Shown here: positions 1-64,000 of the stretch, in pieces
Layout: each line of letters opens with the position of its first letter
How positions within the stretch are numbered: position 1 is the first letter of the stretch
Source: Flavobacteriaceae bacterium
GTDB taxonomy: Bacteria; Bacteroidota; Bacteroidia; Flavobacteriales; Flavobacteriaceae
DNA: 64,000 nucleotides
Direction: 5' to 3'
NCBI GenBank assembly: GCA_021739635.1
Contig: JAIPBH010000005.1
Location: forward strand, 124,001-188,000
The notes under the pieces: model-generated
What the model was told of the DNA's origin: nothing
The model's database searches: none
The model's input: the letters and a program-made list of their open reading frames with translations, nothing else
Program-made: the position numbers and the translations under genes

Positions 1-328
1 TCTGATAGATATACATTGCTATTGGTACCAATAAAGCATGATACCACCAATGTCTGTTGGTGAAAAACCAAATAAATATTAAGAAAAGAGGAACTGCTTT
101 ACTTGTAATAATCCACATCGCTGTATTGGCATTTTGAAAAAAACCACTGGTGTATGTGCCAAAAAAAGTGTCCCAAGATTTTGTCGCTGGGACACTGTCA
201 TAAAGCGTAAATAAATAAGGTGTCATTGCTATTAAAGTAGCTATGACACTACCTATAACCAAACTTTTTTTATCTGTTTGTAGGTACTTTGATTGTAGAT
301 CTTTCAACTTTGGCTGTTTGTTTTCCAT
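1..328 (-). CDS. Membrane protein of unknown function, truncated by the window edge
   Basis: An open frame starts with ATG at 328 and runs off the left edge, giving about 109 visible residues. It begins with a charged cytoplasmic stretch (MENKQPKLKDLQ...), followed by a hydrophobic segment at about residues 24-42 and a second at about 85-100, with aromatic-rich loops (FFTNRHWWYHALL). This looks like the start of a multi-spanning inner-membrane protein. Its first 59 bases overlap, in another frame, the end of the small secreted ORF at 270-413, so translation may be coupled. The family is not recognised. The start could lie at a later codon, but that would remove the polar N-terminus that is typical before a first membrane segment. 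Confidence 0.6.
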   Translation of the reverse strand, partial: MENKQPKLKDLQSKYLQTDKKSLVIGSVIATLIAMTPYLFTLYDSVPATKSWDTFFGTYTSGFFQNANTAMWIITSKAVPLFLIFIWFFTNRHWWYHALLVPIAMYIYQ

Positions 329-413
329 CTAGATTGATTGCGTTAGCTGCATAAGCTGTAAACAACATACCTCCGAAAATTGCGATTGCAATTACATACT
401 TTTTAGTTTTCAT
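270..413 (-). CDS. Small secreted or periplasmic peptide, 47 aa
   Basis: This short frame opens with ATG at 413 and ends with TAA at 270-272. The product begins MKTKKYVIAIAIFGG and continues through a hydrophobic core to MLFTAYAANA, a convincing Sec signal peptide with an AxA-type cleavage site. A mature tail of only about 20 mostly polar residues follows, ending KVPTNR. A Bacteroidota -7 box lies about 35 bases upstream (447-454). Its last 59 bases overlap the start of the membrane-protein gene at 1-328 in a different frame. The function is unknown; it may be a leader for, or partner of, the downstream membrane protein. Confidence 0.6.
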   Translation of the reverse strand: MKTKKYVIAIAIFGGMLFTAYAANAINLDGKQTAKVERSTIKVPTNR

Positions 414-446
414 AATTATAAGGGATTAATTAATTAATTAATACCT

Positions 447-454
447 CAAAAGTA
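447..454 (-). promoter_or_regulatory. Bacteroidota -7 promoter box for the small-peptide gene
   Basis: On the minus strand this reads TACTTTTG, a full match to TAnnTTTG. No clear TTG -33 element is seen at the right distance. Between it and the start codon lies a run of TTAA repeats (428-442). The stretch from 455 to 587 shows nothing else recognisable. Confidence 0.45.
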
Positions 455-587
455 TATAAAAGAATCTTGAAGAAATTCGCGAAATGTTAAAGTTGTGTTA
501 AAAACAGTGCTTTTTAAAATTTCGTGTTGTGGCTTTACCGTAAATCTTCAAAGTTCAGGATAAAATACTGTTATTTACTTATATAGC

Positions 588-1016
588 TTAGCATATTTGT
601 TTATTAAAATTTGTTTTAAAATCTAATTTTATGGTTCTAGATTTATCGTTATTTATTAATACCTCTAGTCTATTAAATGGTTCTGTTAAAATACTTTCTA
701 TTATTTCAGGCCACTCTATAAGCACCCAATGATTTGAATTTAAATAGTCTTCAATTCCGAAATTATAAGCTTCTTCTAAATCGTTTATTCTATATAAATC
801 AAAATGATAAATAAGATCATTACTTGTTTCATATTCGTTTACAATAGAAAAAGTAGGGCTACTAACTTCATCATGACTTCCAATGGCTTTTACCAAAGAT
901 TTAATTAAGGTTGTTTTACCTGCACCCATATCGCCATAAAGTAATATAACTTTTGATGTTATGTTGTTTATAATGGTGTTTGCTACCTCATCAATTGAAT
1001 CTAAAAAATAATCCAT
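588..1016 (-). CDS. tsaE: tRNA threonylcarbamoyladenosine biosynthesis ATPase TsaE
   Basis: TsaE is the small P-loop ATPase that supports the TsaB-TsaD complex making N6-threonylcarbamoyladenosine at position 37 of ANN-decoding tRNAs in the cytoplasm. The 142-residue product has the expected length. It shows a Walker A motif GDMGAGKT (residues 28-35), the family motif SSPTF (52-56), HFDLYR (71-76) and an EW pair (101-102) that fits the Walker B-like region. It lies 95 bases downstream of porX on the same strand and may be cotranscribed with it. The ATG start at 1016 places the N-terminus where the family normally begins. Confidence 0.95.
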   Translation of the reverse strand: MDYFLDSIDEVANTIINNITSKVILLYGDMGAGKTTLIKSLVKAIGSHDEVSSPTFSIVNEYETSNDLIYHFDLYRINDLEEAYNFGIEDYLNSNHWVLIEWPEIIESILTEPFNRLEVLINNDKSRTIKLDFKTNFNKQIC

Positions 1017-1111
1017 AAGAATATTAAAAATATTTTAGGCAATATTATTAATTAAATTTGTAATAACCTAATAAAAATGTATTTCATCGGATTTATTTGC
1101 ATTACATGGAT

Positions 1112-2665
1112 TTATTTAGGACTAAACACTACAAATGGAATAATCATTTCTTCAAGCGATACGCCGCCATGTTGATAGGTATTTCTATAATAACTCACAT
1201 AATGATTATAGTTATTAGGATAGGCAAAAAACAAATCTCCTTTAGCAAAAATAAATGAGCTGCTCATGGTTATTGATGGTAAATGAATGGCTTTTGGGTC
1301 TTTGCCTACTAAAACATCTTTAGTTTCAAACGTTAGGCTTCTACCTGTTTTATAGCGTAGGTTTAAACTAGTTTCTCTATCGCCAACTACTTTTGAAGGA
1401 TTTTTTACGTTTATAGTGCCATGATCTGTAGTTAAAATAAGTTTAAAGCCTAATAATTGCGCTTGATGAATCATTTCTAAAAGCGGCGAGTTTTTAAACC
1501 AACTTAGTGCTAATGATCTGTATGCTTTGTCATTTGAGGCTAATTCTTTAACCACTTCCATCTCTGTTTTTGAGTGCGAAAGCATATCTACAAAATTATA
1601 GACAACAACTGTTAAATCATTGTTTTTTAGTGAATTGAAATTTTCAACTAGTTTTTTACCTGATTTTAAGTTTGTGATTTTATGATACTCATACGTTAAG
1701 TGACTTAAACCTAAACGTTTCATTTGGGCGTTTAGAAAATCTTCTTCATGCAAGTTTTTTCCACCATCATCGGTATCGTTTTTCCAATATTGGGGAAACA
1801 ATTTTTCCATGTCGCTAGGCATCAGTCCAGAAAATATAGCATTTCTAGCATATTGTGTTGCGGTTGGTAAGATGCTATAAAAAGGTGTTTCGCTTTCTTT
1901 TTTGTAATAATTATTTATAATAGGCTCAAATACTTTATACTGATCATACCTAAGATTATCAATAACAACCAATAGAGTAGGTTGCTCTTTACTTAATTGA
2001 GGAGCCACTTTATTTTTAAAAAGCGTATGAGACATTATGGGTGCATCTGAATTGGCTTCAAACCATTTAGAATAATTTTTATCTATAAATTTTCCAAATT
2101 GAGAATTAGCCTCCACTTTTTGTGATTCTAATATTTCAAACATGCCAATATCTTCAATATCTTCTAATTGAATTTCCCAATAAATAAGTTTTTGATATAA
2201 TGTCGCCCATTCTTCAAAGCTATTTACCATGGCCAAATCCATAGCAATTTTTCTAAACTCTTGCTGATAGTTTGAAGTCGTTTTTTCAGAAATTAATCTA
2301 GAATGATCTAAATTCTTTTTTATACTTAATAAGATTTGATTTGGATTTACTGGCTTTATTAGATAATCGGCTATTTTATTACCAATAGCTTCTTCCATAA
2401 TATATTCTTCTTCACTTTTGGTAATCATGACTACTGGAAGATTGTCCTGCTTTTCCTTGATTTCATTTAAGGTTTCTAATCCTGTAAGTCCAGGCATATT
2501 TTCATCTAAAAAAACAATATCAAATTTTAAATCATCTAATATATCTAAGGCTTCAGAACCGCTAGTACATGTAGTTACTATATAGTTTCGCTGTTCAAGA
2601 AAAATTATGTGAGGTTTAAGTAAATCAATTTCATCATCAATCCAAAGTATGTTTATTTTATCCAT
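1112..2665 (-). CDS. porX: PorX-type response regulator with PglZ domain
   Basis: PorX is the two-domain regulator that works with the sensor PorY and sigma factor SigP to control type IX secretion genes in Bacteroidota. Residues 1-120 are a receiver domain with acidic pair D10/D11, phospho-acceptor D54 (FLDENMP), T82 and K104 (LIKP). A helical linker follows, then from about residue 225 a PglZ domain of the alkaline phosphatase superfamily, with VVIDNLRYD (D236 region), PTATQYARN, FVDMLSH and TTDHGT as likely metal-site motifs. The P. gingivalis protein has been reported to act on oligonucleotides through this domain. No PorY gene is in the window. The gene is divergent from the HD-domain gene at 2782. 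Confidence 0.95.
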   Translation of the reverse strand: MDKINILWIDDEIDLLKPHIIFLEQRNYIVTTCTSGSEALDILDDLKFDIVFLDENMPGLTGLETLNEIKEKQDNLPVVMITKSEEEYIMEEAIGNKIADYLIKPVNPNQILLSIKKNLDHSRLISEKTTSNYQQEFRKIAMDLAMVNSFEEWATLYQKLIYWEIQLEDIEDIGMFEILESQKVEANSQFGKFIDKNYSKWFEANSDAPIMSHTLFKNKVAPQLSKEQPTLLVVIDNLRYDQYKVFEPIINNYYKKESETPFYSILPTATQYARNAIFSGLMPSDMEKLFPQYWKNDTDDGGKNLHEEDFLNAQMKRLGLSHLTYEYHKITNLKSGKKLVENFNSLKNNDLTVVVYNFVDMLSHSKTEMEVVKELASNDKAYRSLALSWFKNSPLLEMIHQAQLLGFKLILTTDHGTINVKNPSKVVGDRETSLNLRYKTGRSLTFETKDVLVGKDPKAIHLPSITMSSSFIFAKGDLFFAYPNNYNHYVSYYRNTYQHGGVSLEEMIIPFVVFSPK

Positions 2666-2746
2666 CTAAATAAATTGTTAGTATAAATTTGTATTATGTT
2701 ATGCTTGTTTTTTATTATAATTAGGTAATTATGGCCTTCATATAAT

Positions 2747-2754
2747 TATATTTG
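2747..2754 (+). promoter_or_regulatory. -7 promoter box before the HD phosphohydrolase gene
   Basis: The bases read TATATTTG, matching TAnnTTTG. They lie 27 bases before the TTG start at 2782, which supports that start by leaving a short leader. No good -33 element was found upstream. Confidence 0.45.
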
Positions 2755-2781
2755 TATCTATTTAATATTAATTTTTAAAGT

Positions 2782-4002
2782 TTGAACAAACTTAAAATCT
2801 TTAACGACCCAATTTACGGTTTTATTACTATTCCTAATGCGCTAATCTTTGAATTAATTCAACATAAATATTTTCAGCGCTTACGTAGAATTACTCAAAT
2901 GGGTATGTCATATATGGTATATCCTGGTGCACATCACACACGATTTCATCATGCTATAGGTTGTGTGCATTTAATGCAGAAAACAATAGAAATACTTCGT
3001 TTTAAAGGCGTTACCATTTCTGAAGAGGAAGAATCTGCCCTTTATGTTGCAATTTTATTACATGATATTGGTCATGGTCCTTTTTCTCATGCTATGGAGC
3101 ATAGTATTGTAAATAACGTATCTCACGAGCAGATTTCGCTGCTTTTTATGGAGAAATTGAATGAAGAATTTAACTCAAGTTTAACGCTAGCCATTCAAAT
3201 TTTTAAAGGTGTTTATCATAGAAAATTTATGTGCCAGCTAGTTTCTGGGCAATTGGATATGGATCGAGCCGATTATTTAAAGCGCGATAGTTTTTATACA
3301 GGTGTTGCAGAAGGCAATATTAATAGTGAACGCCTCATTACTATGCTACATGTAGTAGATGATTTTTTAGTGGTTGAAGAAAAAGGCATTTATAGTGTTG
3401 AGAAATTTATAAATGCCAGACGTTTTATGTATTGGCAAGTATATTTACATAAAACAAGTATTGTAGCAGAGCAATTATTAATAAGAGTATTAACACGCGC
3501 TAAGGAATTGTTACATTCTGGAGTTGTATTACAAACAAGTAAACCCCTTCAATATTTTTTAGAACACACCATTTCTTTACATGATTTTAATGATGAAGTA
3601 TTAGAAATTTTTTCTGAATTAGATGATTTTGATATAATCTCTAGCTTAAAGACATGGCAACATCATGATGATTTTGTTTTAAGTCAATTGTGCCAAATGA
3701 TTTTGAATAGAAATTTGTTAAAAATTAAGGTAAAAGACAAGAAAATTAAATCAGAAATCCTAGATAACCATTTAGATAATTTGATTAACATCTATAAAAT
3801 CACCAAAAAAGAAGCTAAATATTTTATATTTTCTGGTTTTATAACCAATCAAGCTTATATACCAAAAACACAGAACATTAACATCTTATTTAAATCAGGT
3901 AAAATTGAAGATATTACAAAGGCTTCCGACCAATTTAATATCAAAGCATTATCAAAACCTGTGACTAAATATTATATATGTTATCCTAAAGTTAAACTTT
4001 AG
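2782..4002 (+). CDS. HD domain phosphohydrolase (dNTPase/SAMHD1-like)
   Basis: The 406-residue product is an HD-superfamily metal-dependent phosphohydrolase of the dGTPase/SAMHD1-like group, which hydrolyses nucleoside triphosphates or related phosphates. Metal-site motifs are visible: HHTRFHHAIG (about residues 51-60), LLHDIGHGPFSHAMEH (about 93-108) and the later QLDMDRADYLKRD, the third aspartate region. It reads MNKLKIFNDPIYGFITIP from a TTG codon at 2782; no upstream ATG is available and this N-terminus resembles that of relatives, so a TTG start is likely. The gene is divergent from porX. Its substrate cannot be read from the sequence. Confidence 0.88.
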   Translation: MNKLKIFNDPIYGFITIPNALIFELIQHKYFQRLRRITQMGMSYMVYPGAHHTRFHHAIGCVHLMQKTIEILRFKGVTISEEEESALYVAILLHDIGHGPFSHAMEHSIVNNVSHEQISLLFMEKLNEEFNSSLTLAIQIFKGVYHRKFMCQLVSGQLDMDRADYLKRDSFYTGVAEGNINSERLITMLHVVDDFLVVEEKGIYSVEKFINARRFMYWQVYLHKTSIVAEQLLIRVLTRAKELLHSGVVLQTSKPLQYFLEHTISLHDFNDEVLEIFSELDDFDIISSLKTWQHHDDFVLSQLCQMILNRNLLKIKVKDKKIKSEILDNHLDNLINIYKITKKEAKYFIFSGFITNQAYIPKTQNINILFKSGKIEDITKASDQFNIKALSKPVTKYYICYPKVKL

Positions 4003-4013
4003 TACATTTTTCA

Positions 4014-4021
4014 TATTTTTG
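4014..4021 (+). promoter_or_regulatory. -7 promoter box before lpxD
   Basis: TATTTTTG matches TAnnTTTG and lies 12 bases after the HD gene's stop, 35 bases before the lpxD GTG start. It suggests that the lipid A cluster has its own promoter. The -33 element is not convincing. Confidence 0.45.
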
Positions 4022-4055
4022 CGTCATTCAAAACAAAACAAACAAACTCTAGAGT

Positions 4056-5084
4056 GTGAAATTTACAGCTCAACAAATAGCAGGAATTTTAGAAGGTGAT
4101 GTTGTGGGAGATGAAAATGTAGAAGTTTCTAAATTATCAAAAATTGAAGAAGGTATTGAAGGGTCGCTAACTTTTTTAGCCAACCCTAAATATACACCAT
4201 ATATTTATTCAACTAATGCCTCAATAACAATTGTTAATAGATCATTTTTTCCTGAAAACGATATAAAAACCACACTCATTAAAGTTGATGATGCGTATCA
4301 ATCCTTTTCAAAACTACTAGAGTATTATAATGTTATTAAGCTTAATAAAACAGGCATAGAACAACCTTCATATATTTCAGAGTCTGCAAAATATGGAGAA
4401 AACATTTATTTAGGTGCTTTTGCTTATATAGGTGAAAACGTTAAAATTGGAGATAATGTTAAAATTTATCCAGGAGTATTTATAGGAGATAATGTATCAA
4501 TAGGCAATAATACCGTTATTTTTTCAGGCGCTAAAATATATTCAGAGACCGTAATTGGTAATTTTTGTGTTTTAAACTCAGGTTCTATCATTGGGGCTGA
4601 TGGTTTTGGTTTTGCTCCTATGGAAAATGGTGAATATAGTAAGGTACCACAAATAGGAAATGTGATTTTAGAAGATTTTGTAGATGTTGGAGCAACCACA
4701 ACGATAGACAGAGCAACTTTAGGATCTACAATCATTAGAAAAGGGGTTAAGTTAGACAATCAAATTCAAATAGCTCATAACGTAGAAGTTGGAAAAAACA
4801 CCGTAATTGCTGCACAAACAGGTATTGCTGGTTCTGCAAAAATTGGTGAAAATTGTTTAATTGGAGGCCAAGTAGGAATTGCTGGTCATATTACAATTGG
4901 TAACAACGTAAGAATTCAAGCGCAGTCAGGTATTGCTAGAAATGTTAAGGATTATGAAATATTACAAGGATCTCCAGCTATTGCAATTGGTGATTATAAT
5001 AAATCATATGTTCACTTTAAAAACTTGACTAAAATTGTTAAAAATATTAATGACATAGAAAAAAAGATACATGGCCATAGTTAA
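4056..5084 (+). CDS. lpxD: UDP-3-O-(3-hydroxyacyl)glucosamine N-acyltransferase LpxD
   Basis: LpxD adds the second 3-hydroxyacyl chain, from acyl-ACP, to the amine of UDP-3-O-acylglucosamine in lipid A synthesis. The 342-residue protein has the N-terminal uridine-binding domain (about 1-100), a long left-handed beta-helix of hexapeptide repeats ([ILV]GxxxxI pattern, about 105-310) and a short helical tail. The catalytic histidine is H241 in [13 protein letters not shown]. It starts at a GTG; no better in-frame ATG precedes the conserved KFTAQQIA. Its last 14 bases overlap lpxC/fabZ, indicating cotranslation. A second, divergent copy lies at 8007. Confidence 0.95.
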
Positions 5085-6477
5085 TACAGACAAAAAACAA
5101 AAGACCATTAAAAAGGAGGTTTCTTTATCCGGTGTAGGATTGCATACAGGAAAACATGTAACCCTTACATTTAAGCCTTCCATAGCAAATTCAGGTTTAG
5201 CTTTTAAACGTGTAGATTTAGAAGGTGCTCCTGTTATAGAAGCAGATGCAACATATGTAACTAATACACAGCGAGGTACTTGCTTAGAGAAAAATGGGGT
5301 CATCATTCAAACTTCAGAACATGTTTTAGCAGCTTTAGTTGGTTTGGATGTTGATAATGTTATTATAGAATTAAATGCTTCTGAACCTCCAATTATGGAT
5401 GGTTCTTCAAAATTCTTTGTTAAAGCCATTGAAGAAGCAGGTGTTATGGAACTTGAAGCATTTAGAGAAGAATATATTGTTACAGATGTTATTTCATATA
5501 CAGACGAAGAAACTGGTAGTGAAATATTAGTCATGCCTTCTAAAGAATACCAAATTACAGCTATGGTAGATTTTGGTACTAAAGTTTTAGGAACTCAAAA
5601 CGCTACGCTAAATAAGATATCAGATTTTAAGAAAGATATTTCTAATGCCAGAACCTTTAGCTTTTTGCATGAAATTGAAATGCTTTTAGAACATGGCTTA
5701 ATTAAAGGAGGCGATTTAAATAACGCCATCGTTTATGTAGATAAAGCTTTATCACCAGAAACTATGGAAAAACTTAAAATAGCCTTTAAAAAAGATTCCA
5801 TAGCAATTAAACCTAATGGAATCTTAGACAATCTTACCTTGCATCATCCTAATGAAGCTGCAAGACATAAATTATTAGATGTTTTAGGCGATTTAGCGCT
5901 TATAGGAACTCATATTAAAGGCAAAGTTATTGCCAATAAGCCAGGCCACTTTGTAAATACACAGTTTGCTAAAAAAATGTCTAAAATCATTAAAAATGAA
6001 AAGCGCAATAATGTACCATGTATCGATTTGAATCAACTTCCATTAATGGATGTGAATCAAATTATGGCTATGTTGCCTCACAGACAACCTTTTTTATTAA
6101 TAGATAAAGTTTTTGAACTTACTGACAACCATGTAATAGCTACAAAAAATGTAACTATGAACGAATCATTTTTTGCTGGTCACTTTCCAGGAGCACCTGT
6201 AATGCCAGGTGTTTTAATAGTAGAAGCTATGGCTCAAACAGGTGGAATTTTAGTTCTTAACACAGTTCCAGACCCAGAAAATTACTTGACTTTCTTTATG
6301 AAAATGGATAATGTTAAGTTTAAACAAAAAGTTGTTCCTGGGGACACACTTATATTCAAATGCTCACTCATAACACCTATTCGTCGAGGTATTTGTCACA
6401 TGCAAGGGTATGCTTATACTAATGGTAAACTTTGTGCAGAAGCAGAACTTATGGCTCAAATATCTAAAGTAAAATAA
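5071..6477 (+). CDS. lpxC/fabZ: Bifunctional LpxC deacetylase / FabZ dehydratase
   Basis: This 468-residue fusion joins the zinc deacetylase LpxC, which commits UDP-3-O-acyl-GlcNAc to lipid A, with FabZ, the 3-hydroxyacyl-ACP dehydratase of fatty acid synthesis. The two enzymes compete for the same hydroxyacyl pool. The LpxC part (about 1-305) shows GVGLHTGK, zinc ligand H84 in SEHVLAAL, the [12 protein letters not shown] segment with the other ligands, and KPGH. The FabZ hotdog part (about 320-468) shows [13 protein letters not shown], the active-site [12 protein letters not shown] and VEAMAQTGG. This fusion is characteristic of Bacteroidota. It overlaps lpxD by 14 bases and is followed two bases later by lpxA. 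Confidence 0.96.
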
Positions 6478-6479
6478 AT

Positions 6480-7265
6480 ATGAACCAACCATTAGCATAC
6501 GTACATCCAGGTGCAAAAATTGCAAAGAATGTAGTTATTGAACCCTTTACAACCATATATAATAATGTTACCATAGGAGAAGGCTCATGGATTGGCAGCA
6601 ATGTCACTATCATGGAAGGCGCTCGAATAGGGAAAAATTGTAATATTTTTCCTGGCTCTGTGATTTCAGCTGTTCCGCAAGATTTAAAGTATAATGATGA
6701 AGAAACTACAGTTGAAATTGGTGATAATGTAACCATTAGAGAATGCGTAACTATTAACAGAGGTACTGCAGACAGAATGAAAACTGTGATTGGTAACAAC
6801 TGTTTAATTATGGCTTATTGCCATGTTGCTCATGATTGCATTATAGGAAACAATTGTATTTTTTCAAATAACAGCACACTTGCAGGCCATATAAATATTG
6901 GAGATTATGTTGTTCTTGCGGGTATGACGGCTGTTCACCAATTTGTTTCTATAGGAAATCATGCCTTTGTAACTGGTGGATCGCTTGTTAGAAAAGACGT
7001 ACCACCATATGTTAAAGCTGCTCGTGAACCACTTTCATATGTAGGAATCAATTCTGTTGGTTTAAGAAGACGTGGTTATACATCAGATAAAATTAGAGAG
7101 ATTCAAGATATATACAGAATTCTTTATCAGAAAAACTACAACAATACCCAAGCTTCTGAAATTATTGAAGCTGAAATGGAAGCAACACCAGAACGCGATG
7201 AAATCCTTCAGTTTATTAAAAATTCTCACAGAGGAATCATGAAAGGGTATTTCAAATCAAATTAA
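6480..7265 (+). CDS. lpxA: UDP-N-acetylglucosamine O-acyltransferase LpxA
   Basis: LpxA transfers a 3-hydroxyacyl group from ACP to the 3-OH of UDP-GlcNAc, the first step of lipid A synthesis. The 261-residue length is typical. Hexapeptide repeats fill about residues 5-180 and form a trimeric beta-helix; the catalytic base is H118 in YCHVAHDC. The C-terminal helical domain (about 190-261) begins near GINSVGLRRRGYTSDKIREIQDIY. It starts two bases after lpxC/fabZ, so lpxD, lpxC/fabZ and lpxA form one unit. No fault is seen in the active-site region. Confidence 0.96.
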   Translation: MNQPLAYVHPGAKIAKNVVIEPFTTIYNNVTIGEGSWIGSNVTIMEGARIGKNCNIFPGSVISAVPQDLKYNDEETTVEIGDNVTIRECVTINRGTADRMKTVIGNNCLIMAYCHVAHDCIIGNNCIFSNNSTLAGHINIGDYVVLAGMTAVHQFVSIGNHAFVTGGSLVRKDVPPYVKAAREPLSYVGINSVGLRRRGYTSDKIREIQDIYRILYQKNYNNTQASEIIEAEMEATPERDEILQFIKNSHRGIMKGYFKSN

Positions 7266-7288
7266 AAAGTAAAACCGTTTGTTGTGGA

Positions 7289-7346
7289 GTTGTTTAGTCG
7301 TTATCAACTTAACAACAAGTGATTTAGCAATAAACGACTTAACAAC
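7289..7346. repeat. Imperfect inverted repeat in the lpxA-efp gap
   Basis: GTTGTTTAGTCGTT (7289-7302) and AACGACTTAACAAC (7333-7346) pair over 13 of 14 positions. The spacer also contains AACTTAACAAC (7306-7316), a direct copy of most of the right arm. There is no T-run after the right arm, so it is not a typical terminator. It may shape mRNA processing between lpxA and efp. The following gap (7939-8006) carries a similar low-complexity dyad, including the 12-bp palindrome TTGTTTAAACAA at 7966-7977. Confidence 0.6.
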
Positions 7347-7371
7347 ATAAAATTTAACAAAAAACAATAAA

Positions 7372-7938
7372 ATGGCAAATACATCAGATATCAGAAACGG
7401 ATTATGCATACGATATAACAATGATATTTATAAAATTATAGAATTCTTACACGTAAAACCAGGTAAAGGTCCTGCTTTTGTTAGAACAAAAATGAAAAGT
7501 GTTACGAATGGAAAAGTATTAGATAACACATTTTCAGCTGGGCACAAACTAGAAGACGTGCGTGTAGAGACCCATAAATTTCAATTTTTATACAACGATG
7601 GTGAGTATTATCATTTTATGAATACTGAAGATTATGTTCAAATTCAGTTAAGAGAATCTGCTTTAGATAACCCTGGATTAATGAAAGAAGGAGAAGTCGT
7701 TACAGTGATAATTAATGCTGAAGATAATATGCCACTTTCTGTAGAAATGCCAGCAAGTGTTGTTTTAGAAGTCACTGCAACAGAACCTGGTGTTAAGGGA
7801 AACACAGCGACCAATGCAACCAAACCAGCAACTGTTGAAACTGGAGCTACCGTTCATGTCCCTTTATTTATTAATGAAGGTGATAAAATTAGAGTAGAAA
7901 CAGAAAAAGGAACTTATAAAGAACGTGTAAAAGAGTAA
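7372..7938 (+). CDS. efp: Translation elongation factor P
   Basis: EF-P binds between the P and E sites of the ribosome and rescues stalling at consecutive prolines. The 188-residue product has the three beta-barrel domains: a KOW-like N-domain (1-65), a middle domain (66-127) and a C-terminal OB domain (about 130-188) ending in the GDKIRVETEKGTYKERVKE signature. The tip loop is KPGKGPAFVR, with K32 at the position modified in other bacteria. The motif GNTATNATKPATVETGA belongs to the C-terminal EF-P signature region. It lies between lpxA and the second lpxD-like gene, a placement that may tie it to that transcript. Confidence 0.96.
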   Translation: MANTSDIRNGLCIRYNNDIYKIIEFLHVKPGKGPAFVRTKMKSVTNGKVLDNTFSAGHKLEDVRVETHKFQFLYNDGEYYHFMNTEDYVQIQLRESALDNPGLMKEGEVVTVIINAEDNMPLSVEMPASVVLEVTATEPGVKGNTATNATKPATVETGATVHVPLFINEGDKIRVETEKGTYKERVKE

Positions 7939-8006
7939 TTAATGTTTATTTGTTGATTGGTTTATTTGTTTAAACAACTCATCGATTAAACGATTAAACA
8001 TAAAAA

Positions 8007-8945
8007 ATGAAGTTTCCAAATCCACATACCTTAAAGCAAATAGCTAAAATTATTGATTGTAATTTTGTTGGTGATGATAATTTTCCTGTTTTAGGAATGA
8101 ACGAAATACATGTAGTTACACCTGGCGATATTGTATTTGTTGATCACCCAAAGTATTATGATAAAGCTTTAAATTCTAAAGCTACTATCATTTTAATTAA
8201 TAAAGAAGTTGATTGTCCTCAAGGAAAAGCATTATTAATAAGTGATGACCCGTTTAGAGATTTCAATAAACTTACAGATTATTTTAAACCTTTTCAATCT
8301 TCAAATTCTTCAATATCAAACTCAGCAGTTATAGGAAAAAATACGGTTATACAACCAAATTGTTTTATTGGTCATAATGTCGTTATAGGAGAAAATTGTA
8401 TCATTCATTCAAACGTAAGTATTTATGACGATGCTGTTATTGGTAACCATGTAACTATTCATGCCGGTACTGTGTTAGGTGCTAATGCTTTTTATTACAA
8501 AAAACGACCAGAAGGTTATGATAGATTAAAATCTAGTGGCCGCGTTGTTATTGAAAATGATGTAGATTTAGGAGCACTTTGTACCATAGATAGAGGTGTT
8601 TCAGGAGATACTATTATAGGTGAAGGATCAAAACTCGATAACCAAATTCAAATAGGCCACGACACCATAGTAGGAAAAAAATGTTTGATAGCTTCGCAAG
8701 TTGGCATTGCTGGATGTGTTGTTATTGAAGATGAAGTAACCATTTGGGGCCAAGTTGGCTGTACTAGTGGTGTTACTATTGGTAAAAAAGCAGTTATTCA
8801 TGCCCAATCAGGTATTAGTAAATCTTTAGAAGGACATAAAACCTATTGGGGAACTCCTGCTCAAGAAGCACGAATAGAATTAAAAGAAAAAGCTTATGTG
8901 AAGCAAATACCTGAAATTTCATCTGAATTAAAAAAAATAAAATAA
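8007..8945 (+). CDS. Second LpxD-like hexapeptide N-acyltransferase
   Basis: The 312-residue product is a paralogue of LpxD. It has an N-terminal UDP-binding-like domain (about 1-90: [24 protein letters not shown]), a hexapeptide beta-helix (about 95-285) and the active-site block [13 protein letters not shown] with H218. It lacks the GADGFGFAP segment of the copy at 4056; the aligned stretch is [18 protein letters not shown]. Substrate or acyl-chain preference may therefore differ. It could acylate another UDP-amino sugar in the cell envelope, or act in lipid A. It sits 68 bases after efp, with a low-complexity dyad in between. Family assignment is firm, exact substrate is not. Confidence 0.85.
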
Positions 8946-8973
8946 TTTAATCTTAAAACTAACGACAATAAAG

Positions 8974-8981
8974 TACTTTTG
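8974..8981 (+). promoter_or_regulatory. -7 promoter box before sucD
   Basis: TACTTTTG matches TAnnTTTG and lies 24 bases before the sucD ATG. It suggests sucD is transcribed separately from the lpxD-like gene. The -33 region has no clear TTG. Confidence 0.45.
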
Positions 8982-9005
8982 TATTGCTTTAAAAAATAAA
9001 ATAAA

Positions 9006-9878
9006 ATGAGTGTTTTAGTAAATAAAAATTCAAAAATAATAGTTCAAGGATTTACAGGAAGTGAAGGAACTTTTCACGCAAGTCAAATGATTGAATACGG
9101 AACAAATGTTGTTGGAGGTGTAACTCCAGGTAAAGGTGGTCAAACACATTTAGATAAACCCGTTTTCAATACCGTTGCTGATGCTGTTAAATTAGCTGGC
9201 GCAGATACAACCATCATTTTTGTGCCACCAGCTTTTGCTGCTGATGCTATTATGGAAGCAGCTGATGCTGGAATTAAAGTTATTATTACTATTACCGAAG
9301 GTATTCCTGTTGCCGACATGATTAAAGCATCCGATTATATTAAAGGAAAAGCTTGCAGATTAATTGGCCCTAACTGTCCTGGAGTTATTACACCTGGAGA
9401 AGCTAAAGTAGGCATTATGCCAGGCTTTGTGTTTAAAAAAGGAACAGTTGGAATCGTATCTAAATCTGGAACACTAACCTATGAAGCTGCTGACCAAGTT
9501 GTGAAGCAAGGCTTAGGAATTACCACCGCTATTGGAATTGGTGGAGATCCAATTATTGGTACTACCACTAAAGACGCTGTTGAATTACTTATTAACGACC
9601 CAGAAACTGAAGCTGTTGTTATGATTGGCGAAATTGGTGGTCAATTAGAAGCAGATGCTGCAAATTGGTATAAAGCTAGTGGCAGTAAAAAACCTATCAT
9701 TGGTTTTATTGCTGGCGAAACTGCTCCTGCCGGACGTACTATGGGACACGCAGGTGCTATTGTTGGAGGAAGTGATGATACAGCTCAAGCCAAAAAGAAA
9801 ATCATGCGCGCTTGTGGCATTCATGTTGTTGATTCTCCAGCTGAAATTGGTAAAAAAGTAGCTGAAGTTTTGGGCTAA
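9006..9878 (+). CDS. sucD: Succinyl-CoA synthetase alpha subunit
   Basis: SucD with SucC catalyses the ATP- or GTP-forming conversion of succinyl-CoA to succinate in the citric acid cycle. The 290-residue length is standard. It shows a CoA-binding Rossmann domain at the N-terminus ([19 protein letters not shown], about 14-32), the central [13 protein letters not shown] (about 121-133), and the phosphohistidine loop [13 protein letters not shown] with H248. The sucC gene is not adjacent, which is common in Flavobacteriaceae. The gene has its own -7 box and is followed by a strong terminator, so it is probably monocistronic. Confidence 0.96.
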
Positions 9879-9920
9879 TTTTTAATAATATTATAGACTG
9901 AGTTTTTTTATAGACTTTTA

Positions 9921-9951
9921 AAAGCCTCACAGAATTTTGTGAGGTTTTTTT
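9921..9951 (+). terminator. Rho-independent terminator after sucD
   Basis: CCTCACA (9925-9931) and TGTGAGG (9938-9944) form a 7-bp stem with a 6-nt loop, followed by a run of T at 9945-9951. Flanking A and T bases extend the stem. It stands 47 bases after the sucD stop. Confidence 0.85.
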
Positions 9952-9973
9952 ATGGGTTGCCATTTGTATTTGC

Positions 9974-9981
9974 TATATTTG
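9974..9981 (+). promoter_or_regulatory. -7 promoter box before fabG
   Basis: TATATTTG matches TAnnTTTG. It lies just after the sucD terminator and 116 bases before the fabG ATG. A TTG at 9957-9959 is somewhat close (14-nt spacer). The rest of the 9982-10097 leader contains no convincing ORF or hairpin. Confidence 0.45.
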
Positions 9982-10097
9982 AAAATCAACTAATCACTAA
10001 CAAAAAGCATGAAATATCCATTAAAAAGTTCTTAAGTATTCATTTAAGTTATTAATAAAGGATGTAACATTTCACCATTGAAAAATATTAAAATCAC

Positions 10098-10844
10098 ATG
10101 AAATTATTAGAAGGAAAAACGGCCATAATAACAGGAGCAAGTAGAGGTATTGGTAGAGGAATTGCTCAAGTATTTGCACAACAAGGTGCCAATGTAGCTT
10201 TTACATACAGCTCATCTGTTGAAGCTGCAAATGAATTAGAAAACGAATTAAAAGCTTTAGGCATTAAAGCAAAAGGGTATAAAAGTAATGCTGCTAGCTT
10301 TGATGAAGCCCAAAAATTGGCTGATGATGTGGTTGCAGAATTTGGTAGCATAGATGTTTTAGTTAATAATGCTGGCATTACAAAAGATAATTTGCTAATG
10401 CGAATTAGTGAAGAAGACTTTGATACCGTTATAGAAGTCAATTTAAAGTCTGTTTTTAATATGACCAAGGCGGTTCAAAAAACTATGCTTAAACAACGTA
10501 AAGGGTCTATCATCAATATGAGTTCTGTAGTTGGAGTAAAAGGCAATGCAGGTCAAACCAACTATGCAGCTTCAAAAGCAGGGATTATTGGTTTTTCAAA
10601 ATCAGTTGCTTTAGAATTAGGATCTAGAAACATAAGAAGCAACGTGATTGCTCCAGGTTTTATAGAAACAGAAATGACCGCTAAATTAGATGAAGACGTA
10701 GTAAAAGGATGGCGTGCAGGAATTCCTTTAAAAAGAGGAGGAACACCCGAAGATGTTGCTAATGTATGTGTGTTTTTAGCGAGTGATATGAGTGCTTATG
10801 TTACAGGACAAACCATCAATGTTGATGGAGGAATGTTAACTTAA
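10098..10844 (+). CDS. fabG: 3-oxoacyl-[ACP] reductase FabG
   Basis: FabG reduces 3-oxoacyl-ACP with NADPH in each round of type II fatty acid elongation. The 248-residue SDR protein has the cofactor motif TGASRGIG (about 13-20), NNAGIT (about 91-96), the catalytic serine in NMSSVVG (about 143), Y156 and K160 in NYAASK, and the ending GQTINVDGGMLT that is typical of FabG. It is followed three bases later by the vWA-like gene at 10848, which suggests a shared transcript although no functional link is obvious. Confidence 0.93.
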   Translation: MKLLEGKTAIITGASRGIGRGIAQVFAQQGANVAFTYSSSVEAANELENELKALGIKAKGYKSNAASFDEAQKLADDVVAEFGSIDVLVNNAGITKDNLLMRISEEDFDTVIEVNLKSVFNMTKAVQKTMLKQRKGSIINMSSVVGVKGNAGQTNYAASKAGIIGFSKSVALELGSRNIRSNVIAPGFIETEMTAKLDEDVVKGWRAGIPLKRGGTPEDVANVCVFLASDMSAYVTGQTINVDGGMLT

Positions 10845-10847
10845 TTC

Positions 10848-12881
10848 ATGACAAGTTTAACTATTTTATATATTATTATTGCAGGATTTATAGCGCTATT
10901 TTTAGCGCTTTTTCTGTATAAATATAAAAGTAGTAATTACAAAACCTTAAATTATTTATTTATTTTTTTGAGATTTATCAGCATTTTTTCAGTCTTATTA
11001 CTCTTAATCAACCCAAAATTTGAACACACAAGTAATTATACTGAAAAACCAAACTTAATTGTTGCAGTTGATAATTCTGCTTCTATTAAACATTTAAATC
11101 AAGATAAAAATGTATTAAATTTTGTTGAAACACTTTCAAATGATAAGAAACTAAAAGATAAATTTAATATTGATTTTTACACGTTTGGCAATACATTAAA
11201 CAATTCTGATTCTGTTAGTTTTTCTGAAAATGAAACTAATTTAGATAATATGTTTGATAAACTTTCTCAGGTTTATAAAAACACAACTGCACCCATGTTG
11301 CTTATTACAGACGGAAATCAAACGTTTGGAAATGATTATCAGTACACGGCTTCAAAATATAAACAACCCATTTACCCAATTATTTTAGGTGACACTATTA
11401 CATATACCGATATAAGTATTCAACAGCTTAACGTTAACAAATATGCGTTTTTAAAGAATAAGTTTCCTGTAGAATGCATTGTCATTTATAATGGGAATAA
11501 TGCCATTAATACTCGCTTTGAAGTAATTTTTGGTAAAAATTTAGTCTATTCTGAACCTGTAAATCTTTCAAAAAACAATAATTCAAAAGTTATTAATTTT
11601 AGCTTACCAGCAAATCATGTTGGTGTTTACAGTTACAAAGCAACCATTATTCCTATTGAAAACGAAAAAAATACCATAAATAATTCTAAAGCTTTCGCAG
11701 TTGAAGTTATCGATCAAAAAACAAATATTGCCATAGTTAGTGATTTTTCTCATCCAGATTTAGGGGTATTTAAAAAGAGTATTGAAAGCAATGAGCAACA
11801 TACTGCTAGTATTTTAAAGCCCGATGAGGTTTTAAATCAAATAATTGATTTTCAATTGTTTATATTATATCAGCCGAATAATTCATTTAAAAAGTTAATA
11901 GAAGTTTTAAACACTCAAAATAAGAATAGGTTATTAGTTGTTGGAACTAAAACAGATTTAAATTTTTTGAATACAGAAACTTCATTTTATAAGCATGAAA
12001 TAACCAATCAATCAGAAGATTATTTTCCAGATTTAAACTCAAGTTATGCACCTTTTATAGTGGATGATATAGAATTTGAAACATTTCCACCATTAAAATC
12101 TAATTTTGGTTCAATATCGTTTTCAATCCCTTTTGAAACTATACTATTTAAAAAATTCAGAAATAATACAACCAAGCTACCATTATTAGGAACTTTTGAA
12201 TCTAATGGTAGGCGTGAAGGGCTTTTATTAGGCGAAAATATTTGGCAATGGCGAGCACAAAGCTTTTTAAATTCAAAATCCTTTAACCAATTTGATGTTT
12301 TTTTAGGGAAAACAATTCAGTACTTAGCTTCCAACAAAAGAAAAGACAGATTAAACATAGAATATCAATCTTTTTATAACGGCACCAATGGCGTTGTTTT
12401 TAATGCCGAGTTTTTCAATAAAAATTATGAGTTTGATTCTAGAGAAACCTTAGTTATTAAAGTTAAAGATTCCATTTTAAAAGAAGAAAAAACATTTCCT
12501 TTTGTGTTAAAAAATAATTCATACCAAGTTGATTTAAGTAGTTTGCCACCTTCAGATTATAATTTTACAGTAAGTACTACTCATGAAAAAATATCAAAAT
12601 CTGGTACATTTAAAATTTTAGACTATAATGTTGAGCAACAATTTTTAAATGCCAATGTAACAAAACTAGAGCAAGTAGCTACTAATAGTTCTGGAACCAG
12701 TTATTTTATTGCTAATACAAATTCTGTTATTACTGATATTTTAAAGGATAATAGATACCAATCTGTTCTAAAAGAAAATAAAAATATCATACCTTTAGTC
12801 GATTGGAAATATTTACTTTTTTTAATAACATTAACTCTAGCAATAGAATGGTTTTTAAGAAAATATAACGGATTAATTTAA
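10848..12881 (+). CDS. Membrane-anchored von Willebrand A-like protein
   Basis: The 677-residue product has two N-terminal membrane helices (about 4-24 and 36-54) and one near the C-terminus (about 652-667), with a large extracytoplasmic or cytoplasmic body between them. From about residue 68 it resembles a von Willebrand A domain: IVAVDNSASI fits the metal-binding DxSxS motif and LLITDGNQTFG the later aspartate position. The rest is predicted beta-rich and not recognised. The architecture is like the BatA/BatB-type or glutamine-amidotransferase-like membrane proteins of Bacteroidota, but none of these names can be proven here. It is tightly linked to fabG and to the SPFH gene that starts 12 bases later. 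Confidence 0.7.
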   Translation: MTSLTILYIIIAGFIALFLALFLYKYKSSNYKTLNYLFIFLRFISIFSVLLLLINPKFEHTSNYTEKPNLIVAVDNSASIKHLNQDKNVLNFVETLSNDKKLKDKFNIDFYTFGNTLNNSDSVSFSENETNLDNMFDKLSQVYKNTTAPMLLITDGNQTFGNDYQYTASKYKQPIYPIILGDTITYTDISIQQLNVNKYAFLKNKFPVECIVIYNGNNAINTRFEVIFGKNLVYSEPVNLSKNNNSKVINFSLPANHVGVYSYKATIIPIENEKNTINNSKAFAVEVIDQKTNIAIVSDFSHPDLGVFKKSIESNEQHTASILKPDEVLNQIIDFQLFILYQPNNSFKKLIEVLNTQNKNRLLVVGTKTDLNFLNTETSFYKHEITNQSEDYFPDLNSSYAPFIVDDIEFETFPPLKSNFGSISFSIPFETILFKKFRNNTTKLPLLGTFESNGRREGLLLGENIWQWRAQSFLNSKSFNQFDVFLGKTIQYLASNKRKDRLNIEYQSFYNGTNGVVFNAEFFNKNYEFDSRETLVIKVKDSILKEEKTFPFVLKNNSYQVDLSSLPPSDYNFTVSTTHEKISKSGTFKILDYNVEQQFLNANVTKLEQVATNSSGTSYFIANTNSVITDILKDNRYQSVLKENKNIIPLVDWKYLLFLITLTLAIEWFLRKYNGLI

Positions 12882-12893
12882 ATACAAATACAC

Positions 12894-13709
12894 ATGGAAA
12901 GATTACCTAAAATTGGCATACCTATTATTATTGTTGCCATCATTCTTATTATAGTACTAGCAAAATCTGCAGTAACCATTGGCTCTGGGCAAGCTGGTGT
13001 TCTTTATAAAACATTTGACAATGGAGTTGTAACAGACCAACCACCTTTAGGAGAAGGATTTCATGTAGTAGCACCTTGGAATAAAGTTATAGTTTATGAA
13101 GTTCGTCAACAAGAACTTTTTGAAAAAATGCGCGTATTATCTTCAAACGGTTTAGAAATTCAAATTGATGCTTCTGTATGGTATGAGCCTATTTATAATG
13201 ATTTGGGGCATTTACACCAATCTGTTGGTGAGAATTATTTACAACGCGTTATTCAACCAGCTATTCGTAGTGCAGCAAGAAGTGTTGTTGGCCGCTATAC
13301 ACCTGAACAATTGTATTCAAGCAAGCGTGATGCTATACAAGATGAAATTTATATTGAAACCAAAAAGATTTTAGAAAAACAATATGTTCAATTAAATCAA
13401 GTTTTAGTTAGAGATGTTACTTTGCCAGACACTATTAAACAAGCTATTGAACGCAAATTAAAACAAGAACAAGAATCTTTAGAATATGAATTTAGATTGG
13501 TAACTGCACAAAAAGAAGCCGAAAAAGTGATTATTGACGCTAAAGGAAAAGCAGAATCTAACAGAATATTAAGCGCATCTTTAACAGATAAGATTTTACA
13601 AGATAAAGGTATTGAAGCAACTATAAAGTTGGCTGAATCACCAAATAGTAAAGTTGTTGTTATAGGTTCTGGCGATAGTGGATTACCCATTATCTTAGGA
13701 AATCAATAA
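12894..13709 (+). CDS. SPFH/prohibitin-family membrane protein
   Basis: The 271-residue protein has one N-terminal membrane helix (about 7-27) followed by an SPFH (Band 7) domain (about 28-200: SGQAGVLYKTFDNGV, RVLSSNGLEIQIDASVWY, GRYTPEQLYSSKRDAIQDEI) and a coiled-coil tail (about 195-235: KLKQEQESLEYEFRLVTAQKEAEKVI). This is the prohibitin/HflC-type architecture of ring-forming membrane scaffolds that often partner with the FtsH protease. Starting 12 bases after the vWA-like gene, it ends the fabG unit. No adjacent HflK or NfeD-type gene is present. Confidence 0.88.
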   Translation: MERLPKIGIPIIIVAIILIIVLAKSAVTIGSGQAGVLYKTFDNGVVTDQPPLGEGFHVVAPWNKVIVYEVRQQELFEKMRVLSSNGLEIQIDASVWYEPIYNDLGHLHQSVGENYLQRVIQPAIRSAARSVVGRYTPEQLYSSKRDAIQDEIYIETKKILEKQYVQLNQVLVRDVTLPDTIKQAIERKLKQEQESLEYEFRLVTAQKEAEKVIIDAKGKAESNRILSASLTDKILQDKGIEATIKLAESPNSKVVVIGSGDSGLPIILGNQ

Positions 13710-13747
13710 AGAAATGATTTAAGAATTTTTACTCATTCAAATAATTA

Positions 13748-13785
13748 TTTAAGATTATGCATTTTTTTTGCAATTAAATCTTAAA
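13748..13785. other. Hairpin after the SPFH gene
   Basis: TTTAAGATT (13748-13756) and AATCTTAAA (13777-13785) are perfect 9-bp complements. The spacer contains a run of eight T bases flanked by TGCA on both sides. It may mark the 3' end of the fabG transcript, but no T-run follows the right arm, so a terminator call is not secure. Confidence 0.4.
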
Positions 13786-13819
13786 ATATTCAATTCGGAA
13801 AAAATTAAAAACAAATACT

Positions 13820-13851
13820 TGGAATCATTCAATTAAATTTTAGATATTTGT
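13820..13851 (+). promoter_or_regulatory. Promoter of the histidine operon
   Basis: A TTG (13820-13822) is followed after 21 bases by GATATTTG (13844-13851), one base away from TAnnTTTG. It is placed 18 bases before the ATG of the leader peptide, which is what an attenuated operon needs. Confidence 0.6.
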
Positions 13852-13869
13852 TTATAGAATTTTAAAAAC

Positions 13870-13926
13870 ATGAATTTTATTAAATTACATCATCATCATT
13901 TTCAAATTTGCACTCAAGCGAAATGA
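13870..13926 (+). CDS. hisL: Histidine operon leader peptide, 18 aa
   Basis: The frame reads MNFIKLHHHHFQICTQAK and stops at TGA 13924-13926. Four consecutive His codons (CAT, 13888-13899) out of 18 codons, just upstream of a terminator hairpin and hisG, is the hallmark of a leader peptide whose translation senses charged tRNA-His. The start lies 18 bases after the promoter -7 box. It is too short for ordinary gene finders. Confidence rests on composition, position and the matching RNA structures downstream; expression has not been shown. Confidence 0.85.
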   Translation: MNFIKLHHHHFQICTQAK

Positions 13927-13987
13927 AAATGTATTGAATAATTTCAACATATATTTTAAACCCGTTTGAGACCATCAAACGGGTTTT
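13897..13987 (+). promoter_or_regulatory. Histidine attenuator: pause hairpin, antiterminator, terminator
   Basis: Three competing helices can be drawn by eye. Terminator: AAACCCGTTTGA (13958-13969) with TCAAACGGGTTT (13975-13986), a 12-bp perfect stem with a 5-nt loop and a T-run. Antiterminator: CTCAAGCG (13913-13920) with CGTTTGAG (13963-13970), 8 bp with one G-U, which blocks the terminator's left arm. Pause hairpin: CATTTTC (13897-13903) with GAAAATG (13925-13931) plus inner pairs (13904/13924, 13907-13909/13921-13923, 13910-13911/13918-13919), which sequesters the antiterminator strand. A ribosome stalled on the His codons would disrupt the pause hairpin and favour read-through. Confidence 0.8.
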
Positions 13988-14030
13988 TTAATGCCTAATT
14001 AGATTGTTTCAAACTCATAAAAACAAACAC

Positions 14031-14888
14031 ATGAGTAAATTAAAAATTGCAGTACAAAAAGCAGGTCGTTTACACGACGAATCCATGGAAATATTAAAGG
14101 ATATAGGTATTTCTATTGATAATGGTAAAGATCAATTAAAAGCCTCGGCCAGAAATTTTCCTTTAGAAGTTTTTTATTTAAGAAATGGCGATATTCCGCA
14201 ATATCTTAAAGACGGCGTAGTTGATGCCGCCATTATTGGAGAAAATATTTTAGTAGAAAAAGGTAATGGTATTACCATTGCTGAAAAATTAGGATTTTCT
14301 ACGTGCAAAGTGTCAATTGCCATTCCAAAATCTATAAAATATAACGGTATTCAGGATTTAGAAGGCAAACGAATTGCAACGTCTTACCCAAATACCATTC
14401 AAAGCTATTTAGATAAACACGGCATAAATGCCAATCTTCATATCATAAACGGGTCTGTAGAAATTGCTCCAAACATTGGTTTGGCCGATGCTATTTGCGA
14501 TATTGTTTCTAGTGGAAGTACGCTGTTTAAAAACAACTTAAAAGAAGTTGAAGTGATTATGAAATCTGAAGCTGTTTTGGCTGTTTCACCAGTTTTAAGT
14601 GAGGAAAAACAAGCTATTTTAGATAAAATACAATTCAGACTTCAATCGGTTTTAAAAGGAAGAAATTCTAAATATGTTTTGTTAAATGCTCCAAATGATA
14701 GGTTACAAGACATTATTGATATATTACCTGGTATGAAAAGCCCAACGGTTTTGCCATTAGCTGAAGAAGGTTGGAGTTCGGTGCATTCTGTCATCAGTAA
14801 AAATCAATTCTGGGATATTATCGATGAATTAAAAAAGAAAGGCGCTCAAGGTATTTTGGTTTGTCCTATAGAAAAAATGGTTCTTTAG
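14031..14888 (+). CDS. hisG: ATP phosphoribosyltransferase HisG (long form)
   Basis: HisG condenses ATP and PRPP, the first and feedback-inhibited step of histidine synthesis. The ATG at 14031 gives 285 residues starting MSKLKIAVQKAGRLHDES. This is the long form with a C-terminal ACT-like regulatory domain (about residues 205-285), so histidine feedback is expected and no HisZ subunit is needed. The motif ATSYPNTIQSYLDKHG (about 107-122) and the PRPP loop DAICDIVSSGSTLFKNNL (about 155-172) are clear. An in-frame TTG at 14004 was not chosen because it adds an unrelated nine-residue extension. It lies 44 bases after the attenuator and slightly before hisD. Confidence 0.95.
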   Translation: MSKLKIAVQKAGRLHDESMEILKDIGISIDNGKDQLKASARNFPLEVFYLRNGDIPQYLKDGVVDAAIIGENILVEKGNGITIAEKLGFSTCKVSIAIPKSIKYNGIQDLEGKRIATSYPNTIQSYLDKHGINANLHIINGSVEIAPNIGLADAICDIVSSGSTLFKNNLKEVEVIMKSEAVLAVSPVLSEEKQAILDKIQFRLQSVLKGRNSKYVLLNAPNDRLQDIIDILPGMKSPTVLPLAEEGWSSVHSVISKNQFWDIIDELKKKGAQGILVCPIEKMVL

Positions 14889-14899
14889 ATAATTTAGTC

Positions 14900-16183
14900 A
14901 TGCAAATAATAAATAATCCGAAAAGAAGTGATTGGTCCGAAATTTTAAAAAGACCTACACAAACCGTTGATGATATTGAAGCTAAAGTCATTAAAATTTT
15001 TAATGAAGTTAATCTAAATGGTGATGAAGCCATCAAAAAATACACCTTGCAGTTTGATGGCATTGATTTGAAATCTAATGAAGTTACTACTAATGAGATT
15101 GACTTTGCCATAGCCCATGTTTCTGATGAACTAAAAAACGCCATTAAAGCCGCAAAGCAAAACATTGAAGTTTTTCATGAGGCACAAAAAACAACAAAAG
15201 TCTCTGTTGAAACAGCCAAAGGCGTCATTTGTTGGCAAGAAAAAAGACCCATTGAAAAAATAGGCTTATACATTCCAGGTGGAACCGCACCATTATTTTC
15301 AACCGTTTTAATGTTGGCCATACCCGCACAAATTGCAGGTTGTAAAGAGATTGTATTGTGCTCACCACCAAATAAACAAGGAGCCATTGCTCCAGAAATT
15401 TTGTATGCAGCTCAACTTTGTGGTGTGACTAAAATTTTTAAAGTTGGAGGCATTCAGGCTATTGCTAGTTTGACTTTTGGAACTGATACTATTCCTAAAG
15501 TTTATAAAATTTTCGGTCCAGGAAACCAATTTGTAACCGTTGCTAAACAATTAGCAACAAAATATGGCGTCGCTATTGATATGCCTGCTGGACCAAGTGA
15601 ATTATTGGTTGTGGCCGATGAAAAAGCGAATGCTTCTTACATCGCTTCAGATTTGTTAAGTCAGGCAGAACACGGAACCGATAGTCAAGTCATCTTAGTG
15701 TCAACATCTCACCACCTTATAAAAGAAGTTTCTGAACAAGTTGAGAAACAATTACAGGTGCTTCCACGTAAAGCTATTGCAGAAAAATCCATATCAAATT
15801 CTAAACTCATTTATATTGAAAATGATGCGTTATCACTTCAATTAATCAATGAGTATGGACCAGAACATTTTATTATTTGCACAGAAAACGAGGATTTTTA
15901 TATTAACGGCGTTGCTAATGCTGGATCAGTTTTTATAGGAGATTATACACCTGAAAGTGCAGGTGATTATGCTTCTGGAACCAATCACACCTTACCAACC
16001 AATGGATTTTCTAAAGCCTATTCAGGCGTCAATTTAGATAGTTTTTTAAAAAGCATGACCTTTCAAAAAATTTCTAAAGAAGGCTTAAAAAATATTGGTA
16101 AAACCATTGAACTTATGGCAGAAGCCGAAGGTTTACAAGCGCATAAAAATGCCGTGTCAATACGATTAAAAGATTTGAAATAA
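14900..16183 (+). CDS. hisD: Histidinol dehydrogenase HisD
   Basis: HisD oxidises L-histidinol to L-histidine in two NAD-dependent steps. From the ATG at 14900 it has 427 residues, the usual family length, beginning MQIINNPKRSDWSEIL. Visible signatures are the NAD-binding region (GLYIPGGTAPLFSTVLM), FGPGNQFVTVAKQL, the zinc-site region SQAEHGTDSQVILV, and EYGPEHFIICTEN with the catalytic E-H pair, followed by the GxNHTLPT segment. An in-frame upstream TTG (14861) inside hisG would add 13 residues and is less likely. The stop shares one base with the hisC start (TAATG), a sign of translational coupling. Confidence 0.96.
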   Translation: MQIINNPKRSDWSEILKRPTQTVDDIEAKVIKIFNEVNLNGDEAIKKYTLQFDGIDLKSNEVTTNEIDFAIAHVSDELKNAIKAAKQNIEVFHEAQKTTKVSVETAKGVICWQEKRPIEKIGLYIPGGTAPLFSTVLMLAIPAQIAGCKEIVLCSPPNKQGAIAPEILYAAQLCGVTKIFKVGGIQAIASLTFGTDTIPKVYKIFGPGNQFVTVAKQLATKYGVAIDMPAGPSELLVVADEKANASYIASDLLSQAEHGTDSQVILVSTSHHLIKEVSEQVEKQLQVLPRKAIAEKSISNSKLIYIENDALSLQLINEYGPEHFIICTENEDFYINGVANAGSVFIGDYTPESAGDYASGTNHTLPTNGFSKAYSGVNLDSFLKSMTFQKISKEGLKNIGKTIELMAEAEGLQAHKNAVSIRLKDLK

Positions 16184-17226
16184 TGGATATTCAAAACTTA
16201 ATACGACCAACCATAAAAGCATTGAAACCTTATTCATCAGCTAGAGATGAATTTCAAGGTGTTCCTGCTGATATGGTTTTTTTGGACGCCAACGAAAACC
16301 CTTTTGAAAACGGGGTAAATCGGTATCCTGATCCGCATCAAAATAAATTAAAAGGCATTTTATCAAAAATTAAAAATATTCCAAATCAAAATATCCTTTT
16401 GGGTAATGGCAGTGATGAAGTTTTAGACCTTATTTTTAGAATGTTTTGTGAACCCAATAAAGATAATGTTATCATTCTTCCTCCAACCTACGGAATGTAT
16501 GAGGTTTTGGCTAATTTGAATGCAATTGAAACTATTAAAGTAATATTATCAGAAACTTTTCAGCCTAAAGTTGAAGATATTTTGAGTGTTTCAAATACAA
16601 ATAGCAAACTTTTATTTTTATGTTCGCCTAATAATCCAACAGGAAATAGTTTTACTACACATGAGGTTGAAAAATTATTAACAGGTTTTAAAGGTATTGT
16701 GGTTATTGACGAAGCTTATATTGATTTTTCCAAAGAAAAAAGTTGGATAGAACGATTGGAAGAATTTCCAAATCTTATTATAACACAAACCTTATCTAAA
16801 GCCTATGGAATGGCAGGTATTCGTTTAGGTATTTGCTATGCTTCAACAGAAATTATTTCTGTTTTGAATACTATTAAACCACCCTATAATGTAAATGAGT
16901 TAACGCAACAGAAGGCCATAGAAAATCTTAATAAAGTTGATTTAGCCAAAATTCAAATAGCAGATATTTTAAAGGAAAGAGATATTTTAATCTCAGAATT
17001 AAAATCGATTAATTTTGTTTCTAAGATTTATCCTTCTGACGCTAATTTTATTTTAATCAAAGTAGATGACGCTAATAAAAGATATTCTCAACTCATTGAA
17101 AAAGGTATCGTTATTAGAAACAGAACCACTCAATATGGTTGTGAAAATTGTTTAAGAATTACTGTAGGAACAGCTTTTGAAAACAAAAAATTAATTACAG
17201 AATTACGCGAACTTCAAAGTTTATAA
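16183..17226 (+). CDS. hisC: Histidinol-phosphate aminotransferase HisC
   Basis: HisC is a PLP-dependent class I/II aminotransferase that converts imidazole acetol phosphate and glutamate to histidinol phosphate. The 347-residue product has [18 protein letters not shown] at about 29-46, [13 protein letters not shown], the SPNNPTGN loop, the aspartate in [10 protein letters not shown] and the PLP lysine in [14 protein letters not shown], with RITVGT near the C-terminus. Its ATG overlaps the hisD stop by one base. Length and motifs are normal. Confidence 0.95.
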
Positions 17227-17228
17227 GT

Positions 17229-18362
17229 ATGAAAAAGGTATTGTTTATTGATCGTGATGGCACCATTATAAAAGAACCAGCTGATGAGCAAATTGACTCA
17301 TTTGAAAAGCTTCAATTTTACCCAAAAGTATTTCAATACTTAAGTAAAATAGCAAAAGAGTTGGATTATGAATTGGTTATGGTTACTAATCAAGATGGCT
17401 TAGGAACTGATGTTTATCCTGAAGATACTTTTTGGCCAGTGCATAACTTTGTAATGAAGTGTTTTGAAGATGAAGGCGTCATTTTTTCAGAACAGTTTAT
17501 TGACAGAACCTTTGCAAAAGACAATGCACCTACTAGAAAGCCTAATACAGGTTTATTAACCAAATATTTTTCTGAAGATTATGATTTGGAAAACTCCTTT
17601 GTGATAGGAGATAGGTTAACGGATGTTGAATTAGCTAAAAATTTAGGAGCAAAAGCGATTTTTATTAACGATGAAACTCATTTAGGAGTTAATGAAATCA
17701 CCACAAAGCGTGAAGAATTAAACAATTACATAGCTTTAGAAACCAATGATTGGCAAAAAATTTATGCGTTTTTAAAAGCTGATGATAGAAGTGGAGGTAT
17801 TATAAGAAATACTAATGAAACCAAAATTGCTATTCAATTAAATCTTGATGGTACCGGTAAAAGTAAAATTGATACAGGTATTGCTTTTTTTGATCATATG
17901 TTAGACCAAATTGCACGACACGGACAGTTGGATTTAAAAATACAGGTTGATGGCGATTTAGAAGTCGATGAGCATCATACTATTGAAGATACAGCGATTG
18001 CATTAGGAGAATTATTTCATTCGGTTTTAGGAAATAAATTAGGGATTGAACGATACGGGTTTTGCTTGCCAATGGATGATTGTTATGCACAAGCAGCCAT
18101 CGATTTTGGAGGACGAAATTGGTTAGTTTGGGAAGCAGATTTTAAACGAGAAATGGTTGGAAAAATGCCAACAGAAATGTTTTATCATTTCTTTAAATCG
18201 TTTACTGACGGTGCAAAATGCAATCTGAACATTAAAGCAGAAGGCACTAATGAGCATCATAAAATTGAAGCTATTTTTAAAGCCTTTGCAAAAGCCATTA
18301 AAATGGCTGTAAAACGTGATATTGAAAAAATGATTTTACCATCAACAAAAGGAATGCTTTAA
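17229..18362 (+). CDS. hisB: Bifunctional histidinol-phosphatase / imidazoleglycerol-phosphate dehydratase HisB
   Basis: This 377-residue fusion carries two non-consecutive steps of the pathway. Residues about 1-165 are a HAD-family histidinol phosphatase with the nucleophile motif IDRDGT (6-11), the VTNQDG segment and [10 protein letters not shown]. From about residue 185 to the end it is IGP dehydratase, with [28 protein letters not shown] and the second metal motif [16 protein letters not shown]. The fused arrangement matches the E. coli HisB layout. It is separated from hisC by two bases and shares one base with the hisH start (TAATG). Confidence 0.96.
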
Positions 18363-18943
18363 TGAAATTAGTCATTTTAAATTATGGAGCTGGAAACATA
18401 AAAAGCATTCAGTTTGCTTTTAATCGCTTAGGTCTTGATGCAGTTTTATCCAATAATCCTGAAGAAATTTCAGCTGCTGATAAAATTATTTTTCCAGGAG
18501 TTGGTGAAGCCAGTACCGCTATGAATAAATTAAAAGAAAGTGGTTTAGATAGGTTGATTCCAAATTTAAATCAGCCTGTTTTAGGTATTTGTTTGGGAAT
18601 GCAATTATTATGTAATTCTACTGAAGAAGGGCATACTAAAGGACTTGGAATTTTTAATACGGTTGTTAAACGATTTTCAAATGATGTAAAAGTGCCTCAA
18701 ATGGGATGGAATGTTATTAAAAATTTAAAATCTGATTTGTTTTCTGGAATTAAAGAAAATGAATATATGTATTTAGTTCACAGCTATTATGCTGAACATT
18801 GTGCAGAAACCATTGCAACTACTGATTATGGTGTAAATTATGCATCAGCATTACAACATAAAAACTTTTATGGGGTTCAGTTTCATCCAGAAAAGAGTAG
18901 TTTAGCAGGAGCAAAATTATTGCAGAATTTTATAGAATTATAA
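18362..18943 (+). CDS. hisH: Imidazole glycerol phosphate synthase glutaminase subunit HisH
   Basis: HisH is the class I glutamine amidotransferase that feeds ammonia to HisF. The 193-residue product shows the nucleophile C77 in [10 protein letters not shown] and the catalytic H-E pair in [10 protein letters not shown] (about 174-178). The oxyanion region is PQMGWN (about 118-123). The start shares one base with the hisB stop, and hisA follows two bases after. Its partner hisF is in the same operon but after hisA. Confidence 0.96.
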
Positions 18944-18945
18944 CC

Positions 18946-19680
18946 ATGAGAATTATACCAGCCATAGACATTATAGATGGAAAATGCGTTCGTTTAACTA
19001 AAGGCGATTACGAAACTAAAAAAGTCTATAATGAAAATCCACTTGAAGTTGCCAAAGCATTTGAAGCTTCGGGCATTGAATATTTACATTTGGTTGATTT
19101 AGATGGAGCAAAAGCGCAACACATAGTTAATTTTAAAGTATTGGAGCAAATAGCTTCAAAAACTAGTTTAAAAATCGATTTTGGTGGCGGACTTAAAGCT
19201 AATGAAGATTTGTATATTGCTTTTAACTCTGGTGCTAAACAAATTACAGGAGGTAGTATCGCTGTTAAAAACCCAAAAATATTTGAAGGTTGGATATCAA
19301 AATATGGTGCTGCTAAAATTATTTTAGGAGCTGATAGTGATCAAGGGAAAGTATCTATTAGTGGTTGGATGGAACAAAGCAAAGAAGATTTAATTCCTTT
19401 TATTAAAGACTATCAAAAGAAAAGCATTCAGTACGTTATTTGTACAGATATTTCAAAAGATGGGATGCTTGAAGGTCCTTCCATAGAATTATATAAAAAT
19501 ATCATTGCCGAATGTAGTAACAGTAGTAACGGTCAATCTATTAAATTAATTGCTTCAGGTGGTATTTCATCTATCGAAGAATTGCCAATACTTAAAGAAA
19601 TAGGTTGTGAAGGGGTGATTATTGGAAAAGCTATTTATGAAAATAGAATAAGTTTAAAACAACTTGAAAAATTTGTCTAA
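18946..19680 (+). CDS. hisA: ProFAR isomerase HisA
   Basis: HisA isomerises the aminoaldose ProFAR to the aminoketose PRFAR by an Amadori rearrangement. The 244-residue beta/alpha barrel has the catalytic aspartate D8 in [14 protein letters not shown], the second aspartate region in [13 protein letters not shown] (about 163-175), and phosphate-binding glycine loops DFGGGLKA and IASGGISS. It is slightly divergent between the last two motifs ([12 protein letters not shown] insertion-like loop). A long structured gap separates it from hisF. Confidence 0.95.
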
Positions 19681-19686
19681 AATTAA

Positions 19687-19754
19687 AAGTACAATATTAA
19701 ATTTTAGAAGTAAAAACCTCAGAAATAAAATTTTTAACTTTTAATATCGTACTT
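19687..19754. repeat. Long imperfect hairpin in the hisA-hisF gap
   Basis: AAGTACAATATTAA (19687-19700) pairs with TTAATATCGTACTT (19741-19754) at 13 of 14 positions. An inner ATTTTA (19701-19706) can pair with TAAAAT (19726-19731). The loop contains AAAAACCTCAGAAA. The layout resembles the leuC-leuD gap at 26798-26840, which also has an ACCTCA loop. There is no T-run after the right arm, so read-through to hisF is expected. Confidence 0.55.
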
Positions 19755-19806
19755 CTAACTTAAAAATATGTTTAATTAAGTTTAAATTATTGGTTATCTG
19801 GTTTTT

Positions 19807-19846
19807 ATAACTTTATAACTTTATAACTTTATAACTTTATAACTTA
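19807..19846 (+). repeat. Tandem 8-bp repeat before hisF
   Basis: The unit ATAACTTT repeats from 19807 in five nearly perfect copies, the last ending in TA. It ends seven bases before the hisF ATG, so the repeat forms the translation-initiation leader of hisF. Copy number of such short units can vary by slippage. Confidence 0.85.
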
Positions 19847-19852
19847 AAATAA

Positions 19853-20608
19853 ATGTTAACAAAACGAATCATTCCGTGTTTAGATATTAAAAATGGGAGA
19901 ACAGTTAAAGGAGTCAATTTTATTGATTTGAGAGATGCTGGTAATCCTGTTGAATTGGCTAAGCAATACGCCAATATGGGTGCAGATGAGTTAGTGTTTC
20001 TTGATATTTCAGCCACTTTAGAAGGAAGAGCCACTACTTTAGAAATGGTATTACATGTGGCTGAACAGGTTAATATTCCATTTACGGTTGGAGGTGGCAT
20101 TTCGTCCATTGAGCATGTAGATGCTTTATTGCAATGTGGGGCAGATAAAATATCTATCAATTCATCAGCAGTTAAAAGGCCTGAATTGGTCAATGAATTA
20201 GCTGAAAAATTTGGAAGTCAATGCGTTGTTGTTGCTATTGATGCTAAGGAAGTTAACGGACAATGGAAAGTGCATTTAGCAGGTGGAAGTATTCCAACGG
20301 ATATCGATTTATTTGAATGGGCTAAAGAAGTGGAACAACGTGGCGCAGGTGAAATTTTATTCACGTCCATGAATCATGATGGTACTAAAAATGGCTTTGC
20401 AAATAAAGCATTGGCTAAACTTTCAGAAACATTAAATATTCCAATTATTGCTTCTGGAGGCGCAGGAACTATGCAACATTTTGTTGATACCTTTAAAGAT
20501 GGTAAGGCCGATGCTGCTTTGGCTGCCAGTGTATTTCACTTTGGAGAAATACCCATTCCAGAATTAAAAAAAGAATTAAAAAAACATCATATAGAAGTAC
20601 GGCTTTAG
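19853..20608 (+). CDS. hisF: Imidazole glycerol phosphate synthase cyclase subunit HisF
   Basis: HisF uses ammonia channelled from HisH to make imidazole glycerol phosphate and AICAR from PRFAR. The 251-residue barrel has D11 in [17 protein letters not shown], the second catalytic aspartate in [20 protein letters not shown] (about 130), [12 protein letters not shown] and the phosphate loops VGGGISS and IIASGGAG. The ATG at 19853 comes right after the tandem repeat. Length and motifs are normal. Confidence 0.96.
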
Positions 20609-20620
20609 TTGAATTACAAT

Positions 20621-20645
20621 CTCACCTTGAGCACAGTCGAAAGGT
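20621..20645. repeat. Short dispersed-repeat remnant in the hisF-hisIE gap
   Basis: The piece contains ACCTTGAGCACAGTCGAAAG, in which ACCTT (20624-20628) and AAGGT (20641-20645) form a small hairpin. On the reverse strand it reads like the TCGACTGTGCTCAAGGT repeats that are common between genes in Flavobacteriaceae; this recognition is from memory and only one copy is in the window. Confidence 0.45.
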
Positions 20646-20672
20646 TTTATAGCTTTCAAAAAAAATTAAATT

Positions 20673-21266
20673 ATGAATATTAAATACGACACCAACGGAC
20701 TCGTTCCAGCAATCATTCAAGATGCAACAACAAAAAATGTATTAATGTTGGGTTATATGAATGAAGAAGCTTATCAAAAAACCTTAGACACAAAAAAGGT
20801 TACTTTTTTTAGTAGAAGTAAACAACGCCTTTGGACAAAAGGAGAAGAAAGTGGACATTTTTTAAATCTTGTAGATATTAAAAACGATTGTGATCATGAT
20901 ACGTTACTTATTCAAGTAAACCCTATTGGACCAACCTGTCATAATGGAACAGATACCTGTTGGGGCGAACAAAACACTTCTAATTACGGTTTCTTTTCAA
21001 ATTTAGAACATGTTATTACAGAACGAATTACTAATAAAGACACCAATAAATCATATGTTGCAAGTTTATTTGCAAAAGGTATTAATAAAGTAGCGCAAAA
21101 AGTAGGTGAGGAAGCTGTTGAAACCGTTATTGAAGCTATGGATAATAACGATGAGTTGTTTCTTTACGAATCAGCAGATTTAATGTTTCATTACCTCATG
21201 TTGCTTCAGGCAAAAGGCTTTACACTTAAAGATATTGAGGCCGAATTAAAAAGCAGACACAAATAA
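20673..21266 (+). CDS. hisIE: Bifunctional phosphoribosyl-AMP cyclohydrolase / phosphoribosyl-ATP pyrophosphatase HisIE
   Basis: HisIE carries the second and third steps of the pathway. The N-terminal HisI domain (about 1-110) has VLMLGYMNEEAYQKT, the FFSRSKQRLWTKGEESGH segment and zinc ligands in NDCDHDTLL and GPTCHNGTDTCW. The C-terminal HisE domain (about 112-197) has the MazG-like helices with KVGEEAVETVIEAM and ESADLMFHYLMLL. The 197-residue length is typical of the fusion. It is the last gene of the his operon and is followed at once by a strong bidirectional terminator. Confidence 0.96.
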   Translation: MNIKYDTNGLVPAIIQDATTKNVLMLGYMNEEAYQKTLDTKKVTFFSRSKQRLWTKGEESGHFLNLVDIKNDCDHDTLLIQVNPIGPTCHNGTDTCWGEQNTSNYGFFSNLEHVITERITNKDTNKSYVASLFAKGINKVAQKVGEEAVETVIEAMDNNDELFLYESADLMFHYLMLLQAKGFTLKDIEAELKSRHK

Positions 21267-21268
21267 TA

Positions 21269-21300
21269 AAGAAGGCTTTAGAAATTTCTAAAGCCTTCTT
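21269..21300. terminator. Bidirectional terminator between hisIE and a convergent gene
   Basis: AAGAAGGCTTTAGAAA (21269-21284) and TTTCTAAAGCCTTCTT (21285-21300) form a perfect 32-base palindrome. With A-rich flanks on the left and T-rich flanks on the right it can stop transcripts arriving from hisIE and from the minus-strand gene at 21320. Confidence 0.85.
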
Positions 21301-21319
21301 AAATTTTATAAAATTCCAT

Positions 21320-21736
21320 TTAAGAAATCCATCCTTTAGAAATGGATTTTTTAGAGAACCATACTAAGAATATGGCAAAAACAATAATACTTATAGTCAT
21401 GCCTATACCTTCAAAATGCCCTTGAATTAAAACATATCCCATTTGAACCATAACCGCTATTAACGATATAATCAGCAATAAATTCGCCCATTTTTTTCTA
21501 AGTAACAATCCAAGGCTTCCAAGAATACCAGAAAAAACCGCGATTGCAAAAGCCGCTGTTAACCAAGAAGGCATATTCGAAATCGTTTCAAATTGTTCAT
21601 CTGTAATGGCAGAACGCCAACGTTCCGTTTTATAGGCTTGCCCTATGTATTGATCAACGCCCATAGCATTCCACAGAATGGCTATAACGCTAACAATCCA
21701 GAACCAAATTGGAGGTTTGTTTGAGTTTGCAGTCAT
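21320..21736 (-). CDS. Small four-helix membrane protein
   Basis: The 138-residue product has four hydrophobic segments at about 11-29, 58-77, 84-103 and 110-126, with an exposed loop between the first two (YIGQAYKTERWRSAITDEQFETISNMPSW). No catalytic motif is seen. Similar proteins are common in marine Flavobacteriaceae and have no known function. It is convergent with hisIE across the shared terminator. Confidence 0.75.
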   Translation of the reverse strand: MTANSNKPPIWFWIVSVIAILWNAMGVDQYIGQAYKTERWRSAITDEQFETISNMPSWLTAAFAIAVFSGILGSLGLLLRKKWANLLLIISLIAVMVQMGYVLIQGHFEGIGMTISIIVFAIFLVWFSKKSISKGWIS

Positions 21737-21843
21737 AATTTTTTAGTTTTAGTTTGTTAATAGATATCCAATTTATAAATTTTTTGCCATAAATAATAAA
21801 ATATCTTACTTTCAAAGTCTTTTACTAAACGTTATAAACCGCA

Positions 21844-22620
21844 TTGAAAAAACACTACTATTTAATAACCGTTCAGTTTTTAGGATATCGTTTTCACGGT
21901 TGGCAAAAGCAACCACATGTAAAAACGGTGCACTTAATGATTGATAAAACCTTAAAATTTATTCTAGAAAAAAAACCATTTAAAACATTGGGTTCTGGTA
22001 GAACAGATGCTATGGTTTCTGCAAATGAGGCAGCATTCGAATTGTTTTTAGATGAACCTCTTGACGATTTTGACGATTTTATGAAGCTTTTCAATCATAA
22101 TTTACCACAAGATATAAGAGCTCTAAGTATTAAAGAGGTAGATTCTGATTTTAATATCATTCAAAGTTCAAAAATTAAAGAATACATATATTTGTTTACT
22201 CACGGGCAAAAAAATCATCCGTTTTGTGCACCGTTAATGACCACCATTTTAGAACCTTTAGATATCGAGCTAATGAAGCAAGGCGCTAAGTGTTTTCAAG
22301 GAACCCATAATTTTAAGACCTATTGTTTTAGAGCCACTCATGAAGGTGTTTATAATAGAACTATTGACCTTTGTGAATTAACAGAAAACCATCTATTTAC
22401 AGCTAATTTTTTTCCTGAAACATCATACGTACTTAGAGTAAAAGGGAAAGGATTTATGAGAAACCAAATACGGTTAATGATGGGTGCATTAATTAAATTA
22501 GGAAGAGGCGATATAACACTTGAATATATTACAGAAAGTTTGAAGCCAGAAAGTACCGAAGTGATGGATTATATTGCACCAGCTTCTGGATTGATATTAA
22601 ATACTATTGAATTTAATTAA
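21844..22620 (+). CDS. truA: tRNA pseudouridine synthase A-like protein
   Basis: TruA converts uridines 38-40 of the tRNA anticodon stem to pseudouridine. The 258-residue product starts KKHYYLITVQFLGYRFHGWQKQPH, shows the catalytic aspartate region LGSGRTDAMVSANE (D at about residue 58) and ends with the family segment GKGFMRNQIRLMMGALIKLGRG. The start is TTG at 21844; no ATG lies between the preceding stop and this N-terminus. Flavobacteria often carry two TruA-like proteins, so this could be the paralogue with different targets. The DUF2461 gene begins ten bases after it. Confidence 0.85.
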   Translation: MKKHYYLITVQFLGYRFHGWQKQPHVKTVHLMIDKTLKFILEKKPFKTLGSGRTDAMVSANEAAFELFLDEPLDDFDDFMKLFNHNLPQDIRALSIKEVDSDFNIIQSSKIKEYIYLFTHGQKNHPFCAPLMTTILEPLDIELMKQGAKCFQGTHNFKTYCFRATHEGVYNRTIDLCELTENHLFTANFFPETSYVLRVKGKGFMRNQIRLMMGALIKLGRGDITLEYITESLKPESTEVMDYIAPASGLILNTIEFN

Positions 22621-22630
22621 AATAATATAC

Positions 22631-23308
22631 ATGAGTGCTACTGTACAAAATGACGTTTTTAAATTTTTAGAAAACTTAGAAAAGAATAATAATCGTGAGT
22701 GGTTTAATGACCATAAAAAAGAATTCAAAACGATAGAGACCGATATAAAAAAAGTTTACCAAGCTGTTTTTGAAAATTTAAAAATACATGATGATGTTGA
22801 CACATTAAAAATGTTTAGAATTTATCGTGATGTTAGGTTTTCAAAAAATAAACAACCTTATAAAACTCATTTTGGCGGTTCATTTCACAGAGTTAAGCCA
22901 CATTTAAGAGGTGGCTATTACCTTCATATTCAACCTAATAACGAGAGTTTTATTGCTACAGGTTTTTGGGAACCCAATAAAGAGGATTTATTAAGAATGC
23001 GAAAAGAATTTGAAATGGATGATGAAGAAATGCGAAGCATTTTAAATGATACCTCATTAAAAAATGTTTGGGGAAATTTAATTGGTGATGAGTTAGTTTC
23101 TGCTCCTAAAGGGTTCAATAAAGAGCATAAAGCCATCGATTTAATTAAAAAAAAACAGTATATATTTATTAAAAAATTTACTGATGAAGAGGTATTAAAA
23201 TCTGACTTTACATTAAAAGTAGATATGTCATTTAAAACAATAAGACCCTATTTTAATTATATGAGTGATGTGCTTACTACCGATTTAAATGGTGTTTCAT
23301 TAATTTAA
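22631..23308 (+). CDS. DUF2461 family protein
   Basis: From the ATG at 22631 the product has 225 residues. It carries the marks of the DUF2461 (TIGR02453) family: FKFLENLEKNNNREWFNDHKKEF near the N-terminus, then MFRIYRDVRFSKNKQPYKTHFGGSF and GGYYLHIQPNNESFIATGFWEP. These proteins are widespread and have no established biochemical role. The frame could extend to a TTG at 22607 inside truA, but the ATG is the better start. The stop overlaps the stop of the convergent gene by four bases. Confidence 0.85.
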   Translation: MSATVQNDVFKFLENLEKNNNREWFNDHKKEFKTIETDIKKVYQAVFENLKIHDDVDTLKMFRIYRDVRFSKNKQPYKTHFGGSFHRVKPHLRGGYYLHIQPNNESFIATGFWEPNKEDLLRMRKEFEMDDEEMRSILNDTSLKNVWGNLIGDELVSAPKGFNKEHKAIDLIKKKQYIFIKKFTDEEVLKSDFTLKVDMSFKTIRPYFNYMSDVLTTDLNGVSLI

Positions 23309-23721
23309 ACAGCACTTAAAAACTCCGGCCTTTCAAACAATTGAATGTTACTAATCAAGCGATCTTTAACAATTCCCATCATACGTTTGTTTAAAGCCGA
23401 TGAGTTTTGAATATAAATCAAGTATTCTTCAACCGTAAAAAGACCTATAACTATTCCTTTTAAAGAGTTTCTAAATTTTATATCTCTTTGAATAGAATTT
23501 TCAATATAACTCATCTTTTTTTCAACGGTTAAATCATAAAAAGAAGATTTATATTTATTTACATAGTTTTTAAACACTTCAATAAGTAAGTCATTTTGCA
23601 ACTTAATTATGGGTCTTAATACCAAATTTTGAAATCGTTCATCATCACTCATGTTTTCATGAATGGTTTCCGTAGAAATTTCGGGGCGAATGCTTTCAAG
23701 GTTAGATTGTCTAGTGGTCAT
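23305..23721 (-). CDS. Conserved helical protein of unknown function
   Basis: The 138-residue product is mostly alpha-helical, with no signal peptide or membrane segment: ERFQNLVLRPIIKLQNDLLIEVFKNYVNKY followed by a central helix pair and ending IVKDRLISNIQLFERPEFL. It looks like a cytoplasmic protein family of Flavobacteriaceae that databases sometimes label glyoxalase; nothing in the sequence supports that name. Its stop codon overlaps the DUF2461 stop on the other strand. Confidence 0.7.
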   Translation of the reverse strand: MTTRQSNLESIRPEISTETIHENMSDDERFQNLVLRPIIKLQNDLLIEVFKNYVNKYKSSFYDLTVEKKMSYIENSIQRDIKFRNSLKGIVIGLFTVEEYLIYIQNSSALNKRMMGIVKDRLISNIQLFERPEFLSAV

Positions 23722-23861
23722 GACATTGATTTTTATTAAAATTATAGATTTATAAAATAAAATAAAACAATTGCTTTTTTACTTTTTAACTAGGTTATTA
23801 ACAATTTTGAAATTCATACCTTTAATCTTTAAAAAATGAATAACAATTAATATTAAAATTT

Positions 23862-24752
23862 ATGAAATTTGGCAGTGTAGATAATCCTGAAAATATAGAT
23901 TTTACCTTACCCAAAGACCATTTACATACCAAAAGTGTTTTAAATAAATTTAAAGATGATAATATCCCAGAAATTTATGTGGGTTGTGCCAAATGGAATA
24001 AAGCCGATTTAAAAGGATTTTATCCTAAAGGAACTAAAGATGAGTTGGTTTATTATGCGTCTCAGTTTAATTCTATTGAGTTAAATGCCACATTTTACAG
24101 AATATTTCCTGCACAACAATTTGAAAGTTGGTACGAAAAAGCGCCCAAAGGATTTAAATTTTTTCCAAAACTCAATCAAGAAATTAGCCATTTGAAACGC
24201 TTGGTAGAAGTGAAAAATGTAGTTGAAAACTATTTGTATCATGCATCAAATCTTAAAGAAAAACTAGGAACTATCTTTTTGCAAATGCATAATAATTTTA
24301 GTCCTAAAGATTTTGATAGAGTAGTAGATTTTGTACAAAATTGGCCAAATGAATTACCATTGGCCATTGAATTTAGGCATACCAATTGGTTTAATGATTT
24401 AGCTATTGCTAATGATTTATATCAATTACTAGAAGAGCATAATATTTCAAATATTATAGTTGATACCGCTGGAAGACGAGATTTATTACACATGAGATTA
24501 ACTAATTCTACAGCCTTTGTTCGTTATGTTGGTGCAAACCATAAAAGCGATTATAAACGATTAGATGATTGGATAGAACGATTAAAACTTTGGAAAGACG
24601 AAGGCATCAAAGAAATTGATTTCTTTATTCATCAAAATATTGAAAAAGAATCGCCATTGCTTTCAGCTTATTTTATAAAAAAATTAAACAAAGAATTAGG
24701 GTATTCATTAACAATTCCAAATGATGATTCTCAACAAAGTTTATTGTTATAA
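23862..24752 (+). CDS. DUF72 family protein
   Basis: The 296-residue product belongs to the DUF72 (YecE-like) TIM-barrel family. Recognisable blocks are IYVGCAKWNKADLKGFYPKG (about 38-57), YASQFNSIELNATFYRI, GFKFFPKLNQEISHLKRL, LPLAIEFRHTNWF and VRYVGANHKSDY. The family is thought to adopt a fold like that of metal-dependent sugar isomerases, but its reaction is not established. The thioesterase gene follows 12 bases later and is probably cotranscribed. Confidence 0.88.
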   Translation: MKFGSVDNPENIDFTLPKDHLHTKSVLNKFKDDNIPEIYVGCAKWNKADLKGFYPKGTKDELVYYASQFNSIELNATFYRIFPAQQFESWYEKAPKGFKFFPKLNQEISHLKRLVEVKNVVENYLYHASNLKEKLGTIFLQMHNNFSPKDFDRVVDFVQNWPNELPLAIEFRHTNWFNDLAIANDLYQLLEEHNISNIIVDTAGRRDLLHMRLTNSTAFVRYVGANHKSDYKRLDDWIERLKLWKDEGIKEIDFFIHQNIEKESPLLSAYFIKKLNKELGYSLTIPNDDSQQSLLL

Positions 24753-24764
24753 AAAATATAAGAA

Positions 24765-25151
24765 ATGAAATTTCACACACGCAAATGGGTAAAACCAGAA
24801 GATTTAAATCCAAACGGAACATTGTTTGGCGGGCGCCTTTTAGAATGGATAGATGAAGAAGCGGCTTTATATACCATCATTCAATTAGAAAATCAAAAAG
24901 TAGTCACCAAATATATGAGTGAAATTGATTTTAAATCTTCTGCTAGACAAGGAGATATTGTAGAAATTGGTATTGAAGTTGTTAAATTTGGAAAAGCATC
25001 TTTGACTTTAAGTAGTGAAGTTAGAAATAAAATGACACACGAAACTATTATAACAATTTCAAACATTGTAATGGTAAATTTAGGTCCTGATGGTAAAGCT
25101 AAACCTCATGGGAAAACCCATATAGAATTTGTAGAGGATAGATTAAAGTAA
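24765..25151 (+). CDS. Acyl-CoA thioesterase of the hotdog fold
   Basis: The 128-residue product resembles the YciA/BFIT-type acyl-CoA hydrolases. The characteristic start RKWVKPEDLNPNGTLFGGRLLEWIDEEAA carries the substrate-loop asparagine/glycines and the acidic residue of the active site. The second half (IDFKSSARQGDIVEIGIEVVKFGKASLTLSSEV) is the hotdog sheet. A single domain of this size forms hexamers in known relatives. It likely trims medium- or long-chain acyl-CoA in the cytoplasm. It closes the DUF72 unit; the region 25152-25281 after it has no gene. Confidence 0.88.
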   Translation: MKFHTRKWVKPEDLNPNGTLFGGRLLEWIDEEAALYTIIQLENQKVVTKYMSEIDFKSSARQGDIVEIGIEVVKFGKASLTLSSEVRNKMTHETIITISNIVMVNLGPDGKAKPHGKTHIEFVEDRLK

Positions 25152-25281
25152 TAATTGAAAATATTATCTTTAAAATTTATAAGCAAACTACCATTTCTAT
25201 TGAGATAAAATCGATTTTTAATCAAATCATTAATAATACTATAAAAATGATTATCTATACATCGTAACTTTTAGTATTATG

Positions 25282-25311
25282 TTGAAAAAAGATGAGTTTT
25301 TCATAAATTTG
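25282..25311 (+). promoter_or_regulatory. Near-consensus promoter of the leu operon
   Basis: TTG (25282-25284), 19 bases, then TAAATTTG (25304-25311) is an almost ideal Bacteroidota housekeeping promoter. It leaves about 63 bases of leader before the leuC ATG. Unlike the his operon, no leader peptide rich in leucine codons and no terminator was found in that leader. Confidence 0.75.
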
Positions 25312-25381
25312 CCATCCTTATAACTTGTTGTATTATTAAGATATATTTAACTTCAAGTTTTAATATTAAATTAAAGAATTT

Positions 25382-26779
25382 ATGAGCAAAACATTGTTTG
25401 ACAAAGTATGGGATTCACACGTTGTTAGAAAAATAGAAGGAGGACCTGATGTATTTTTTATTGATCGTCATTTTATTCATGAAGTAACAAGTCCGGTAGC
25501 ATTTCTTGGATTAAAAACCAGAGGTTTAAAAGTATTATATCCAGAACGCACGTTTGCTACGGCCGATCATAATACACCAACCATTAATCAACACTTACCT
25601 GTTGAAGACCCATTGTCTGCAAATCAATTAAAGGCTTTAGAAGATAATTCAAAAGAATATGGCATCAGTCACTGGGGTTTAGGAGATAAAAAAAATGGTA
25701 TTGTACATGTTGTAGGTCCTGAAAATGGCATAACCTTTCCAGGAGCAACCATCGTTTGTGGAGATTCACATACATCAACTCATGGTGCTTTTGGTGCTAT
25801 TGCTTTTGGCATAGGTACTTCAGAAGTTGAAATGGTGCTATCTACACAATGTATTATGCAACCAAAACCTAAGAAAATGCGTATTAATATTAATGGGCAA
25901 TTAGGTAAAGGCGTGACACCGAAAGATGTCGCTTTGTATATTATTTCCCAACTTACAACTTCTGGAGCAACAGGTTATTTTGTTGAATATGCTGGTGATG
26001 TTTTTGAAAACATGACCATGGAAGGAAGAATGACAGTTTGTAATTTGTCTATTGAAATGGGTGCTCGTGGAGGTATGATTGCTCCAGATGAAACGACATT
26101 TGCTTATTTAAAAGATAAACCATTATCACTAAAAGGAGAAGAATGGAATAAAGCAGTATCACATTGGAAAACGTTAAAAACGGATGCCGATGCTACTTTT
26201 GATAAAGAATTAACTTTTTCAGCAGCTGATATTGAACCTATGATTACTTATGGCACCAATCCAGGTATGGGTATGGGTATTTCTAAAAATATTCCTGATG
26301 CTAATCAAGTTGAAGGTGGAGTTGCTACTTATAAAAAATCATTAGAATATATGGGTTATCATGAAAATGATTCCATGTTAGGTAAAAAAATTGATTATGT
26401 GTTCTTAGGAAGTTGTACTAATGGTAGAATTGAAGATTTTCGTGCGTTTGCATCAATTGTGAAAGGAAAGAAAAAAGCAGATCATGTTACTGCATGGTTA
26501 GTTCCAGGATCTCATGAAGTTGAAGCTTTAATTAAAGAAGAAGGCATTCTAGATATAATTACTGAAGCTGGATTTGTATTAAGACAACCTGGTTGTTCTG
26601 CATGTTTAGCTATGAATGATGATAAAGTTCCTGCAGGAAAATACGCAGTTAGTACATCAAATAGAAATTTTGAAGGTCGTCAAGGTCCAGGTTCAAGAAC
26701 ATTATTAGCAAGTCCATTAGTAGCTGCTGCTGCTGCTGTGACTGGTGTAGTAACAGACCCAAGAACTCTTTTACAATAA
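25382..26779 (+). CDS. leuC: 3-isopropylmalate dehydratase large subunit LeuC
   Basis: LeuC with LeuD isomerises 2-isopropylmalate to 3-isopropylmalate (and citramalate to methylmalate). It is a 465-residue aconitase-family protein. The [4Fe-4S] ligands are C345 ([11 protein letters not shown]), C405 and C408 ([10 protein letters not shown]). Other landmarks are the early [14 protein letters not shown], the ADHNTPT segment, and [26 protein letters not shown] run of alanine codons (26725-26740) is within the protein and is ordinary. It opens the operon leuC-leuD-synthase-leuB. Confidence 0.96.
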
Positions 26780-26797
26780 ACAATTAATAATCAATGG

Positions 26798-26840
26798 TTA
26801 AAAATTAAAATAAAGACCTCAAAAAACTTTTAATTTTTAA
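26798..26840. repeat. Inverted repeat in the leuC-leuD gap
   Basis: TTAAAAATTAAAA (26798-26810) and TTTTAATTTTTAA (26828-26840) are perfect 13-bp complements around a 17-base loop that contains AAGACCTCAAAA. The sequence to its right (AACTTTTAACTTTAAAATATG) runs straight into the leuD start. The layout parallels the hisA-hisF gap. Confidence 0.55.
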
Positions 26841-26862
26841 TTTTAACTTTTAACTTTAAAAT

Positions 26863-27459
26863 ATGGCTTACGATAAATTTAATATCCTTACAAGTACAGC
26901 AGTTCCATTACCATTAGAAAATGTTGATACTGATCAAATTATACCTGCTCGTTTTTTAAAAGCTACTGAACGTAAAGGATTTGGAGATAACTTATTTAGA
27001 GATTGGAGATATAATAATGATAATTCTCCAAAAGAAAGTTTTGTGCTAAATAACCCTATTTATAGTGGAAAAATTTTAGTTGGAGGAAAGAATTTTGGTT
27101 CTGGCTCATCAAGAGAACATGCCGCATGGGCTATATATGACTATGGTTTTCGTTGTGTGGTTTCAAGTTTTTTTGCAGATATTTTTAGAAATAACTGTTT
27201 AAATATTGGTGTGTTACCAGTACAAGTAAGCGCTGAATTTTCAGAACAAATATTCAATGCTATCTATGAAGATCCTAATACTGAAATAGAAATCAATCTT
27301 CCAAATCAAACCATTACTATTGTTTCAACAGAAGCACAAGAATCGTTTGAAATTAATAGTTACAAAAAAGAAAATATGCTTAATGGTTTTGATGATATAG
27401 ATTATCTTCAAAACATTAAAGGTGAAATAGAGTCTTTTGCAAATAGTCTTTTACTTTAA
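26863..27459 (+). CDS. leuD: 3-isopropylmalate dehydratase small subunit LeuD
   Basis: LeuD provides the swivel domain of the isopropylmalate isomerase. The 198-residue product has the expected VDTDQIIPARFLK motif (about 21-33), the GGKNFGSGSSREHAAWAI block (about 72-89) and SSFFADIFRNNCLNIGVLPV (about 101-120). Length matches the family. The ATG at 26863 follows the hairpin gap after leuC. The next gene starts six bases after the stop. Confidence 0.96.
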   Translation: MAYDKFNILTSTAVPLPLENVDTDQIIPARFLKATERKGFGDNLFRDWRYNNDNSPKESFVLNNPIYSGKILVGGKNFGSGSSREHAAWAIYDYGFRCVVSSFFADIFRNNCLNIGVLPVQVSAEFSEQIFNAIYEDPNTEIEINLPNQTITIVSTEAQESFEINSYKKENMLNGFDDIDYLQNIKGEIESFANSLLL

Positions 27460-27465
27460 AATTAA

Positions 27466-28986
27466 ATGACTAGAAAAAAGATAGAAATAATGGATACAAC
27501 ACTGCGCGATGGTGAACAAACATCGGGCGTGTCATTTTCTGCTTCTGAAAAATTAACAATAGCTAAACTTTTACTTGAAGAATTAAAAGTTGACCGTATT
27601 GAAATAGCTTCAGCTAGAGTTTCTGAAGGTGAATTTCAAGCTGTTAAAAGTGTGACAGATTGGGCAAAAAAGAATGGTTATATTGATAGAGTTGAAGTCT
27701 TAACTTTTGTTGATAATGGGGTATCTATTAATTGGATGATTGAGGCTGGTGCAACAGTACAAAATCTTTTAACCAAAGGTTCATTAAATCATTTAACTCA
27801 TCAGCTTAAAAAGACTTCTAATCAGCATTTTAAAGAAATATCAGAAAGTATTTTATATGCTAAAAGCAAAGGTATTGAAACCAATGTTTATTTAGAAGAT
27901 TGGAGTAATGGCATGCGTAATTCTAAAGATTATGTTTATGAGTTTTTAGAGTTTTTATCTACGCAACCAGTCAAACGTATCATGCTTCCTGATACTTTAG
28001 GAGTTTTAACGCCATCAGAATCTTATGCATTTGTTTTAGAAATTAGAACTAAATATCCAGATTTACATTTTGATTTTCACGCACATAATGATTATGATTT
28101 AGGGGTTTCAAATGCCATTGAAGCTTTAAAAGCTGGTGCTGATGGTTTACACCTAACCATTAATGGAATGGGTGAACGTGCTGGTAATGCTCCTATGGCT
28201 AGTACAATAGCAGTAATAAATGATTTTATGCCTACGTTGAAAATAGGGGTCAATGAAAAAGTTTTATATACTGTAAGTAAATTGGTTGAAAACTTTTCTG
28301 GAGTTATGATTCCTGCTAACAAACCCATTATTGGCGCTAATGTTTTTACACAAACAGCTGGTATTCATGCTGATGGAGATAATAAAAAGAATTTATATTT
28401 CAGTGATTTATTACCAGAACGTTTTGGTAGAACAAGAAAGTATGCCTTAGGAAAAGCTTCAGGAAAAGCTAATATTCAAAAAAATTTACAAGAATTAGGA
28501 CTTCAGCTTAATGATGAAGATTTAAAAAAAGTAACTCAGCGTATCATAGAATTAGGCGATAAAAAGCAAGTGGTTACTAAAGAAGATTTGCCTTATATCA
28601 TTTCTGATGTGTTAGATAGAACTTATGAAGAAAAAGTAAAAGTAGAATCATATGTTTTAACGCATTCAAAAGGATTAAGACCTTCAACAACAGTTGCAAT
28701 TTCCATCAATGGTAAAACATTTGAAGAAAATTCACAAGGAGACGGACAATTTGATGCCTTTATGAACGCCATAAGAACGGTGTTTAGAAAGCTTAATCTA
28801 GAATTGCCTAGTTTGATTGATTATGCCGTTAGAATTCCTCCCGGAAGTCATTCTGATGCCTTATGTGAAACTATTATTACTTGGAAAAGTATTGAAAAGG
28901 AATTTAAAACACGTGGTTTAGATTCAGATCAAACGGTTTCTGCTATTAAAGCAACTGAAAAAATGCTCAACATTATTATTAATTAA
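27466..28986 (+). CDS. 2-isopropylmalate synthase / citramalate synthase family protein
   Basis: The 506-residue enzyme belongs to the acyl-CoA-dependent Claisen condensation family. It has the HMGL-like barrel with MDTTLRDGEQTSGVSFSASEK (R14, D15 region), the metal motif HAHNDYDLGVSNA (about 205-217), NGMGERAGNA, and a C-terminal regulatory domain (about 385-506). No other synthase is in the cluster, so it could be the LeuA of the pathway. However, Bacteroidota commonly carry a longer second enzyme between leuD and leuB that is annotated as a citramalate synthase, and length and position fit that type. The substrate (2-oxoisovalerate or pyruvate) cannot be settled from sequence alone. Confidence 0.85.
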   Translation: MTRKKIEIMDTTLRDGEQTSGVSFSASEKLTIAKLLLEELKVDRIEIASARVSEGEFQAVKSVTDWAKKNGYIDRVEVLTFVDNGVSINWMIEAGATVQNLLTKGSLNHLTHQLKKTSNQHFKEISESILYAKSKGIETNVYLEDWSNGMRNSKDYVYEFLEFLSTQPVKRIMLPDTLGVLTPSESYAFVLEIRTKYPDLHFDFHAHNDYDLGVSNAIEALKAGADGLHLTINGMGERAGNAPMASTIAVINDFMPTLKIGVNEKVLYTVSKLVENFSGVMIPANKPIIGANVFTQTAGIHADGDNKKNLYFSDLLPERFGRTRKYALGKASGKANIQKNLQELGLQLNDEDLKKVTQRIIELGDKKQVVTKEDLPYIISDVLDRTYEEKVKVESYVLTHSKGLRPSTTVAISINGKTFEENSQGDGQFDAFMNAIRTVFRKLNLELPSLIDYAVRIPPGSHSDALCETIITWKSIEKEFKTRGLDSDQTVSAIKATEKMLNIIIN

Positions 28987-29002
28987 GAATACAAAATTAA
29001 AT

Positions 29003-29060
29003 ATATGTAATCGCATCATTTGGAAACGTAAATACCAATTAAGATATATCGATTACATAT
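29003..29060. repeat. Perfect inverted repeat in the gap before leuB
   Basis: ATATGTAATCG (29003-29013) and CGATTACATAT (29050-29060) are exact complements, with a 36-base spacer that itself has a shorter TTGG/CCAA pairing. No T-run follows. The dyad ends 29 bases before the leuB ATG and could be an RNA processing or protein-binding site. Confidence 0.6.
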
Positions 29061-29089
29061 GACAATTAAAAAACAATAAATATTCACAT

Positions 29090-30148
29090 ATGAAATTAAA
29101 TATAGCGCTATTAGCAGGTGATGGTATTGGGCCAGAAGTTATTGATCAAGCGGTAAAAGTAAGCAATGCAATTGCTAAAAAATTTGGACATGACATTACA
29201 TGGACACCAGCTTTAACAGGAGCAGCTGCTATTGATGCTGCTGGAGAACCTTACCCAGATGAAACTCATGACATTTGTATGAAAGCTGATGCTGTTTTAT
29301 TTGGAGCTATTGGACATCCTAAATATGATAATGACCCAAGCGCTAAAGTAAGACCAGAACAAGGTCTTTTAAAAATGCGTAAGAAATTGGGCCTATTCGC
29401 TAACGTTCGTCCAACATTTACATTTCCTTCATTAATTGATAATTCTCCTTTAAAAAGAGAGCGTATTGAAGGAACCGATTTAGTATTTTTAAGAGAACTA
29501 ACAGGTGGTATTTATTTTGGTGAAAAGGGCAGAAGAGATGATGGAGAAACTGCTTACGATAATTGTATTTACACAAGAGAAGAAGTGAAAAGACTGGCTA
29601 AAAAAGGTTTTGAACTCGCTATGACACGTTCTAAAAAATTATGTTGTGTTGATAAAGCCAATGTATTAGAAACGTCTCGTTTATGGAGAGAAACTGTACA
29701 AGCTATGGAAAAAGACTATCCAGAAGTAAAAGTTAGCTATGAGTTTGTTGATGCTGTAGCGATGCGTTTGGTGCAGTGGCCAAATAGCTATGATGTATTA
29801 ATTACAGAAAACTTATTTGGAGATATTTTAACAGATGAAGCGTCTGTAATTTCTGGTTCTATGGGACTCATGCCTTCAGCATCTGTTGGTGAGCATACCT
29901 CTCTTTATGAACCAATTCATGGATCATATCCACAGGCAACAGGTCTTGATATTGCAAATCCCTTAGCAACGGTATTATCTGCTGCTATGATGTTTGAAGA
30001 TGCCTTTGGATTAAACGAGGAAGCTAAAGCTATTCGTGCAGTAGTTGATAAATCTCTTGCTGAAGGGATTGTTACCGAAGATTTATCAGGAAAAAATAAA
30101 GCCTATAAAACAAGTGAAGTTGGTGATTGGTTAGCAAGTAATATTTAA
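29090..30148 (+). CDS. leuB: 3-isopropylmalate dehydrogenase LeuB
   Basis: LeuB oxidatively decarboxylates 3-isopropylmalate with NAD to 4-methyl-2-oxopentanoate (and methylmalate to 2-oxobutyrate). The 352-residue product begins MKLNIALLAGDGIGPEVIDQAVK. It shows GAIGHPKYD, PEQGLLKMRKKLGLFANVRP with the substrate arginines, ELTGGIYFG, the catalytic lysine in CVDKANVLETSRLWR, and NLFGDILTDEASVISGSMGLMPSAS followed by the NAD motif EPIHGSYPQATG. It ends the operon before a strong terminator. Confidence 0.96.
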   Translation: MKLNIALLAGDGIGPEVIDQAVKVSNAIAKKFGHDITWTPALTGAAAIDAAGEPYPDETHDICMKADAVLFGAIGHPKYDNDPSAKVRPEQGLLKMRKKLGLFANVRPTFTFPSLIDNSPLKRERIEGTDLVFLRELTGGIYFGEKGRRDDGETAYDNCIYTREEVKRLAKKGFELAMTRSKKLCCVDKANVLETSRLWRETVQAMEKDYPEVKVSYEFVDAVAMRLVQWPNSYDVLITENLFGDILTDEASVISGSMGLMPSASVGEHTSLYEPIHGSYPQATGLDIANPLATVLSAAMMFEDAFGLNEEAKAIRAVVDKSLAEGIVTEDLSGKNKAYKTSEVGDWLASNI

Positions 30149-30167
30149 TCAACAGATACAAATTATT

Positions 30168-30202
30168 AAAAAGTGGGTTTCAATTGAATCCCACTTTTTT
30201 TT
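30168..30202. terminator. Terminator after leuB, shared with the convergent mscS-like gene
   Basis: AAAAAGTGGG (30168-30177) and CCCACTTTTT (30190-30199) form a 10-bp stem, with the self-complementary TTCAATTGAA in the loop. T-runs follow on both strands, and the stop codon of the minus-strand gene directly abuts it. Confidence 0.85.
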
Positions 30203-31448
30203 ATGAGGTTACAAAACTAGAATTTGTAGGAAGTTCAAATAGTTCTAAATCAAAATACGGAACAGCAGCAATTAAATGATCAAATATGTCTGCCATGATA
30301 TATTCATAATTTTCCCAACGCTTGTCTGAGCTAAAAGCATATATTTCTAACGGAATACCTTGAGTTGTAGGCGCTAGTTGTCGAACCATAATCATCATGC
30401 CTTTATTAATAGCAGCATGTTGTTCTAAATAAGTTTGAGCATACTTTCTAAAAACGCCAATATTGGTTAGATTTCTACCATTTAAAAGCCATTCTTTATC
30501 AATATTATTATTTAGATTATAAGTATCAATATCACTTTGACGTTTATCTAAATAAGAAGATATTATTTGAATATTTTTTAACTTAATGACTTCATTTTTA
30601 GATAAATACTTAATGCTATTTAATTTAATACTTAATAAACGCTTAATACGTCTTCCATCAGAATTTACCATACCTCGCCAATTCTTAAACGAGTCTGAAA
30701 TCAAGGCATAAGTAGGAATGGTTGTAATGGTTTTATCAAAATTTTGAACCTTAACCGTAGCCAAATTGATTTCAATAACATCACCATCAGCACCATATTT
30801 ATCAAAGGTAATCCAATCACCAATATGAACCATATCATTAATAGATACTTGGATACTTGCAACAAAACCTAAAATGGTGTCTTTAAAAATTAATATGATT
30901 ACAGCAGATGCAGCACCAAGACCAGTTATAAAATGTATAAAAGCAATACCTGTTATAATTGCTATTGCTGAAAAAATACCAATAACCCATGCAAAAATCA
31001 TAAAAACCTGAATATAACTATCAATAGGTTTGTCTTTTAATCGTGGTAATGTTTTTAGATAATCTTTAACTGTATTCAAAATACTTCTTACAATCCAAAG
31101 TGTTAAAAGAATAGAAAATACTTGAAGCGTTTTTTCAACAACACCTTCGTAATAACTAAAATCTGTTAATACAATGGGAATAAACTCCAGCATAAGAAGT
31201 AGTGGTAAGATATGCGCTATGTTTCTAGGTACTTTATTTTTTACTAATAAATCATCAAAATTTGTTTTAGATTTTGAAGCAAATCTTGAAAAAATCTGTA
31301 TTAATATTTTTCTAATAATAAAGTCGAAAACAAGTACTAATAAAAACAAAACAATAGCCAAAGTAATCATATTAAGATACTTGGATGTTATTTCTGAGAA
31401 TCCTACAGAAATTAAGTAATCATAAAATAAATGCTTTAAAGTGTCCAT
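30201..31448 (-). CDS. MscS/YbdG-type mechanosensitive channel
   Basis: The 415-residue protein has several N-terminal membrane helices (about 24-46, 77-95, 107-124, 148-168 and 171-200) and then the MscS core: the pore helix region GLGAASAVIILIFKDTILGFVASIQV followed by the beta domain IGDWITFDKYGADGDVIEINLATVKVQNFDKTITTIPTYALI. Its length equals that of E. coli YbdG, a member of the family with low conductance. It likely releases solutes on hypo-osmotic shock across the inner membrane. It is linked to the DUF3817 gene by one base. Confidence 0.9.
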   Translation of the reverse strand: MDTLKHLFYDYLISVGFSEITSKYLNMITLAIVLFLLVLVFDFIIRKILIQIFSRFASKSKTNFDDLLVKNKVPRNIAHILPLLLMLEFIPIVLTDFSYYEGVVEKTLQVFSILLTLWIVRSILNTVKDYLKTLPRLKDKPIDSYIQVFMIFAWVIGIFSAIAIITGIAFIHFITGLGAASAVIILIFKDTILGFVASIQVSINDMVHIGDWITFDKYGADGDVIEINLATVKVQNFDKTITTIPTYALISDSFKNWRGMVNSDGRRIKRLLSIKLNSIKYLSKNEVIKLKNIQIISSYLDKRQSDIDTYNLNNNIDKEWLLNGRNLTNIGVFRKYAQTYLEQHAAINKGMMIMVRQLAPTTQGIPLEIYAFSSDKRWENYEYIMADIFDHLIAAVPYFDLELFELPTNSSFVTS

Positions 31449-31449
31449 G

Positions 31450-31740
31450 TTACTTGATGGTATTTAAATACTTTCTATCTACATAAAAGGTTCCGAAAGG
31501 AATGATAGACGCTAATAATACAACATAGAATGTTTTTTTTGTCCAATTAACTTCTAATTTATACATAAAAGCTAGAATAATATAGGTTATAAATAACAGT
31601 CCATGGGGCATTCCTAATAATTTTACAAACTTAGGTTCTTCCAAAATATACTTAATAGGAGTAGCAATAAATAACAATAAAATATAAGAAACACCTTCTA
31701 AAAAGGCTATCCATCTAAAAACATTTAAAAAAGTAAACAT
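31450..31740 (-). CDS. DUF3817 membrane protein
   Basis: The 96-residue product has three hydrophobic helices (about 10-27, 42-61 and 70-86). The pattern FRWIAFLEGVSYILLLFIATPIKY followed by MPHGLLFITYI is the mark of the DUF3817 family, an integral membrane domain of unknown function seen across bacteria. It lies one base upstream of the MscS-like gene on the same strand and is probably cotranscribed. Confidence 0.88.
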   Translation of the reverse strand: MFTFLNVFRWIAFLEGVSYILLLFIATPIKYILEEPKFVKLLGMPHGLLFITYIILAFMYKLEVNWTKKTFYVVLLASIIPFGTFYVDRKYLNTIK

Positions 31741-31775
31741 ATGTTTAAGTTATAGTGAAAAATTAATATTTAAAT

Positions 31776-32393
31776 TTAAAAGACGTGAAAAATAACAAGT
31801 CCGTAAATAAGAAATCTCACTAATCTTAGCGAACCAAATAGCATGACACTTTTAAAAGGAAATTCAATGATACCAGCAGCCATGCAAGAAACAGAAAAGG
31901 GTAGGGGCAATAAAGCACCAACCACAATTAAAAAACCGCCCCATTTTTTGGAGTTTTTAAGTTGTTTTTTCATTTTTATCTCTAGATAGTTATGAACTCT
32001 AGGAATTTTTGTAATGCCAATTCCAATCCAGTAAGAACAAAGTCCACCTAAATAAGATAAAAGAGCTAAAATACTCAGATATAGCCAAGGCAAATCTAAT
32101 TTACCAGTCCATGCAATAAATATTTCTGGCGGAACCAATCCTAAAAAGATTTCTGAAATAAAGAAAAACGTTAAAACTCCATTAACAGGAAGTATTTCGG
32201 TAAGATGAATTAAAAATTCATTAATATTAAAAAACTTATTTAAAACAAAAACGGCAACTATAATAACTAAAATATATGGCAACGCTTTTTTTATAGCTTG
32301 ACCAACAAACGTATAAAATCCCGTGTAGAGATAATACTGGTGAAGCAAATGCAACCTAGATTTTTCTGTTTTTAATTTAGGCTTATTTTTCAT
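31776..32393 (-). CDS. VTT/DedA-like inner-membrane protein
   Basis: The 205-residue product has about five hydrophobic segments (from about residue 36 on). The region SEIFLGLVPPEIFIAWTGKL resembles the E-x-x-x-P-P/E re-entrant segment of VTT (DedA/SNARE-associated) proteins, and GGFLIVVGALLPLPFSVSCMAAGIIEFPF matches the second family segment with its glycine-proline turn. Known members move lipids such as undecaprenyl phosphate or phosphatidylethanolamine across the membrane; the substrate here is unknown. It heads the minus-strand triad that ends with the MscS-like gene. Confidence 0.75.
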   Translation of the reverse strand: MKNKPKLKTEKSRLHLLHQYYLYTGFYTFVGQAIKKALPYILVIIVAVFVLNKFFNINEFLIHLTEILPVNGVLTFFFISEIFLGLVPPEIFIAWTGKLDLPWLYLSILALLSYLGGLCSYWIGIGITKIPRVHNYLEIKMKKQLKNSKKWGGFLIVVGALLPLPFSVSCMAAGIIEFPFKSVMLFGSLRLVRFLIYGLVIFHVF

Positions 32394-32419
32394 TGCAAAT
32401 TTATTGTTTTTAAAGGGTG

Positions 32420-32427
32420 CAAATATA
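32420..32427 (-). promoter_or_regulatory. -7 promoter box for the VTT/DUF3817/MscS unit
   Basis: The minus strand reads TATATTTG, matching TAnnTTTG, 27 bases before the ATG at 32393. No strong -33 element. The rest of the gap up to 32614 is AT-rich and shows no other signal. Confidence 0.45.
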
Positions 32428-32614
32428 GGTTTTATAAGCCTATCTATACCGTTATTAAAAAATTTTATAAAAACTTTAATATGGATTTAACAATTAAAAG
32501 ATTTTACAACTGCTAATTATTTACATATTTTTTTGAATTTTTTAACTGACTTTAGTCATTTTTTTATTAATTTAATGGACTTAGCTTTATTTTCATAACA
32601 ATTAATCCTATGAC

Positions 32615-34735
32615 ATGAAAATATTTGACGAAAAGCACATTAAAAACATTGTTTTAGTTGGAGCTCATAACAGTGGAAAAACAACCCTTTCTGAAACCAT
32701 GTTGTTTGAAGCAGGACTTATTAATAGACGAGGAACTATAGAAGACCGCAATACAGTTTCAGACTATCATAGTGTAGAACAAGAACGAGGAGCCTCTATT
32801 TATGCTACACCCATGCATACCGAATGGCGCAATTACAAAATAAATATTATTGATACACCAGGTTTAGACGATTTTATTGGTGAAATTATTTCATCTATTC
32901 GCGTTGGAGACACGGTTGTTACCGTGATAAACGGAAGACATGGTATTGAGGTTGGTACTGAAATTATCTGGAACTACATAGATAAATATAACAGACCAAC
33001 CTTATTTGTTATCAATCAAATAGATCATCCAGACCTTAAATTTGACGAAAGTTTTAATAGCATTAAATCGTTGGTTGGAAATCATGCCGTGAAAATGCAG
33101 TATCCTTTAAAAGTTGATGGTGCACAATGCATTATTGATGTTTTAAAAATGAAAATGTACAAGTTTGGTAAAGATGGCGGAAAGCCAGAGAAATTAGATA
33201 TTCCTAATAACCATAAGGCTTTAGCTGATGAACTTCACAATGAATTGATTGAAAAAGCGGCAGAAAATGACGAAGCTCTATTAGAATTATTTTTTGAAAA
33301 AGGAACTCTTAATGAAGATGAAATGCGTCGAGGCATAAAGGCTGGTATGTTAAATCATGAACTGTTTCCTGTATTTTGCGTGTCTGCTTTAAACGATATG
33401 GGAACTGGACGCCTTATGGGTTTTATAGATAATGTTGCTCCTGCAGCTTCAGAACTAAAAGAGGAGCAAAGCGTAGAAGGAGACCTTATCAATCGAGAAG
33501 TAGGCGCACCAACATCGCTGTTTGTATTTAAAACCATTCAACAACCCAATTTGGGTCAAATTACCTTTTTTAAAGTAAAATCGGGGGAAGTTAATGTAAA
33601 TGATAAATTAGTAAACTCTAAAAACAATGAAACCGAAATTATAAATCAGCTGTTTATAATGGATGGAAAAGAACGTCAACCTGTCACTAAATTAACCGTT
33701 GGAGATATAGGCGCTACGCTAAAACTCAAATACACCGACACCAACGATACTTTAAGAGCACCAAAAAGTAACATCACCATTAAACCCATAAAATTTCCTG
33801 AACCCAGAATTAAAAAAAGAATTAGTGCTGTAGGAAAACAAGATGATGAAAAATTAATCGATGCGCTTAAAAAAATTCACAGTCAAGATCCTACCGTTAT
33901 TTTGGAGTTTTCTCAAGAATCTAAACAACAATTATTAGGTTGCCAAGGCGAATTGCATTTAGCTACTATTGATTGGACCTTAAAAAATGTATATGGACTC
34001 CAGGCAAAGTTTGATAAACCAAAAATAACTTACAGAGAAACCATACAGCGTTCATCAACAGCTAGTTACAAACACAAAAAACAATCTGGCGGATCTGGGC
34101 AGTTTGGAGAAGTGCATATGAAAATTGAGCCTTGGAATGAAGGCATGCCAGAACCAGAAGGCTTTAGTTTAAGAGGAAAAGAAGAAGTAGCGTTGCCTTG
34201 GGGCGGAAAATTAATATTTTATAACTGCATAGTTGGAGGCGTTATAGATCAACGTTATTTACCATCGGTTATGAAAGGCGTTTTAGAAGTCATGGAAGAC
34301 GGACCACTCACAGGATCATACATAAGAGACGTTAGGGTGATGGTTTTTGATGGCAAAATGCACTCGGTGGACTCCAATGATATTTCCTTTAAAATTGCCG
34401 GCGCACATGCTTTTAAAGAAGCTTTTTTAAATGCCAACCCAAAATTATTAGAACCAACCAACGAGCTTGTTGTAAAAGTACCCGAAGATATGGTTGGTAA
34501 TGTTATGACCGATTTGCAGTCAAGGCGATCCATTATTCAAGGCATAGAAAGTAACGATAATTATCAAATATTAAAAGCTATTACACCAGCAGCCGAATTG
34601 TATGGCTATTCAACAGATTTAAGATCATTAACACAAGGTAGGGCAACCTTTAGTACCACATTTTCATCGTATCAACCTGTGCCACCAAATGTTCAAAATG
34701 ACCTAGTGAAAGAAGTAGAACAACAAGAAGTATAA
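32615..34735 (+). CDS. EF-G paralogue (EF-G2 type) lacking the catalytic switch II histidine
   Basis: The 706-residue product has the five-domain build of elongation factor G: a GTPase domain (1-~280), domain II (~290-390), III (~395-470), IV (~475-600, HKKQSGGSGQFGEVHMKIEPW) and V (~605-690). Its GTPase motifs deviate: the P-loop is GAHNSGKTT (16-24), switch I reads ERGASIYA with S61 where EF-G has threonine, switch II is DTPGLDDF (80-87) with L84 in place of the catalytic histidine of DTPGHVDF, and the guanine motif is NQID (134-137). Bacteroides EF-G2, a paralogue reported to lack GTPase activity, is the closest known concept. It is not the main EF-G. Confidence 0.88.
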   Translation: MKIFDEKHIKNIVLVGAHNSGKTTLSETMLFEAGLINRRGTIEDRNTVSDYHSVEQERGASIYATPMHTEWRNYKINIIDTPGLDDFIGEIISSIRVGDTVVTVINGRHGIEVGTEIIWNYIDKYNRPTLFVINQIDHPDLKFDESFNSIKSLVGNHAVKMQYPLKVDGAQCIIDVLKMKMYKFGKDGGKPEKLDIPNNHKALADELHNELIEKAAENDEALLELFFEKGTLNEDEMRRGIKAGMLNHELFPVFCVSALNDMGTGRLMGFIDNVAPAASELKEEQSVEGDLINREVGAPTSLFVFKTIQQPNLGQITFFKVKSGEVNVNDKLVNSKNNETEIINQLFIMDGKERQPVTKLTVGDIGATLKLKYTDTNDTLRAPKSNITIKPIKFPEPRIKKRISAVGKQDDEKLIDALKKIHSQDPTVILEFSQESKQQLLGCQGELHLATIDWTLKNVYGLQAKFDKPKITYRETIQRSSTASYKHKKQSGGSGQFGEVHMKIEPWNEGMPEPEGFSLRGKEEVALPWGGKLIFYNCIVGGVIDQRYLPSVMKGVLEVMEDGPLTGSYIRDVRVMVFDGKMHSVDSNDISFKIAGAHAFKEAFLNANPKLLEPTNELVVKVPEDMVGNVMTDLQSRRSIIQGIESNDNYQILKAITPAAELYGYSTDLRSLTQGRATFSTTFSSYQPVPPNVQNDLVKEVEQQEV

Positions 34736-34752
34736 TCTATAAAACAACACAT

Positions 34753-35133
34753 ATGCAAACTAAAGTGCTATATTTAAGTGATTTAAAATTCAATTTAGAG
34801 ACTTGGAAAAGAGAGTTGCGTTTTCATTTTAACGAAATGGACACGTTTGAAGAAAAGTTAGAAGAAATAGCTAGCAGAGAATTTGGACAAAAAGCCATGA
34901 AACCTTTGGAAAATTTCCAGAATAGAATCATGTTAGAAAAAGATGCTATTAAAAAACTTTTACATAGAATTCGAAATAAAATGATTGTGATTAACCGAGT
35001 TAATTATGAAGAAAGTATTGATGGCCGATTGCAAAACGAACAACATACATTGCGAGAAGACATGAAAGACTATATTAAAATGCATTACGACTTTAAAGAA
35101 GAGATGATGGATTATTTTTTAGAATATCTTTAG
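34753..35133 (+). CDS. Small helical protein downstream of the EF-G paralogue
   Basis: The 126-residue product has no signal peptide and no membrane segment. It is highly charged and predicted to be nearly all alpha-helical (DTFEEKLEEIASREFGQKAMKPLENFQNRIMLEKDAIKKLLHRIRNKM, then REDMKDYIKMHYDFKEEMMDYFLEYL), so coiled-coil pairing is plausible. It begins 17 bases after the EF-G paralogue and is followed by a terminator, so the two form a two-gene unit. No family was recognised; an action with the EF-G paralogue on ribosomes or in starvation is only a guess from position. Confidence 0.75.
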   Translation: MQTKVLYLSDLKFNLETWKRELRFHFNEMDTFEEKLEEIASREFGQKAMKPLENFQNRIMLEKDAIKKLLHRIRNKMIVINRVNYEESIDGRLQNEQHTLREDMKDYIKMHYDFKEEMMDYFLEYL

Positions 35134-35153
35134 GATTCCTGTTTATGTAACCT

Positions 35154-35186
35154 AAACCATATACTGTTGTAGTGTATGGTTTTTTT
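35154..35186 (+). terminator. Terminator after the EF-G paralogue unit
   Basis: AAACCATATACT (35154-35165) pairs with AGTGTATGGTTT (35171-35182), with one G-U, around a 5-nt loop and is followed by T bases to 35186. Confidence 0.85.
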
Positions 35187-35218
35187 ATGCGTTATTCTAA
35201 AAGATTGAGTAGCCTTTA

Positions 35219-35250
<32 letters not shown>

Positions 35251-35300
35251 TACATTTAATAATGATTATATAGTTTTACATCTTTGAAATTTGATTTATA

Positions 35301-35330
35301 AAAAAATCCCACTTAAAATGGGATTTTTTT
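35301..35330. terminator. Terminator hairpin at the 3' side of the intradiol-like gene
   Basis: AAAAAATCCCA (35301-35311) and TGGGATTTTTT (35319-35329) form an 11-bp stem. Read on the minus strand it ends in a T-run just after the gene at 35350, and it can also stop plus-strand transcripts. Confidence 0.8.
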
Positions 35331-35349
35331 ATTAGTATTTTTAGAAATA

Positions 35350-35970
35350 TTACTCAATAGTTGAGTTACTTTTTTCTAAAATAATATCTTTTGTAGCTAC
35401 AAACATAGTACCTTCCTTTTCAAGTCTAAGCATACTTTCTACAGCTTTTGCACGACAAGCAAGTGTTAAATCTGGTATTAATGGGTCATCATTAAAAAAG
35501 AATGAAGCCAATTCGTATTCTGGTTTTCCAGGTTCTTTAATAACTCTGTGTATTTGCTTTAACTCTTTGCTTCGTATATATTTACCTGGCATAAAGGTGT
35601 AAATAGTGTATTGACCATCGGCATTTGTTTTTACCCAACCTCTGTGATAGATGTAGCGTTTATGTAAATCGTCTCTTTTTAATTCGTAATTACCATTTTC
35701 ATCTGGTTGAAATACATACAGTATAACATCGCTTGCAGGTGTTTTTCCATCACTTTGATAAATGGTTCCGGTAATTTTTAATTTTTCAGATTTTGTATCA
35801 AAATCAGGAATGGTATCTGTATTACTTAATTGCAATTCTGAATAATCATAAATTGGACTGCGTTTTTTATAACTAACATTATCTAAAACAGAAGCATAGT
35901 CTTGAGCAAAAAGTGACTGACTTGATGCTATAAAACAGAAAAGACATAAAATAGTAAGTAGGTTTTTCAT
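35350..35970 (-). CDS. Secreted intradiol-dioxygenase-like protein, iron site altered
   Basis: The 206-residue product has a Sec signal peptide (about 1-23, cut near FAQ|DY). The rest resembles the C-terminal domain of intradiol ring-cleavage dioxygenases: VILYVFQPDENGNYE, then HRGWVKTNADGQYTIYTFMPGKY with Y131 as one likely iron ligand. The ligand pair HIH of true enzymes reads Q139-I-H141 here, so one histidine is lost. It may bind a metal or substrate without being a normal dioxygenase. Similar secreted proteins occur near sugar genes in Bacteroidota. A -7 box (TAGTTTTG on the minus strand, 35995-36002) lies upstream. Confidence 0.75.
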   Translation of the reverse strand: MKNLLTILCLFCFIASSQSLFAQDYASVLDNVSYKKRSPIYDYSELQLSNTDTIPDFDTKSEKLKITGTIYQSDGKTPASDVILYVFQPDENGNYELKRDDLHKRYIYHRGWVKTNADGQYTIYTFMPGKYIRSKELKQIHRVIKEPGKPEYELASFFFNDDPLIPDLTLACRAKAVESMLRLEKEGTMFVATKDIILEKSNSTIE

Positions 35971-35994
35971 TTGGGATTTGTTTTATAATGATTT

Positions 35995-36002
35995 CAAAAC
36001 TA
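35995..36002 (-). promoter_or_regulatory. -7 promoter box for the intradiol-like gene
   Basis: The minus strand reads TAGTTTTG, matching TAnnTTTG, 25 bases before the start codon at 35970. The remaining 36003-36150 gap has no gene. Confidence 0.4.
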
Positions 36003-36150
36003 ATAGATTAAGTTTATTTATAAATAAAAATCTTATAAACGTTCAAATTACACGATGAATGGCTTGAAATTTATATAAAAAATAAATTTTCCAGATGAAA
36101 TGAAGATTGATTATGGATTAAAATAGCGAAATTGGAGGATAATTATTATT

Positions 36151-36837
36151 CTACTTTGATACTTTTTTAATTGGTGTCAACTCTAATTTTTTAAATTCTA
36201 CTTCTGAACCTTCTGCTTGTATAGCAATTTGACCATTAGTAGTTGTTGCATTAAAACCATAATTTACTAAAGTGTTATTAACCCAAACTTTAATAGTATC
36301 ATTAAAACATTCAATAATCATATGGTTCCACTCGCCTAGTTTATTTTCTGAATTATCTGTAAGATTGATAATTCTCCTATTTGTTCCTTCTGTAATTCCC
36401 CAAGTTTCTTTTGGGCCTCTTCTCGCTTCCATGTCATTACAAGTAATATCTTCAACAATGACCCAAAAATCACCAGCGTTAGTATGTTCTATTTGAACTT
36501 CAATAGATTGTGGAAACATGTTATAAAGCGCTCTTGGTGTTGATGCATGCACTAATACACCACAATTTCCTGGTGCTTTAGTAAAACGATAATCAATAGT
36601 TAATCTATAATTTTTATAGATTTTATTAGTTAAAAGATGACCTCTAGGTTCACCTAAACTTACAAGGTTTCCATCTCTAACAATAAACGGGCTTTTTGCA
36701 TCAGTTATACTATCTAAAGCAGGAACATCGTTATGCCATCCATCTAAATTTTTGCCATTAAAAAGTTGAATTGTTGAAGCTGTTTTACAAGAAGTAACAA
36801 CTAAAAAAATTGAGATTAGAAAAAGAATTGTCTTCAT
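36151..36837 (-). CDS. DUF1080 (3-keto-disaccharide hydrolase domain) lipoprotein
   Basis: The 228-residue product begins with a lipoprotein signal (VVTSC, Cys at 17), so it should be anchored in the outer or inner membrane. The remainder is a concanavalin-like domain of Pfam 3-keto-disaccharide hydrolase: IQLFNGKNLDGWHND, YRLTIDYRFTKAPGNCGVLVHAST, FPQSIEVQIEH and GEWNHMIIECFNDTIKVWVNNTLVNYG. Characterised relatives cleave 3-ketoglycosides made by oxidoreductases. It ends 12 bases before... the next upstream gene on this strand, GH13, which is 12 bases away, so both may share a transcript. Confidence 0.88.
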   Translation of the reverse strand: MKTILFLISIFLVVTSCKTASTIQLFNGKNLDGWHNDVPALDSITDAKSPFIVRDGNLVSLGEPRGHLLTNKIYKNYRLTIDYRFTKAPGNCGVLVHASTPRALYNMFPQSIEVQIEHTNAGDFWVIVEDITCNDMEARRGPKETWGITEGTNRRIINLTDNSENKLGEWNHMIIECFNDTIKVWVNNTLVNYGFNATTTNGQIAIQAEGSEVEFKKLELTPIKKVSK

Positions 36838-36849
36838 TTACACTTAAAA

Positions 36850-38613
36850 TTAAAATGCTAATTCATCTGTTTTTAAACCATTTTTATATTGAATAGTAAA
36901 TGATTGTGTTTGTAAATTTACTTTTAATTGTGCAAAATCATTCTCATTTTTCCAAAGCCAATCTATGTCATTTTCTGCCGAATTATTTATAGTTATTTTA
37001 CCAGAAAAAGCATTTAACGTGTTTCGTAATCGCATGATTTTAAGTTGATTTTTTACAATATTTTTTGAAAGTCCTTCTTCAATATCTTGAAGGGTTAAAG
37101 TTGTTCTGTTAATTTCTTTATGTCCAGCACTTCCTCCTTTATCAGCTGCTTCATAATTATTTTTACCAGCAAATAGATCTAAATACCATACTTGTGGAAT
37201 GCCTGGCATAAACATTTGAATAGCTCTTGCTAACAATAGTTTTTGTTCATTTTCACCCAAGGCACTAAAAAAAGTTGCATTAATTTGATAATATGATATT
37301 TTATTTCCGGCCGGATCATACAAGTTTTTAACGCGTCCACCACGTTGTATAATGGTATTCATAATGCTTTCTATTTCTTCATCTAACAAAAGGCCTTTAT
37401 TATAAACGCCATTAACATCTTTCCCTTTTAAATCTAATACAGGAATGCCATCATGACAACCTAACATATTTACTGTTTTATAGCCATTACTAATAATATC
37501 TTCTACCCAAGTTTTAAGGGCTTTATTCGTTTTGTTTTCAAGAGTATGGATAATTAATCCCGGGAAAAAAAAATCATATATATGATACCCTTTTTTTGCA
37601 ACTTCATCGTGGAGTTTCAAGCCATATTCTGCATGAATTTCTGGTAATAATGTTAAGCTATTTTTATTAGCTATTTGTTTAATACGTTCTAAATATTCCC
37701 AAGTACCTGGTTTATTAAAAAAATTAGATTGCCCAATTTCTTTATGCAAATAAGCAAAAGCATCAAGCCTTAATATGTTGCAACCAAAATCGCTTAGTTT
37801 TTTTAAGGTTTCTTCATAAAATTTCCATACTAATGGCGAATTGGCATTCACATCCATTTGACCTAAATATGTTCTGTTTGTTTCTAAAATCTGAATAATT
37901 TCATCTTTAAAATTATTACTGTCTTTAAAATCTAAAGCTTTAAAATCTTCATTATTTTCAATGGCTTCATTTACAATTTTACAAATTTGTTCTGCTTGAT
38001 AATCTGAAAGTTTTTCAATGTCTTTTAAATCATTTGTGGATATTTTATGATATTTAATGTCTTGGTAAAACGTATTCCAATAAGGTTTTTCAGAGCCATC
38101 AGGAAAACGAACTTTTAAAATTGGAAGCCCAGATTTTCTCATGAATAACTTATTTAAAAAATCTTCATAAGGCATTATAACGCCATCATTATCTAATACA
38201 CCATTTCCTTGCCAAAACTCATTCCAATTAATAAAAAAATCTTTATAAATTGAAGCATTTCCATGTTTTAGCAAGTCTTTAAATTGTGGTGATGCTACTG
38301 ATAAATGATTTAAAACAATATCAAACTTCAGCATGATGTTTAGTTTTTCTAAATCTTCTAAATCCTTATTTGAAACCAAATTCTTATTGATATTGTAATC
38401 TATTATTGAAAAACCTCTATCTAAATCGCTGTTAAAAAATGTTGGTAACACATAAAACATTGAAAAAACATCTTTAAAATTAGGCATTTTCAACATGTTA
38501 ATAATATCATGAAGGTTCTCCCCTATGCTATCTGGATACGCATTAAGCATCACACCATGACTAATTTGAGTATTTGATTTTATAAAATTAGTTTGGCTAT
38601 TATCTGTTTTCAT
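36850..38613 (-). CDS. GH13 sucrose-phosphorylase-like glycosidase
   Basis: The 587-residue product has a GH13 alpha-amylase barrel with N102-H103 (DIVLNHLS), nucleophile D284 (ILRLDAFAY), acid/base E325 (LLPEIHAEYG) and the third aspartate D388 (GCHDGIPVLD). The opening block (LNAYPDSIGENLHDI) and the GDLFAGKNNY-like GDLFAGKN... region (YLDLFAGKNNYEA) fit subfamily 18, whose members are sucrose or glucosylglycerate phosphorylases. No signal peptide, so it is cytoplasmic, which suits a phosphorylase. The exact substrate is open. It is the first gene of the minus-strand unit with DUF1080. Confidence 0.85.
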   Translation of the reverse strand: MKTDNSQTNFIKSNTQISHGVMLNAYPDSIGENLHDIINMLKMPNFKDVFSMFYVLPTFFNSDLDRGFSIIDYNINKNLVSNKDLEDLEKLNIMLKFDIVLNHLSVASPQFKDLLKHGNASIYKDFFINWNEFWQGNGVLDNDGVIMPYEDFLNKLFMRKSGLPILKVRFPDGSEKPYWNTFYQDIKYHKISTNDLKDIEKLSDYQAEQICKIVNEAIENNEDFKALDFKDSNNFKDEIIQILETNRTYLGQMDVNANSPLVWKFYEETLKKLSDFGCNILRLDAFAYLHKEIGQSNFFNKPGTWEYLERIKQIANKNSLTLLPEIHAEYGLKLHDEVAKKGYHIYDFFFPGLIIHTLENKTNKALKTWVEDIISNGYKTVNMLGCHDGIPVLDLKGKDVNGVYNKGLLLDEEIESIMNTIIQRGGRVKNLYDPAGNKISYYQINATFFSALGENEQKLLLARAIQMFMPGIPQVWYLDLFAGKNNYEAADKGGSAGHKEINRTTLTLQDIEEGLSKNIVKNQLKIMRLRNTLNAFSGKITINNSAENDIDWLWKNENDFAQLKVNLQTQSFTIQYKNGLKTDELAF

Positions 38614-38734
38614 TTTTTAACGCGTTTAATGTGATCCTGATTTTTAAATTAGTTTATGCTAAAATATAATCTTTTCTATTGAAATCATAAATAATATTTA
38701 TATCAACAATTAAAAAAACAATAGTATTAATCTT

Positions 38735-38762
38735 TTTGTTAATAGTATTACTATTATATTTG
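38735..38762 (+). promoter_or_regulatory. Promoter and TetR operator before the exporter operon
   Basis: TTTG (38735-38738) and TATATTTG (38755-38762) make a promoter with a 16-base spacer. Between them sits the palindrome TAATAGTA-T-TACTATTA (38740-38756), 8-bp perfect arms around one base, overlapping the -7 box. A direct copy of one arm, AATAGTATTA, lies 21 bases upstream (38720-38729). Placement directly before a TetR gene suggests autoregulation. Confidence 0.65.
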
Positions 38763-38779
38763 CAAAAAGTTATATTATC

Positions 38780-39451
38780 ATGAAAGATTTATTAGCCACT
38801 ATTAAAATAGCTGTTCCCGAGAAAATTTATATAAAAGATCCGGAAAGCTCTGAACTTGGAAAAAAAATTATTGAAAAAAGTATTATTCAAATTAATGACA
38901 TAGGGTTTGATAATTTTACTTTTAAAAAACTAGGTGCTATAATAGGATCAAATGAAAGTTCAATTTACAGATATTTTGAAAGTAAGCATAAACTGCTTTT
39001 GTATTTAACGTCATGGTATTGGGCTTGGATAGAATATCAAGTAGTTTTGGAAACTTATAGTTTATCTAACGATGAAGAAAAGTTAAAAAAAGCTATCCAA
39101 ATTGTTACCAGAACAACTAAAGAAGACTCAAATATTTCGCATGTAAATGAAGTGATTCTTAACAGAATTATTATTAATGAAAATTCAAAATCTTTTTTAA
39201 CTCAAGAAGTTGATCAAGAAAATAAAGAAGGGTATTTTATTATTTACAAAAGACTTGTTCACAGATTAAAGGATATGATTTTACAAATTAATCCTCATTA
39301 TAAATTTGCTTCAAGTTTAGCTAGCACAATCATAGAAGGTAGTTTGCATCAACATTTCTTAAAAGATCACTTCTCATCTATAACAGATTGCAATAACGAT
39401 GAAGATACCTTAACCTTCTTCTCACAATTAACCATTAATATTTTAAAATAA
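38780..39451 (+). CDS. TetR/AcrR family regulator
   Basis: The 223-residue product has an unusually long leader (about 25 residues) before the TetR helix-turn-helix: KKIIEKSIIQINDIGFDNFTFKKLGAIIGSNESSIYRYFESKHKLLLYL (about 28-75). The C-terminal ligand domain is not recognised. It shares one base with the ABC transporter start (TAATG), so it is cotranscribed with the export genes it probably represses. The perfect palindrome between its -33 and -7 elements is the likely operator. Confidence 0.9.
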   Translation: MKDLLATIKIAVPEKIYIKDPESSELGKKIIEKSIIQINDIGFDNFTFKKLGAIIGSNESSIYRYFESKHKLLLYLTSWYWAWIEYQVVLETYSLSNDEEKLKKAIQIVTRTTKEDSNISHVNEVILNRIIINENSKSFLTQEVDQENKEGYFIIYKRLVHRLKDMILQINPHYKFASSLASTIIEGSLHQHFLKDHFSSITDCNNDEDTLTFFSQLTINILK

Positions 39452-41121
39452 TGTCAAAATCATCTCAAATAACTTCTTGGAAGCGATTATTAGGCTTGTT
39501 AGAATTAGAAAGAAAAGATATCATTCAAATATTTTATTACGCCATTTTTTCAGGTGTTGTATCCTTATCATTACCTCTAGGAATACAAACAATTATTAAC
39601 TTAATTCAAGGTGCACAAATATCAACTTCGTGGATTATTTTAATCATTCTTGTAACACTTGGTGTTGCTTTTGCTGGAGCATTACAACTTATGCAATTAC
39701 GAATTATAGAGACCATTCAGCAAAGAATTTTTACCAGAGCTTCTTTTGAATTGAGTTATAGGTTTCCAAAAATTAAAATGAATGAATTGCGTAATTATTA
39801 TCCGCCAGAACTCGCCAATCGATTTTTTGATACATTAACCATTCAAAAAGGAATCTCTAAAATATTAATTGATGTTCCATCAGCTGTTTTACAAATATTA
39901 TTTGCGTTAATTCTGTTATCATTTTACCATCCTTTTTTTATCATTTTTGGAGTTATTTTACTGCTTTTAGTATTTGTAGTGTTTAAATACACCGCTCGTA
40001 AAGGACTTGAAACCAGTTTAGAAGAATCAAAATACAAATATAAAGTTGTGCATTGGATTCAAGAAGTAGCGCGATCTATAACAAGTTTTAAACTTTCAGG
40101 AAGCACCAGTTTAGCTATTAAAAAAAATGACGAGTTAGTTAGTAAATATTTAGCTGCAAGAGAAAAACATTTTAAAATTTTAATGTTACAATATGTAAAA
40201 ATGATTGGTTTTAAAGTGATTGTTACTGCTAGTTTATTAATAGTTGGAGGAACACTCGTTTTAAATCAAAGCATGAATATTGGTCAGTTTGTGGCTGCAG
40301 AAATCATCATATTATTAGTTATTGCTTCTGTAGAAAAACTAATTATTGGCTTAGAGTCTTTTTATGATGTTTTAACTTCTTTAGAAAAGTTAGGGCAAGT
40401 TGTAGATAAAGCATTAGAGGTTCAAAATGGTGAAACTCTTGAATATAAAAATGGACTAACTATAGAATTTGAAAATGTTTCTTATGTGGTTTCAAATAGA
40501 GAAAAACCCATTTTAAAAGATATTTCGCTAAAGCTTTTACCAAAAAGTAGGGTTATTATTAGTGGAGAAAGTGGTTCAGGCAAATCTACCTTATTACAAC
40601 TTATTTCCGGAATTATAGAACCTTCTTCTGGAAATATTTATATTGATAATCTTTCTTTAAGTAGTTTGCATTTAAATCATTACAGATCAAAATTAGGCTT
40701 GTCTTTATCAGAAGAAAGTCCTTTTGAAGGAACCATAAAAGACAATTTAACGTTTGGAAATGACATGATTTCTGATGACTTTATATTTAAAGTTTTAAAC
40801 ATTGTTGGGCTTGAAAAATTTATAAAAGAACAATCCAAAGGACTACAAACTGTTTTAAGACCAGAAGGTAAACAAGTGTCATACACTATTGCTAAAAAAA
40901 TAATTTTAGCCAGAGCAATTTTAAAACAACCTAAAGTGTTAATTCTTGAAGATGCCTTAGATCAATTTAATATAGAAGAAACAAACAGCATCATTGATTT
41001 TCTAACAGACAAAAGTAATCCTTGGACCTTAATTGTAGTGAGCAGTAATGACTGGTGGAAAAGCAAATGTACAGAAGAAATTACTTTGGAAAACGGACAA
41101 ATAAAAACCTTAAAACTATAA
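39451..41121 (+). CDS. Type I-like ABC exporter with degenerate ATPase domain
   Basis: The 556-residue product fuses a six-helix exporter membrane domain (about 25-310) to a nucleotide-binding domain (about 335-556), as in HlyB-type proteins without a C39 peptidase. Walker A is intact (GESGSGKS, 372-379). The other motifs are not: the Q-loop position reads LSLSEES, the signature reads VSYTIAKKI (about 476-484) in place of LSGGQ, Walker B ends in E500-D501 where the order should be D-E, and the switch position reads VVSSNDWW (about 529-536) without the histidine. It may bind ATP but hydrolyse it poorly, or need a partner. HlyD and TolC genes follow. Confidence 0.9.
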   Translation: MSKSSQITSWKRLLGLLELERKDIIQIFYYAIFSGVVSLSLPLGIQTIINLIQGAQISTSWIILIILVTLGVAFAGALQLMQLRIIETIQQRIFTRASFELSYRFPKIKMNELRNYYPPELANRFFDTLTIQKGISKILIDVPSAVLQILFALILLSFYHPFFIIFGVILLLLVFVVFKYTARKGLETSLEESKYKYKVVHWIQEVARSITSFKLSGSTSLAIKKNDELVSKYLAAREKHFKILMLQYVKMIGFKVIVTASLLIVGGTLVLNQSMNIGQFVAAEIIILLVIASVEKLIIGLESFYDVLTSLEKLGQVVDKALEVQNGETLEYKNGLTIEFENVSYVVSNREKPILKDISLKLLPKSRVIISGESGSGKSTLLQLISGIIEPSSGNIYIDNLSLSSLHLNHYRSKLGLSLSEESPFEGTIKDNLTFGNDMISDDFIFKVLNIVGLEKFIKEQSKGLQTVLRPEGKQVSYTIAKKIILARAILKQPKVLILEDALDQFNIEETNSIIDFLTDKSNPWTLIVVSSNDWWKSKCTEEITLENGQIKTLKL

Positions 41122-41124
41122 GTT

Positions 41125-42480
41125 ATGCTGAATATATCTCATAACCAATTACATAAAAAACTAGATTTAACAACCTTTAAATCTGGAAAAACAATATTTA
41201 ATAAACACTATTACAAGCAATTTAATAAGTTCTTATTGGTATTTGCAGTGATAATTTTTATCATTCTTTTTCTGCCTTGGACACAGAATATTACTGGTCA
41301 AGGCCAGGTAACTACTTTAAAACCTAATCAAAGACCACAAACCATACAATCACAAATTCCTGGTCGTATTGAGCAATGGTTTGTACAAGAAGGTGATTAT
41401 GTTAAAAAAGGAGACACTATTTTAAGAATTTCAGAAATAAAAAGTGAGTACTTTGATGATAAATTAGTAGAACGTACCAATGACCAACGAGTTGCTAAAG
41501 CGTCTTCTGTTATAGCTTATGGAAGCAAAATTGATGCTTTAAATAGGCAAATAAGTGCTTTAAGAAATGAGCAACAACTAAAACTTCAACAAGCAAAAAA
41601 TAAATTATTGCAATCACATTTAAAGGTGAAAAGTGACAGTATTGATTTTGAAGCAGCTAAGACTAATTTGGAAATTGCAAAACGTCAATTTAACCGTATA
41701 GAGCAACTTCAAACAGAAGGTTTAAAAGCTGTAAAAGATGTTGAAGAGAAACGATTAAAATTACAAGAAACCGAAGCTAAACTTATTTCACAAGAAAATA
41801 AACTTCTGGCTAGCATTAACGAAGTTATAAATGCTGAAGTTGAAATTTCAAGAATAGGCGCTTCATATGCCGATAAAATATCAAAAGCACAAAGTGATAT
41901 GTTTACAGCGCAATCTAGTCAATATGATGCTGAAGCTCAAGTAAGTAAATTAGAAAATAACTATACAAATTATAAAATTAGGAATGGTTTACTTTTTGTT
42001 ACAGCGCCACAAAATGGGTTTATTAATAAAGCTCTTGTAGGTGGCATTGGAGAAGCCTTTAAAGAAGGCCAAGAATTAGTAAGCATTATGCCTGAGTATT
42101 ATGATTTAGCCATTGACACCTATGTAAAGCCTATTGATTTGCCATTGATTCATCTCAATGAAAAAGTTCGCGTACAGTTTGATGGTTGGCCAGCCATAGT
42201 ATTTAGTGGTTGGCCAAATGTGTCTTACGGAACTTATGGTGCAAAAGTAGTTGCTATTGAAAATTTTATTAGTGATAATGGTAAGTATCGCATTTTATTA
42301 GCTCCAGATAAAGATGATCAACCTTGGCCTAAAGCAATTCGTGTTGGTTCTGGAGCTAAAACAATAGCACTTTTAGAAGATGTGCCTATTTGGTTTGAAC
42401 TTTGGAGACAAATAAATAGCTTCCCTCCTAACTACTACGAACCAAATAAAACTGATAATAAAAAAGATAAAAAGTCATGA
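41125..42480 (+). CDS. HlyD-family periplasmic adaptor
   Basis: The 451-residue product has one N-terminal membrane helix (about 35-52), then the lipoyl half QTIQSQIPGRIEQWFVQEGDYVKKGDTILRISEI, a long alpha-helical hairpin (about 115-285) and a beta-barrel region with the second half FVTAPQNGFINKALVGGIGEAFKEGQELVSIMPEYY. This is the membrane-fusion protein that bridges the ABC exporter to TolC. Its stop overlaps the TolC start by four bases (ATGA). The protein is longer than typical RND adaptors because of the helical part, as in type I secretion. Confidence 0.92.
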   Translation: MLNISHNQLHKKLDLTTFKSGKTIFNKHYYKQFNKFLLVFAVIIFIILFLPWTQNITGQGQVTTLKPNQRPQTIQSQIPGRIEQWFVQEGDYVKKGDTILRISEIKSEYFDDKLVERTNDQRVAKASSVIAYGSKIDALNRQISALRNEQQLKLQQAKNKLLQSHLKVKSDSIDFEAAKTNLEIAKRQFNRIEQLQTEGLKAVKDVEEKRLKLQETEAKLISQENKLLASINEVINAEVEISRIGASYADKISKAQSDMFTAQSSQYDAEAQVSKLENNYTNYKIRNGLLFVTAPQNGFINKALVGGIGEAFKEGQELVSIMPEYYDLAIDTYVKPIDLPLIHLNEKVRVQFDGWPAIVFSGWPNVSYGTYGAKVVAIENFISDNGKYRILLAPDKDDQPWPKAIRVGSGAKTIALLEDVPIWFELWRQINSFPPNYYEPNKTDNKKDKKS

Positions 42481-43880
42481 TAAAAACAAACATATTCAAA
42501 CTTTTATTTTTAATAAGTACTATCAGTTTTTCACAAGAAAACTCTTCAAGTGTTATGTCTATACATGAATATTTAGGGTATGTTAAAGCCTTTCATCCTA
42601 TAGTGAAACAGGCTAATTTAACAATTAATGAAAGTGAGGCAAAACTATTAAAAGAACGCGGTGCCTTCGACCCTAAAATTGAAATAGACCGTGTTCAAAA
42701 AAACTTTAAAAATACAGAGTATTATGATAAGCTTAGTGCTACGTTTAAAATTCCAACGTGGTATGGCATTGAATTCAAAGGTAATTATGAGCAAAATGAT
42801 GGGTATTATTTAAATCCTGAAGCAACGGTTCCTGTTGATGGATTATACAGCGTTGGTGTATCAGTATCTGTAGCTCAAAATTTACTTATCAATAAAAGAA
42901 TGGCGATGCTTAAACAAGCAAAATATTATGTGCAGCAAGCCAAAGCAGACAGAACTTTATTGGTTAACGATATTTTATTTAATGCTACCACAACGTACTT
43001 TAATTGGTTAAAAGCCTACAGAGAAAAACAAGTTTTTGAGGATTTTTTAGAAAATGCCGATATGCGTTTTAAAGGCATAAAAAAAAGTTATGAATTTGGT
43101 GAAAATCCTGCAATAGACACACTTGAAGCAAGAATAACCTTAAACACTCGAAAACTTGAATTAGAAAAAGCCAGAATAAAATACATTAAGTCTTCTTTAG
43201 AGTTGTCTAATTTTTTATGGTTAAATGATAATACACCAATTGAAGTTAGAGAAAACATTTTTCCAGACACCAATACTATGACTAATTTTGATTTGTATTA
43301 TAAACCATTAGCATCAAACTTTGAGACTTTTGATTTTGAAAATCATCCAAAACTTCAATCTTTAGATTTTAAATTTAAAAGCTTAGAAATTGAAAAACGT
43401 TTAAAATTAAATCAGTTATTACCTAAAATAGATTTACAATATAATTTTCTATCACAAACTCCAGAAATTGCAAGTTCATTTAATGTTTCAGCTTATAAAA
43501 GTGGTTTTAATGTTAGTATTCCCTTGTTTTTAAGAAAAGAACGTGGCGATTTAAATTTAGCTAAAATTAAACTTCAAAATACCGCATTTGAGATACAATC
43601 AACCAAGGTTACATTAAAAAACAAAATTGATGGCATTTATCAAGAGTTAGAATCTTATAAATCACAAAACAACTTTACCAATGTAATTGTAAGTGATTAT
43701 GAAACATTATTAGTAGCCGAAGAGCGGAAGTTTTTTTTAGGTGAAAGTTCTTTATTTTTAGTGAATTCAAGAGAATCAAAATTAATAGACTCTAAATTAA
43801 AGGCCATTTCTATTGAAAACAATTATTTAGTTTCAAAAGCAACCTTATTAAATACCTTGTCTGTAAACATTATAGAATAA
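42477..43880 (+). CDS. TolC-family outer-membrane channel
   Basis: The 467-residue product has a Sec signal peptide (about 1-19, cut after FSQ or nearby) and the repeated helical pattern of outer membrane efflux proteins: SIHEYLGYVKAFHPIVKQANLTINESEAKLLKERGAFDPKIEID in the first repeat and LKNKIDGIYQELESYKSQNNFTNVIVSDYETLLVAEERKFFLGESSLFLVNSRE in the second. It completes the TetR-ABC-HlyD-TolC unit. The cargo gene is not obvious nearby. Confidence 0.92.
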   Translation: MIKTNIFKLLFLISTISFSQENSSSVMSIHEYLGYVKAFHPIVKQANLTINESEAKLLKERGAFDPKIEIDRVQKNFKNTEYYDKLSATFKIPTWYGIEFKGNYEQNDGYYLNPEATVPVDGLYSVGVSVSVAQNLLINKRMAMLKQAKYYVQQAKADRTLLVNDILFNATTTYFNWLKAYREKQVFEDFLENADMRFKGIKKSYEFGENPAIDTLEARITLNTRKLELEKARIKYIKSSLELSNFLWLNDNTPIEVRENIFPDTNTMTNFDLYYKPLASNFETFDFENHPKLQSLDFKFKSLEIEKRLKLNQLLPKIDLQYNFLSQTPEIASSFNVSAYKSGFNVSIPLFLRKERGDLNLAKIKLQNTAFEIQSTKVTLKNKIDGIYQELESYKSQNNFTNVIVSDYETLLVAEERKFFLGESSLFLVNSRESKLIDSKLKAISIENNYLVSKATLLNTLSVNIIE

Positions 43881-43883
43881 AAA

Positions 43884-43911
43884 AAGGGGTTATTTTTTAA
43901 TATAACCCCTT
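43884..43911. terminator. Terminator between the exporter operon and the GH3 gene
   Basis: AAGGGGTTAT (43884-43893) and ATAACCCCTT (43902-43911) form a 10-bp stem with A- and T-rich flanks, so it can serve both convergent units. Confidence 0.85.
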
Positions 43912-43930
43912 AAAAAATTAGTGCTATTAA

Positions 43931-46255
43931 TTAATTTTTTGAAAGTTCATTTATTTCAACCGTTGGACTTAACAACTTCTCAGTTTTTTCAATAATTTTT
44001 GAATCTAACGAGATGGTTTTACTAAGCTTAATTGTTTTTGAGTCGCTAGCAACTAAAAATGCATAATTTCCAGCATCTAGTTTCCATGAATTTGAAGCGG
44101 TATCATAATATCCTAAGTTGTTAATAGTCGTTTTAAATACAACTTTTTGAGACTCGCCAGCGTTTAATAATTGTGTTTTTGCAAAACCTTTTAATTCTTT
44201 TTCAGGTTTTTCTATAGTTCCTAAAGGACTTTTTACATATAATTGAACGATTTCTTTACCTGCAGATTTTCCAGTATTTTTAATGGTACATTCAACATGT
44301 ATATCGTCTCCTTCTTGGGTTAAAATCAAATCAGTGTATTCAAAATTGGTGTATGATAAACCAAAACCAAATGGATATGAACTTTCAACATGAAAGGCAT
44401 CAAAATAACGGTAACCAATATAAATGCCTTCTTCATAAATTTCTTCTGAAGGAACTCCCATAAGCGGATTAGTTGGTCCAGGAGCATTTGGGTCTATAAC
44501 TTTACCAGGAAAATTTTTTGATGAAGGAATATCTGATAAAGCTATTGGAAAAGTTACAGGTAATTTTCCTGAAGGATTTACGTTTCCTGAAATAACATCA
44601 GCTATGGCATTTCCACTTTCTTGTCCAGATTGCCAAGGTAATAAAATTGCATCAACAGCATTTTTCCAACTTTGAGTTTCAATAACACCACCAATATTTA
44701 AAATAATGACGAATTTTTTTCCTTTAGAATGAAAAGCAGAACTAATAGTATTGATTAAAGTTACTTCATTTGAAGTTAGGTTAAAGTCTCCATCTAATCC
44801 TCTATCTTGAAATTCGCCAGAGGTTCTTCCTAAGGTTAAAATTGCAATATCATTAGTGTCGGCAATGTGTTGTAAAGTATCATTTGACCATAATTTCTCA
44901 GACACTAAAATATCTTTTTCAAAAAACATTTTTTTAGGAGGAATTTTAGCTTTTTCTTCTGTGATAAACGCTTTATAATCTGCATTTAATTTTTCATCAA
45001 TAGTAAACCCAGCATTTTTTAAACCTTCAGTTACAGAAACCATATAGGCTTTATTAACATCTCCGCTTCCTGTTCCACCAGCAATAGTTTCTAATGACGT
45101 AACACCAAATAATGCGATTTTAGCGTCTTTTTTAATAGGTAACGCCTCATTGTTTTTTAATAAAATAATGCCTTCTGTAGCGGCATTTCTTGACACAATT
45201 TTATTGGCCTCTAAATCTGGTTTCCCAGTTGGTTGGTATTTATTAAATGAATACGTTTTAAAATATTGACTTAACGTATACTTGATATTTCTATCTAAAA
45301 TAGATTCATTTAAAGTTCCGTTTTTAACAGCCATTAAAATGCTTTCAGCTTGTTTATTAGTTCCAGGCATCAATACATCATTACCAGCTTTCATTTGGGC
45401 AACTGCATCTTTTCCGCCAAACCAATCAGTCATTACAAAACCTTCAAAACCCCATTCATCTCTTAGTATTTTTGTTAATAGATCTTCACTTTCAGAAGTA
45501 TAAGTACCATTAACTTTATTATAAGAAGACATGACAGACCATGGCTGACTTTCTTTTACGGCTATTTCAAAACCTTTAAGATAAATTTCTCTTAAAGCAC
45601 GTTCACTTACAATAGTATTGACTTCAGTTCTATTTGTTTCAGAATTATTTGCAACAAAATGTTTAATGGTTGCTCCTACTCCTTGAGATTGAATTCCGTT
45701 TACAAATCCAGCAGTAATTTTTCCAGCTAGTACAGGATCTTCAGAATAATATTCAAAATTTCTTCCTCCTAAAGGATTACGTTGAATATTTAATGCTGGT
45801 CCTAATAAAAAGTCAACACCATAATCTTTAGCCTCTCTTCCAAAAGCTTCACCAACTTCTTTAGCTAATTCTACATTCCATGATGAAGAAATGCTTGTTC
45901 CTATAGGAAATGCTGTGCCATAAAATGTTTGGTTAGGATATTCTTTTCTTTTTGGGCTAATGCGGATTCCTGCTGGTCCATCGGCAAGTACCACTGCAGG
46001 AAAATCAAACCTTTTATTCGTGTAACTTGTTCCTGCTGCACCTGGTATTTTGTCTTGTGTAGAGCCAATAACAGACTGTGGAGCATTACTTTTTTCAGAA
46101 AATCCTGGAATGTTCATTCCTGTACCAACAGTTAGATAGACTTTTTCTTCCAGTGAAAGTTTATCTATAATTTGATTGATTTTTTCATCTGTATTTGTTT
46201 GTGCATTTATTTGAGAAACAAATACAACAAATAGCATTAAAATAGCATGTTTCAT
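43931..46255 (-). CDS. Secreted GH3 beta-glucosidase
   Basis: The 774-residue product has a signal peptide (1-18, cut after INA), a GH3 N-terminal barrel (about 22-340), the GH3 C-terminal alpha/beta domain (about 370-620) and a fibronectin III-like domain (about 650-755). The nucleophile is D277 in GFVMTDWFGG, and K198-H199 plus GPALNIQRNPLGGRNFEYYSEDP are family markers. The acid/base should lie in the second domain (RTSGEFQDRGLDGDFNL). It probably works in the periplasm on beta-glucosides. It is convergent with the exporter operon. Confidence 0.94.
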   Translation of the reverse strand: MKHAILMLFVVFVSQINAQTNTDEKINQIIDKLSLEEKVYLTVGTGMNIPGFSEKSNAPQSVIGSTQDKIPGAAGTSYTNKRFDFPAVVLADGPAGIRISPKRKEYPNQTFYGTAFPIGTSISSSWNVELAKEVGEAFGREAKDYGVDFLLGPALNIQRNPLGGRNFEYYSEDPVLAGKITAGFVNGIQSQGVGATIKHFVANNSETNRTEVNTIVSERALREIYLKGFEIAVKESQPWSVMSSYNKVNGTYTSESEDLLTKILRDEWGFEGFVMTDWFGGKDAVAQMKAGNDVLMPGTNKQAESILMAVKNGTLNESILDRNIKYTLSQYFKTYSFNKYQPTGKPDLEANKIVSRNAATEGIILLKNNEALPIKKDAKIALFGVTSLETIAGGTGSGDVNKAYMVSVTEGLKNAGFTIDEKLNADYKAFITEEKAKIPPKKMFFEKDILVSEKLWSNDTLQHIADTNDIAILTLGRTSGEFQDRGLDGDFNLTSNEVTLINTISSAFHSKGKKFVIILNIGGVIETQSWKNAVDAILLPWQSGQESGNAIADVISGNVNPSGKLPVTFPIALSDIPSSKNFPGKVIDPNAPGPTNPLMGVPSEEIYEEGIYIGYRYFDAFHVESSYPFGFGLSYTNFEYTDLILTQEGDDIHVECTIKNTGKSAGKEIVQLYVKSPLGTIEKPEKELKGFAKTQLLNAGESQKVVFKTTINNLGYYDTASNSWKLDAGNYAFLVASDSKTIKLSKTISLDSKIIEKTEKLLSPTVEINELSKN

Positions 46256-46321
46256 TGTTTGAATTTTTTAGTTTATCAAATTTCAACATTTACTTATAGA
46301 TTACATTTGACATATATCAAA

Positions 46322-46365
46322 AAAAGAATCCTAATAGAAAATACATTTTCTGTTAGGATTCTTTT
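46322..46365. terminator. Long hairpin between the GH3 and isomerase genes
   Basis: Left arm 46322-46342 and right arm 46345-46365 match over 21 positions with one G-U; the core is GAATCCTAA against TTAGGATTC. Both sides carry A/T runs, so it ends the isomerase transcript on the minus strand. Confidence 0.8.
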
Positions 46366-46387
46366 AAAGCTTAATTTGATTAAAATT

Positions 46388-47248
46388 TTATTTTGTAACC
46401 AGTTTTTTTAAACCTTCATGACTTATCACAATAGCTTCTAAAGGTTTCATACCATCAAAAGTCATATCTTGTTCAACCATATAATATAGCATTCCTGAAA
46501 GTTCTCTTTTTTCAAAAATTCTATTAAAATCTATAGTTCCATTTCCAACAGGAGCAAATCTACCTTGCTCATCCATATCTTTAACATGCCATAATTTAAA
46601 ACGCCCCGGATATTTTTCAAAATATGCCACTGGGTCTGCTCCTGCTTTTGTTACCCAATATAAATCCATTTGAAAATTTACATATTCTGGATTTGTATTA
46701 TTGAGAAAATATTCAATGGGTACAATGCCATTTACATTTGGTTTAAATTCAAAATCATGATTATGATACAGCAATTTTAATCCTGCATCATGACATTTTT
46801 TTCCAATAGTGTTTATAATACTTGTAACTAATTCAATATCATCACTCATGCCCATAGTATGAGTTTTCTCGTTATATTTAAAATGTCCCATTGGAGGAAT
46901 TGGAATTACAAAATACTCAAAACCAGCTGCTTTAGCATCGGCTATCATGGCATCTGCATTATCTAAAGTTACTGTTGATTGGTGTGTGCTTATTGGAAAT
47001 AAGCCTAATTCATTTAAATAGTTTTTAAAATCGGTAGGAGTCATACCATAATAGGTTCCGTTATTATATCCTGCTGCTTCAATATATTGATAACCAGCAT
47101 CTGATACTTTTTTAAGTACTTCTTTTGGATTTTCTGCCATATCTGTTCTAACCGTATATAAAGCTAGACCACCAAACTTGTCTTGTGCAAGAATTAGTTG
47201 TCCAACCAATAAAAATACTAGTGATAATTTTTTAAAATGTACTTTCAT
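46388..47248 (-). CDS. Secreted TIM-barrel sugar isomerase/epimerase-like protein
   Basis: The 286-residue product has a signal peptide (about 1-22, cut after LAQ), which is unusual for this fold. The rest is an AP-endonuclease 2-like barrel: LALYTVRTDM, AGYQYIEAAGY, YHNHDFEF (glutamate/histidine), QMDLYWV (aspartate), KLWHVKDMD (histidine) and YMVEQD (glutamate), which together can form the family's metal site. Relatives isomerise or eliminate sugars, including steps in 3-ketoglycoside breakdown in Bacteroidota. A periplasmic location beside GH3 suggests action on released sugars. Confidence 0.85.
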   Translation of the reverse strand: MKVHFKKLSLVFLLVGQLILAQDKFGGLALYTVRTDMAENPKEVLKKVSDAGYQYIEAAGYNNGTYYGMTPTDFKNYLNELGLFPISTHQSTVTLDNADAMIADAKAAGFEYFVIPIPPMGHFKYNEKTHTMGMSDDIELVTSIINTIGKKCHDAGLKLLYHNHDFEFKPNVNGIVPIEYFLNNTNPEYVNFQMDLYWVTKAGADPVAYFEKYPGRFKLWHVKDMDEQGRFAPVGNGTIDFNRIFEKRELSGMLYYMVEQDMTFDGMKPLEAIVISHEGLKKLVTK

Positions 47249-47371
47249 AATTTAGTTTGTTTGTTTTGGTATTAAATGAATGATTGTTTGAATATAATGA
47301 TTTTTTAATTTGAGTACATCTAACAAAGATTCTATTTTTTTAGATTTGAATTTGATAATTATAAAAAAATA

Positions 47372-47938
47372 TTAAATCTTAGAGCGAATTCTACTCAAAG
47401 TTTCTTGAGTTATTCCAAGAAATGATGCAATATGTTGCAATGGTACTCTATTAAGTATTTTTGGTTGACGTTTTATTAAGTTATCATAACGTTGTTTTGC
47501 GGTTTCAAATTGAATAGATTCCATTCTTTTTTGTGATAAAACTAACGAATTTGAAATCCATTCTATCATCAAATTGGCTACTTCAATATTCTTTTTTCTG
47601 AGCGTATCTAACCCTTCTTTTGAAAGCATGATAATTTCAGAATCTTCTAAAGCTTCAATGACTAAATTACTTGGGCTTCCTTCAAAAAAACTTGCTATTG
47701 AAAAAAAGAAATGTTGATCATCGGTCAACCATTCTGTTACATTTTTACCATTTTTATAATAAAAAATGCGAATTAACCCTTTTTTTACGTAATAAATATG
47801 CTTGCAAACATCACCATGCTTCAAAATAAAACCTTCCTTTTCAACTTTTTTTACAGATATGTAATCTTGCAATTGAGTTTTAGTTAAGTCGCTTAATGGA
47901 CTGTAATTACTCAATTTATTTAGATATTCTGATAACAT
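47372..47938 (-). CDS. Crp/Fnr-family cyclic-nucleotide-binding regulator
   Basis: The 188-residue product has a cyclic-nucleotide-binding beta-barrel (about 20-120: GFILKHGDVCKHIYYVKKGLIRIFYYKNGKNVTEWLTDDQHFFFSIASFF) and a C-terminal helix-turn-helix (about 160-188: VPLQHIASFLGITQETLSRIRSKI). This short form, typical of Bacteroidota, often lacks the residues that hold cAMP. Its targets are unknown; the adjacent sugar genes or the divergent efflux operon are possible. A minus-strand -7 box, TATATTTG (47956-47963), lies 18 bases before the start. Confidence 0.9.
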   Translation of the reverse strand: MLSEYLNKLSNYSPLSDLTKTQLQDYISVKKVEKEGFILKHGDVCKHIYYVKKGLIRIFYYKNGKNVTEWLTDDQHFFFSIASFFEGSPSNLVIEALEDSEIIMLSKEGLDTLRKKNIEVANLMIEWISNSLVLSQKRMESIQFETAKQRYDNLIKRQPKILNRVPLQHIASFLGITQETLSRIRSKI

Positions 47939-47955
47939 TATTTTACTGCTTTTAA

Positions 47956-47963
47956 CAAATATA
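47956..47963 (-). promoter_or_regulatory. -7 promoter box for the Crp-like gene
   Basis: The minus strand reads TATATTTG, matching TAnnTTTG, 18 bases before the ATG at 47938. Together with the plus-strand box at 48017 it forms a compact divergent promoter region. Confidence 0.5.
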
Positions 47964-48016
47964 GGTACTTAACTTTATTTTTTTGATGATTTTTTAAATA
48001 GTTAAAAAAAATTACT

Positions 48017-48040
48017 TACATTTGTTAACCATTTGGTTAA
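48017..48040 (+). promoter_or_regulatory. -7 box and TetR operator before the efflux operon
   Basis: TACATTTG (48017-48024) matches TAnnTTTG. It is followed without a gap by the palindrome TTAACC-ATTT-GGTTAA (48025-48040), 6-bp perfect arms around four bases, at the expected transcription start. A second weak dyad ACT-AAAT-AGT follows (48041-48050). A repressor bound here would block the promoter of its own operon. Confidence 0.65.
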
Positions 48041-48054
48041 ACTAAATAGTTAAT

Positions 48055-48663
48055 ATGACAAATACTACTGAAAATACTGAATCCACCATATTAAAGGCAG
48101 CAAAAACAGTGTTTCTTAAAAAAGGAATGGATGGTGCTAGAATGCAAGAAATAGCCGATGAAGCAGGAATAAACAAAGCCCTTTTGCATTACTATTTTAG
48201 AAGTAAACAACAGCTTTTTGAAGCCGTATTTTTAAATGCTTTTTCTCTATTGGCTCCACAACTCAATTACATTTTAAATGATGATTCTTCTGTACAAGAT
48301 AAAATTATCAAGTTTACTCATAACTACATCACTTTTATAAGCCAACATCCATATTTGCCAAATTTTGTGATTCAAGAAATTAATAGAAATCCAGACTTTG
48401 CCATTCAAATTAAAGAAAGACCACAGTTTCCAGATATAAAAAAGTTTAAAATACAAGTAGATTTAGAAGTAAAAGCAGGGGTTTTAAAGCCCATTAAAGC
48501 AGAACAATTGTTTATCAATATTATGTCTTTAAGCATTTTTCCTTTTATTGGTAAACCTCTTTTAAAAGCTTTTTTAAATACCGATGAAAACACCTTCAGT
48601 AATATTATAGAAGAAAGAAAAACGGTCGTGGCCATTTTTATCATGAATTCAATTAAAGCCTAA
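48055..48663 (+). CDS. TetR/AcrR-family regulator of the efflux operon
   Basis: The 202-residue product has a clear TetR DNA-binding domain (about 11-57: STILKAAKTVFLKKGMDGARMQEIADEAGINKALLHYYFRSKQQLFEAVF) and a C-terminal ligand domain. It lies first in an eight-gene run of transport genes and starts 15 bases after a palindromic operator, so autorepression is likely. The arrangement recalls CecR (YbiH), which controls ybhGFSR in E. coli. Confidence 0.92.
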   Translation: MTNTTENTESTILKAAKTVFLKKGMDGARMQEIADEAGINKALLHYYFRSKQQLFEAVFLNAFSLLAPQLNYILNDDSSVQDKIIKFTHNYITFISQHPYLPNFVIQEINRNPDFAIQIKERPQFPDIKKFKIQVDLEVKAGVLKPIKAEQLFINIMSLSIFPFIGKPLLKAFLNTDENTFSNIIEERKTVVAIFIMNSIKA

Positions 48664-48667
48664 TGTT

Positions 48668-49918
48668 ATGAAAAAATCGGGAATCTATGCGTTACTATTT
48701 ATAACTTCTGCTGTCTTTGCTCAAGAGCCACTTTCACTCAATCAATGTTACCAATTGCTAGATAAAAACTATCCTATGGTGAAGCAAAACGAACTATTTG
48801 AAAAACAAAGTAGTATTGATTCTGAGATTATAACCAATAAAACCTTACCTCAATTAAACTTGGAAGCTCAAGCAACCTATCAATCTGAGGTTACACAAGT
48901 TCCCATACCAAATATAGGCATTGACCCACTAAACAAAGACCAATACAGAGCCATAGCCACTTTAAATCAGCTTATTTATAACGATGGGTTCATAAATGCT
49001 TCATTAGAAGCTAAATCAGCCCATTTAAAAACTCAAAAAAAGCAAATCGAAGTCAATTTGTATGCATTAAAAAAGCAAGTAAATCAGCTATATTTCTCTA
49101 TTTTATTGTTACAAGAAAAAAAGGCCTTGTTAAATGCGAAAAATGTTCAATTAAATTCAAGAATTAGTGAAGTAAAATCCGGTATTGAGTATGGTGTTAT
49201 TTTACCAGCCTCAGATAAAGTTCTTGAAGCGGAATTAATAAAAATCCAACAGCAATTTGACGAGATTGATTTTAATAAAAAAAGTATGCTCAATACCCTT
49301 TCATCTTTTATTGGATTTGATTTAAATGATGCTATTATTCTTGAAAATCCTCAACTCGAGGTTGCTATTTCTAATCAAATAAATCGTCCTGAAATTGATT
49401 TATTCAATCTTAAAAAGGAAGAAATTCAAGCCAATGAACAGTTACTATCCAAACAAAAAGCACCAAAACTTTTTGGGTTTGCGACTGGCGGTTATGGAAA
49501 TCCAGGACTAAACATGTTAGATAATTCATTTACAGGATTTTACACGGTTGGATTAAAGCTTAACTGGAATGTTTTTGATTGGAATTCTAACAAAAAAGAG
49601 CGACAATCATTATCCATTAATAAGGATATTATTGAAAATGAAACCGAAATTTTTAATCTGAATACCAATATGGAGTTAAGACAACAAGAATTAGAAATGA
49701 AAAAGATTGAAACCTTTATTGCTTCAGACAGTAACATTATAGCTTTACGAAAAGAAGTGTTACAATCGGCAGAATCTCAATTAAAAAATGGGGTGATTAC
49801 TTCTTCAGCCTATATAACTGAATTAACCCATTTATTTGAAGATGAAAACAATTTAAAAACACATATCATTCAATTATTATTAGTAAAAGCAAATTACAAC
49901 ATAAATAAAGGGCAATAA
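48668..49918 (+). CDS. TolC-family outer-membrane efflux protein
   Basis: The 416-residue product has a signal peptide (about 1-18, cut near VFA|QEP) and the two outer-membrane-efflux repeats: SLNQCYQLLDKNYPMVKQNELFEKQSSIDSEIITNKTLPQLNLEAQATYQ and, in the second half, FNLNTNMELRQQELEMKKIETFIASDSNIIALRKEVLQSAESQLKNGVITSSAYI. It differs clearly from the TolC at 42477. It starts four bases after the TetR gene and two bases before the adaptor gene, so it is part of the same operon. Confidence 0.92.
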   Translation: MKKSGIYALLFITSAVFAQEPLSLNQCYQLLDKNYPMVKQNELFEKQSSIDSEIITNKTLPQLNLEAQATYQSEVTQVPIPNIGIDPLNKDQYRAIATLNQLIYNDGFINASLEAKSAHLKTQKKQIEVNLYALKKQVNQLYFSILLLQEKKALLNAKNVQLNSRISEVKSGIEYGVILPASDKVLEAELIKIQQQFDEIDFNKKSMLNTLSSFIGFDLNDAIILENPQLEVAISNQINRPEIDLFNLKKEEIQANEQLLSKQKAPKLFGFATGGYGNPGLNMLDNSFTGFYTVGLKLNWNVFDWNSNKKERQSLSINKDIIENETEIFNLNTNMELRQQELEMKKIETFIASDSNIIALRKEVLQSAESQLKNGVITSSAYITELTHLFEDENNLKTHIIQLLLVKANYNINKGQ

Positions 49919-49920
49919 AC

Positions 49921-50811
49921 ATGATAACAATTAAACACTTAGCAATCTCAGGAATTGTTGCAACTACCCTACTTTCCTGTGGAAATGGGAATGATAAAGC
50001 AGACGGATACGGAAATTTTGAAGTTACAGAAACAACCATTTCAGCTGAAAATAATGGAAAATTAATGCAGTTTGATGTTAATGAAGGTGATCAATTGGAG
50101 AAAGACCAATTAATCGGGTATATCGATACAATTCCGTTAGACTTAAAACGCAAGCAATTAGAAGTTTCTAAAGCTTTGATTAGTTCAAAATCTAAAGGTG
50201 TTCTCTCTCAAATTAATGTGTTAAACGCTCAATTAAAAACAGTAAGTACTAATAAAACACGCGCTGAAAACCTATTAAAAGATAATGCAGGAACGCAAAA
50301 ACAATTGGATGATGTTACTGGAGAAATGAATGTTATTAAAAGTCAAATAAGAAGTGTGGAAATTCAAAATGCGCCTGTTGTCAATGAACTTAAAAGTATT
50401 GATATTCAGTTACAACAAATGGATGACCAAATCCAAAAAAGTAAAATAATTAATCCAATTAAAGGAACGGTTTTAACCAAATACGCTGAACCTAACGAGA
50501 TTGTCTCTTTTGGAAAACCACTCTACAAAATCGCCAATTTAGGCATCATGCAATTGCGGGTTTATATAAGCGAAACGCAATTAGCAGCCATTAAAATAGG
50601 TCAAGAAGTTACTGTAAAAATCGATGATGCAGACACTATGAAAACCTATAAAGGCACCATTAGTTGGATTGCTTCGGAAGCCGAATTTACACCGAAAATA
50701 ATTCAAACCAAGGAAGAACGTGTGGCTTTAGTTTATGCTACGAAAATCGATGTAACCAATGATGGAAGTTTAAAAATAGGAATGCCCGCTGAATTATGGA
50801 TTAATCCTTAA
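49921..50811 (+). CDS. HlyD-family adaptor lipoprotein
   Basis: The 296-residue product carries a lipoprotein signal (TLLSC, Cys at 20) and the adaptor architecture: first lipoyl half NGKLMQFDVNEGDQLEKDQLIGYID, a short helical hairpin (about 80-165), second half IINPIKGTVLTKYAEPNEIVSFGKPLYKIANL and a beta-barrel with LRVYISETQLAAIKIGQEVTVKI. It corresponds to YbhG in the E. coli system. It would link the inner-membrane ABC permeases to the TolC protein encoded just upstream. Confidence 0.92.
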   Translation: MITIKHLAISGIVATTLLSCGNGNDKADGYGNFEVTETTISAENNGKLMQFDVNEGDQLEKDQLIGYIDTIPLDLKRKQLEVSKALISSKSKGVLSQINVLNAQLKTVSTNKTRAENLLKDNAGTQKQLDDVTGEMNVIKSQIRSVEIQNAPVVNELKSIDIQLQQMDDQIQKSKIINPIKGTVLTKYAEPNEIVSFGKPLYKIANLGIMQLRVYISETQLAAIKIGQEVTVKIDDADTMKTYKGTISWIASEAEFTPKIIQTKEERVALVYATKIDVTNDGSLKIGMPAELWINP

Positions 50812-50851
50812 TTAAATAAAATTTATATAATAATTTAAATAAACAAATATT

Positions 50852-51310
50852 ATGGAAAAACATGTTTATAACGTCGACATAGCCTGGAAACAAGACCGAA
50901 AAGGCATTATGTGCTCACCAGAATTAAAAAAAGACGCCACCAATGAAATGAACTGCATAGAGGTTGCAACGCCTCCAGAATTTGATAAAGGAATGCCTAA
51001 TATTTGGTCGCCAGAACATTTATTTACTGCTGCGGTAAGCAGTTGTTTAATGACCACTTTTTTGGCAATTTCTGAATATTCTAAGTTTGAATTTATTAGT
51101 TTTAAATGCCACTCGAAAGGAATTTTGGATAAAGTTGACGGAAAGTTTGTCATGACTGAAGTACAATTGTTTCCAGAGGTATTTATATCCGATGAAAATC
51201 AACGAGAGCGTGCTTTAAAAATTCTTGAGAAATCTGAAAAGGCTTGTTTAATATCCAATTCAATCACTTCAAAAATTACCATGGAATCAACCATTACGGT
51301 CCAAAATTAA
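50852..51310 (+). CDS. OsmC/Ohr-family protein
   Basis: The 152-residue product is an OsmC-type thiol peroxidase-like protein. The two redox cysteines lie in the expected places: AAVSSCLMTTFLAISE (Cys about 60) and KILEKSEKACLISNSI (Cys about 131). Characterised relatives reduce organic hydroperoxides. It is inserted between the adaptor and the first ATPase gene of an efflux operon, 41 bases after the former and six bases before the latter, an unusual partner for a transporter. Confidence 0.9.
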   Translation: MEKHVYNVDIAWKQDRKGIMCSPELKKDATNEMNCIEVATPPEFDKGMPNIWSPEHLFTAAVSSCLMTTFLAISEYSKFEFISFKCHSKGILDKVDGKFVMTEVQLFPEVFISDENQRERALKILEKSEKACLISNSITSKITMESTITVQN

Positions 51311-51316
51311 GATTTT

Positions 51317-52219
51317 GTGAGCATTTCGGTAACTCATATTAGCAAATCCTATAAAAAAGTAAAAGCCCTACAAGACATTTCTTTTGAGGTAAAACCGGGC
51401 GAGCTTTTTGGACTCATTGGTCCTGATGGCGCTGGTAAAACCACTTTGTTTAGAATTTTAACCACACTTTTAATAGCCAATGAAGGTTCGGCTACCGTTG
51501 CGGGTTTCGATGTGGTTGCAGATTATAAAAAAATTAGAAGCAGTGTTGGTTATATGCCCGGAAAATTCTCATTGTATCAAGATTTAACAGTTGAAGAAAA
51601 CCTGAATTTTTTCGCCACTATTTTTGGGACAACGATTGAAGAAAACTACGATTTAATAAAAGATATATTCGTTCAGATTGAACCTTTTAAAAATCGTAGA
51701 GCAGGAAAACTGTCTGGTGGAATGAAACAAAAATTGGCCTTATGCTGTGCATTAATCCATAAGCCTAAAGTGCTGTTTTTAGATGAACCAACTACAGGAG
51801 TAGATCCAGTGTCGAGAAAAGAATTTTGGGACATGCTAAAACGTCTGCAACAAAAAGACATCACCATTTTAGTATCGACGCCTTATATGGACGAAGCAGC
51901 GCTTTGTGACCGAATTGCACTTATTCAACATGGAAAAATTCTGGAGATTGATACACCTCAATCTATTGTAAAACATTATCCAAAACAAATTTATAATGTA
52001 CGCGCCAATAATATGTATCAGCTCATTACTAGTTTAAATGACTATGAACACCATCATAGCGTGTATCCGTTTGGAGAATATGTGCATTACACAGATAATA
52101 GGACAGATTTTAATCCGAAAGATTTAATACAGTATTTAGAATCAAATAATCTATCGGAGGTAGAAATTGCTAAAACAGTAGCTACTATTGAAGATACTTT
52201 TATGGAATTAGCAAAATAA
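51317..52219 (+). CDS. ABC-2 type efflux ATPase, first subunit (degenerate Q- and H-loops)
   Basis: The 300-residue product is a single ABC ATPase domain (about 1-230) with a C-terminal extension. Walker A is GPDGAGKTT (35-43), the signature LSGGMKQ (132-138) and Walker B LFLDEP (about 153-158) are normal. The Q-loop glutamine is replaced by G82 (YMPGKFSLY) and the switch histidine by P189 (VSTPYMDEA). It resembles the first half of YbhF. The start is GTG at 51317. Its stop shares one base with the next ATPase gene. Confidence 0.92.
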   Translation: MSISVTHISKSYKKVKALQDISFEVKPGELFGLIGPDGAGKTTLFRILTTLLIANEGSATVAGFDVVADYKKIRSSVGYMPGKFSLYQDLTVEENLNFFATIFGTTIEENYDLIKDIFVQIEPFKNRRAGKLSGGMKQKLALCCALIHKPKVLFLDEPTTGVDPVSRKEFWDMLKRLQQKDITILVSTPYMDEAALCDRIALIQHGKILEIDTPQSIVKHYPKQIYNVRANNMYQLITSLNDYEHHHSVYPFGEYVHYTDNRTDFNPKDLIQYLESNNLSEVEIAKTVATIEDTFMELAK

Positions 52220-52947
52220 TGAACAACAACAAAGTCATACAAGTAGAAGGATTAACCAAAATGTTTGGATATTTTACGGCTGTAAATGCCATAACTTTTG
52301 ATGTGGAAAAGGGTGAGATCTTTGGTTTTTTAGGAGCCAATGGCGCAGGTAAAACCACAGCTATGAAAATGTTGATTGGAATTTCTAACCCCAACTCGGG
52401 AAAAGCCAAAGTTGCAGGTTTTGATGTATTTACACATGCCGAAGATATCAAGAAGAACATTGGTTATATGAGTCAGAAATTTGCATTGTACGACGATTTA
52501 ACGGTTAAAGAAAACATTACGTTTTTTGGGGGTATTTATGGATTATCGAGAAAACGAATCAAAGAAAAATCAGCAGTTTTAATTGAAGAATTAGAATTAG
52601 AGAAAGTCGCGAATAAACTAGTAGGTTCCTTACCATTAGGCTGGAAGCAAAAACTATCCTTTTCAGTGTCTTTGCTTCACGATCCTAAAATTGTGTTTTT
52701 AGATGAACCAACAGGAGGCGTTGACCCCATTACCAGACGCCAGTTTTGGGAAATGATATACAAAGCAGCCGACCAAGGGACAACGGTTTTTGTAACTACG
52801 CATTATATGGATGAAGCCGAGTATTGTGATCGAGTCTCTATCATGGTGAACGGTAAAATAGAAGCTTTAGATACACCAAAAAAACTGAAAGAACAGTTTA
52901 AAGCTGAAACTATGAACGATGTGTTTTTAAAATTAGCGAGAGGATGA
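52219..52947 (+). CDS. ABC-2 type efflux ATPase, second subunit (degenerate signature)
   Basis: The 242-residue product has Walker A GANGAGKTT (39-47), a normal Q-loop (YMSQKFALY, Q86), Walker B FLDEP and the switch histidine H195 (TTHYMDEA), but its signature reads SLPLGWKQ (137-144) in place of LSGGQ. Paired with the preceding subunit it would give one complete ATP site and one degenerate site. It corresponds to the second half of YbhF. It overlaps the permease gene by four bases (ATGA). Confidence 0.92.
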   Translation: MNNNKVIQVEGLTKMFGYFTAVNAITFDVEKGEIFGFLGANGAGKTTAMKMLIGISNPNSGKAKVAGFDVFTHAEDIKKNIGYMSQKFALYDDLTVKENITFFGGIYGLSRKRIKEKSAVLIEELELEKVANKLVGSLPLGWKQKLSFSVSLLHDPKIVFLDEPTGGVDPITRRQFWEMIYKAADQGTTVFVTTHYMDEAEYCDRVSIMVNGKIEALDTPKKLKEQFKAETMNDVFLKLARG

Positions 52948-54050
52948 AACGTTTTATAGGCTTTATTAAAAAGGAATTCTACCATATATTTAGAGATAGA
53001 CGCTCGCTGTTTATACTCTTCGGAATGCCCATTGCACAAATTTTATTGTTTGGTTTTGCTATTACTAATGAAATCAATAATGTGGACATAGCTATTTTAG
53101 ATCATTCCAAAGATGCCACTACCAAAGAAATCATCAACAAAATTGCTTCATCAAAATATTTCAGTATCAAACAAATGGTGAATCGTGAAGCAGATATCGC
53201 TTCAGTTTTTAAAAAAGGACAAGTAAAAGCAGTTCTAAATTTTGAAAAAGATTTCAGTAAAAATCTAATAAAAGAACATAAAGCAACAATTCAAATTATA
53301 ACAGATGCAACAGACCCAAATACAGCAAATACTATAAGCAATTATGTAAATGCCATTCTTCAGAAATATCAAAAAGAATTAAACAAAGACATTACTATGG
53401 TCTATCAAATAGTGCCTGAAACACGTATGGTTTACAATCCAGAATTAAAAAGCGTTTATATGTTTGTTCCAGGTGTGATGACAATTATTCTAATGTTGGT
53501 TTCTGCCATGATGACATCCATTTCTATAACCAGAGAGAAGGAATTAGGTACTATGGAAATTCTCTTGGTATCGCCACTAAAACCCATTCAGGTCATTATA
53601 GGAAAAGTGTTTCCATATATTTTTCTATCCATCATAAACGCAGTAATTATAGTTATGTTGAGCATATTTATCTTTAAAATGCCAGTTCAAGGAAGTCTGT
53701 TTTTACTAGGTTTGGAAAGTATCCTTTTTATAATAAGCGCATTGGCTTTAGGCATTTTAATTTCAACCATTTCAGCAACCCAACAAACAGCGATGATGAT
53801 TTCGTTAATGGGATTAATGCTTCCTGTTATATTATTATCTGGGTTTATTTTTCCTATTTCAAGCATGCCAGTACCACTTCAAGTCATTAGCAATATCATT
53901 CCCGCTAAATGGTTTATCATCATCATTAAAGGCATCATGCTCAAAGGCGTTGGTCTTCAATTTATATGGAAAGAGACCTTGATTTTATTAGGAATGACAG
54001 TGTTTTTTATGGCATTGAGTGTGAAGAAATATAAAATTAGACTCGAATAA
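52944..54050 (+). CDS. ABC-2 type permease, first (YbhS-like)
   Basis: The 368-residue product has one N-terminal membrane helix (about 23-42), a long extracytoplasmic region (about 45-170) and five C-terminal helices from about 172 on, the ABC-2 exporter layout. The family block MMTSISITREKELGTMEILLVSPLKPIQVIIGKVFPYI sits between helices, as in YbhS/YbhR. The N-terminus FIKKEFYHIFRDRRSLFILFGMPIAQILLFG is the classic ABC-2 start. It shares one base with the following permease gene. Confidence 0.92.
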   Translation: MKRFIGFIKKEFYHIFRDRRSLFILFGMPIAQILLFGFAITNEINNVDIAILDHSKDATTKEIINKIASSKYFSIKQMVNREADIASVFKKGQVKAVLNFEKDFSKNLIKEHKATIQIITDATDPNTANTISNYVNAILQKYQKELNKDITMVYQIVPETRMVYNPELKSVYMFVPGVMTIILMLVSAMMTSISITREKELGTMEILLVSPLKPIQVIIGKVFPYIFLSIINAVIIVMLSIFIFKMPVQGSLFLLGLESILFIISALALGILISTISATQQTAMMISLMGLMLPVILLSGFIFPISSMPVPLQVISNIIPAKWFIIIIKGIMLKGVGLQFIWKETLILLGMTVFFMALSVKKYKIRLE

Positions 54051-55171
54051 TGAAAACCATCCTTTACATCGTACAAAAAGAGTTTAAGCAAATTTTTAGA
54101 AATAAAGGAATGCTTCCCATCATTTTTGTTTTGCCCTTATTACAACTCGTTATTTTATCTAATGCAGCCACTTTTGAGGTGAAGCATATTAAATTCGGAT
54201 ATATTGATAAAGATCGTACATCAACATCCAGAGCATTAGTTGAAAAGTTTAATGCTTCAACCTATTTTGACGTGTTAACAAATTTTCCTTCGGAAGCATT
54301 AGCGAGTTCGGCGATGCTTAAAGGTGAAGTAGATGTTGTTTTAGAAATACCCCATTATTTTGAACGTGACTTGCAAAAAGAAAAATACAACACTTTAGGA
54401 GTTACCATTAATGCCATTGATGGTGCAGCGGCTGGTGTTGAAAATGTATATGTTACCCAGATTGTTCAGCGTTTTAATCAGAACTTGAAAGTAGAATTAT
54501 TACAAGTTTCAGACCAACAAATACAGCCCATTACTATTGAAACCATTCCATTATTCTGGTATAATGAGACTTTGAACTATAAAACTTTTATGGTTCCCGG
54601 TATATTGGTTTTACTGGTAACTATGATTACCCTTTTTCTTTCAGGTATGAATATCGTACGCGAAAAAGAAATTGGCACTTTAGAGCAAATCAACGTGACA
54701 CCAATAAAAAAAAGCCAGTTTATCATTGGGAAGCTATTTCCATTTTGGGTCATAGGAATGGGCTTGTTAACCGTTGGTTTAATATTAGCAAAGTTAATAT
54801 TCCATGTTCCAATGCTTGGAAGTTTACCACTCATGTATCTCTACACCTCCATTTATATTTTAGTGATTTTAGGTATTGGTTTATTCATTTCAAATTTTAC
54901 CGAAACACAACAGCAAGCCATGTTTATAGCTTGGTTTTTCACGGTTATTTTTATTTTAATGAGTGGTTTGTTTACACCCATTGAAAGTATGCCCAAATGG
55001 GCTCAACTATTTACAGAGTTTAATCCCATAAAATACTTTGTGGAAGTCATGCGCATGGTCATGCTTAAAGGTTCTGGATTTATGGATATTCTTCCACAAC
55101 TATTAAAAACATTGACTTATGCTGTTATCATGAATGGTTTGGCAGTGTGGCGTTATCGAAAAACAACGTAA
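54050..55171 (+). CDS. ABC-2 type permease, second (YbhR-like)
   Basis: The 373-residue product repeats the ABC-2 layout: N-terminal helix (about 20-40, GMLPIIFVLPLLQLVILSNAATFEV), an extracytoplasmic region and C-terminal helices from about 178, with the block SGMNIVREKEIGTLEQINVTPIKKSQFIIGKLFPFW. It differs from the first permease, so a heterodimer is expected. It ends the operon. The 55172-55306 stretch after it has no gene and no clear hairpin. Confidence 0.92.
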   Translation: MKTILYIVQKEFKQIFRNKGMLPIIFVLPLLQLVILSNAATFEVKHIKFGYIDKDRTSTSRALVEKFNASTYFDVLTNFPSEALASSAMLKGEVDVVLEIPHYFERDLQKEKYNTLGVTINAIDGAAAGVENVYVTQIVQRFNQNLKVELLQVSDQQIQPITIETIPLFWYNETLNYKTFMVPGILVLLVTMITLFLSGMNIVREKEIGTLEQINVTPIKKSQFIIGKLFPFWVIGMGLLTVGLILAKLIFHVPMLGSLPLMYLYTSIYILVILGIGLFISNFTETQQQAMFIAWFFTVIFILMSGLFTPIESMPKWAQLFTEFNPIKYFVEVMRMVMLKGSGFMDILPQLLKTLTYAVIMNGLAVWRYRKTT

Positions 55172-55306
55172 TAGACATTATAATTAACGGCACATATAAT
55201 TTTCGTAGTTCAATAATTGATTAAAACCTTAAAAGAATATTGATAAAAGAAAAGGTATAATCCATTATGTACTTGTTTTACATTTAACATAGAAAGGTAT
55301 GATTAA

Positions 55307-56149
55307 TTATTTTATACGCTCTTTATAAAGAACATTTAAAAGTAATCCTCCAATTATTAAAGTTATTCCTAAAAGACTCCAAAACGTATAAACTTCTTTT
55401 ACCCAAAAAAGACCAATAATAAGTGTAAAAACAACTTCTATGTATTTTAAAGGCGCCACCTGATTTGTAGGTGCCGATTGGAATGCCTTAGTCATATAAA
55501 CCTGTCCATAATATCCAAATACTCCTAAACTGAGTAATAAAACAAGTTGAATTCCATTAGGAGTAACCCAATCATTAATAGATAAAACGCCTCCAACAAT
55601 GGTGGCAATAATCATAAAATAATTTACTACAACAACTGGATGTTCACTTTTCCCAATTTTACTCAAAAGAATATATACAAAACCACTAGATATAGAGGCA
55701 ATTAAAACTAATAAAAGACCATAAGTACTCACATGTGCATCAAAACCTTTTAAAACAACAACGCCTGAAAATGCCATGATAAAAAACAACCATTGCAACG
55801 GTTTAATTTTTTCCTTTAGAAATATTACAGCAAAAATGGCTGCAAAAATTGGGGCGATATAACGTAATGAAACTGCCGTTCCTACAGATAAATATTTGAT
55901 GGATGCGAAGAAAAATGTCATGGAGGTTACACCTACAACACCTCTTAAAATTAATAACTTTTTATTATTTCCATAAATAGGTATTTTCTTTTTAAGAAGA
56001 TATCCAAAGGTGAAAAACAAGGAACTTGCCGATCTAAAAAAAACAATTTGTGGAGCATTTATAGTTGATAAATACTTTACAGTAACATTCATACAAGCAA
56101 ATGCCAACGTACTTATAATCATAAATTTTATGGCATTCTTTATATCCAC
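55307..56149 (-). CDS. EamA/DMT-family transporter
   Basis: The 280-residue product has ten predicted membrane helices and two EamA repeats (about 5-130 and 145-275), as in drug/metabolite transporters. The second repeat has KIGKSEHPVVVVNYFMIIATIVGGVLSI and the end VYTFWSLLGITLIIGGLLLNVL. It begins 18 bases after the agmatine deiminase gene on the same strand, so a role in agmatine, putrescine or related amine movement is possible but unproven. Confidence 0.88.
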   Translation of the reverse strand: MDIKNAIKFMIISTLAFACMNVTVKYLSTINAPQIVFFRSASSLFFTFGYLLKKKIPIYGNNKKLLILRGVVGVTSMTFFFASIKYLSVGTAVSLRYIAPIFAAIFAVIFLKEKIKPLQWLFFIMAFSGVVVLKGFDAHVSTYGLLLVLIASISSGFVYILLSKIGKSEHPVVVVNYFMIIATIVGGVLSINDWVTPNGIQLVLLLSLGVFGYYGQVYMTKAFQSAPTNQVAPLKYIEVVFTLIIGLFWVKEVYTFWSLLGITLIIGGLLLNVLYKERIK

Positions 56150-56167
56150 TATGTCATTTTAAAAATA

Positions 56168-57196
56168 CTAAACAGGTATTTGCTGACTTAAACAATGTAA
56201 GGTTCCAAAACCCCATATTAAATCAATGGCGCTGATGCCAATTACTTCTCTATCTGGAAAACATTCAGCAATACAATTTAACGCCAATCTATCATTCTTA
56301 TCATTAAAAGTCGGGACTAATACGCACTTATTTAAAATAATAAAATTGGCATAACTTGCTGGAATGATTATCCCATCAAATTCCAGTTTTGTTGGCATTG
56401 GTAATTCAACAATTTTGGGGGCTTTGCCATTTTCTAAAACCGCCTTTTTTAGTCGATTTAAATTATCTTGTAAGGCGTTATAATTTTTGCTTTTAGTGTC
56501 TGATTCTACAACTGTTATAATAGTATCTTCATTCACAAAACGGCACAAATCATCTATATGCCCATGCGTATCGTCACCAATAATACCATCTCCAAGCCAA
56601 ATGGTATTTGTAACACCTAGATATTCTTTAAAAATAGCTTCATAATCCTCTTTTGCGAAATCTTTATTTCTAACTTGAATGGTTGGATGTAATAAACATT
56701 CTTCTGAAGTTAGTAATGTGCCTTTACCGTTTACATCGATAGCACCACCTTCAAGAACTACTGGCTTGCCTTTATAAAAAACCTGAGTTGACGGAACATT
56801 TAAATGATTTGCTACTTTTTCTGGCACATGTTTATCTAACTGATAATTTTTATACTTTGCCCAACCATTAAAATTGAAGTTTAAAGCTTCACGTTTTGAA
56901 CCGTTTTTGACAATGATTGGTCCAGAATCACGCATCCAGCTTCTATTGGTTTTATGAATGATATAAGAAACATTTGAAACATTTACATGAGCTATGTTAA
57001 GCATATCATGAACTTTTGATTTTAATTTTTCATCTGCAACTACTAAAAAAACACTTTCAACAAACGCCACTTTTTTAATGAATTCAACAAAAGCCCATTG
57101 AATGGCTCCATATTTTCCTGGCCAATCATTACCATTATGAGGAAAACAAAGTAAAAGACCTTGTTGTTTTTCCCATTCTGCAGGATACCGTCTCAT
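56168..57196 (-). CDS. aguA: Agmatine deiminase
   Basis: AguA hydrolyses agmatine to N-carbamoylputrescine and ammonia. The 342-residue product is a peptidyl-arginine-deiminase-type enzyme with NRSWMRDSGPIIV (about 83-95), VLEGGAIDVNGKGTLLTSEECLL (about 147-169), GDDTHGHIDDLCRFV (about 207-221) and the nucleophile cysteine near the C-terminus in GFGTLHCLSQQIPV. All catalytic blocks are present. Its start overlaps the end of the next gene upstream on this strand (aguB) by four bases. The transporter gene follows 18 bases later. Confidence 0.92.
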   Translation of the reverse strand: MRRYPAEWEKQQGLLLCFPHNGNDWPGKYGAIQWAFVEFIKKVAFVESVFLVVADEKLKSKVHDMLNIAHVNVSNVSYIIHKTNRSWMRDSGPIIVKNGSKREALNFNFNGWAKYKNYQLDKHVPEKVANHLNVPSTQVFYKGKPVVLEGGAIDVNGKGTLLTSEECLLHPTIQVRNKDFAKEDYEAIFKEYLGVTNTIWLGDGIIGDDTHGHIDDLCRFVNEDTIITVVESDTKSKNYNALQDNLNRLKKAVLENGKAPKIVELPMPTKLEFDGIIIPASYANFIILNKCVLVPTFNDKNDRLALNCIAECFPDREVIGISAIDLIWGFGTLHCLSQQIPV

Positions 57197-58083
57197 GAGT
57201 CTATAGCGCGTTTAGTGATATCTCCAAACGCATCAATACGTCTGTCTCTAAAAAATGGCCAATTTTGACGTACATTTTCTTGTAAATCTAAATCTACTTC
57301 AGCAATGAGTATTTCTTCTTTATCATGTGATGCTTGCGCTAAAATTTCGCCTTGAGGACCAGCAATAAAAGATGCTCCCCAAAACTGAATACCGTCTGTA
57401 TTTGGTAAATATTTTTCTAAACCAATTCTGTTAGCAGCTGCAACATATATTCCATTTGCAACAGCATGCCCTTTCATCACATTCATCCAGGCACCATATT
57501 GATTGTCTCCGTATTGTTCTTTTTCTTTTGGATGCCATCCAATTGCTGTTGGATAAAATAAAACTTCTGCACCTTTCAATGCAGTTAGTCTGGCAGCTTC
57601 CGGATACCATTGATCCCAGCAAATAAGGACTCCAACATTCCCTTTTTTAGTAGCATTTGATTTAAAACCTAAGTCACCTGGTGTAAAATAAAATTTTTCA
57701 TAAAAATGAGGATCATCTGGAATATGCATTTTGCGGTATAAGCCAGCTTCAGAGCCATCGGTATCTAAAATATAGGCGCTATTGTGATATATTCCTGCCA
57801 TACGTTTTTCAAAAAAAGGAACGATAATAACAACCCCTAATTCTTTAGCTAAAGCGCTAAAGGCATCAAATGATGTACTGTAAAGTGGTTCTGCTAATGC
57901 AAAATTATCGGTGTCTTCACTCTGACAAAAGTAATGACTACTATAAAGTTCAGGTAATGAAATAACTTCTGCTCCTTTTTTAGCAGCATCTTTAACCCAA
58001 CTCAAACATTTTTTTAAATTGTTTTCAGGCTTATCATTTAAGTTAAGCTGAATAACAGCAATTTTATAGGTTCTTTTTCCCAT
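57193..58083 (-). CDS. aguB: N-carbamoylputrescine amidase
   Basis: AguB is the nitrilase-superfamily enzyme that turns N-carbamoylputrescine into putrescine, CO2 and ammonia. The 296-residue product has the catalytic triad E45 (SLPELYSSHYF), K118 (YRKMHIPDD) and C155 (VLICWDQWYPE). The block KFYFTPGDLGF is also typical. Fused translation with aguA is implied by the four-base overlap. A minus-strand -7 box (TATTTTTG, 58102-58109) lies 19 bases before the ATG. No arginine decarboxylase gene is in the window. Confidence 0.94.
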   Translation of the reverse strand: MGKRTYKIAVIQLNLNDKPENNLKKCLSWVKDAAKKGAEVISLPELYSSHYFCQSEDTDNFALAEPLYSTSFDAFSALAKELGVVIIVPFFEKRMAGIYHNSAYILDTDGSEAGLYRKMHIPDDPHFYEKFYFTPGDLGFKSNATKKGNVGVLICWDQWYPEAARLTALKGAEVLFYPTAIGWHPKEKEQYGDNQYGAWMNVMKGHAVANGIYVAAANRIGLEKYLPNTDGIQFWGASFIAGPQGEILAQASHDKEEILIAEVDLDLQENVRQNWPFFRDRRIDAFGDITKRAIDS

Positions 58084-58155
58084 GTGTTAAGATTAAGAAT
58101 ACAAAAATAGGTATTTAGATTAGAATAGAAACTTTGAAATTAAAATTCAGAGATT

Positions 58156-59706
58156 TTACCAATCAATAGGTCTATAATCTTTCAAGAATTTACCACACCA
58201 ATGTTTACCAGTATTAATACCATCAAAAAGTGGATCCATAACTCGGGCTGCGCCATCAACAATATCTAGTGGTGGTTGAAAATCATGCACTTCAGCTTTA
58301 TGTTTTGCTAAATCTACCGGATCTTCGTCGGTTACCCAACCAGTATCTACAGCATTGATATAGATTCCATATTTTGATAAATCATCGGAAGCCGTATGGG
58401 TTAACATATTTAAAGCTGCTTTTGCCATATTGGTGTGTGGATGCCTAGAAGCTTTGAAAAAGCGATGAAATTTTCCTTCCATAGCCGTTACGTTAATAAT
58501 ATGTTTTTGGCCTGTATTGTCTTTCTTCATAATTTCTGAAAGACGATTGCACAACACAAAAGGAGCCACAGAATTTACTAATTGCACTTCAATCATTTCG
58601 GTAGTTTCAATTTCACCAAGTTTTAATCGCCAACTATTTGTTTTACGCAAATCAACCTGTTGTAAATCAGCATCTAATTGTCCTTCCGGAAAAACCTCTT
58701 TAGACACTAAAGTATTATCAAAACTATATGGTATTTGAGATAATTTAGCCGATGCTCTTAACCCTATTCCAGGTTCTGGTCCATGCCAAGTTACAGGCAT
58801 ATTTTGGTTTGTAGACGCTGTTGATGTTAATGCTTTTAATTCTTGCAAACAATGATTATGGTCTGAAAGTAAATCTTTAGCAAATTTTGGTAAAGATTCT
58901 ATAGGTTGTTCTTCATTCTGCATTAAATGCGCATAAAAACCAGCAGGTCTTCTCACTGTTTGAGCTGCATTATTAATAAGAATATCTAAACGGTCATATT
59001 TTTGTTCAATAAAATTACAGAAGATTTCAACGCTTGGTATATGCCTTAAATCTAATCCATGAATTTTCAATCTGTGTCCCCATTCTGTAAAATCGGCTTC
59101 TTTTGAAAAACGCAAAGCAGAATCTACAGGAAAACGCGTTGTGGCAACTACAGTTGCTCCTGCACGTAAACACATTAAAGTAATGTGGTATCCAATTTTT
59201 AATCGAGAACCTGTAATAACTGCTACTTGACCTCTTAAATCGGCTGTTTGAAAACGCTTTGCATAGTTAAAATCTCCACAATCTGCACACATAGTATCAT
59301 AAAAATGGTGCAATTTTGTAAACTCGGCTTTACAGACATAACAGTTTCTAGGTGTTTGTAATTCTAATGTTTCTTTATTGGTTAATTCTGCTGCCGATAA
59401 TAATTTTGGTGCCTGAAATATGATAGATTCTCTAGCACTTCTTATTCCAGTTTCTTTTCTTGCTGTTCTGTCTTTCGCTGCTTGCTTTCTACGTTCGGCT
59501 TTTTTTGCGTCTTTTTTCCATTTCTCAAATTCCTGCTTATTAGGACGTGATAATTGTCCGGAAGCTTTAATTAAAGCTATTCGTTTTTCTTCAGGGATTT
59601 CAAAAATTTGATTAGAATTAGAAACTAAACGTTCTAAAATATCAATGCATTTATTGATTTCTTCAGAAGAAATTTCAGATTCCGACTTCATATTCTCATT
59701 AATCAT
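58156..59706 (-). CDS. SDR-family protein with zinc-ribbon-like N-terminus
   Basis: The 516-residue product has three parts. Residues about 55-92 are a highly charged helix. Residues 120-150 hold a CxxC pair (C122/C125) and a second (C140/C143), which suggests a zinc ribbon. From about 158 on there is a Rossmann SDR domain: [15 protein letters not shown] (165-173 cofactor loop), [12 protein letters not shown], and [11 protein letters not shown] near the C-terminus. The usual YxxxK is replaced by TNMAKAALN, so the tyrosine is missing and normal dehydrogenase activity is doubtful. A strong promoter lies just upstream (59735-59767). The biological role is unknown. Confidence 0.85.
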
Positions 59707-59734
59707 AACAAAACATTATAGATATAAAAAAGTG

Positions 59735-59767
59735 CAAAATTAGTTTAATTTCTATCTAAAAAGCAAA
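59735..59767 (-). promoter_or_regulatory. Promoter of the SDR-ribbon gene
   Basis: On the minus strand, TTTG (59764-59767) is followed after 21 bases by TAATTTTG (59735-59742). Both elements fit the Bacteroidota consensus with a standard spacer. It lies directly after the stop of the upstream transporter gene. Confidence 0.65.
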
Positions 59768-60673
59768 CTATCTTAAAGTTCTAAAATTTTTCTTTGAATT
59801 AATAAAATAAACACCTGTTAATAATATGGCTGCTGCTAAAATAGATTGTCCAGTAATTTTTTCATCTAAAACATACCAGCCTAAAAGCAAAGCTATCACT
59901 GGGTTTACATAGGCTGATGTTGAAACTTTTTCGGTAGAAACTACTTTAAGTAAATAATTGAAAGAGGTAAAAGCAACAATACTGCCAAATAAAATTAAAA
60001 GAATCATGGATAATTTAACAGAAGGATTCCACAACATAGGAGATAACCATTCTTCACCAATAATAAAACTCGCCATAAAAAGTAATATGCCACCTGAAAT
60101 CATTTGATAACCTGTGTTTATGAAGAAATTTGAAGGTAGCTCTGCTTTTGCAACAAAAAGGCTACCAAAACTCCAACTGATTACGCAAGTAAAAATCATG
60201 ATGATTCCTATAACGCTGTTTTCTTGGTAAACCAACTGTTTTTGGCTCACCAATAAATACATACCTATAATTCCTAAAATAATTCCAATAATTGATGACG
60301 TTTTTATTTTTTTTCCATCAATCATTCGCATCATAATTAATACCATTAATGGTTGAACTGATGCTTCTAAAGCTCCAAAACCACTATCAACAAACTTAAG
60401 AGCCCAAACAAAGACACCATTCCCATAAGCTAAAAACAAAAAGCCTGCTATGATACTATTAATAAGTTGCTTTTTATTTATTGCTAAACTTAACTTCATT
60501 GCCTTTGCAATTCCAAAAATTAATAACCCAGCGGTTATAAAGCGAATAGATGCTAAAAAAAGTGGAGAAATTTGAGTGACTGCTATTTTGTTTAATAAAT
60601 AGGTTGAACCCCAAATAACATAAATAGCAAAAAAAGCCAGAATAATAAGTATTGTTTTACGAGGTAAATTCAT
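59768..60673 (-). CDS. EamA/DMT-family transporter
   Basis: The 301-residue product has ten predicted membrane helices in two EamA repeats, with YVIWGSTYLLNKIAVTQISPLFLASIRFITAGLLIF near the start and TSAYVNPVIALLLGWYVLDEKITGQSILAAAILLTGVYFINS near the end. This is the RhaT/YdcZ-like drug/metabolite group; the pattern with GSTYL at the first helix resembles the amino-acid-metabolite exporters. It is a different branch from the transporter at 55307. No operon partner is evident. Confidence 0.88.
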   Translation of the reverse strand: MNLPRKTILIILAFFAIYVIWGSTYLLNKIAVTQISPLFLASIRFITAGLLIFGIAKAMKLSLAINKKQLINSIIAGFLFLAYGNGVFVWALKFVDSGFGALEASVQPLMVLIMMRMIDGKKIKTSSIIGIILGIIGMYLLVSQKQLVYQENSVIGIIMIFTCVISWSFGSLFVAKAELPSNFFINTGYQMISGGILLFMASFIIGEEWLSPMLWNPSVKLSMILLILFGSIVAFTSFNYLLKVVSTEKVSTSAYVNPVIALLLGWYVLDEKITGQSILAAAILLTGVYFINSKKNFRTLR

Positions 60674-60754
60674 GTAATCTGTTTGTATAAATTAAACCTC
60701 GTTAAAATTTCTGTAACAATTTGAGAGTCTGTTGATTAAATATTTAAAAAATAT

Positions 60755-61207
60755 TTAAATCTTTTTAACACGAACGGCATTCATACCTTTTTGCCCACGT
60801 TCAAGCTCATAGGTAACTTTGTCGTTTTCTTGAATAGCATCAATTAAACCACTTATATGAACAAAATATTTTTCTTGTGAAGTTGAATCAATAATGAATC
60901 CGAAGCCTTTAGATTTATCAAAAAATGAAACTTTTCCTTGCTTTTCTGCAACAACTTCTTCTTCTCTATGTTCTTTTTTTGGAATACCAATTTCTATACT
61001 TTCTGCTTCTACTTTTATTTTCATAGAAGGATCTGGTGGCGTATCAGTCAAATTACCATTATAATCTACATAAGCAAATTGAATTCCTTGTGGGTTTTCT
61101 TTAGATTCCGCTTTTCTAGCATCTTTTTTCTTTTGCTTATCTTCACGCTTCTTTAAGCGTTTTTTTTCTTTTTCAATTTTGTTAAATGTGACTTGAGATT
61201 TTGCCAT
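60755..61207 (-). CDS. Cold-shock-domain protein with charged N-terminal extension
   Basis: The 150-residue product has a lysine-rich helical N-terminus (about 1-40: KIEKEKKRLKKREDKQKKKDARKAE), a linker, and a cold-shock domain (about 88-150) with the RNA-binding motifs KGFGFI (RNP1) and YFVHIS (RNP2). Classical CspA proteins are about 70 residues, so the extension roughly doubles the length. Such proteins are common in Bacteroidota and should bind single-stranded RNA. It is transcribed separately from the helicase behind it. Confidence 0.9.
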   Translation of the reverse strand: MAKSQVTFNKIEKEKKRLKKREDKQKKKDARKAESKENPQGIQFAYVDYNGNLTDTPPDPSMKIKVEAESIEIGIPKKEHREEEVVAEKQGKVSFFDKSKGFGFIIDSTSQEKYFVHISGLIDAIQENDKVTYELERGQKGMNAVRVKKI

Positions 61208-61397
61208 TACTACTTATTTCCTGTTTTTAAGTTATTATATAATTGCAGTGAATTTAATTTTTATTTAAATCTTGAACAAGAAAATTTAAGAATTGAAAAA
61301 AATATAAAAATTGCCTTAACATGCTAATTTGCTGTAAAGATAATTAATTTTTAAGTAAGAAAAAATTAGTAATAAAAATTTAAATTGAAGTTAAAAA

Positions 61398-62948
61398 TTA
61401 ATCTTTTGGGGCAAATCCATTTATAGATTCAAAAACTTCATCAAAATTAGTTCTTATGTAAGCATTTAGTTTTTTTCGGTATTCACCTTTTAACCATTCA
61501 ACAAAGTTAAAGGTGCTTTTACTGATACATTTTGTGTAGCGATTTATTCTGAAATCAATATCTTCACCCAGCATTTTTGCTAATCCTAATGCATCATAAA
61601 CATCTTCACTGTTTTCAATACAAATTTTAGCATGTTGCTCTATGGAGCGTTCTAAAACTACTTTTGATGATTCGCCATTTCTTATAGAAGCCACATAGGT
61701 TTCATGCACATTAAAAGAAACATCTTTTGATTTTGCAAATTCATCTCTTAATGCTTTGGGCATTTCATACCTAAAATTACTTTCAAGTTCTTCATCACCT
61801 AATAAAGAATCTAGATAATAATTAGGAGATTTAAAAATACGTTGCCAGTCTAAACTATCACCCCAAGGACCAAAACGATAAAAATTATTACCTAAATCTA
61901 TAACATCAAAAGTTTTTTTATTTTTTAAAATACGTGAACCACGACCAATCATTTGATAATATAGGGTTAATGACTTGGTTGCTCTGTTTAAAATAATGCT
62001 TTCAACGGTTGGCTCATCAAAACCAGTTGTTAAAATACTAACTGATGTTAAAATGGCATCAGGTGTTTTTTTAAACCATCTTAAAATTAAAGCGCGTTCT
62101 TTTTTTGTATTGGTATTATCTAAATGCGCAATGGGATAACCAGCTGCTCTAAAAGTATCATACACATGTAAAGATGTATTAATACCATTATTAAAAATAA
62201 GTGTTTTTTTGCCTTTAGAACGTTCTTCATATGCGTTTAACAACTTAGTAAGCATATCATTATCAGTATATAAATCTTCAGAAGATTTAACTGTATAATC
62301 ACCATTGGCGCCAACAACTAAAGATGTTAAACCAACATTATAAGTAAACATTTCAGCACGTGCTAAAAACCCATTTTGTATGAGTGATTCAATGGTTTCT
62401 CCAACAATTAATTCATCGTAATTGTCGGTCATTGGCAATTCAATACTAGAACTTAATGGCGTTGCTGTTACACCTAAAACAAAAGATTTACTAAAAAATT
62501 TAAAGAGTTTGGTGAATGAATTATAATGAGCTTCATCAATAATAACTAAACCAATATCAGAAATATCTAATTTATTATCGTTAAGCCTGTTATTTAAAGT
62601 TTCAACCATAGCAACAAAACAACTGTATTGGCCTTGATCATCTAATTTTGCCTTGCTGTCAATAACTTTATTGATAACTCCAAATTCAGTAAGAACAGAT
62701 GATGTTTGCTTGCATAGTTCTATACGATGCGTCATCACCAATACTTTTTTATTGTGATGCTTTAAATATTGCCGAACAATTTCAGAAAAAATAACCGTTT
62801 TTCCGCCACCAGTTGGTAATTGATAAAGTAAGTGATAGTCTTCTGGAGCTTCTTCAAATAATTTAAAAATTTGATTGATAGCTCCTTTTTGATAACTGTA
62901 TAAATCCTTACCAACTTTACGTTCTTCTAATTCTGTTTGTTTTGACAT
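61398..62948 (-). CDS. DEAH-box SF2 helicase
   Basis: The 516-residue product has Walker A LPTGGGKT (44-51), motif II DEAH (138-141), motif III GVTATP, and motif VI QMIGRGSRI, the set of a superfamily 2 DNA/RNA helicase of the type I restriction HsdR/RadD-like group. The 365-516 tail is not recognised. RadD of E. coli is of similar size and takes part in DNA repair; this may be the local equivalent. A minus-strand -7 box (TATTTTTG, 62969-62976) lies just upstream. Confidence 0.88.
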   Translation of the reverse strand: MSKQTELEERKVGKDLYSYQKGAINQIFKLFEEAPEDYHLLYQLPTGGGKTVIFSEIVRQYLKHHNKKVLVMTHRIELCKQTSSVLTEFGVINKVIDSKAKLDDQGQYSCFVAMVETLNNRLNDNKLDISDIGLVIIDEAHYNSFTKLFKFFSKSFVLGVTATPLSSSIELPMTDNYDELIVGETIESLIQNGFLARAEMFTYNVGLTSLVVGANGDYTVKSSEDLYTDNDMLTKLLNAYEERSKGKKTLIFNNGINTSLHVYDTFRAAGYPIAHLDNTNTKKERALILRWFKKTPDAILTSVSILTTGFDEPTVESIILNRATKSLTLYYQMIGRGSRILKNKKTFDVIDLGNNFYRFGPWGDSLDWQRIFKSPNYYLDSLLGDEELESNFRYEMPKALRDEFAKSKDVSFNVHETYVASIRNGESSKVVLERSIEQHAKICIENSEDVYDALGLAKMLGEDIDFRINRYTKCISKSTFNFVEWLKGEYRKKLNAYIRTNFDEVFESINGFAPKD

Positions 62949-63055
62949 GCTTCAATTTTGACCGCTTGCAAAAATAACACCTTTAAAGGGTTTATAACGA
63001 ATGATTTTAAATTTTGTGCAGATTATTTTTAAAGTATTAAGAAACTTATACTTAA

Positions 63056-63724
63056 CTATTCTTTAACAATGATAATTGATGCTTTTACATCTTTAGAAAG
63101 CGCCCAATAATTGGAAGTTATAATATTTTGTTGGTCGTCAACAACTTTAAAAAAAGCGGTATTTGGGAGTAAATATCCTTCACTTAAAGCCAAAAAATCT
63201 ATTTTATTAAAGCCTTCTTTTAAATCTAACTTAAACCCATTAACGGCGTTTGTTAAAAAAATTCTAGGATTTATAATTTCGTCATTTACTGAAATATTTA
63301 TTAAATCTCCATCTTGTTCGCCATAATCACTATACATTACATAAACATATTTTGATTTTGTTTTAAAATCTCCAAAATAAACATCTGTTTTACTACCAAC
63401 ATTACCTAAAAACATCTCGTTTTTAATTTCATCACTTTTTTTGCTCAATCTTTTCTCATATAATTCTCCAGGATTACCAAAGGTTTCACCAAACATTGAA
63501 AATTCTTTTTTTGGCACGTTGAAATTTGAATCTGTTTTTGGTACCGATAAGCCACTAAAACTATTGTTTTGATTTGTTTTTGAAGGAAAAGGAATGCTTG
63601 TAACTGCTGAGTCTTTTTTACTTTCTATTGCAGGTATAGCAATAGATTTTTTTTGACTATCAATTTGAGCATTGATAGTTAATGACATAAAAAAAAGGAA
63701 TAGATATATAAAATTAATTCTCAT
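63056..63724 (-). CDS. Secreted protein of unknown function
   Basis: The 222-residue product has a signal peptide (about 1-19, cut after INA). The N-terminal third is low-complexity and rich in serine, lysine and asparagine. The C-terminal part (about 85-222) is predicted as beta strands (KSKYVYVMYSDYGEQDGDLINISVNDEIINPRIFL, then GFKLDLKEGFNKIDFLALSEG), suggesting a jelly-roll domain. No catalytic motif is seen. It stands alone between the helicase and the right edge. Confidence 0.75.
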   Translation of the reverse strand: MRINFIYLFLFFMSLTINAQIDSQKKSIAIPAIESKKDSAVTSIPFPSKTNQNNSFSGLSVPKTDSNFNVPKKEFSMFGETFGNPGELYEKRLSKKSDEIKNEMFLGNVGSKTDVYFGDFKTKSKYVYVMYSDYGEQDGDLINISVNDEIINPRIFLTNAVNGFKLDLKEGFNKIDFLALSEGYLLPNTAFFKVVDDQQNIITSNYWALSKDVKASIIIVKE

Positions 63725-63761
63725 TTGTTATAATCGATTTTCAAAAAAGGAATTTATGTAT

Positions 63762-63792
63762 CAAAGATATTTTTTTATCTAATCAACGTCAA
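63762..63792 (-). promoter_or_regulatory. Promoter of the secreted-unknown gene
   Basis: On the minus strand a TTG (63790-63792) is followed after 20 bases by TATCTTTG (63762-63769), close to the Bacteroidota consensus. It lies 38 bases before the start at 63724. The rest of 63793-64000 has no convincing ORF, apart from an ATG at 63997-63999 that could begin a gene beyond the edge. Confidence 0.6.
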
Positions 63793-64000
63793 TTCTTTGC
63801 TAGTTATTTTGCAATCATTTAACAATAATCATTCCTAAAAACCAAAATTTCCAATTTAATTCAAGTATATATCCTACTCTATTTAATATAATTAAGTTAA
63901 AACTATGAATTTATTATTATGTTATACATAGTACTGTAACAAATTTAATTTTTAGTCGTCTATAAAGTATAATCAATCAAATAAAAATTAGAAATCATGA

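Follow-up and report, generated by a model that had tools for sequence, protein, structure and literature searches.

The region upstream of hisG in this Flavobacteriaceae bacterium is best read as a ribosome-mediated, classical transcription attenuator of the his operon, of whose presence we are almost certain, extended by a fifth strand that can pair either with the left arm and loop of the terminator (3:5) or with the start of the first gene (5:6). The attenuator itself is of a known type; the conserved fifth strand is what is new. On the comparative evidence given below, 3:5 is very probably a selected RNA pairing. The presence, in this species and many relatives, of an extra strand that pairs with the terminator or with the first gene's start suggests that one RNA decision serves both transcription and translation, and an attenuator extended by a translational layer into a two-layer switch is the explanation that we find best overall, with a modest preference. 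The preliminary description of this DNA had recognised a his-operon attenuator that works by ribosome stalling; that reading is supported by the relatives and was incomplete, having missed the strand at 14002-14014 and both of its partners. The window, here and below, is the whole 64,000-nucleotide stretch of DNA that was analysed.

Promoter, leader and operon

The elements that frame the attenuator are:

13819..13821, + strand: TTG, the -33 element of a Bacteroidetes-type promoter (promoter pattern in relatives)
13843..13850, + strand: -7 element GATATTTG, of the TAnnTTTG type of Bacteroidetes (promoter pattern in relatives)
13870..13926, + strand: his leader peptide ORF of 18 codons, MNFIKLHHHHFQICTQAK, with stop TGA (sequence; leader in relatives)
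13888..13899, + strand: four CAT (His) control codons (sequence; His leader in relatives)
14031..14888, + strand: hisG (TIGR00070), its first codons, 14031-14036, being segment 6
14861..21266, + strand: the rest of the operon, hisD, hisC, hisB, hisH, hisA, hisF and hisIE in that order (best NCBIfam model for each, above the curated cut-off)

The 18-codon leader with four CAT codons in a row is read exactly as first described, at 13870-13926 with the CATs at 13888-13899. It is the sole case in the 64-kb window of HHHH inside an ATG mini-ORF of 8-40 codons, where an order-1 Markov model (30 simulations) leads one to expect 0.067 such mini-ORFs per 64 kb. A promoter had also been placed upstream of the leader; one is indeed present, as TTG at 13819 and GATATTTG at 13843-13850, and it is of the Bacteroidetes type rather than the sigma-70 type. 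A sigma-70 scan returned 3 matches against 3.8 expected in shuffles, with none on the his strand, whereas 114 of 170 relatives have the pattern TTG-N17-23-[TGA]AnnTTTG, where shuffles predict 2.2. TAnnTTTG is the -7 consensus named for Bacteroidetes in extracts of PMC9723704. The real hisG start is most likely the ATG at 14031; the mechanical ORF list begins at the TTG at 14004. Upstream of the promoter lies a gene (12894-13709) with weak HflK/HflC similarity, under the models' cut-offs, and after it, at about 13747-13786, an A+T-rich inverted repeat with a T run mid-way that by eye is perhaps its terminator.

The classical helices

The strands of the attenuator proper are:

13897..13904, + strand: strand 1, left arm of the pause hairpin, pairing with 13924-13931 (pairing in 142 leaders)
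13913..13920, + strand: strand 2, 5' arm of the antiterminator, pairing with 13963-13970 (pairing in 142 leaders)
13924..13931, + strand: right arm of the pause hairpin, holding the leader stop codon (pairing in 142 leaders)
13926..13957, + strand: middle hairpin within the antiterminator (RNAfold)
13958..13969, + strand: strand 3, left terminator arm (paired with strand 4 in 98.8% of cells)
13975..13986, + strand: strand 4, right arm of the terminator (pairing in 142 leaders)
13984..13989, + strand: T run of the terminator, its first three bases lying in the right arm

The pause, antiterminator and terminator helices were proposed in the preliminary description and each withstood closer inspection. 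The pause hairpin at 13897-13931, said to sequester the antiterminator strand, is real as 13897-13904:13924-13931 with an inner helix at 13907-13911:13918-13922; the 8-bp antiterminator 13913-13920:13963-13970, which excludes the terminator, is likewise real and includes one G-T pair; and the arms of the 12-bp terminator, 13958-13969 and 13975-13986, are perfectly complementary. The pause hairpin holds the antiterminator strand and overlaps the control codons, as is expected of an attenuator. An automated terminator scan of the window does not list the 12-bp hairpin, probably because the scan wants a T run after the stem. When the nascent RNA was folded from strand 2 on, 2:3 was predicted for ends at 13972, 13976 and 13980, and 3:4 for ends at 13984, 13986 and 13990. 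Directly after the pause hairpin, TGTATTG (13930-13936) is nearly invariant in relatives, and the helices account for part of this only.

Conservation of the leader and covariation of its helices

A His leader was taken to be a mini-ORF with at least 3 His within 6 codons, 5' of hisG. Loci of hisG were collected from the genus (7 genomes), the family (199 genomes, 166 with hisG), named genomes (80 loci), the phylum (198 genomes, 171 with hisG) and the order (119 genomes, 61 with hisG); among these we examined 30 loci and 60 stretches from the family, 30 loci and 40 stretches from the phylum search and 30 stretches from the order, some family rows being the same genomes as named loci. The check proposed at the outset, a search of relatives for the His leader and covarying pairs, did not refute the reading: none of the 106 distinct upstream regions in the first set lacks the leader, 1:2 and 3:4 covary beyond shuffles, and 2:3 does so more weakly. 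The next sets have the leader in 76 of 77 family rows, the sole miss (L143) having just 118 nt of upstream sequence, and in both of their two order rows. Further order rows, from other families of the order, have it in 29 of 30 cases; the exception, L273 (G453), is an endosymbiont-sized genome of about 0.6 Mb in which hisG is kept and a His leader was not found.

More distant rows, at the level of class and phylum, carry the leader in 41 of 49 cases, those without it being L241-L243 and five of the other 46 (L206, L207, L209, L217 and L239). The phylum rows are biased to window-like HisG: in about 70 of the 171 listed genomes, by our count, HisG shows 31% identity or less, and the three of these that were examined (L241-L243) have no leader. 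As few genomes with divergent HisG were examined, the leader claim covers Bacteroidota with window-type HisG, not the whole phylum. The his attenuator before hisG in most of the Bacteroidota regions examined offers a ready test bed. Five distant Bacteroidota (L210, L212, L214, L237 and L238) have His leaders with, by eye, no obvious intrinsic terminator before hisG, and these leaders may act by a different route; our own terminator finder overlooked visible terminators (for example in L193), so its misses carry no meaning.

Covariation was scored on alignment A2, which holds 142 of 170 leaders, namely those with at most 130 nt from leader stop to hisG. The comparisons are with shuffles, which related sequences can surpass for other reasons. 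On this basis 1:2 is paired in 91.4% of cells, with 117 double-changed cells against 27.0 in shuffles and a score of 0.233 against 0.133, and with the inner helix included both sides have changed at 9 of 13 pairs; 3:4 is paired in 98.8% of cells, with 23 double-changed cells against 2.1 and a score of 0.113 against 0.074; and 2:3 is paired in 97.7%, with 5 double-changed cells against 0.6 and a score of 0.068 against 0.059, its covariation support being small because 2:3 varies little. Sliding the partners of 1:2, 3:4 and 2:3 by 1-3 columns lowers pairing to 59% at most. In A1, an alignment of 70 of these 142 short leaders selected by hand, the values for 1:2 and 3:4 were much the same and 2:3 did not covary clearly; the TTG/CAA core of the middle hairpin is paired in 94-97% there and its flanking pairs in just 4-71%. 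A1 includes just three (L029, L085 and L112) of the 48 leaders without a good 3:5 and therefore leans to 3:5; for this reason the counts were redone on all 142 leaders and our claims rest on A2. The leader, the terminator, the covariation of 1:2, 3:4 and 3:5, the weak covariation of 2:3 and, in a subset of genomes, the complementarity of 5:6 are thus established at the level of sequence comparison.

A fifth strand complementary to the terminator

Downstream of the terminator a further conserved strand was found, together with its partner:

13964..13976, + strand: segment of strand 3 and loop, GTTTGAGACCATC, that pairs with strand 5 and mimics the hisG start in many relatives (complementarity, relatives)
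14002..14014, + strand: strand 5, GATTGTTTCAAAC, the conserved complement of strand 3 and loop (complementarity, relatives)

The complementarity spans 13 nt; in the window it is broken once, by 13973 opposite 14005, and the sister genomes L002-L005 match throughout. Rows with too little upstream sequence (L039, L143), with a GTG leader (L156) or with no anchor (L099, L161) were left out of the 3:5 counts. With at most two mismatches 3:5 is found in 120 of 168 terminator-anchored leaders, 76 of them perfect, against 5.2% of 3360 shuffles. The duplex has an energy of -13.0 kcal/mol against -4.9 when shuffled, and with bulges allowed it reaches p<=0.05 in 137 of 167 leaders, one short row having been left out of this test. 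In A2 the covariation score of 3:5, 0.246 against 0.131 in shuffles, is the highest of the four helices tested; 88.5% of cells are paired and 130 are double-changed against 48.3, and 0 of 500 shuffles reach either value.

The strand-3 segment and strand 5 also change together. Among the first 105 leaders the segment takes 22 forms, and strand 5 fits the form of its own genome with a mean of 24.3 against 16.3 for other forms, a value that none of 10000 permutations reaches; a few genomes, such as L034 and L101, fit their own form no better than others. On a HisG tree the last seven bases of the 13-nt segment have changed at least 16 times among the 84 rows that retain the pairing, and at the three most variable 3:5 positions the two sides have changed 7 and 5, 6 and 4, and 8 and 7 times. 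A control across genomes is weaker than the shuffles, since, GTTTGAG being shared, foreign strand-3 segments fit with at most two mismatches in 45% of 4126 trials; a perfect fit is seen for 3.3% of foreign segments against 76 of 168 for a leader's own. Beyond the family, 3:5 is present in 19 of 26 usable order rows (L267, L268, L269 and L273 having been left out of the order-row counts of 3:5 and 5:6), including L261 and L264, whose terminator sequences are quite different. A loop-only pseudoknot of the terminator hairpin with strand 5 was also considered. It is possible and is disfavoured by the kept pairs to GTTT of strand 3: strand 5 keeps these pairs (1-4) mostly via A-to-G and C-to-T changes, which favours the long 3:5 helix.

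The pairing is not universal. A good ungapped 3:5 is absent from 48 of 168 leaders, among them L007 of the same genus, and its presence or absence has switched at least 20 times on the HisG tree; these 48 leaders retain the attenuator, for which the extra layer is dispensable. Where hisG starts ATGAC, 15 of 25 leaders are without a good ungapped 3:5. Six leaders (L007, L010, L034, L051, L061 and L063) have no significant 3:5 and retain the attenuator; in the gap between terminator and hisG, about at the place of strand 5, they have repeat-like hairpins such as CCCGTTAAAACGGGAATC.

Possible pairing of the fifth strand with the hisG start

The second partner of strand 5 is the start of hisG, with which it would pair in part through the following element:

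14013..14018, + strand: ACTCAT, a part of 5:6 and the complement of ATGAGT at the hisG start (complementarity)

In relatives with a GTAAA loop, strand 5 contains GATTTACTC and hisG mostly starts ATGAGTAAATT or ATGAGTAAACT, so that the same bases can pair with hisG codons 1-4; the strand 3 of these relatives (TGAGTAAAT) mimics the hisG start. In relatives with a GACAA loop, including L002-L006 of the window's genus, it is ACTCAT at the end of strand 5 that pairs with ATGAGT. Elsewhere hisG has a different start or third codon, and in several such lineages the three elements (given here in the order strand 3, strand 5, hisG start) have changed jointly: GAGTACATC, TTTGTACTC and ATGAGTACTTT in L184-L186; GAACCAATC, CGGTTC and ATGAACAAA in L075; GAGCAATC, GGTTGTTC and ATGAACACC in L265; and GCCGAAGTGTTT, AAACACTTAGGC and ATGCAAAAGTTA in L261. 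In L083 and L115 3:5 is kept and the hisG start does not fit strand 5.

When the whole downstream stretch is compared with shuffles, 5:6 reaches p<=0.05 in 62 of 168 family rows and 15 of 26 order rows (77 of 194), and is not beyond shuffles in 106 of the 168 family rows. Of these 77 rows, 75 also have 3:5, and in 74 the two pairings overlap by at least 3 nt. The conformer, closure and strand 5 plus 6 duplex tests were made on the 120 leaders with 3:5, and the barrier and openness tests on 118 of these. Taking strand 5 plus 6 bases as the query, 5:6 reaches p<=0.05 in 77 of the 120, and in 102 folding closes the hisG start more with strand 5 plus the following 5 bases than with shuffled versions. 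The ATGAGT start is found in 101 of 120 leaders with 3:5 against 18 of 48 without. A tree-aware comparison of the joint loss of 3:5 and 5:6 is not significant, with 4.7 pairs in agreement on average, 0 against, and a median p of 0.0625.

These figures bear on the strongest rival, an unlikely one in our judgement, which holds that the attenuator is plainly classical and that the 3:5 hairpin in the read-through mRNA serves mRNA stability or 5'-end processing, not hisG translation. The strength of the 3:5 covariation, set beside a 5:6 that is significant in only 62 of 168 family rows, speaks for it, as does the replacement of strand 5 by another hairpin in some leaders (L007, L010, L034 and L051, by eye). 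It does not, however, account for a strand 5 that closes the hisG start beyond its shuffled versions in 102 of 120 leaders, nor for strand 3, strand 5 and the hisG start changing together in several lineages. That 3:5 works instead by a relay to hisG translation is a proposition to which we give an even chance.

Predicted conformers and the remaining alternatives

Relative energies, barriers and accessibility of the start were predicted by folding only, with thermodynamic models in which ribosomes, polymerase and pseudoknots are ignored. With strand 2 included, the predicted mean probability that the hisG start is unpaired (118 leaders) is 0.43 in 2:3, 0.42 in 3:4 and 0.60 in 3:5. The terminator is generally predicted to be the deeper state, 3:4 being favoured over 3:5 by a median of 1.9 kcal/mol, with 31 of 120 leaders favouring 3:5; in the window itself 3:4 is predicted to be better by 5.7 kcal/mol. 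At predicted equilibrium 3:4 dominates with a mean probability of 0.72 against 0.26 for 3:5 (0.08 in the GTAAA class). Predicted median barriers along direct paths are 8.2 from 2:3 to 3:5, 14.0 from 2:3 to 3:4 and 21.2 from 3:4 to 3:5, the last of which in part reflects the deeper 3:4 state. The predicted saddle to 3:5 is lower than that to 3:4 in only 77 of 118 leaders, and 3:5 is predicted to be more stable than 2:3 in only 51 of 118, so the proposed exchange from 2:3 to 3:5 would be about energy-neutral.

A quite improbable alternative gives 3:5 the opposite sign: the helix, which ends about 16 nt before the hisG AUG, would hinder 30S binding and repress leaked transcripts. The spacing suits such an action: of 120 leaders, 46 have 16 nt between strand 5 and the AUG, and 99 have 11-25 nt. 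Yet for 92 of the 120 folding predicts a start that is more open with 3:5 than with 3:4 (less open for 3), and this reading would not explain why strand 5 is complementary to the hisG start. More doubtful still is a trans-acting leader, in which the terminated leader RNA would pair via its terminator loop with strand 5 of the full-length his mRNA. A trans-acting attenuator RNA is known from Sinorhizobium, and here the loop lies wholly inside the complementary stretch; this stretch, however, also takes in six nt of the terminator's left arm, and that stem would need to open; the cis partner, moreover, is always closer. Finally, although template-switching mutation can make inverted repeats alike without selection, a functionless inverted repeat kept alike by template switching in replication is scarcely credible here, since a G-T pair is kept at pair 7 in about half of genomes (G-C in 51 and G-T in 50 of 103), which means that the repeat is not made perfect as DNA, and since the pairing extends across many genera, and into further families of the order, with a spacer whose sequence is not conserved.

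Proposed model for a two-layer switch

For the translational extension of the attenuator, we infer the response to histidine, the order of events and the effect on translation as follows. In the first layer, the leader ribosome would sense His-tRNA at the four CAT codons. With ample histidine the ribosome would proceed, 1:2 or the ribosome itself would occupy strand 2, and 3:4 would form, leading to termination before hisG. A ribosome stalled on the CATs would cover strand 1, allowing 2:3 to form and the polymerase to continue into hisG. In the second layer, strand 5 would be transcribed only in read-through RNA, where it would have two mutually exclusive partners, 5:6 with the start closed and 3:5 with the start open. 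Where 3:4 had formed and termination had failed, strand 3 would be locked and strand 5 would turn to 5:6, leaving hisG poorly translated. Where 2:3 had formed, the adjoining loop bases would provide a free toehold from which strand 5 could displace strand 2, giving 3:5 and opening the start. The off state would thus be 3:4 with 5:6, and the on state 2:3 and then 3:5. We consider it a balanced proposition that in the window's order the his attenuator has five strands, with a terminator strand that mimics the hisG start and a decision passed to translation by this toehold exchange from 2:3 to 3:5. If true, one leader ribosome would set both transcription and translation, by means of an RNA strand resembling the start of the gene under its control.

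Comparison with known systems

A comparative study of the attenuation of bacterial amino-acid operons by Lopatovskaya et al. (2010) may already cover Bacteroidetes his leaders. The his attenuator of E. coli and Salmonella (hisL; RF00514 His_leader) resembles the present one in its His-codon leader, its alternative pause, antiterminator and terminator hairpins and its position directly 5' of hisG, and differs in sequence and promoter type. RF00514 has no match in the window at its gathering score (49 bits), and the window locus gives none at E<=1; L184 scores 33.9 bits and the E. coli K-12 control 131.6 bits. The same duplex test on E. coli his, with segments cut by position, gave -9.2 for 3:5 against -7.7 shuffled and -6.6 for 5:6 against -8.0, neither of which is above shuffles. 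Extracts of a 2013 review describe translational control of the finished his mRNA as unreported in E. coli or S. typhimurium (PMC3896937).

The regulation of amino-acid operons in Bacteroidota seems little studied. The transcriptome of Flavobacterium psychrophilum gave strong clues to leader peptide attenuation upstream of amino-acid operons (PMC9723704, in extract); its main text contains neither 'histidine' nor 'his operon', and a fifth strand goes unmentioned in the extracts. Short ORFs resembling leader peptides were noted in Bacteroides thetaiotaomicron (PMC7366714, in extract), and in extracts of PMC8305728, a paper about Bacteroidota his genes, attenuation comes up with reference to S. 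enterica and E. coli. A translational layer would act in a setting where, according to passages of PMC6847099, Shine-Dalgarno sequences are naturally absent from Bacteroidota, and where initiation in Flavobacterium johnsoniae, which has none, is tuned by structure near the start codon.

Several systems share features with the proposed switch, as far as excerpts of the sources describe them. In tlrB (yxjB) of Bacillus subtilis, stalling of the ribosome on the leader peptide lifts transcription termination and also frees the downstream start region from sequestration, but the gene confers antibiotic resistance, the hairpin sequesters a Shine-Dalgarno sequence and that paper identifies no overlapping antiterminator (PMC6851288). 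One leader of the B. subtilis trp operon sets termination and, via a second structure, trpE translation; here, however, the TRAP protein and not a leader ribosome is the driver, and the excerpts do not describe a terminator strand as anti-sequester (PMC12288461). Sequester and anti-sequester structures have been proposed at the first his gene of Corynebacterium glutamicum, in the hisD 5' UTR, although as a T-box-like arrangement with no His leader peptide (PMC3896937, in extract). In the open PubMed Central literature, part of it represented by extracts, we found no his attenuator described with a fifth strand, and combined control by one leader was found for the antibiotic-induced tlrB leader and for TRAP and not for a leader-peptide attenuator of an amino-acid operon.

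Other leaders in this and related genomes

A strict pattern of the his element, which misses many true leaders, was searched for second copies in 60 genomes and gave 30 matches in 29 genomes with no second his-type copy seen; the matches G008:C67 and G024:C6 look unrelated by eye, and a reversed control pattern gave 6 matches. Strand 5 was rejected as a general feature of attenuators in the window's genome, as the 11 nt that separate T run and ATG at trpE are too few to hold it, and upstream of ilvD in the same genome no clear leader was seen. The sequence 5' of trpE (L246, G000:C24) consists of a Trp leader, MNTILNNTWWWSFMKLNFVK, and then a terminator, with 11 nt between the end of its T run and the gene. 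Before a thrA-like gene with a homoserine dehydrogenase domain (L280, G000:C15:197500-199500) there is a leader, ...FFGITTTTTTLWGC, followed by a short hairpin, and this leader is likely a threonine attenuator.
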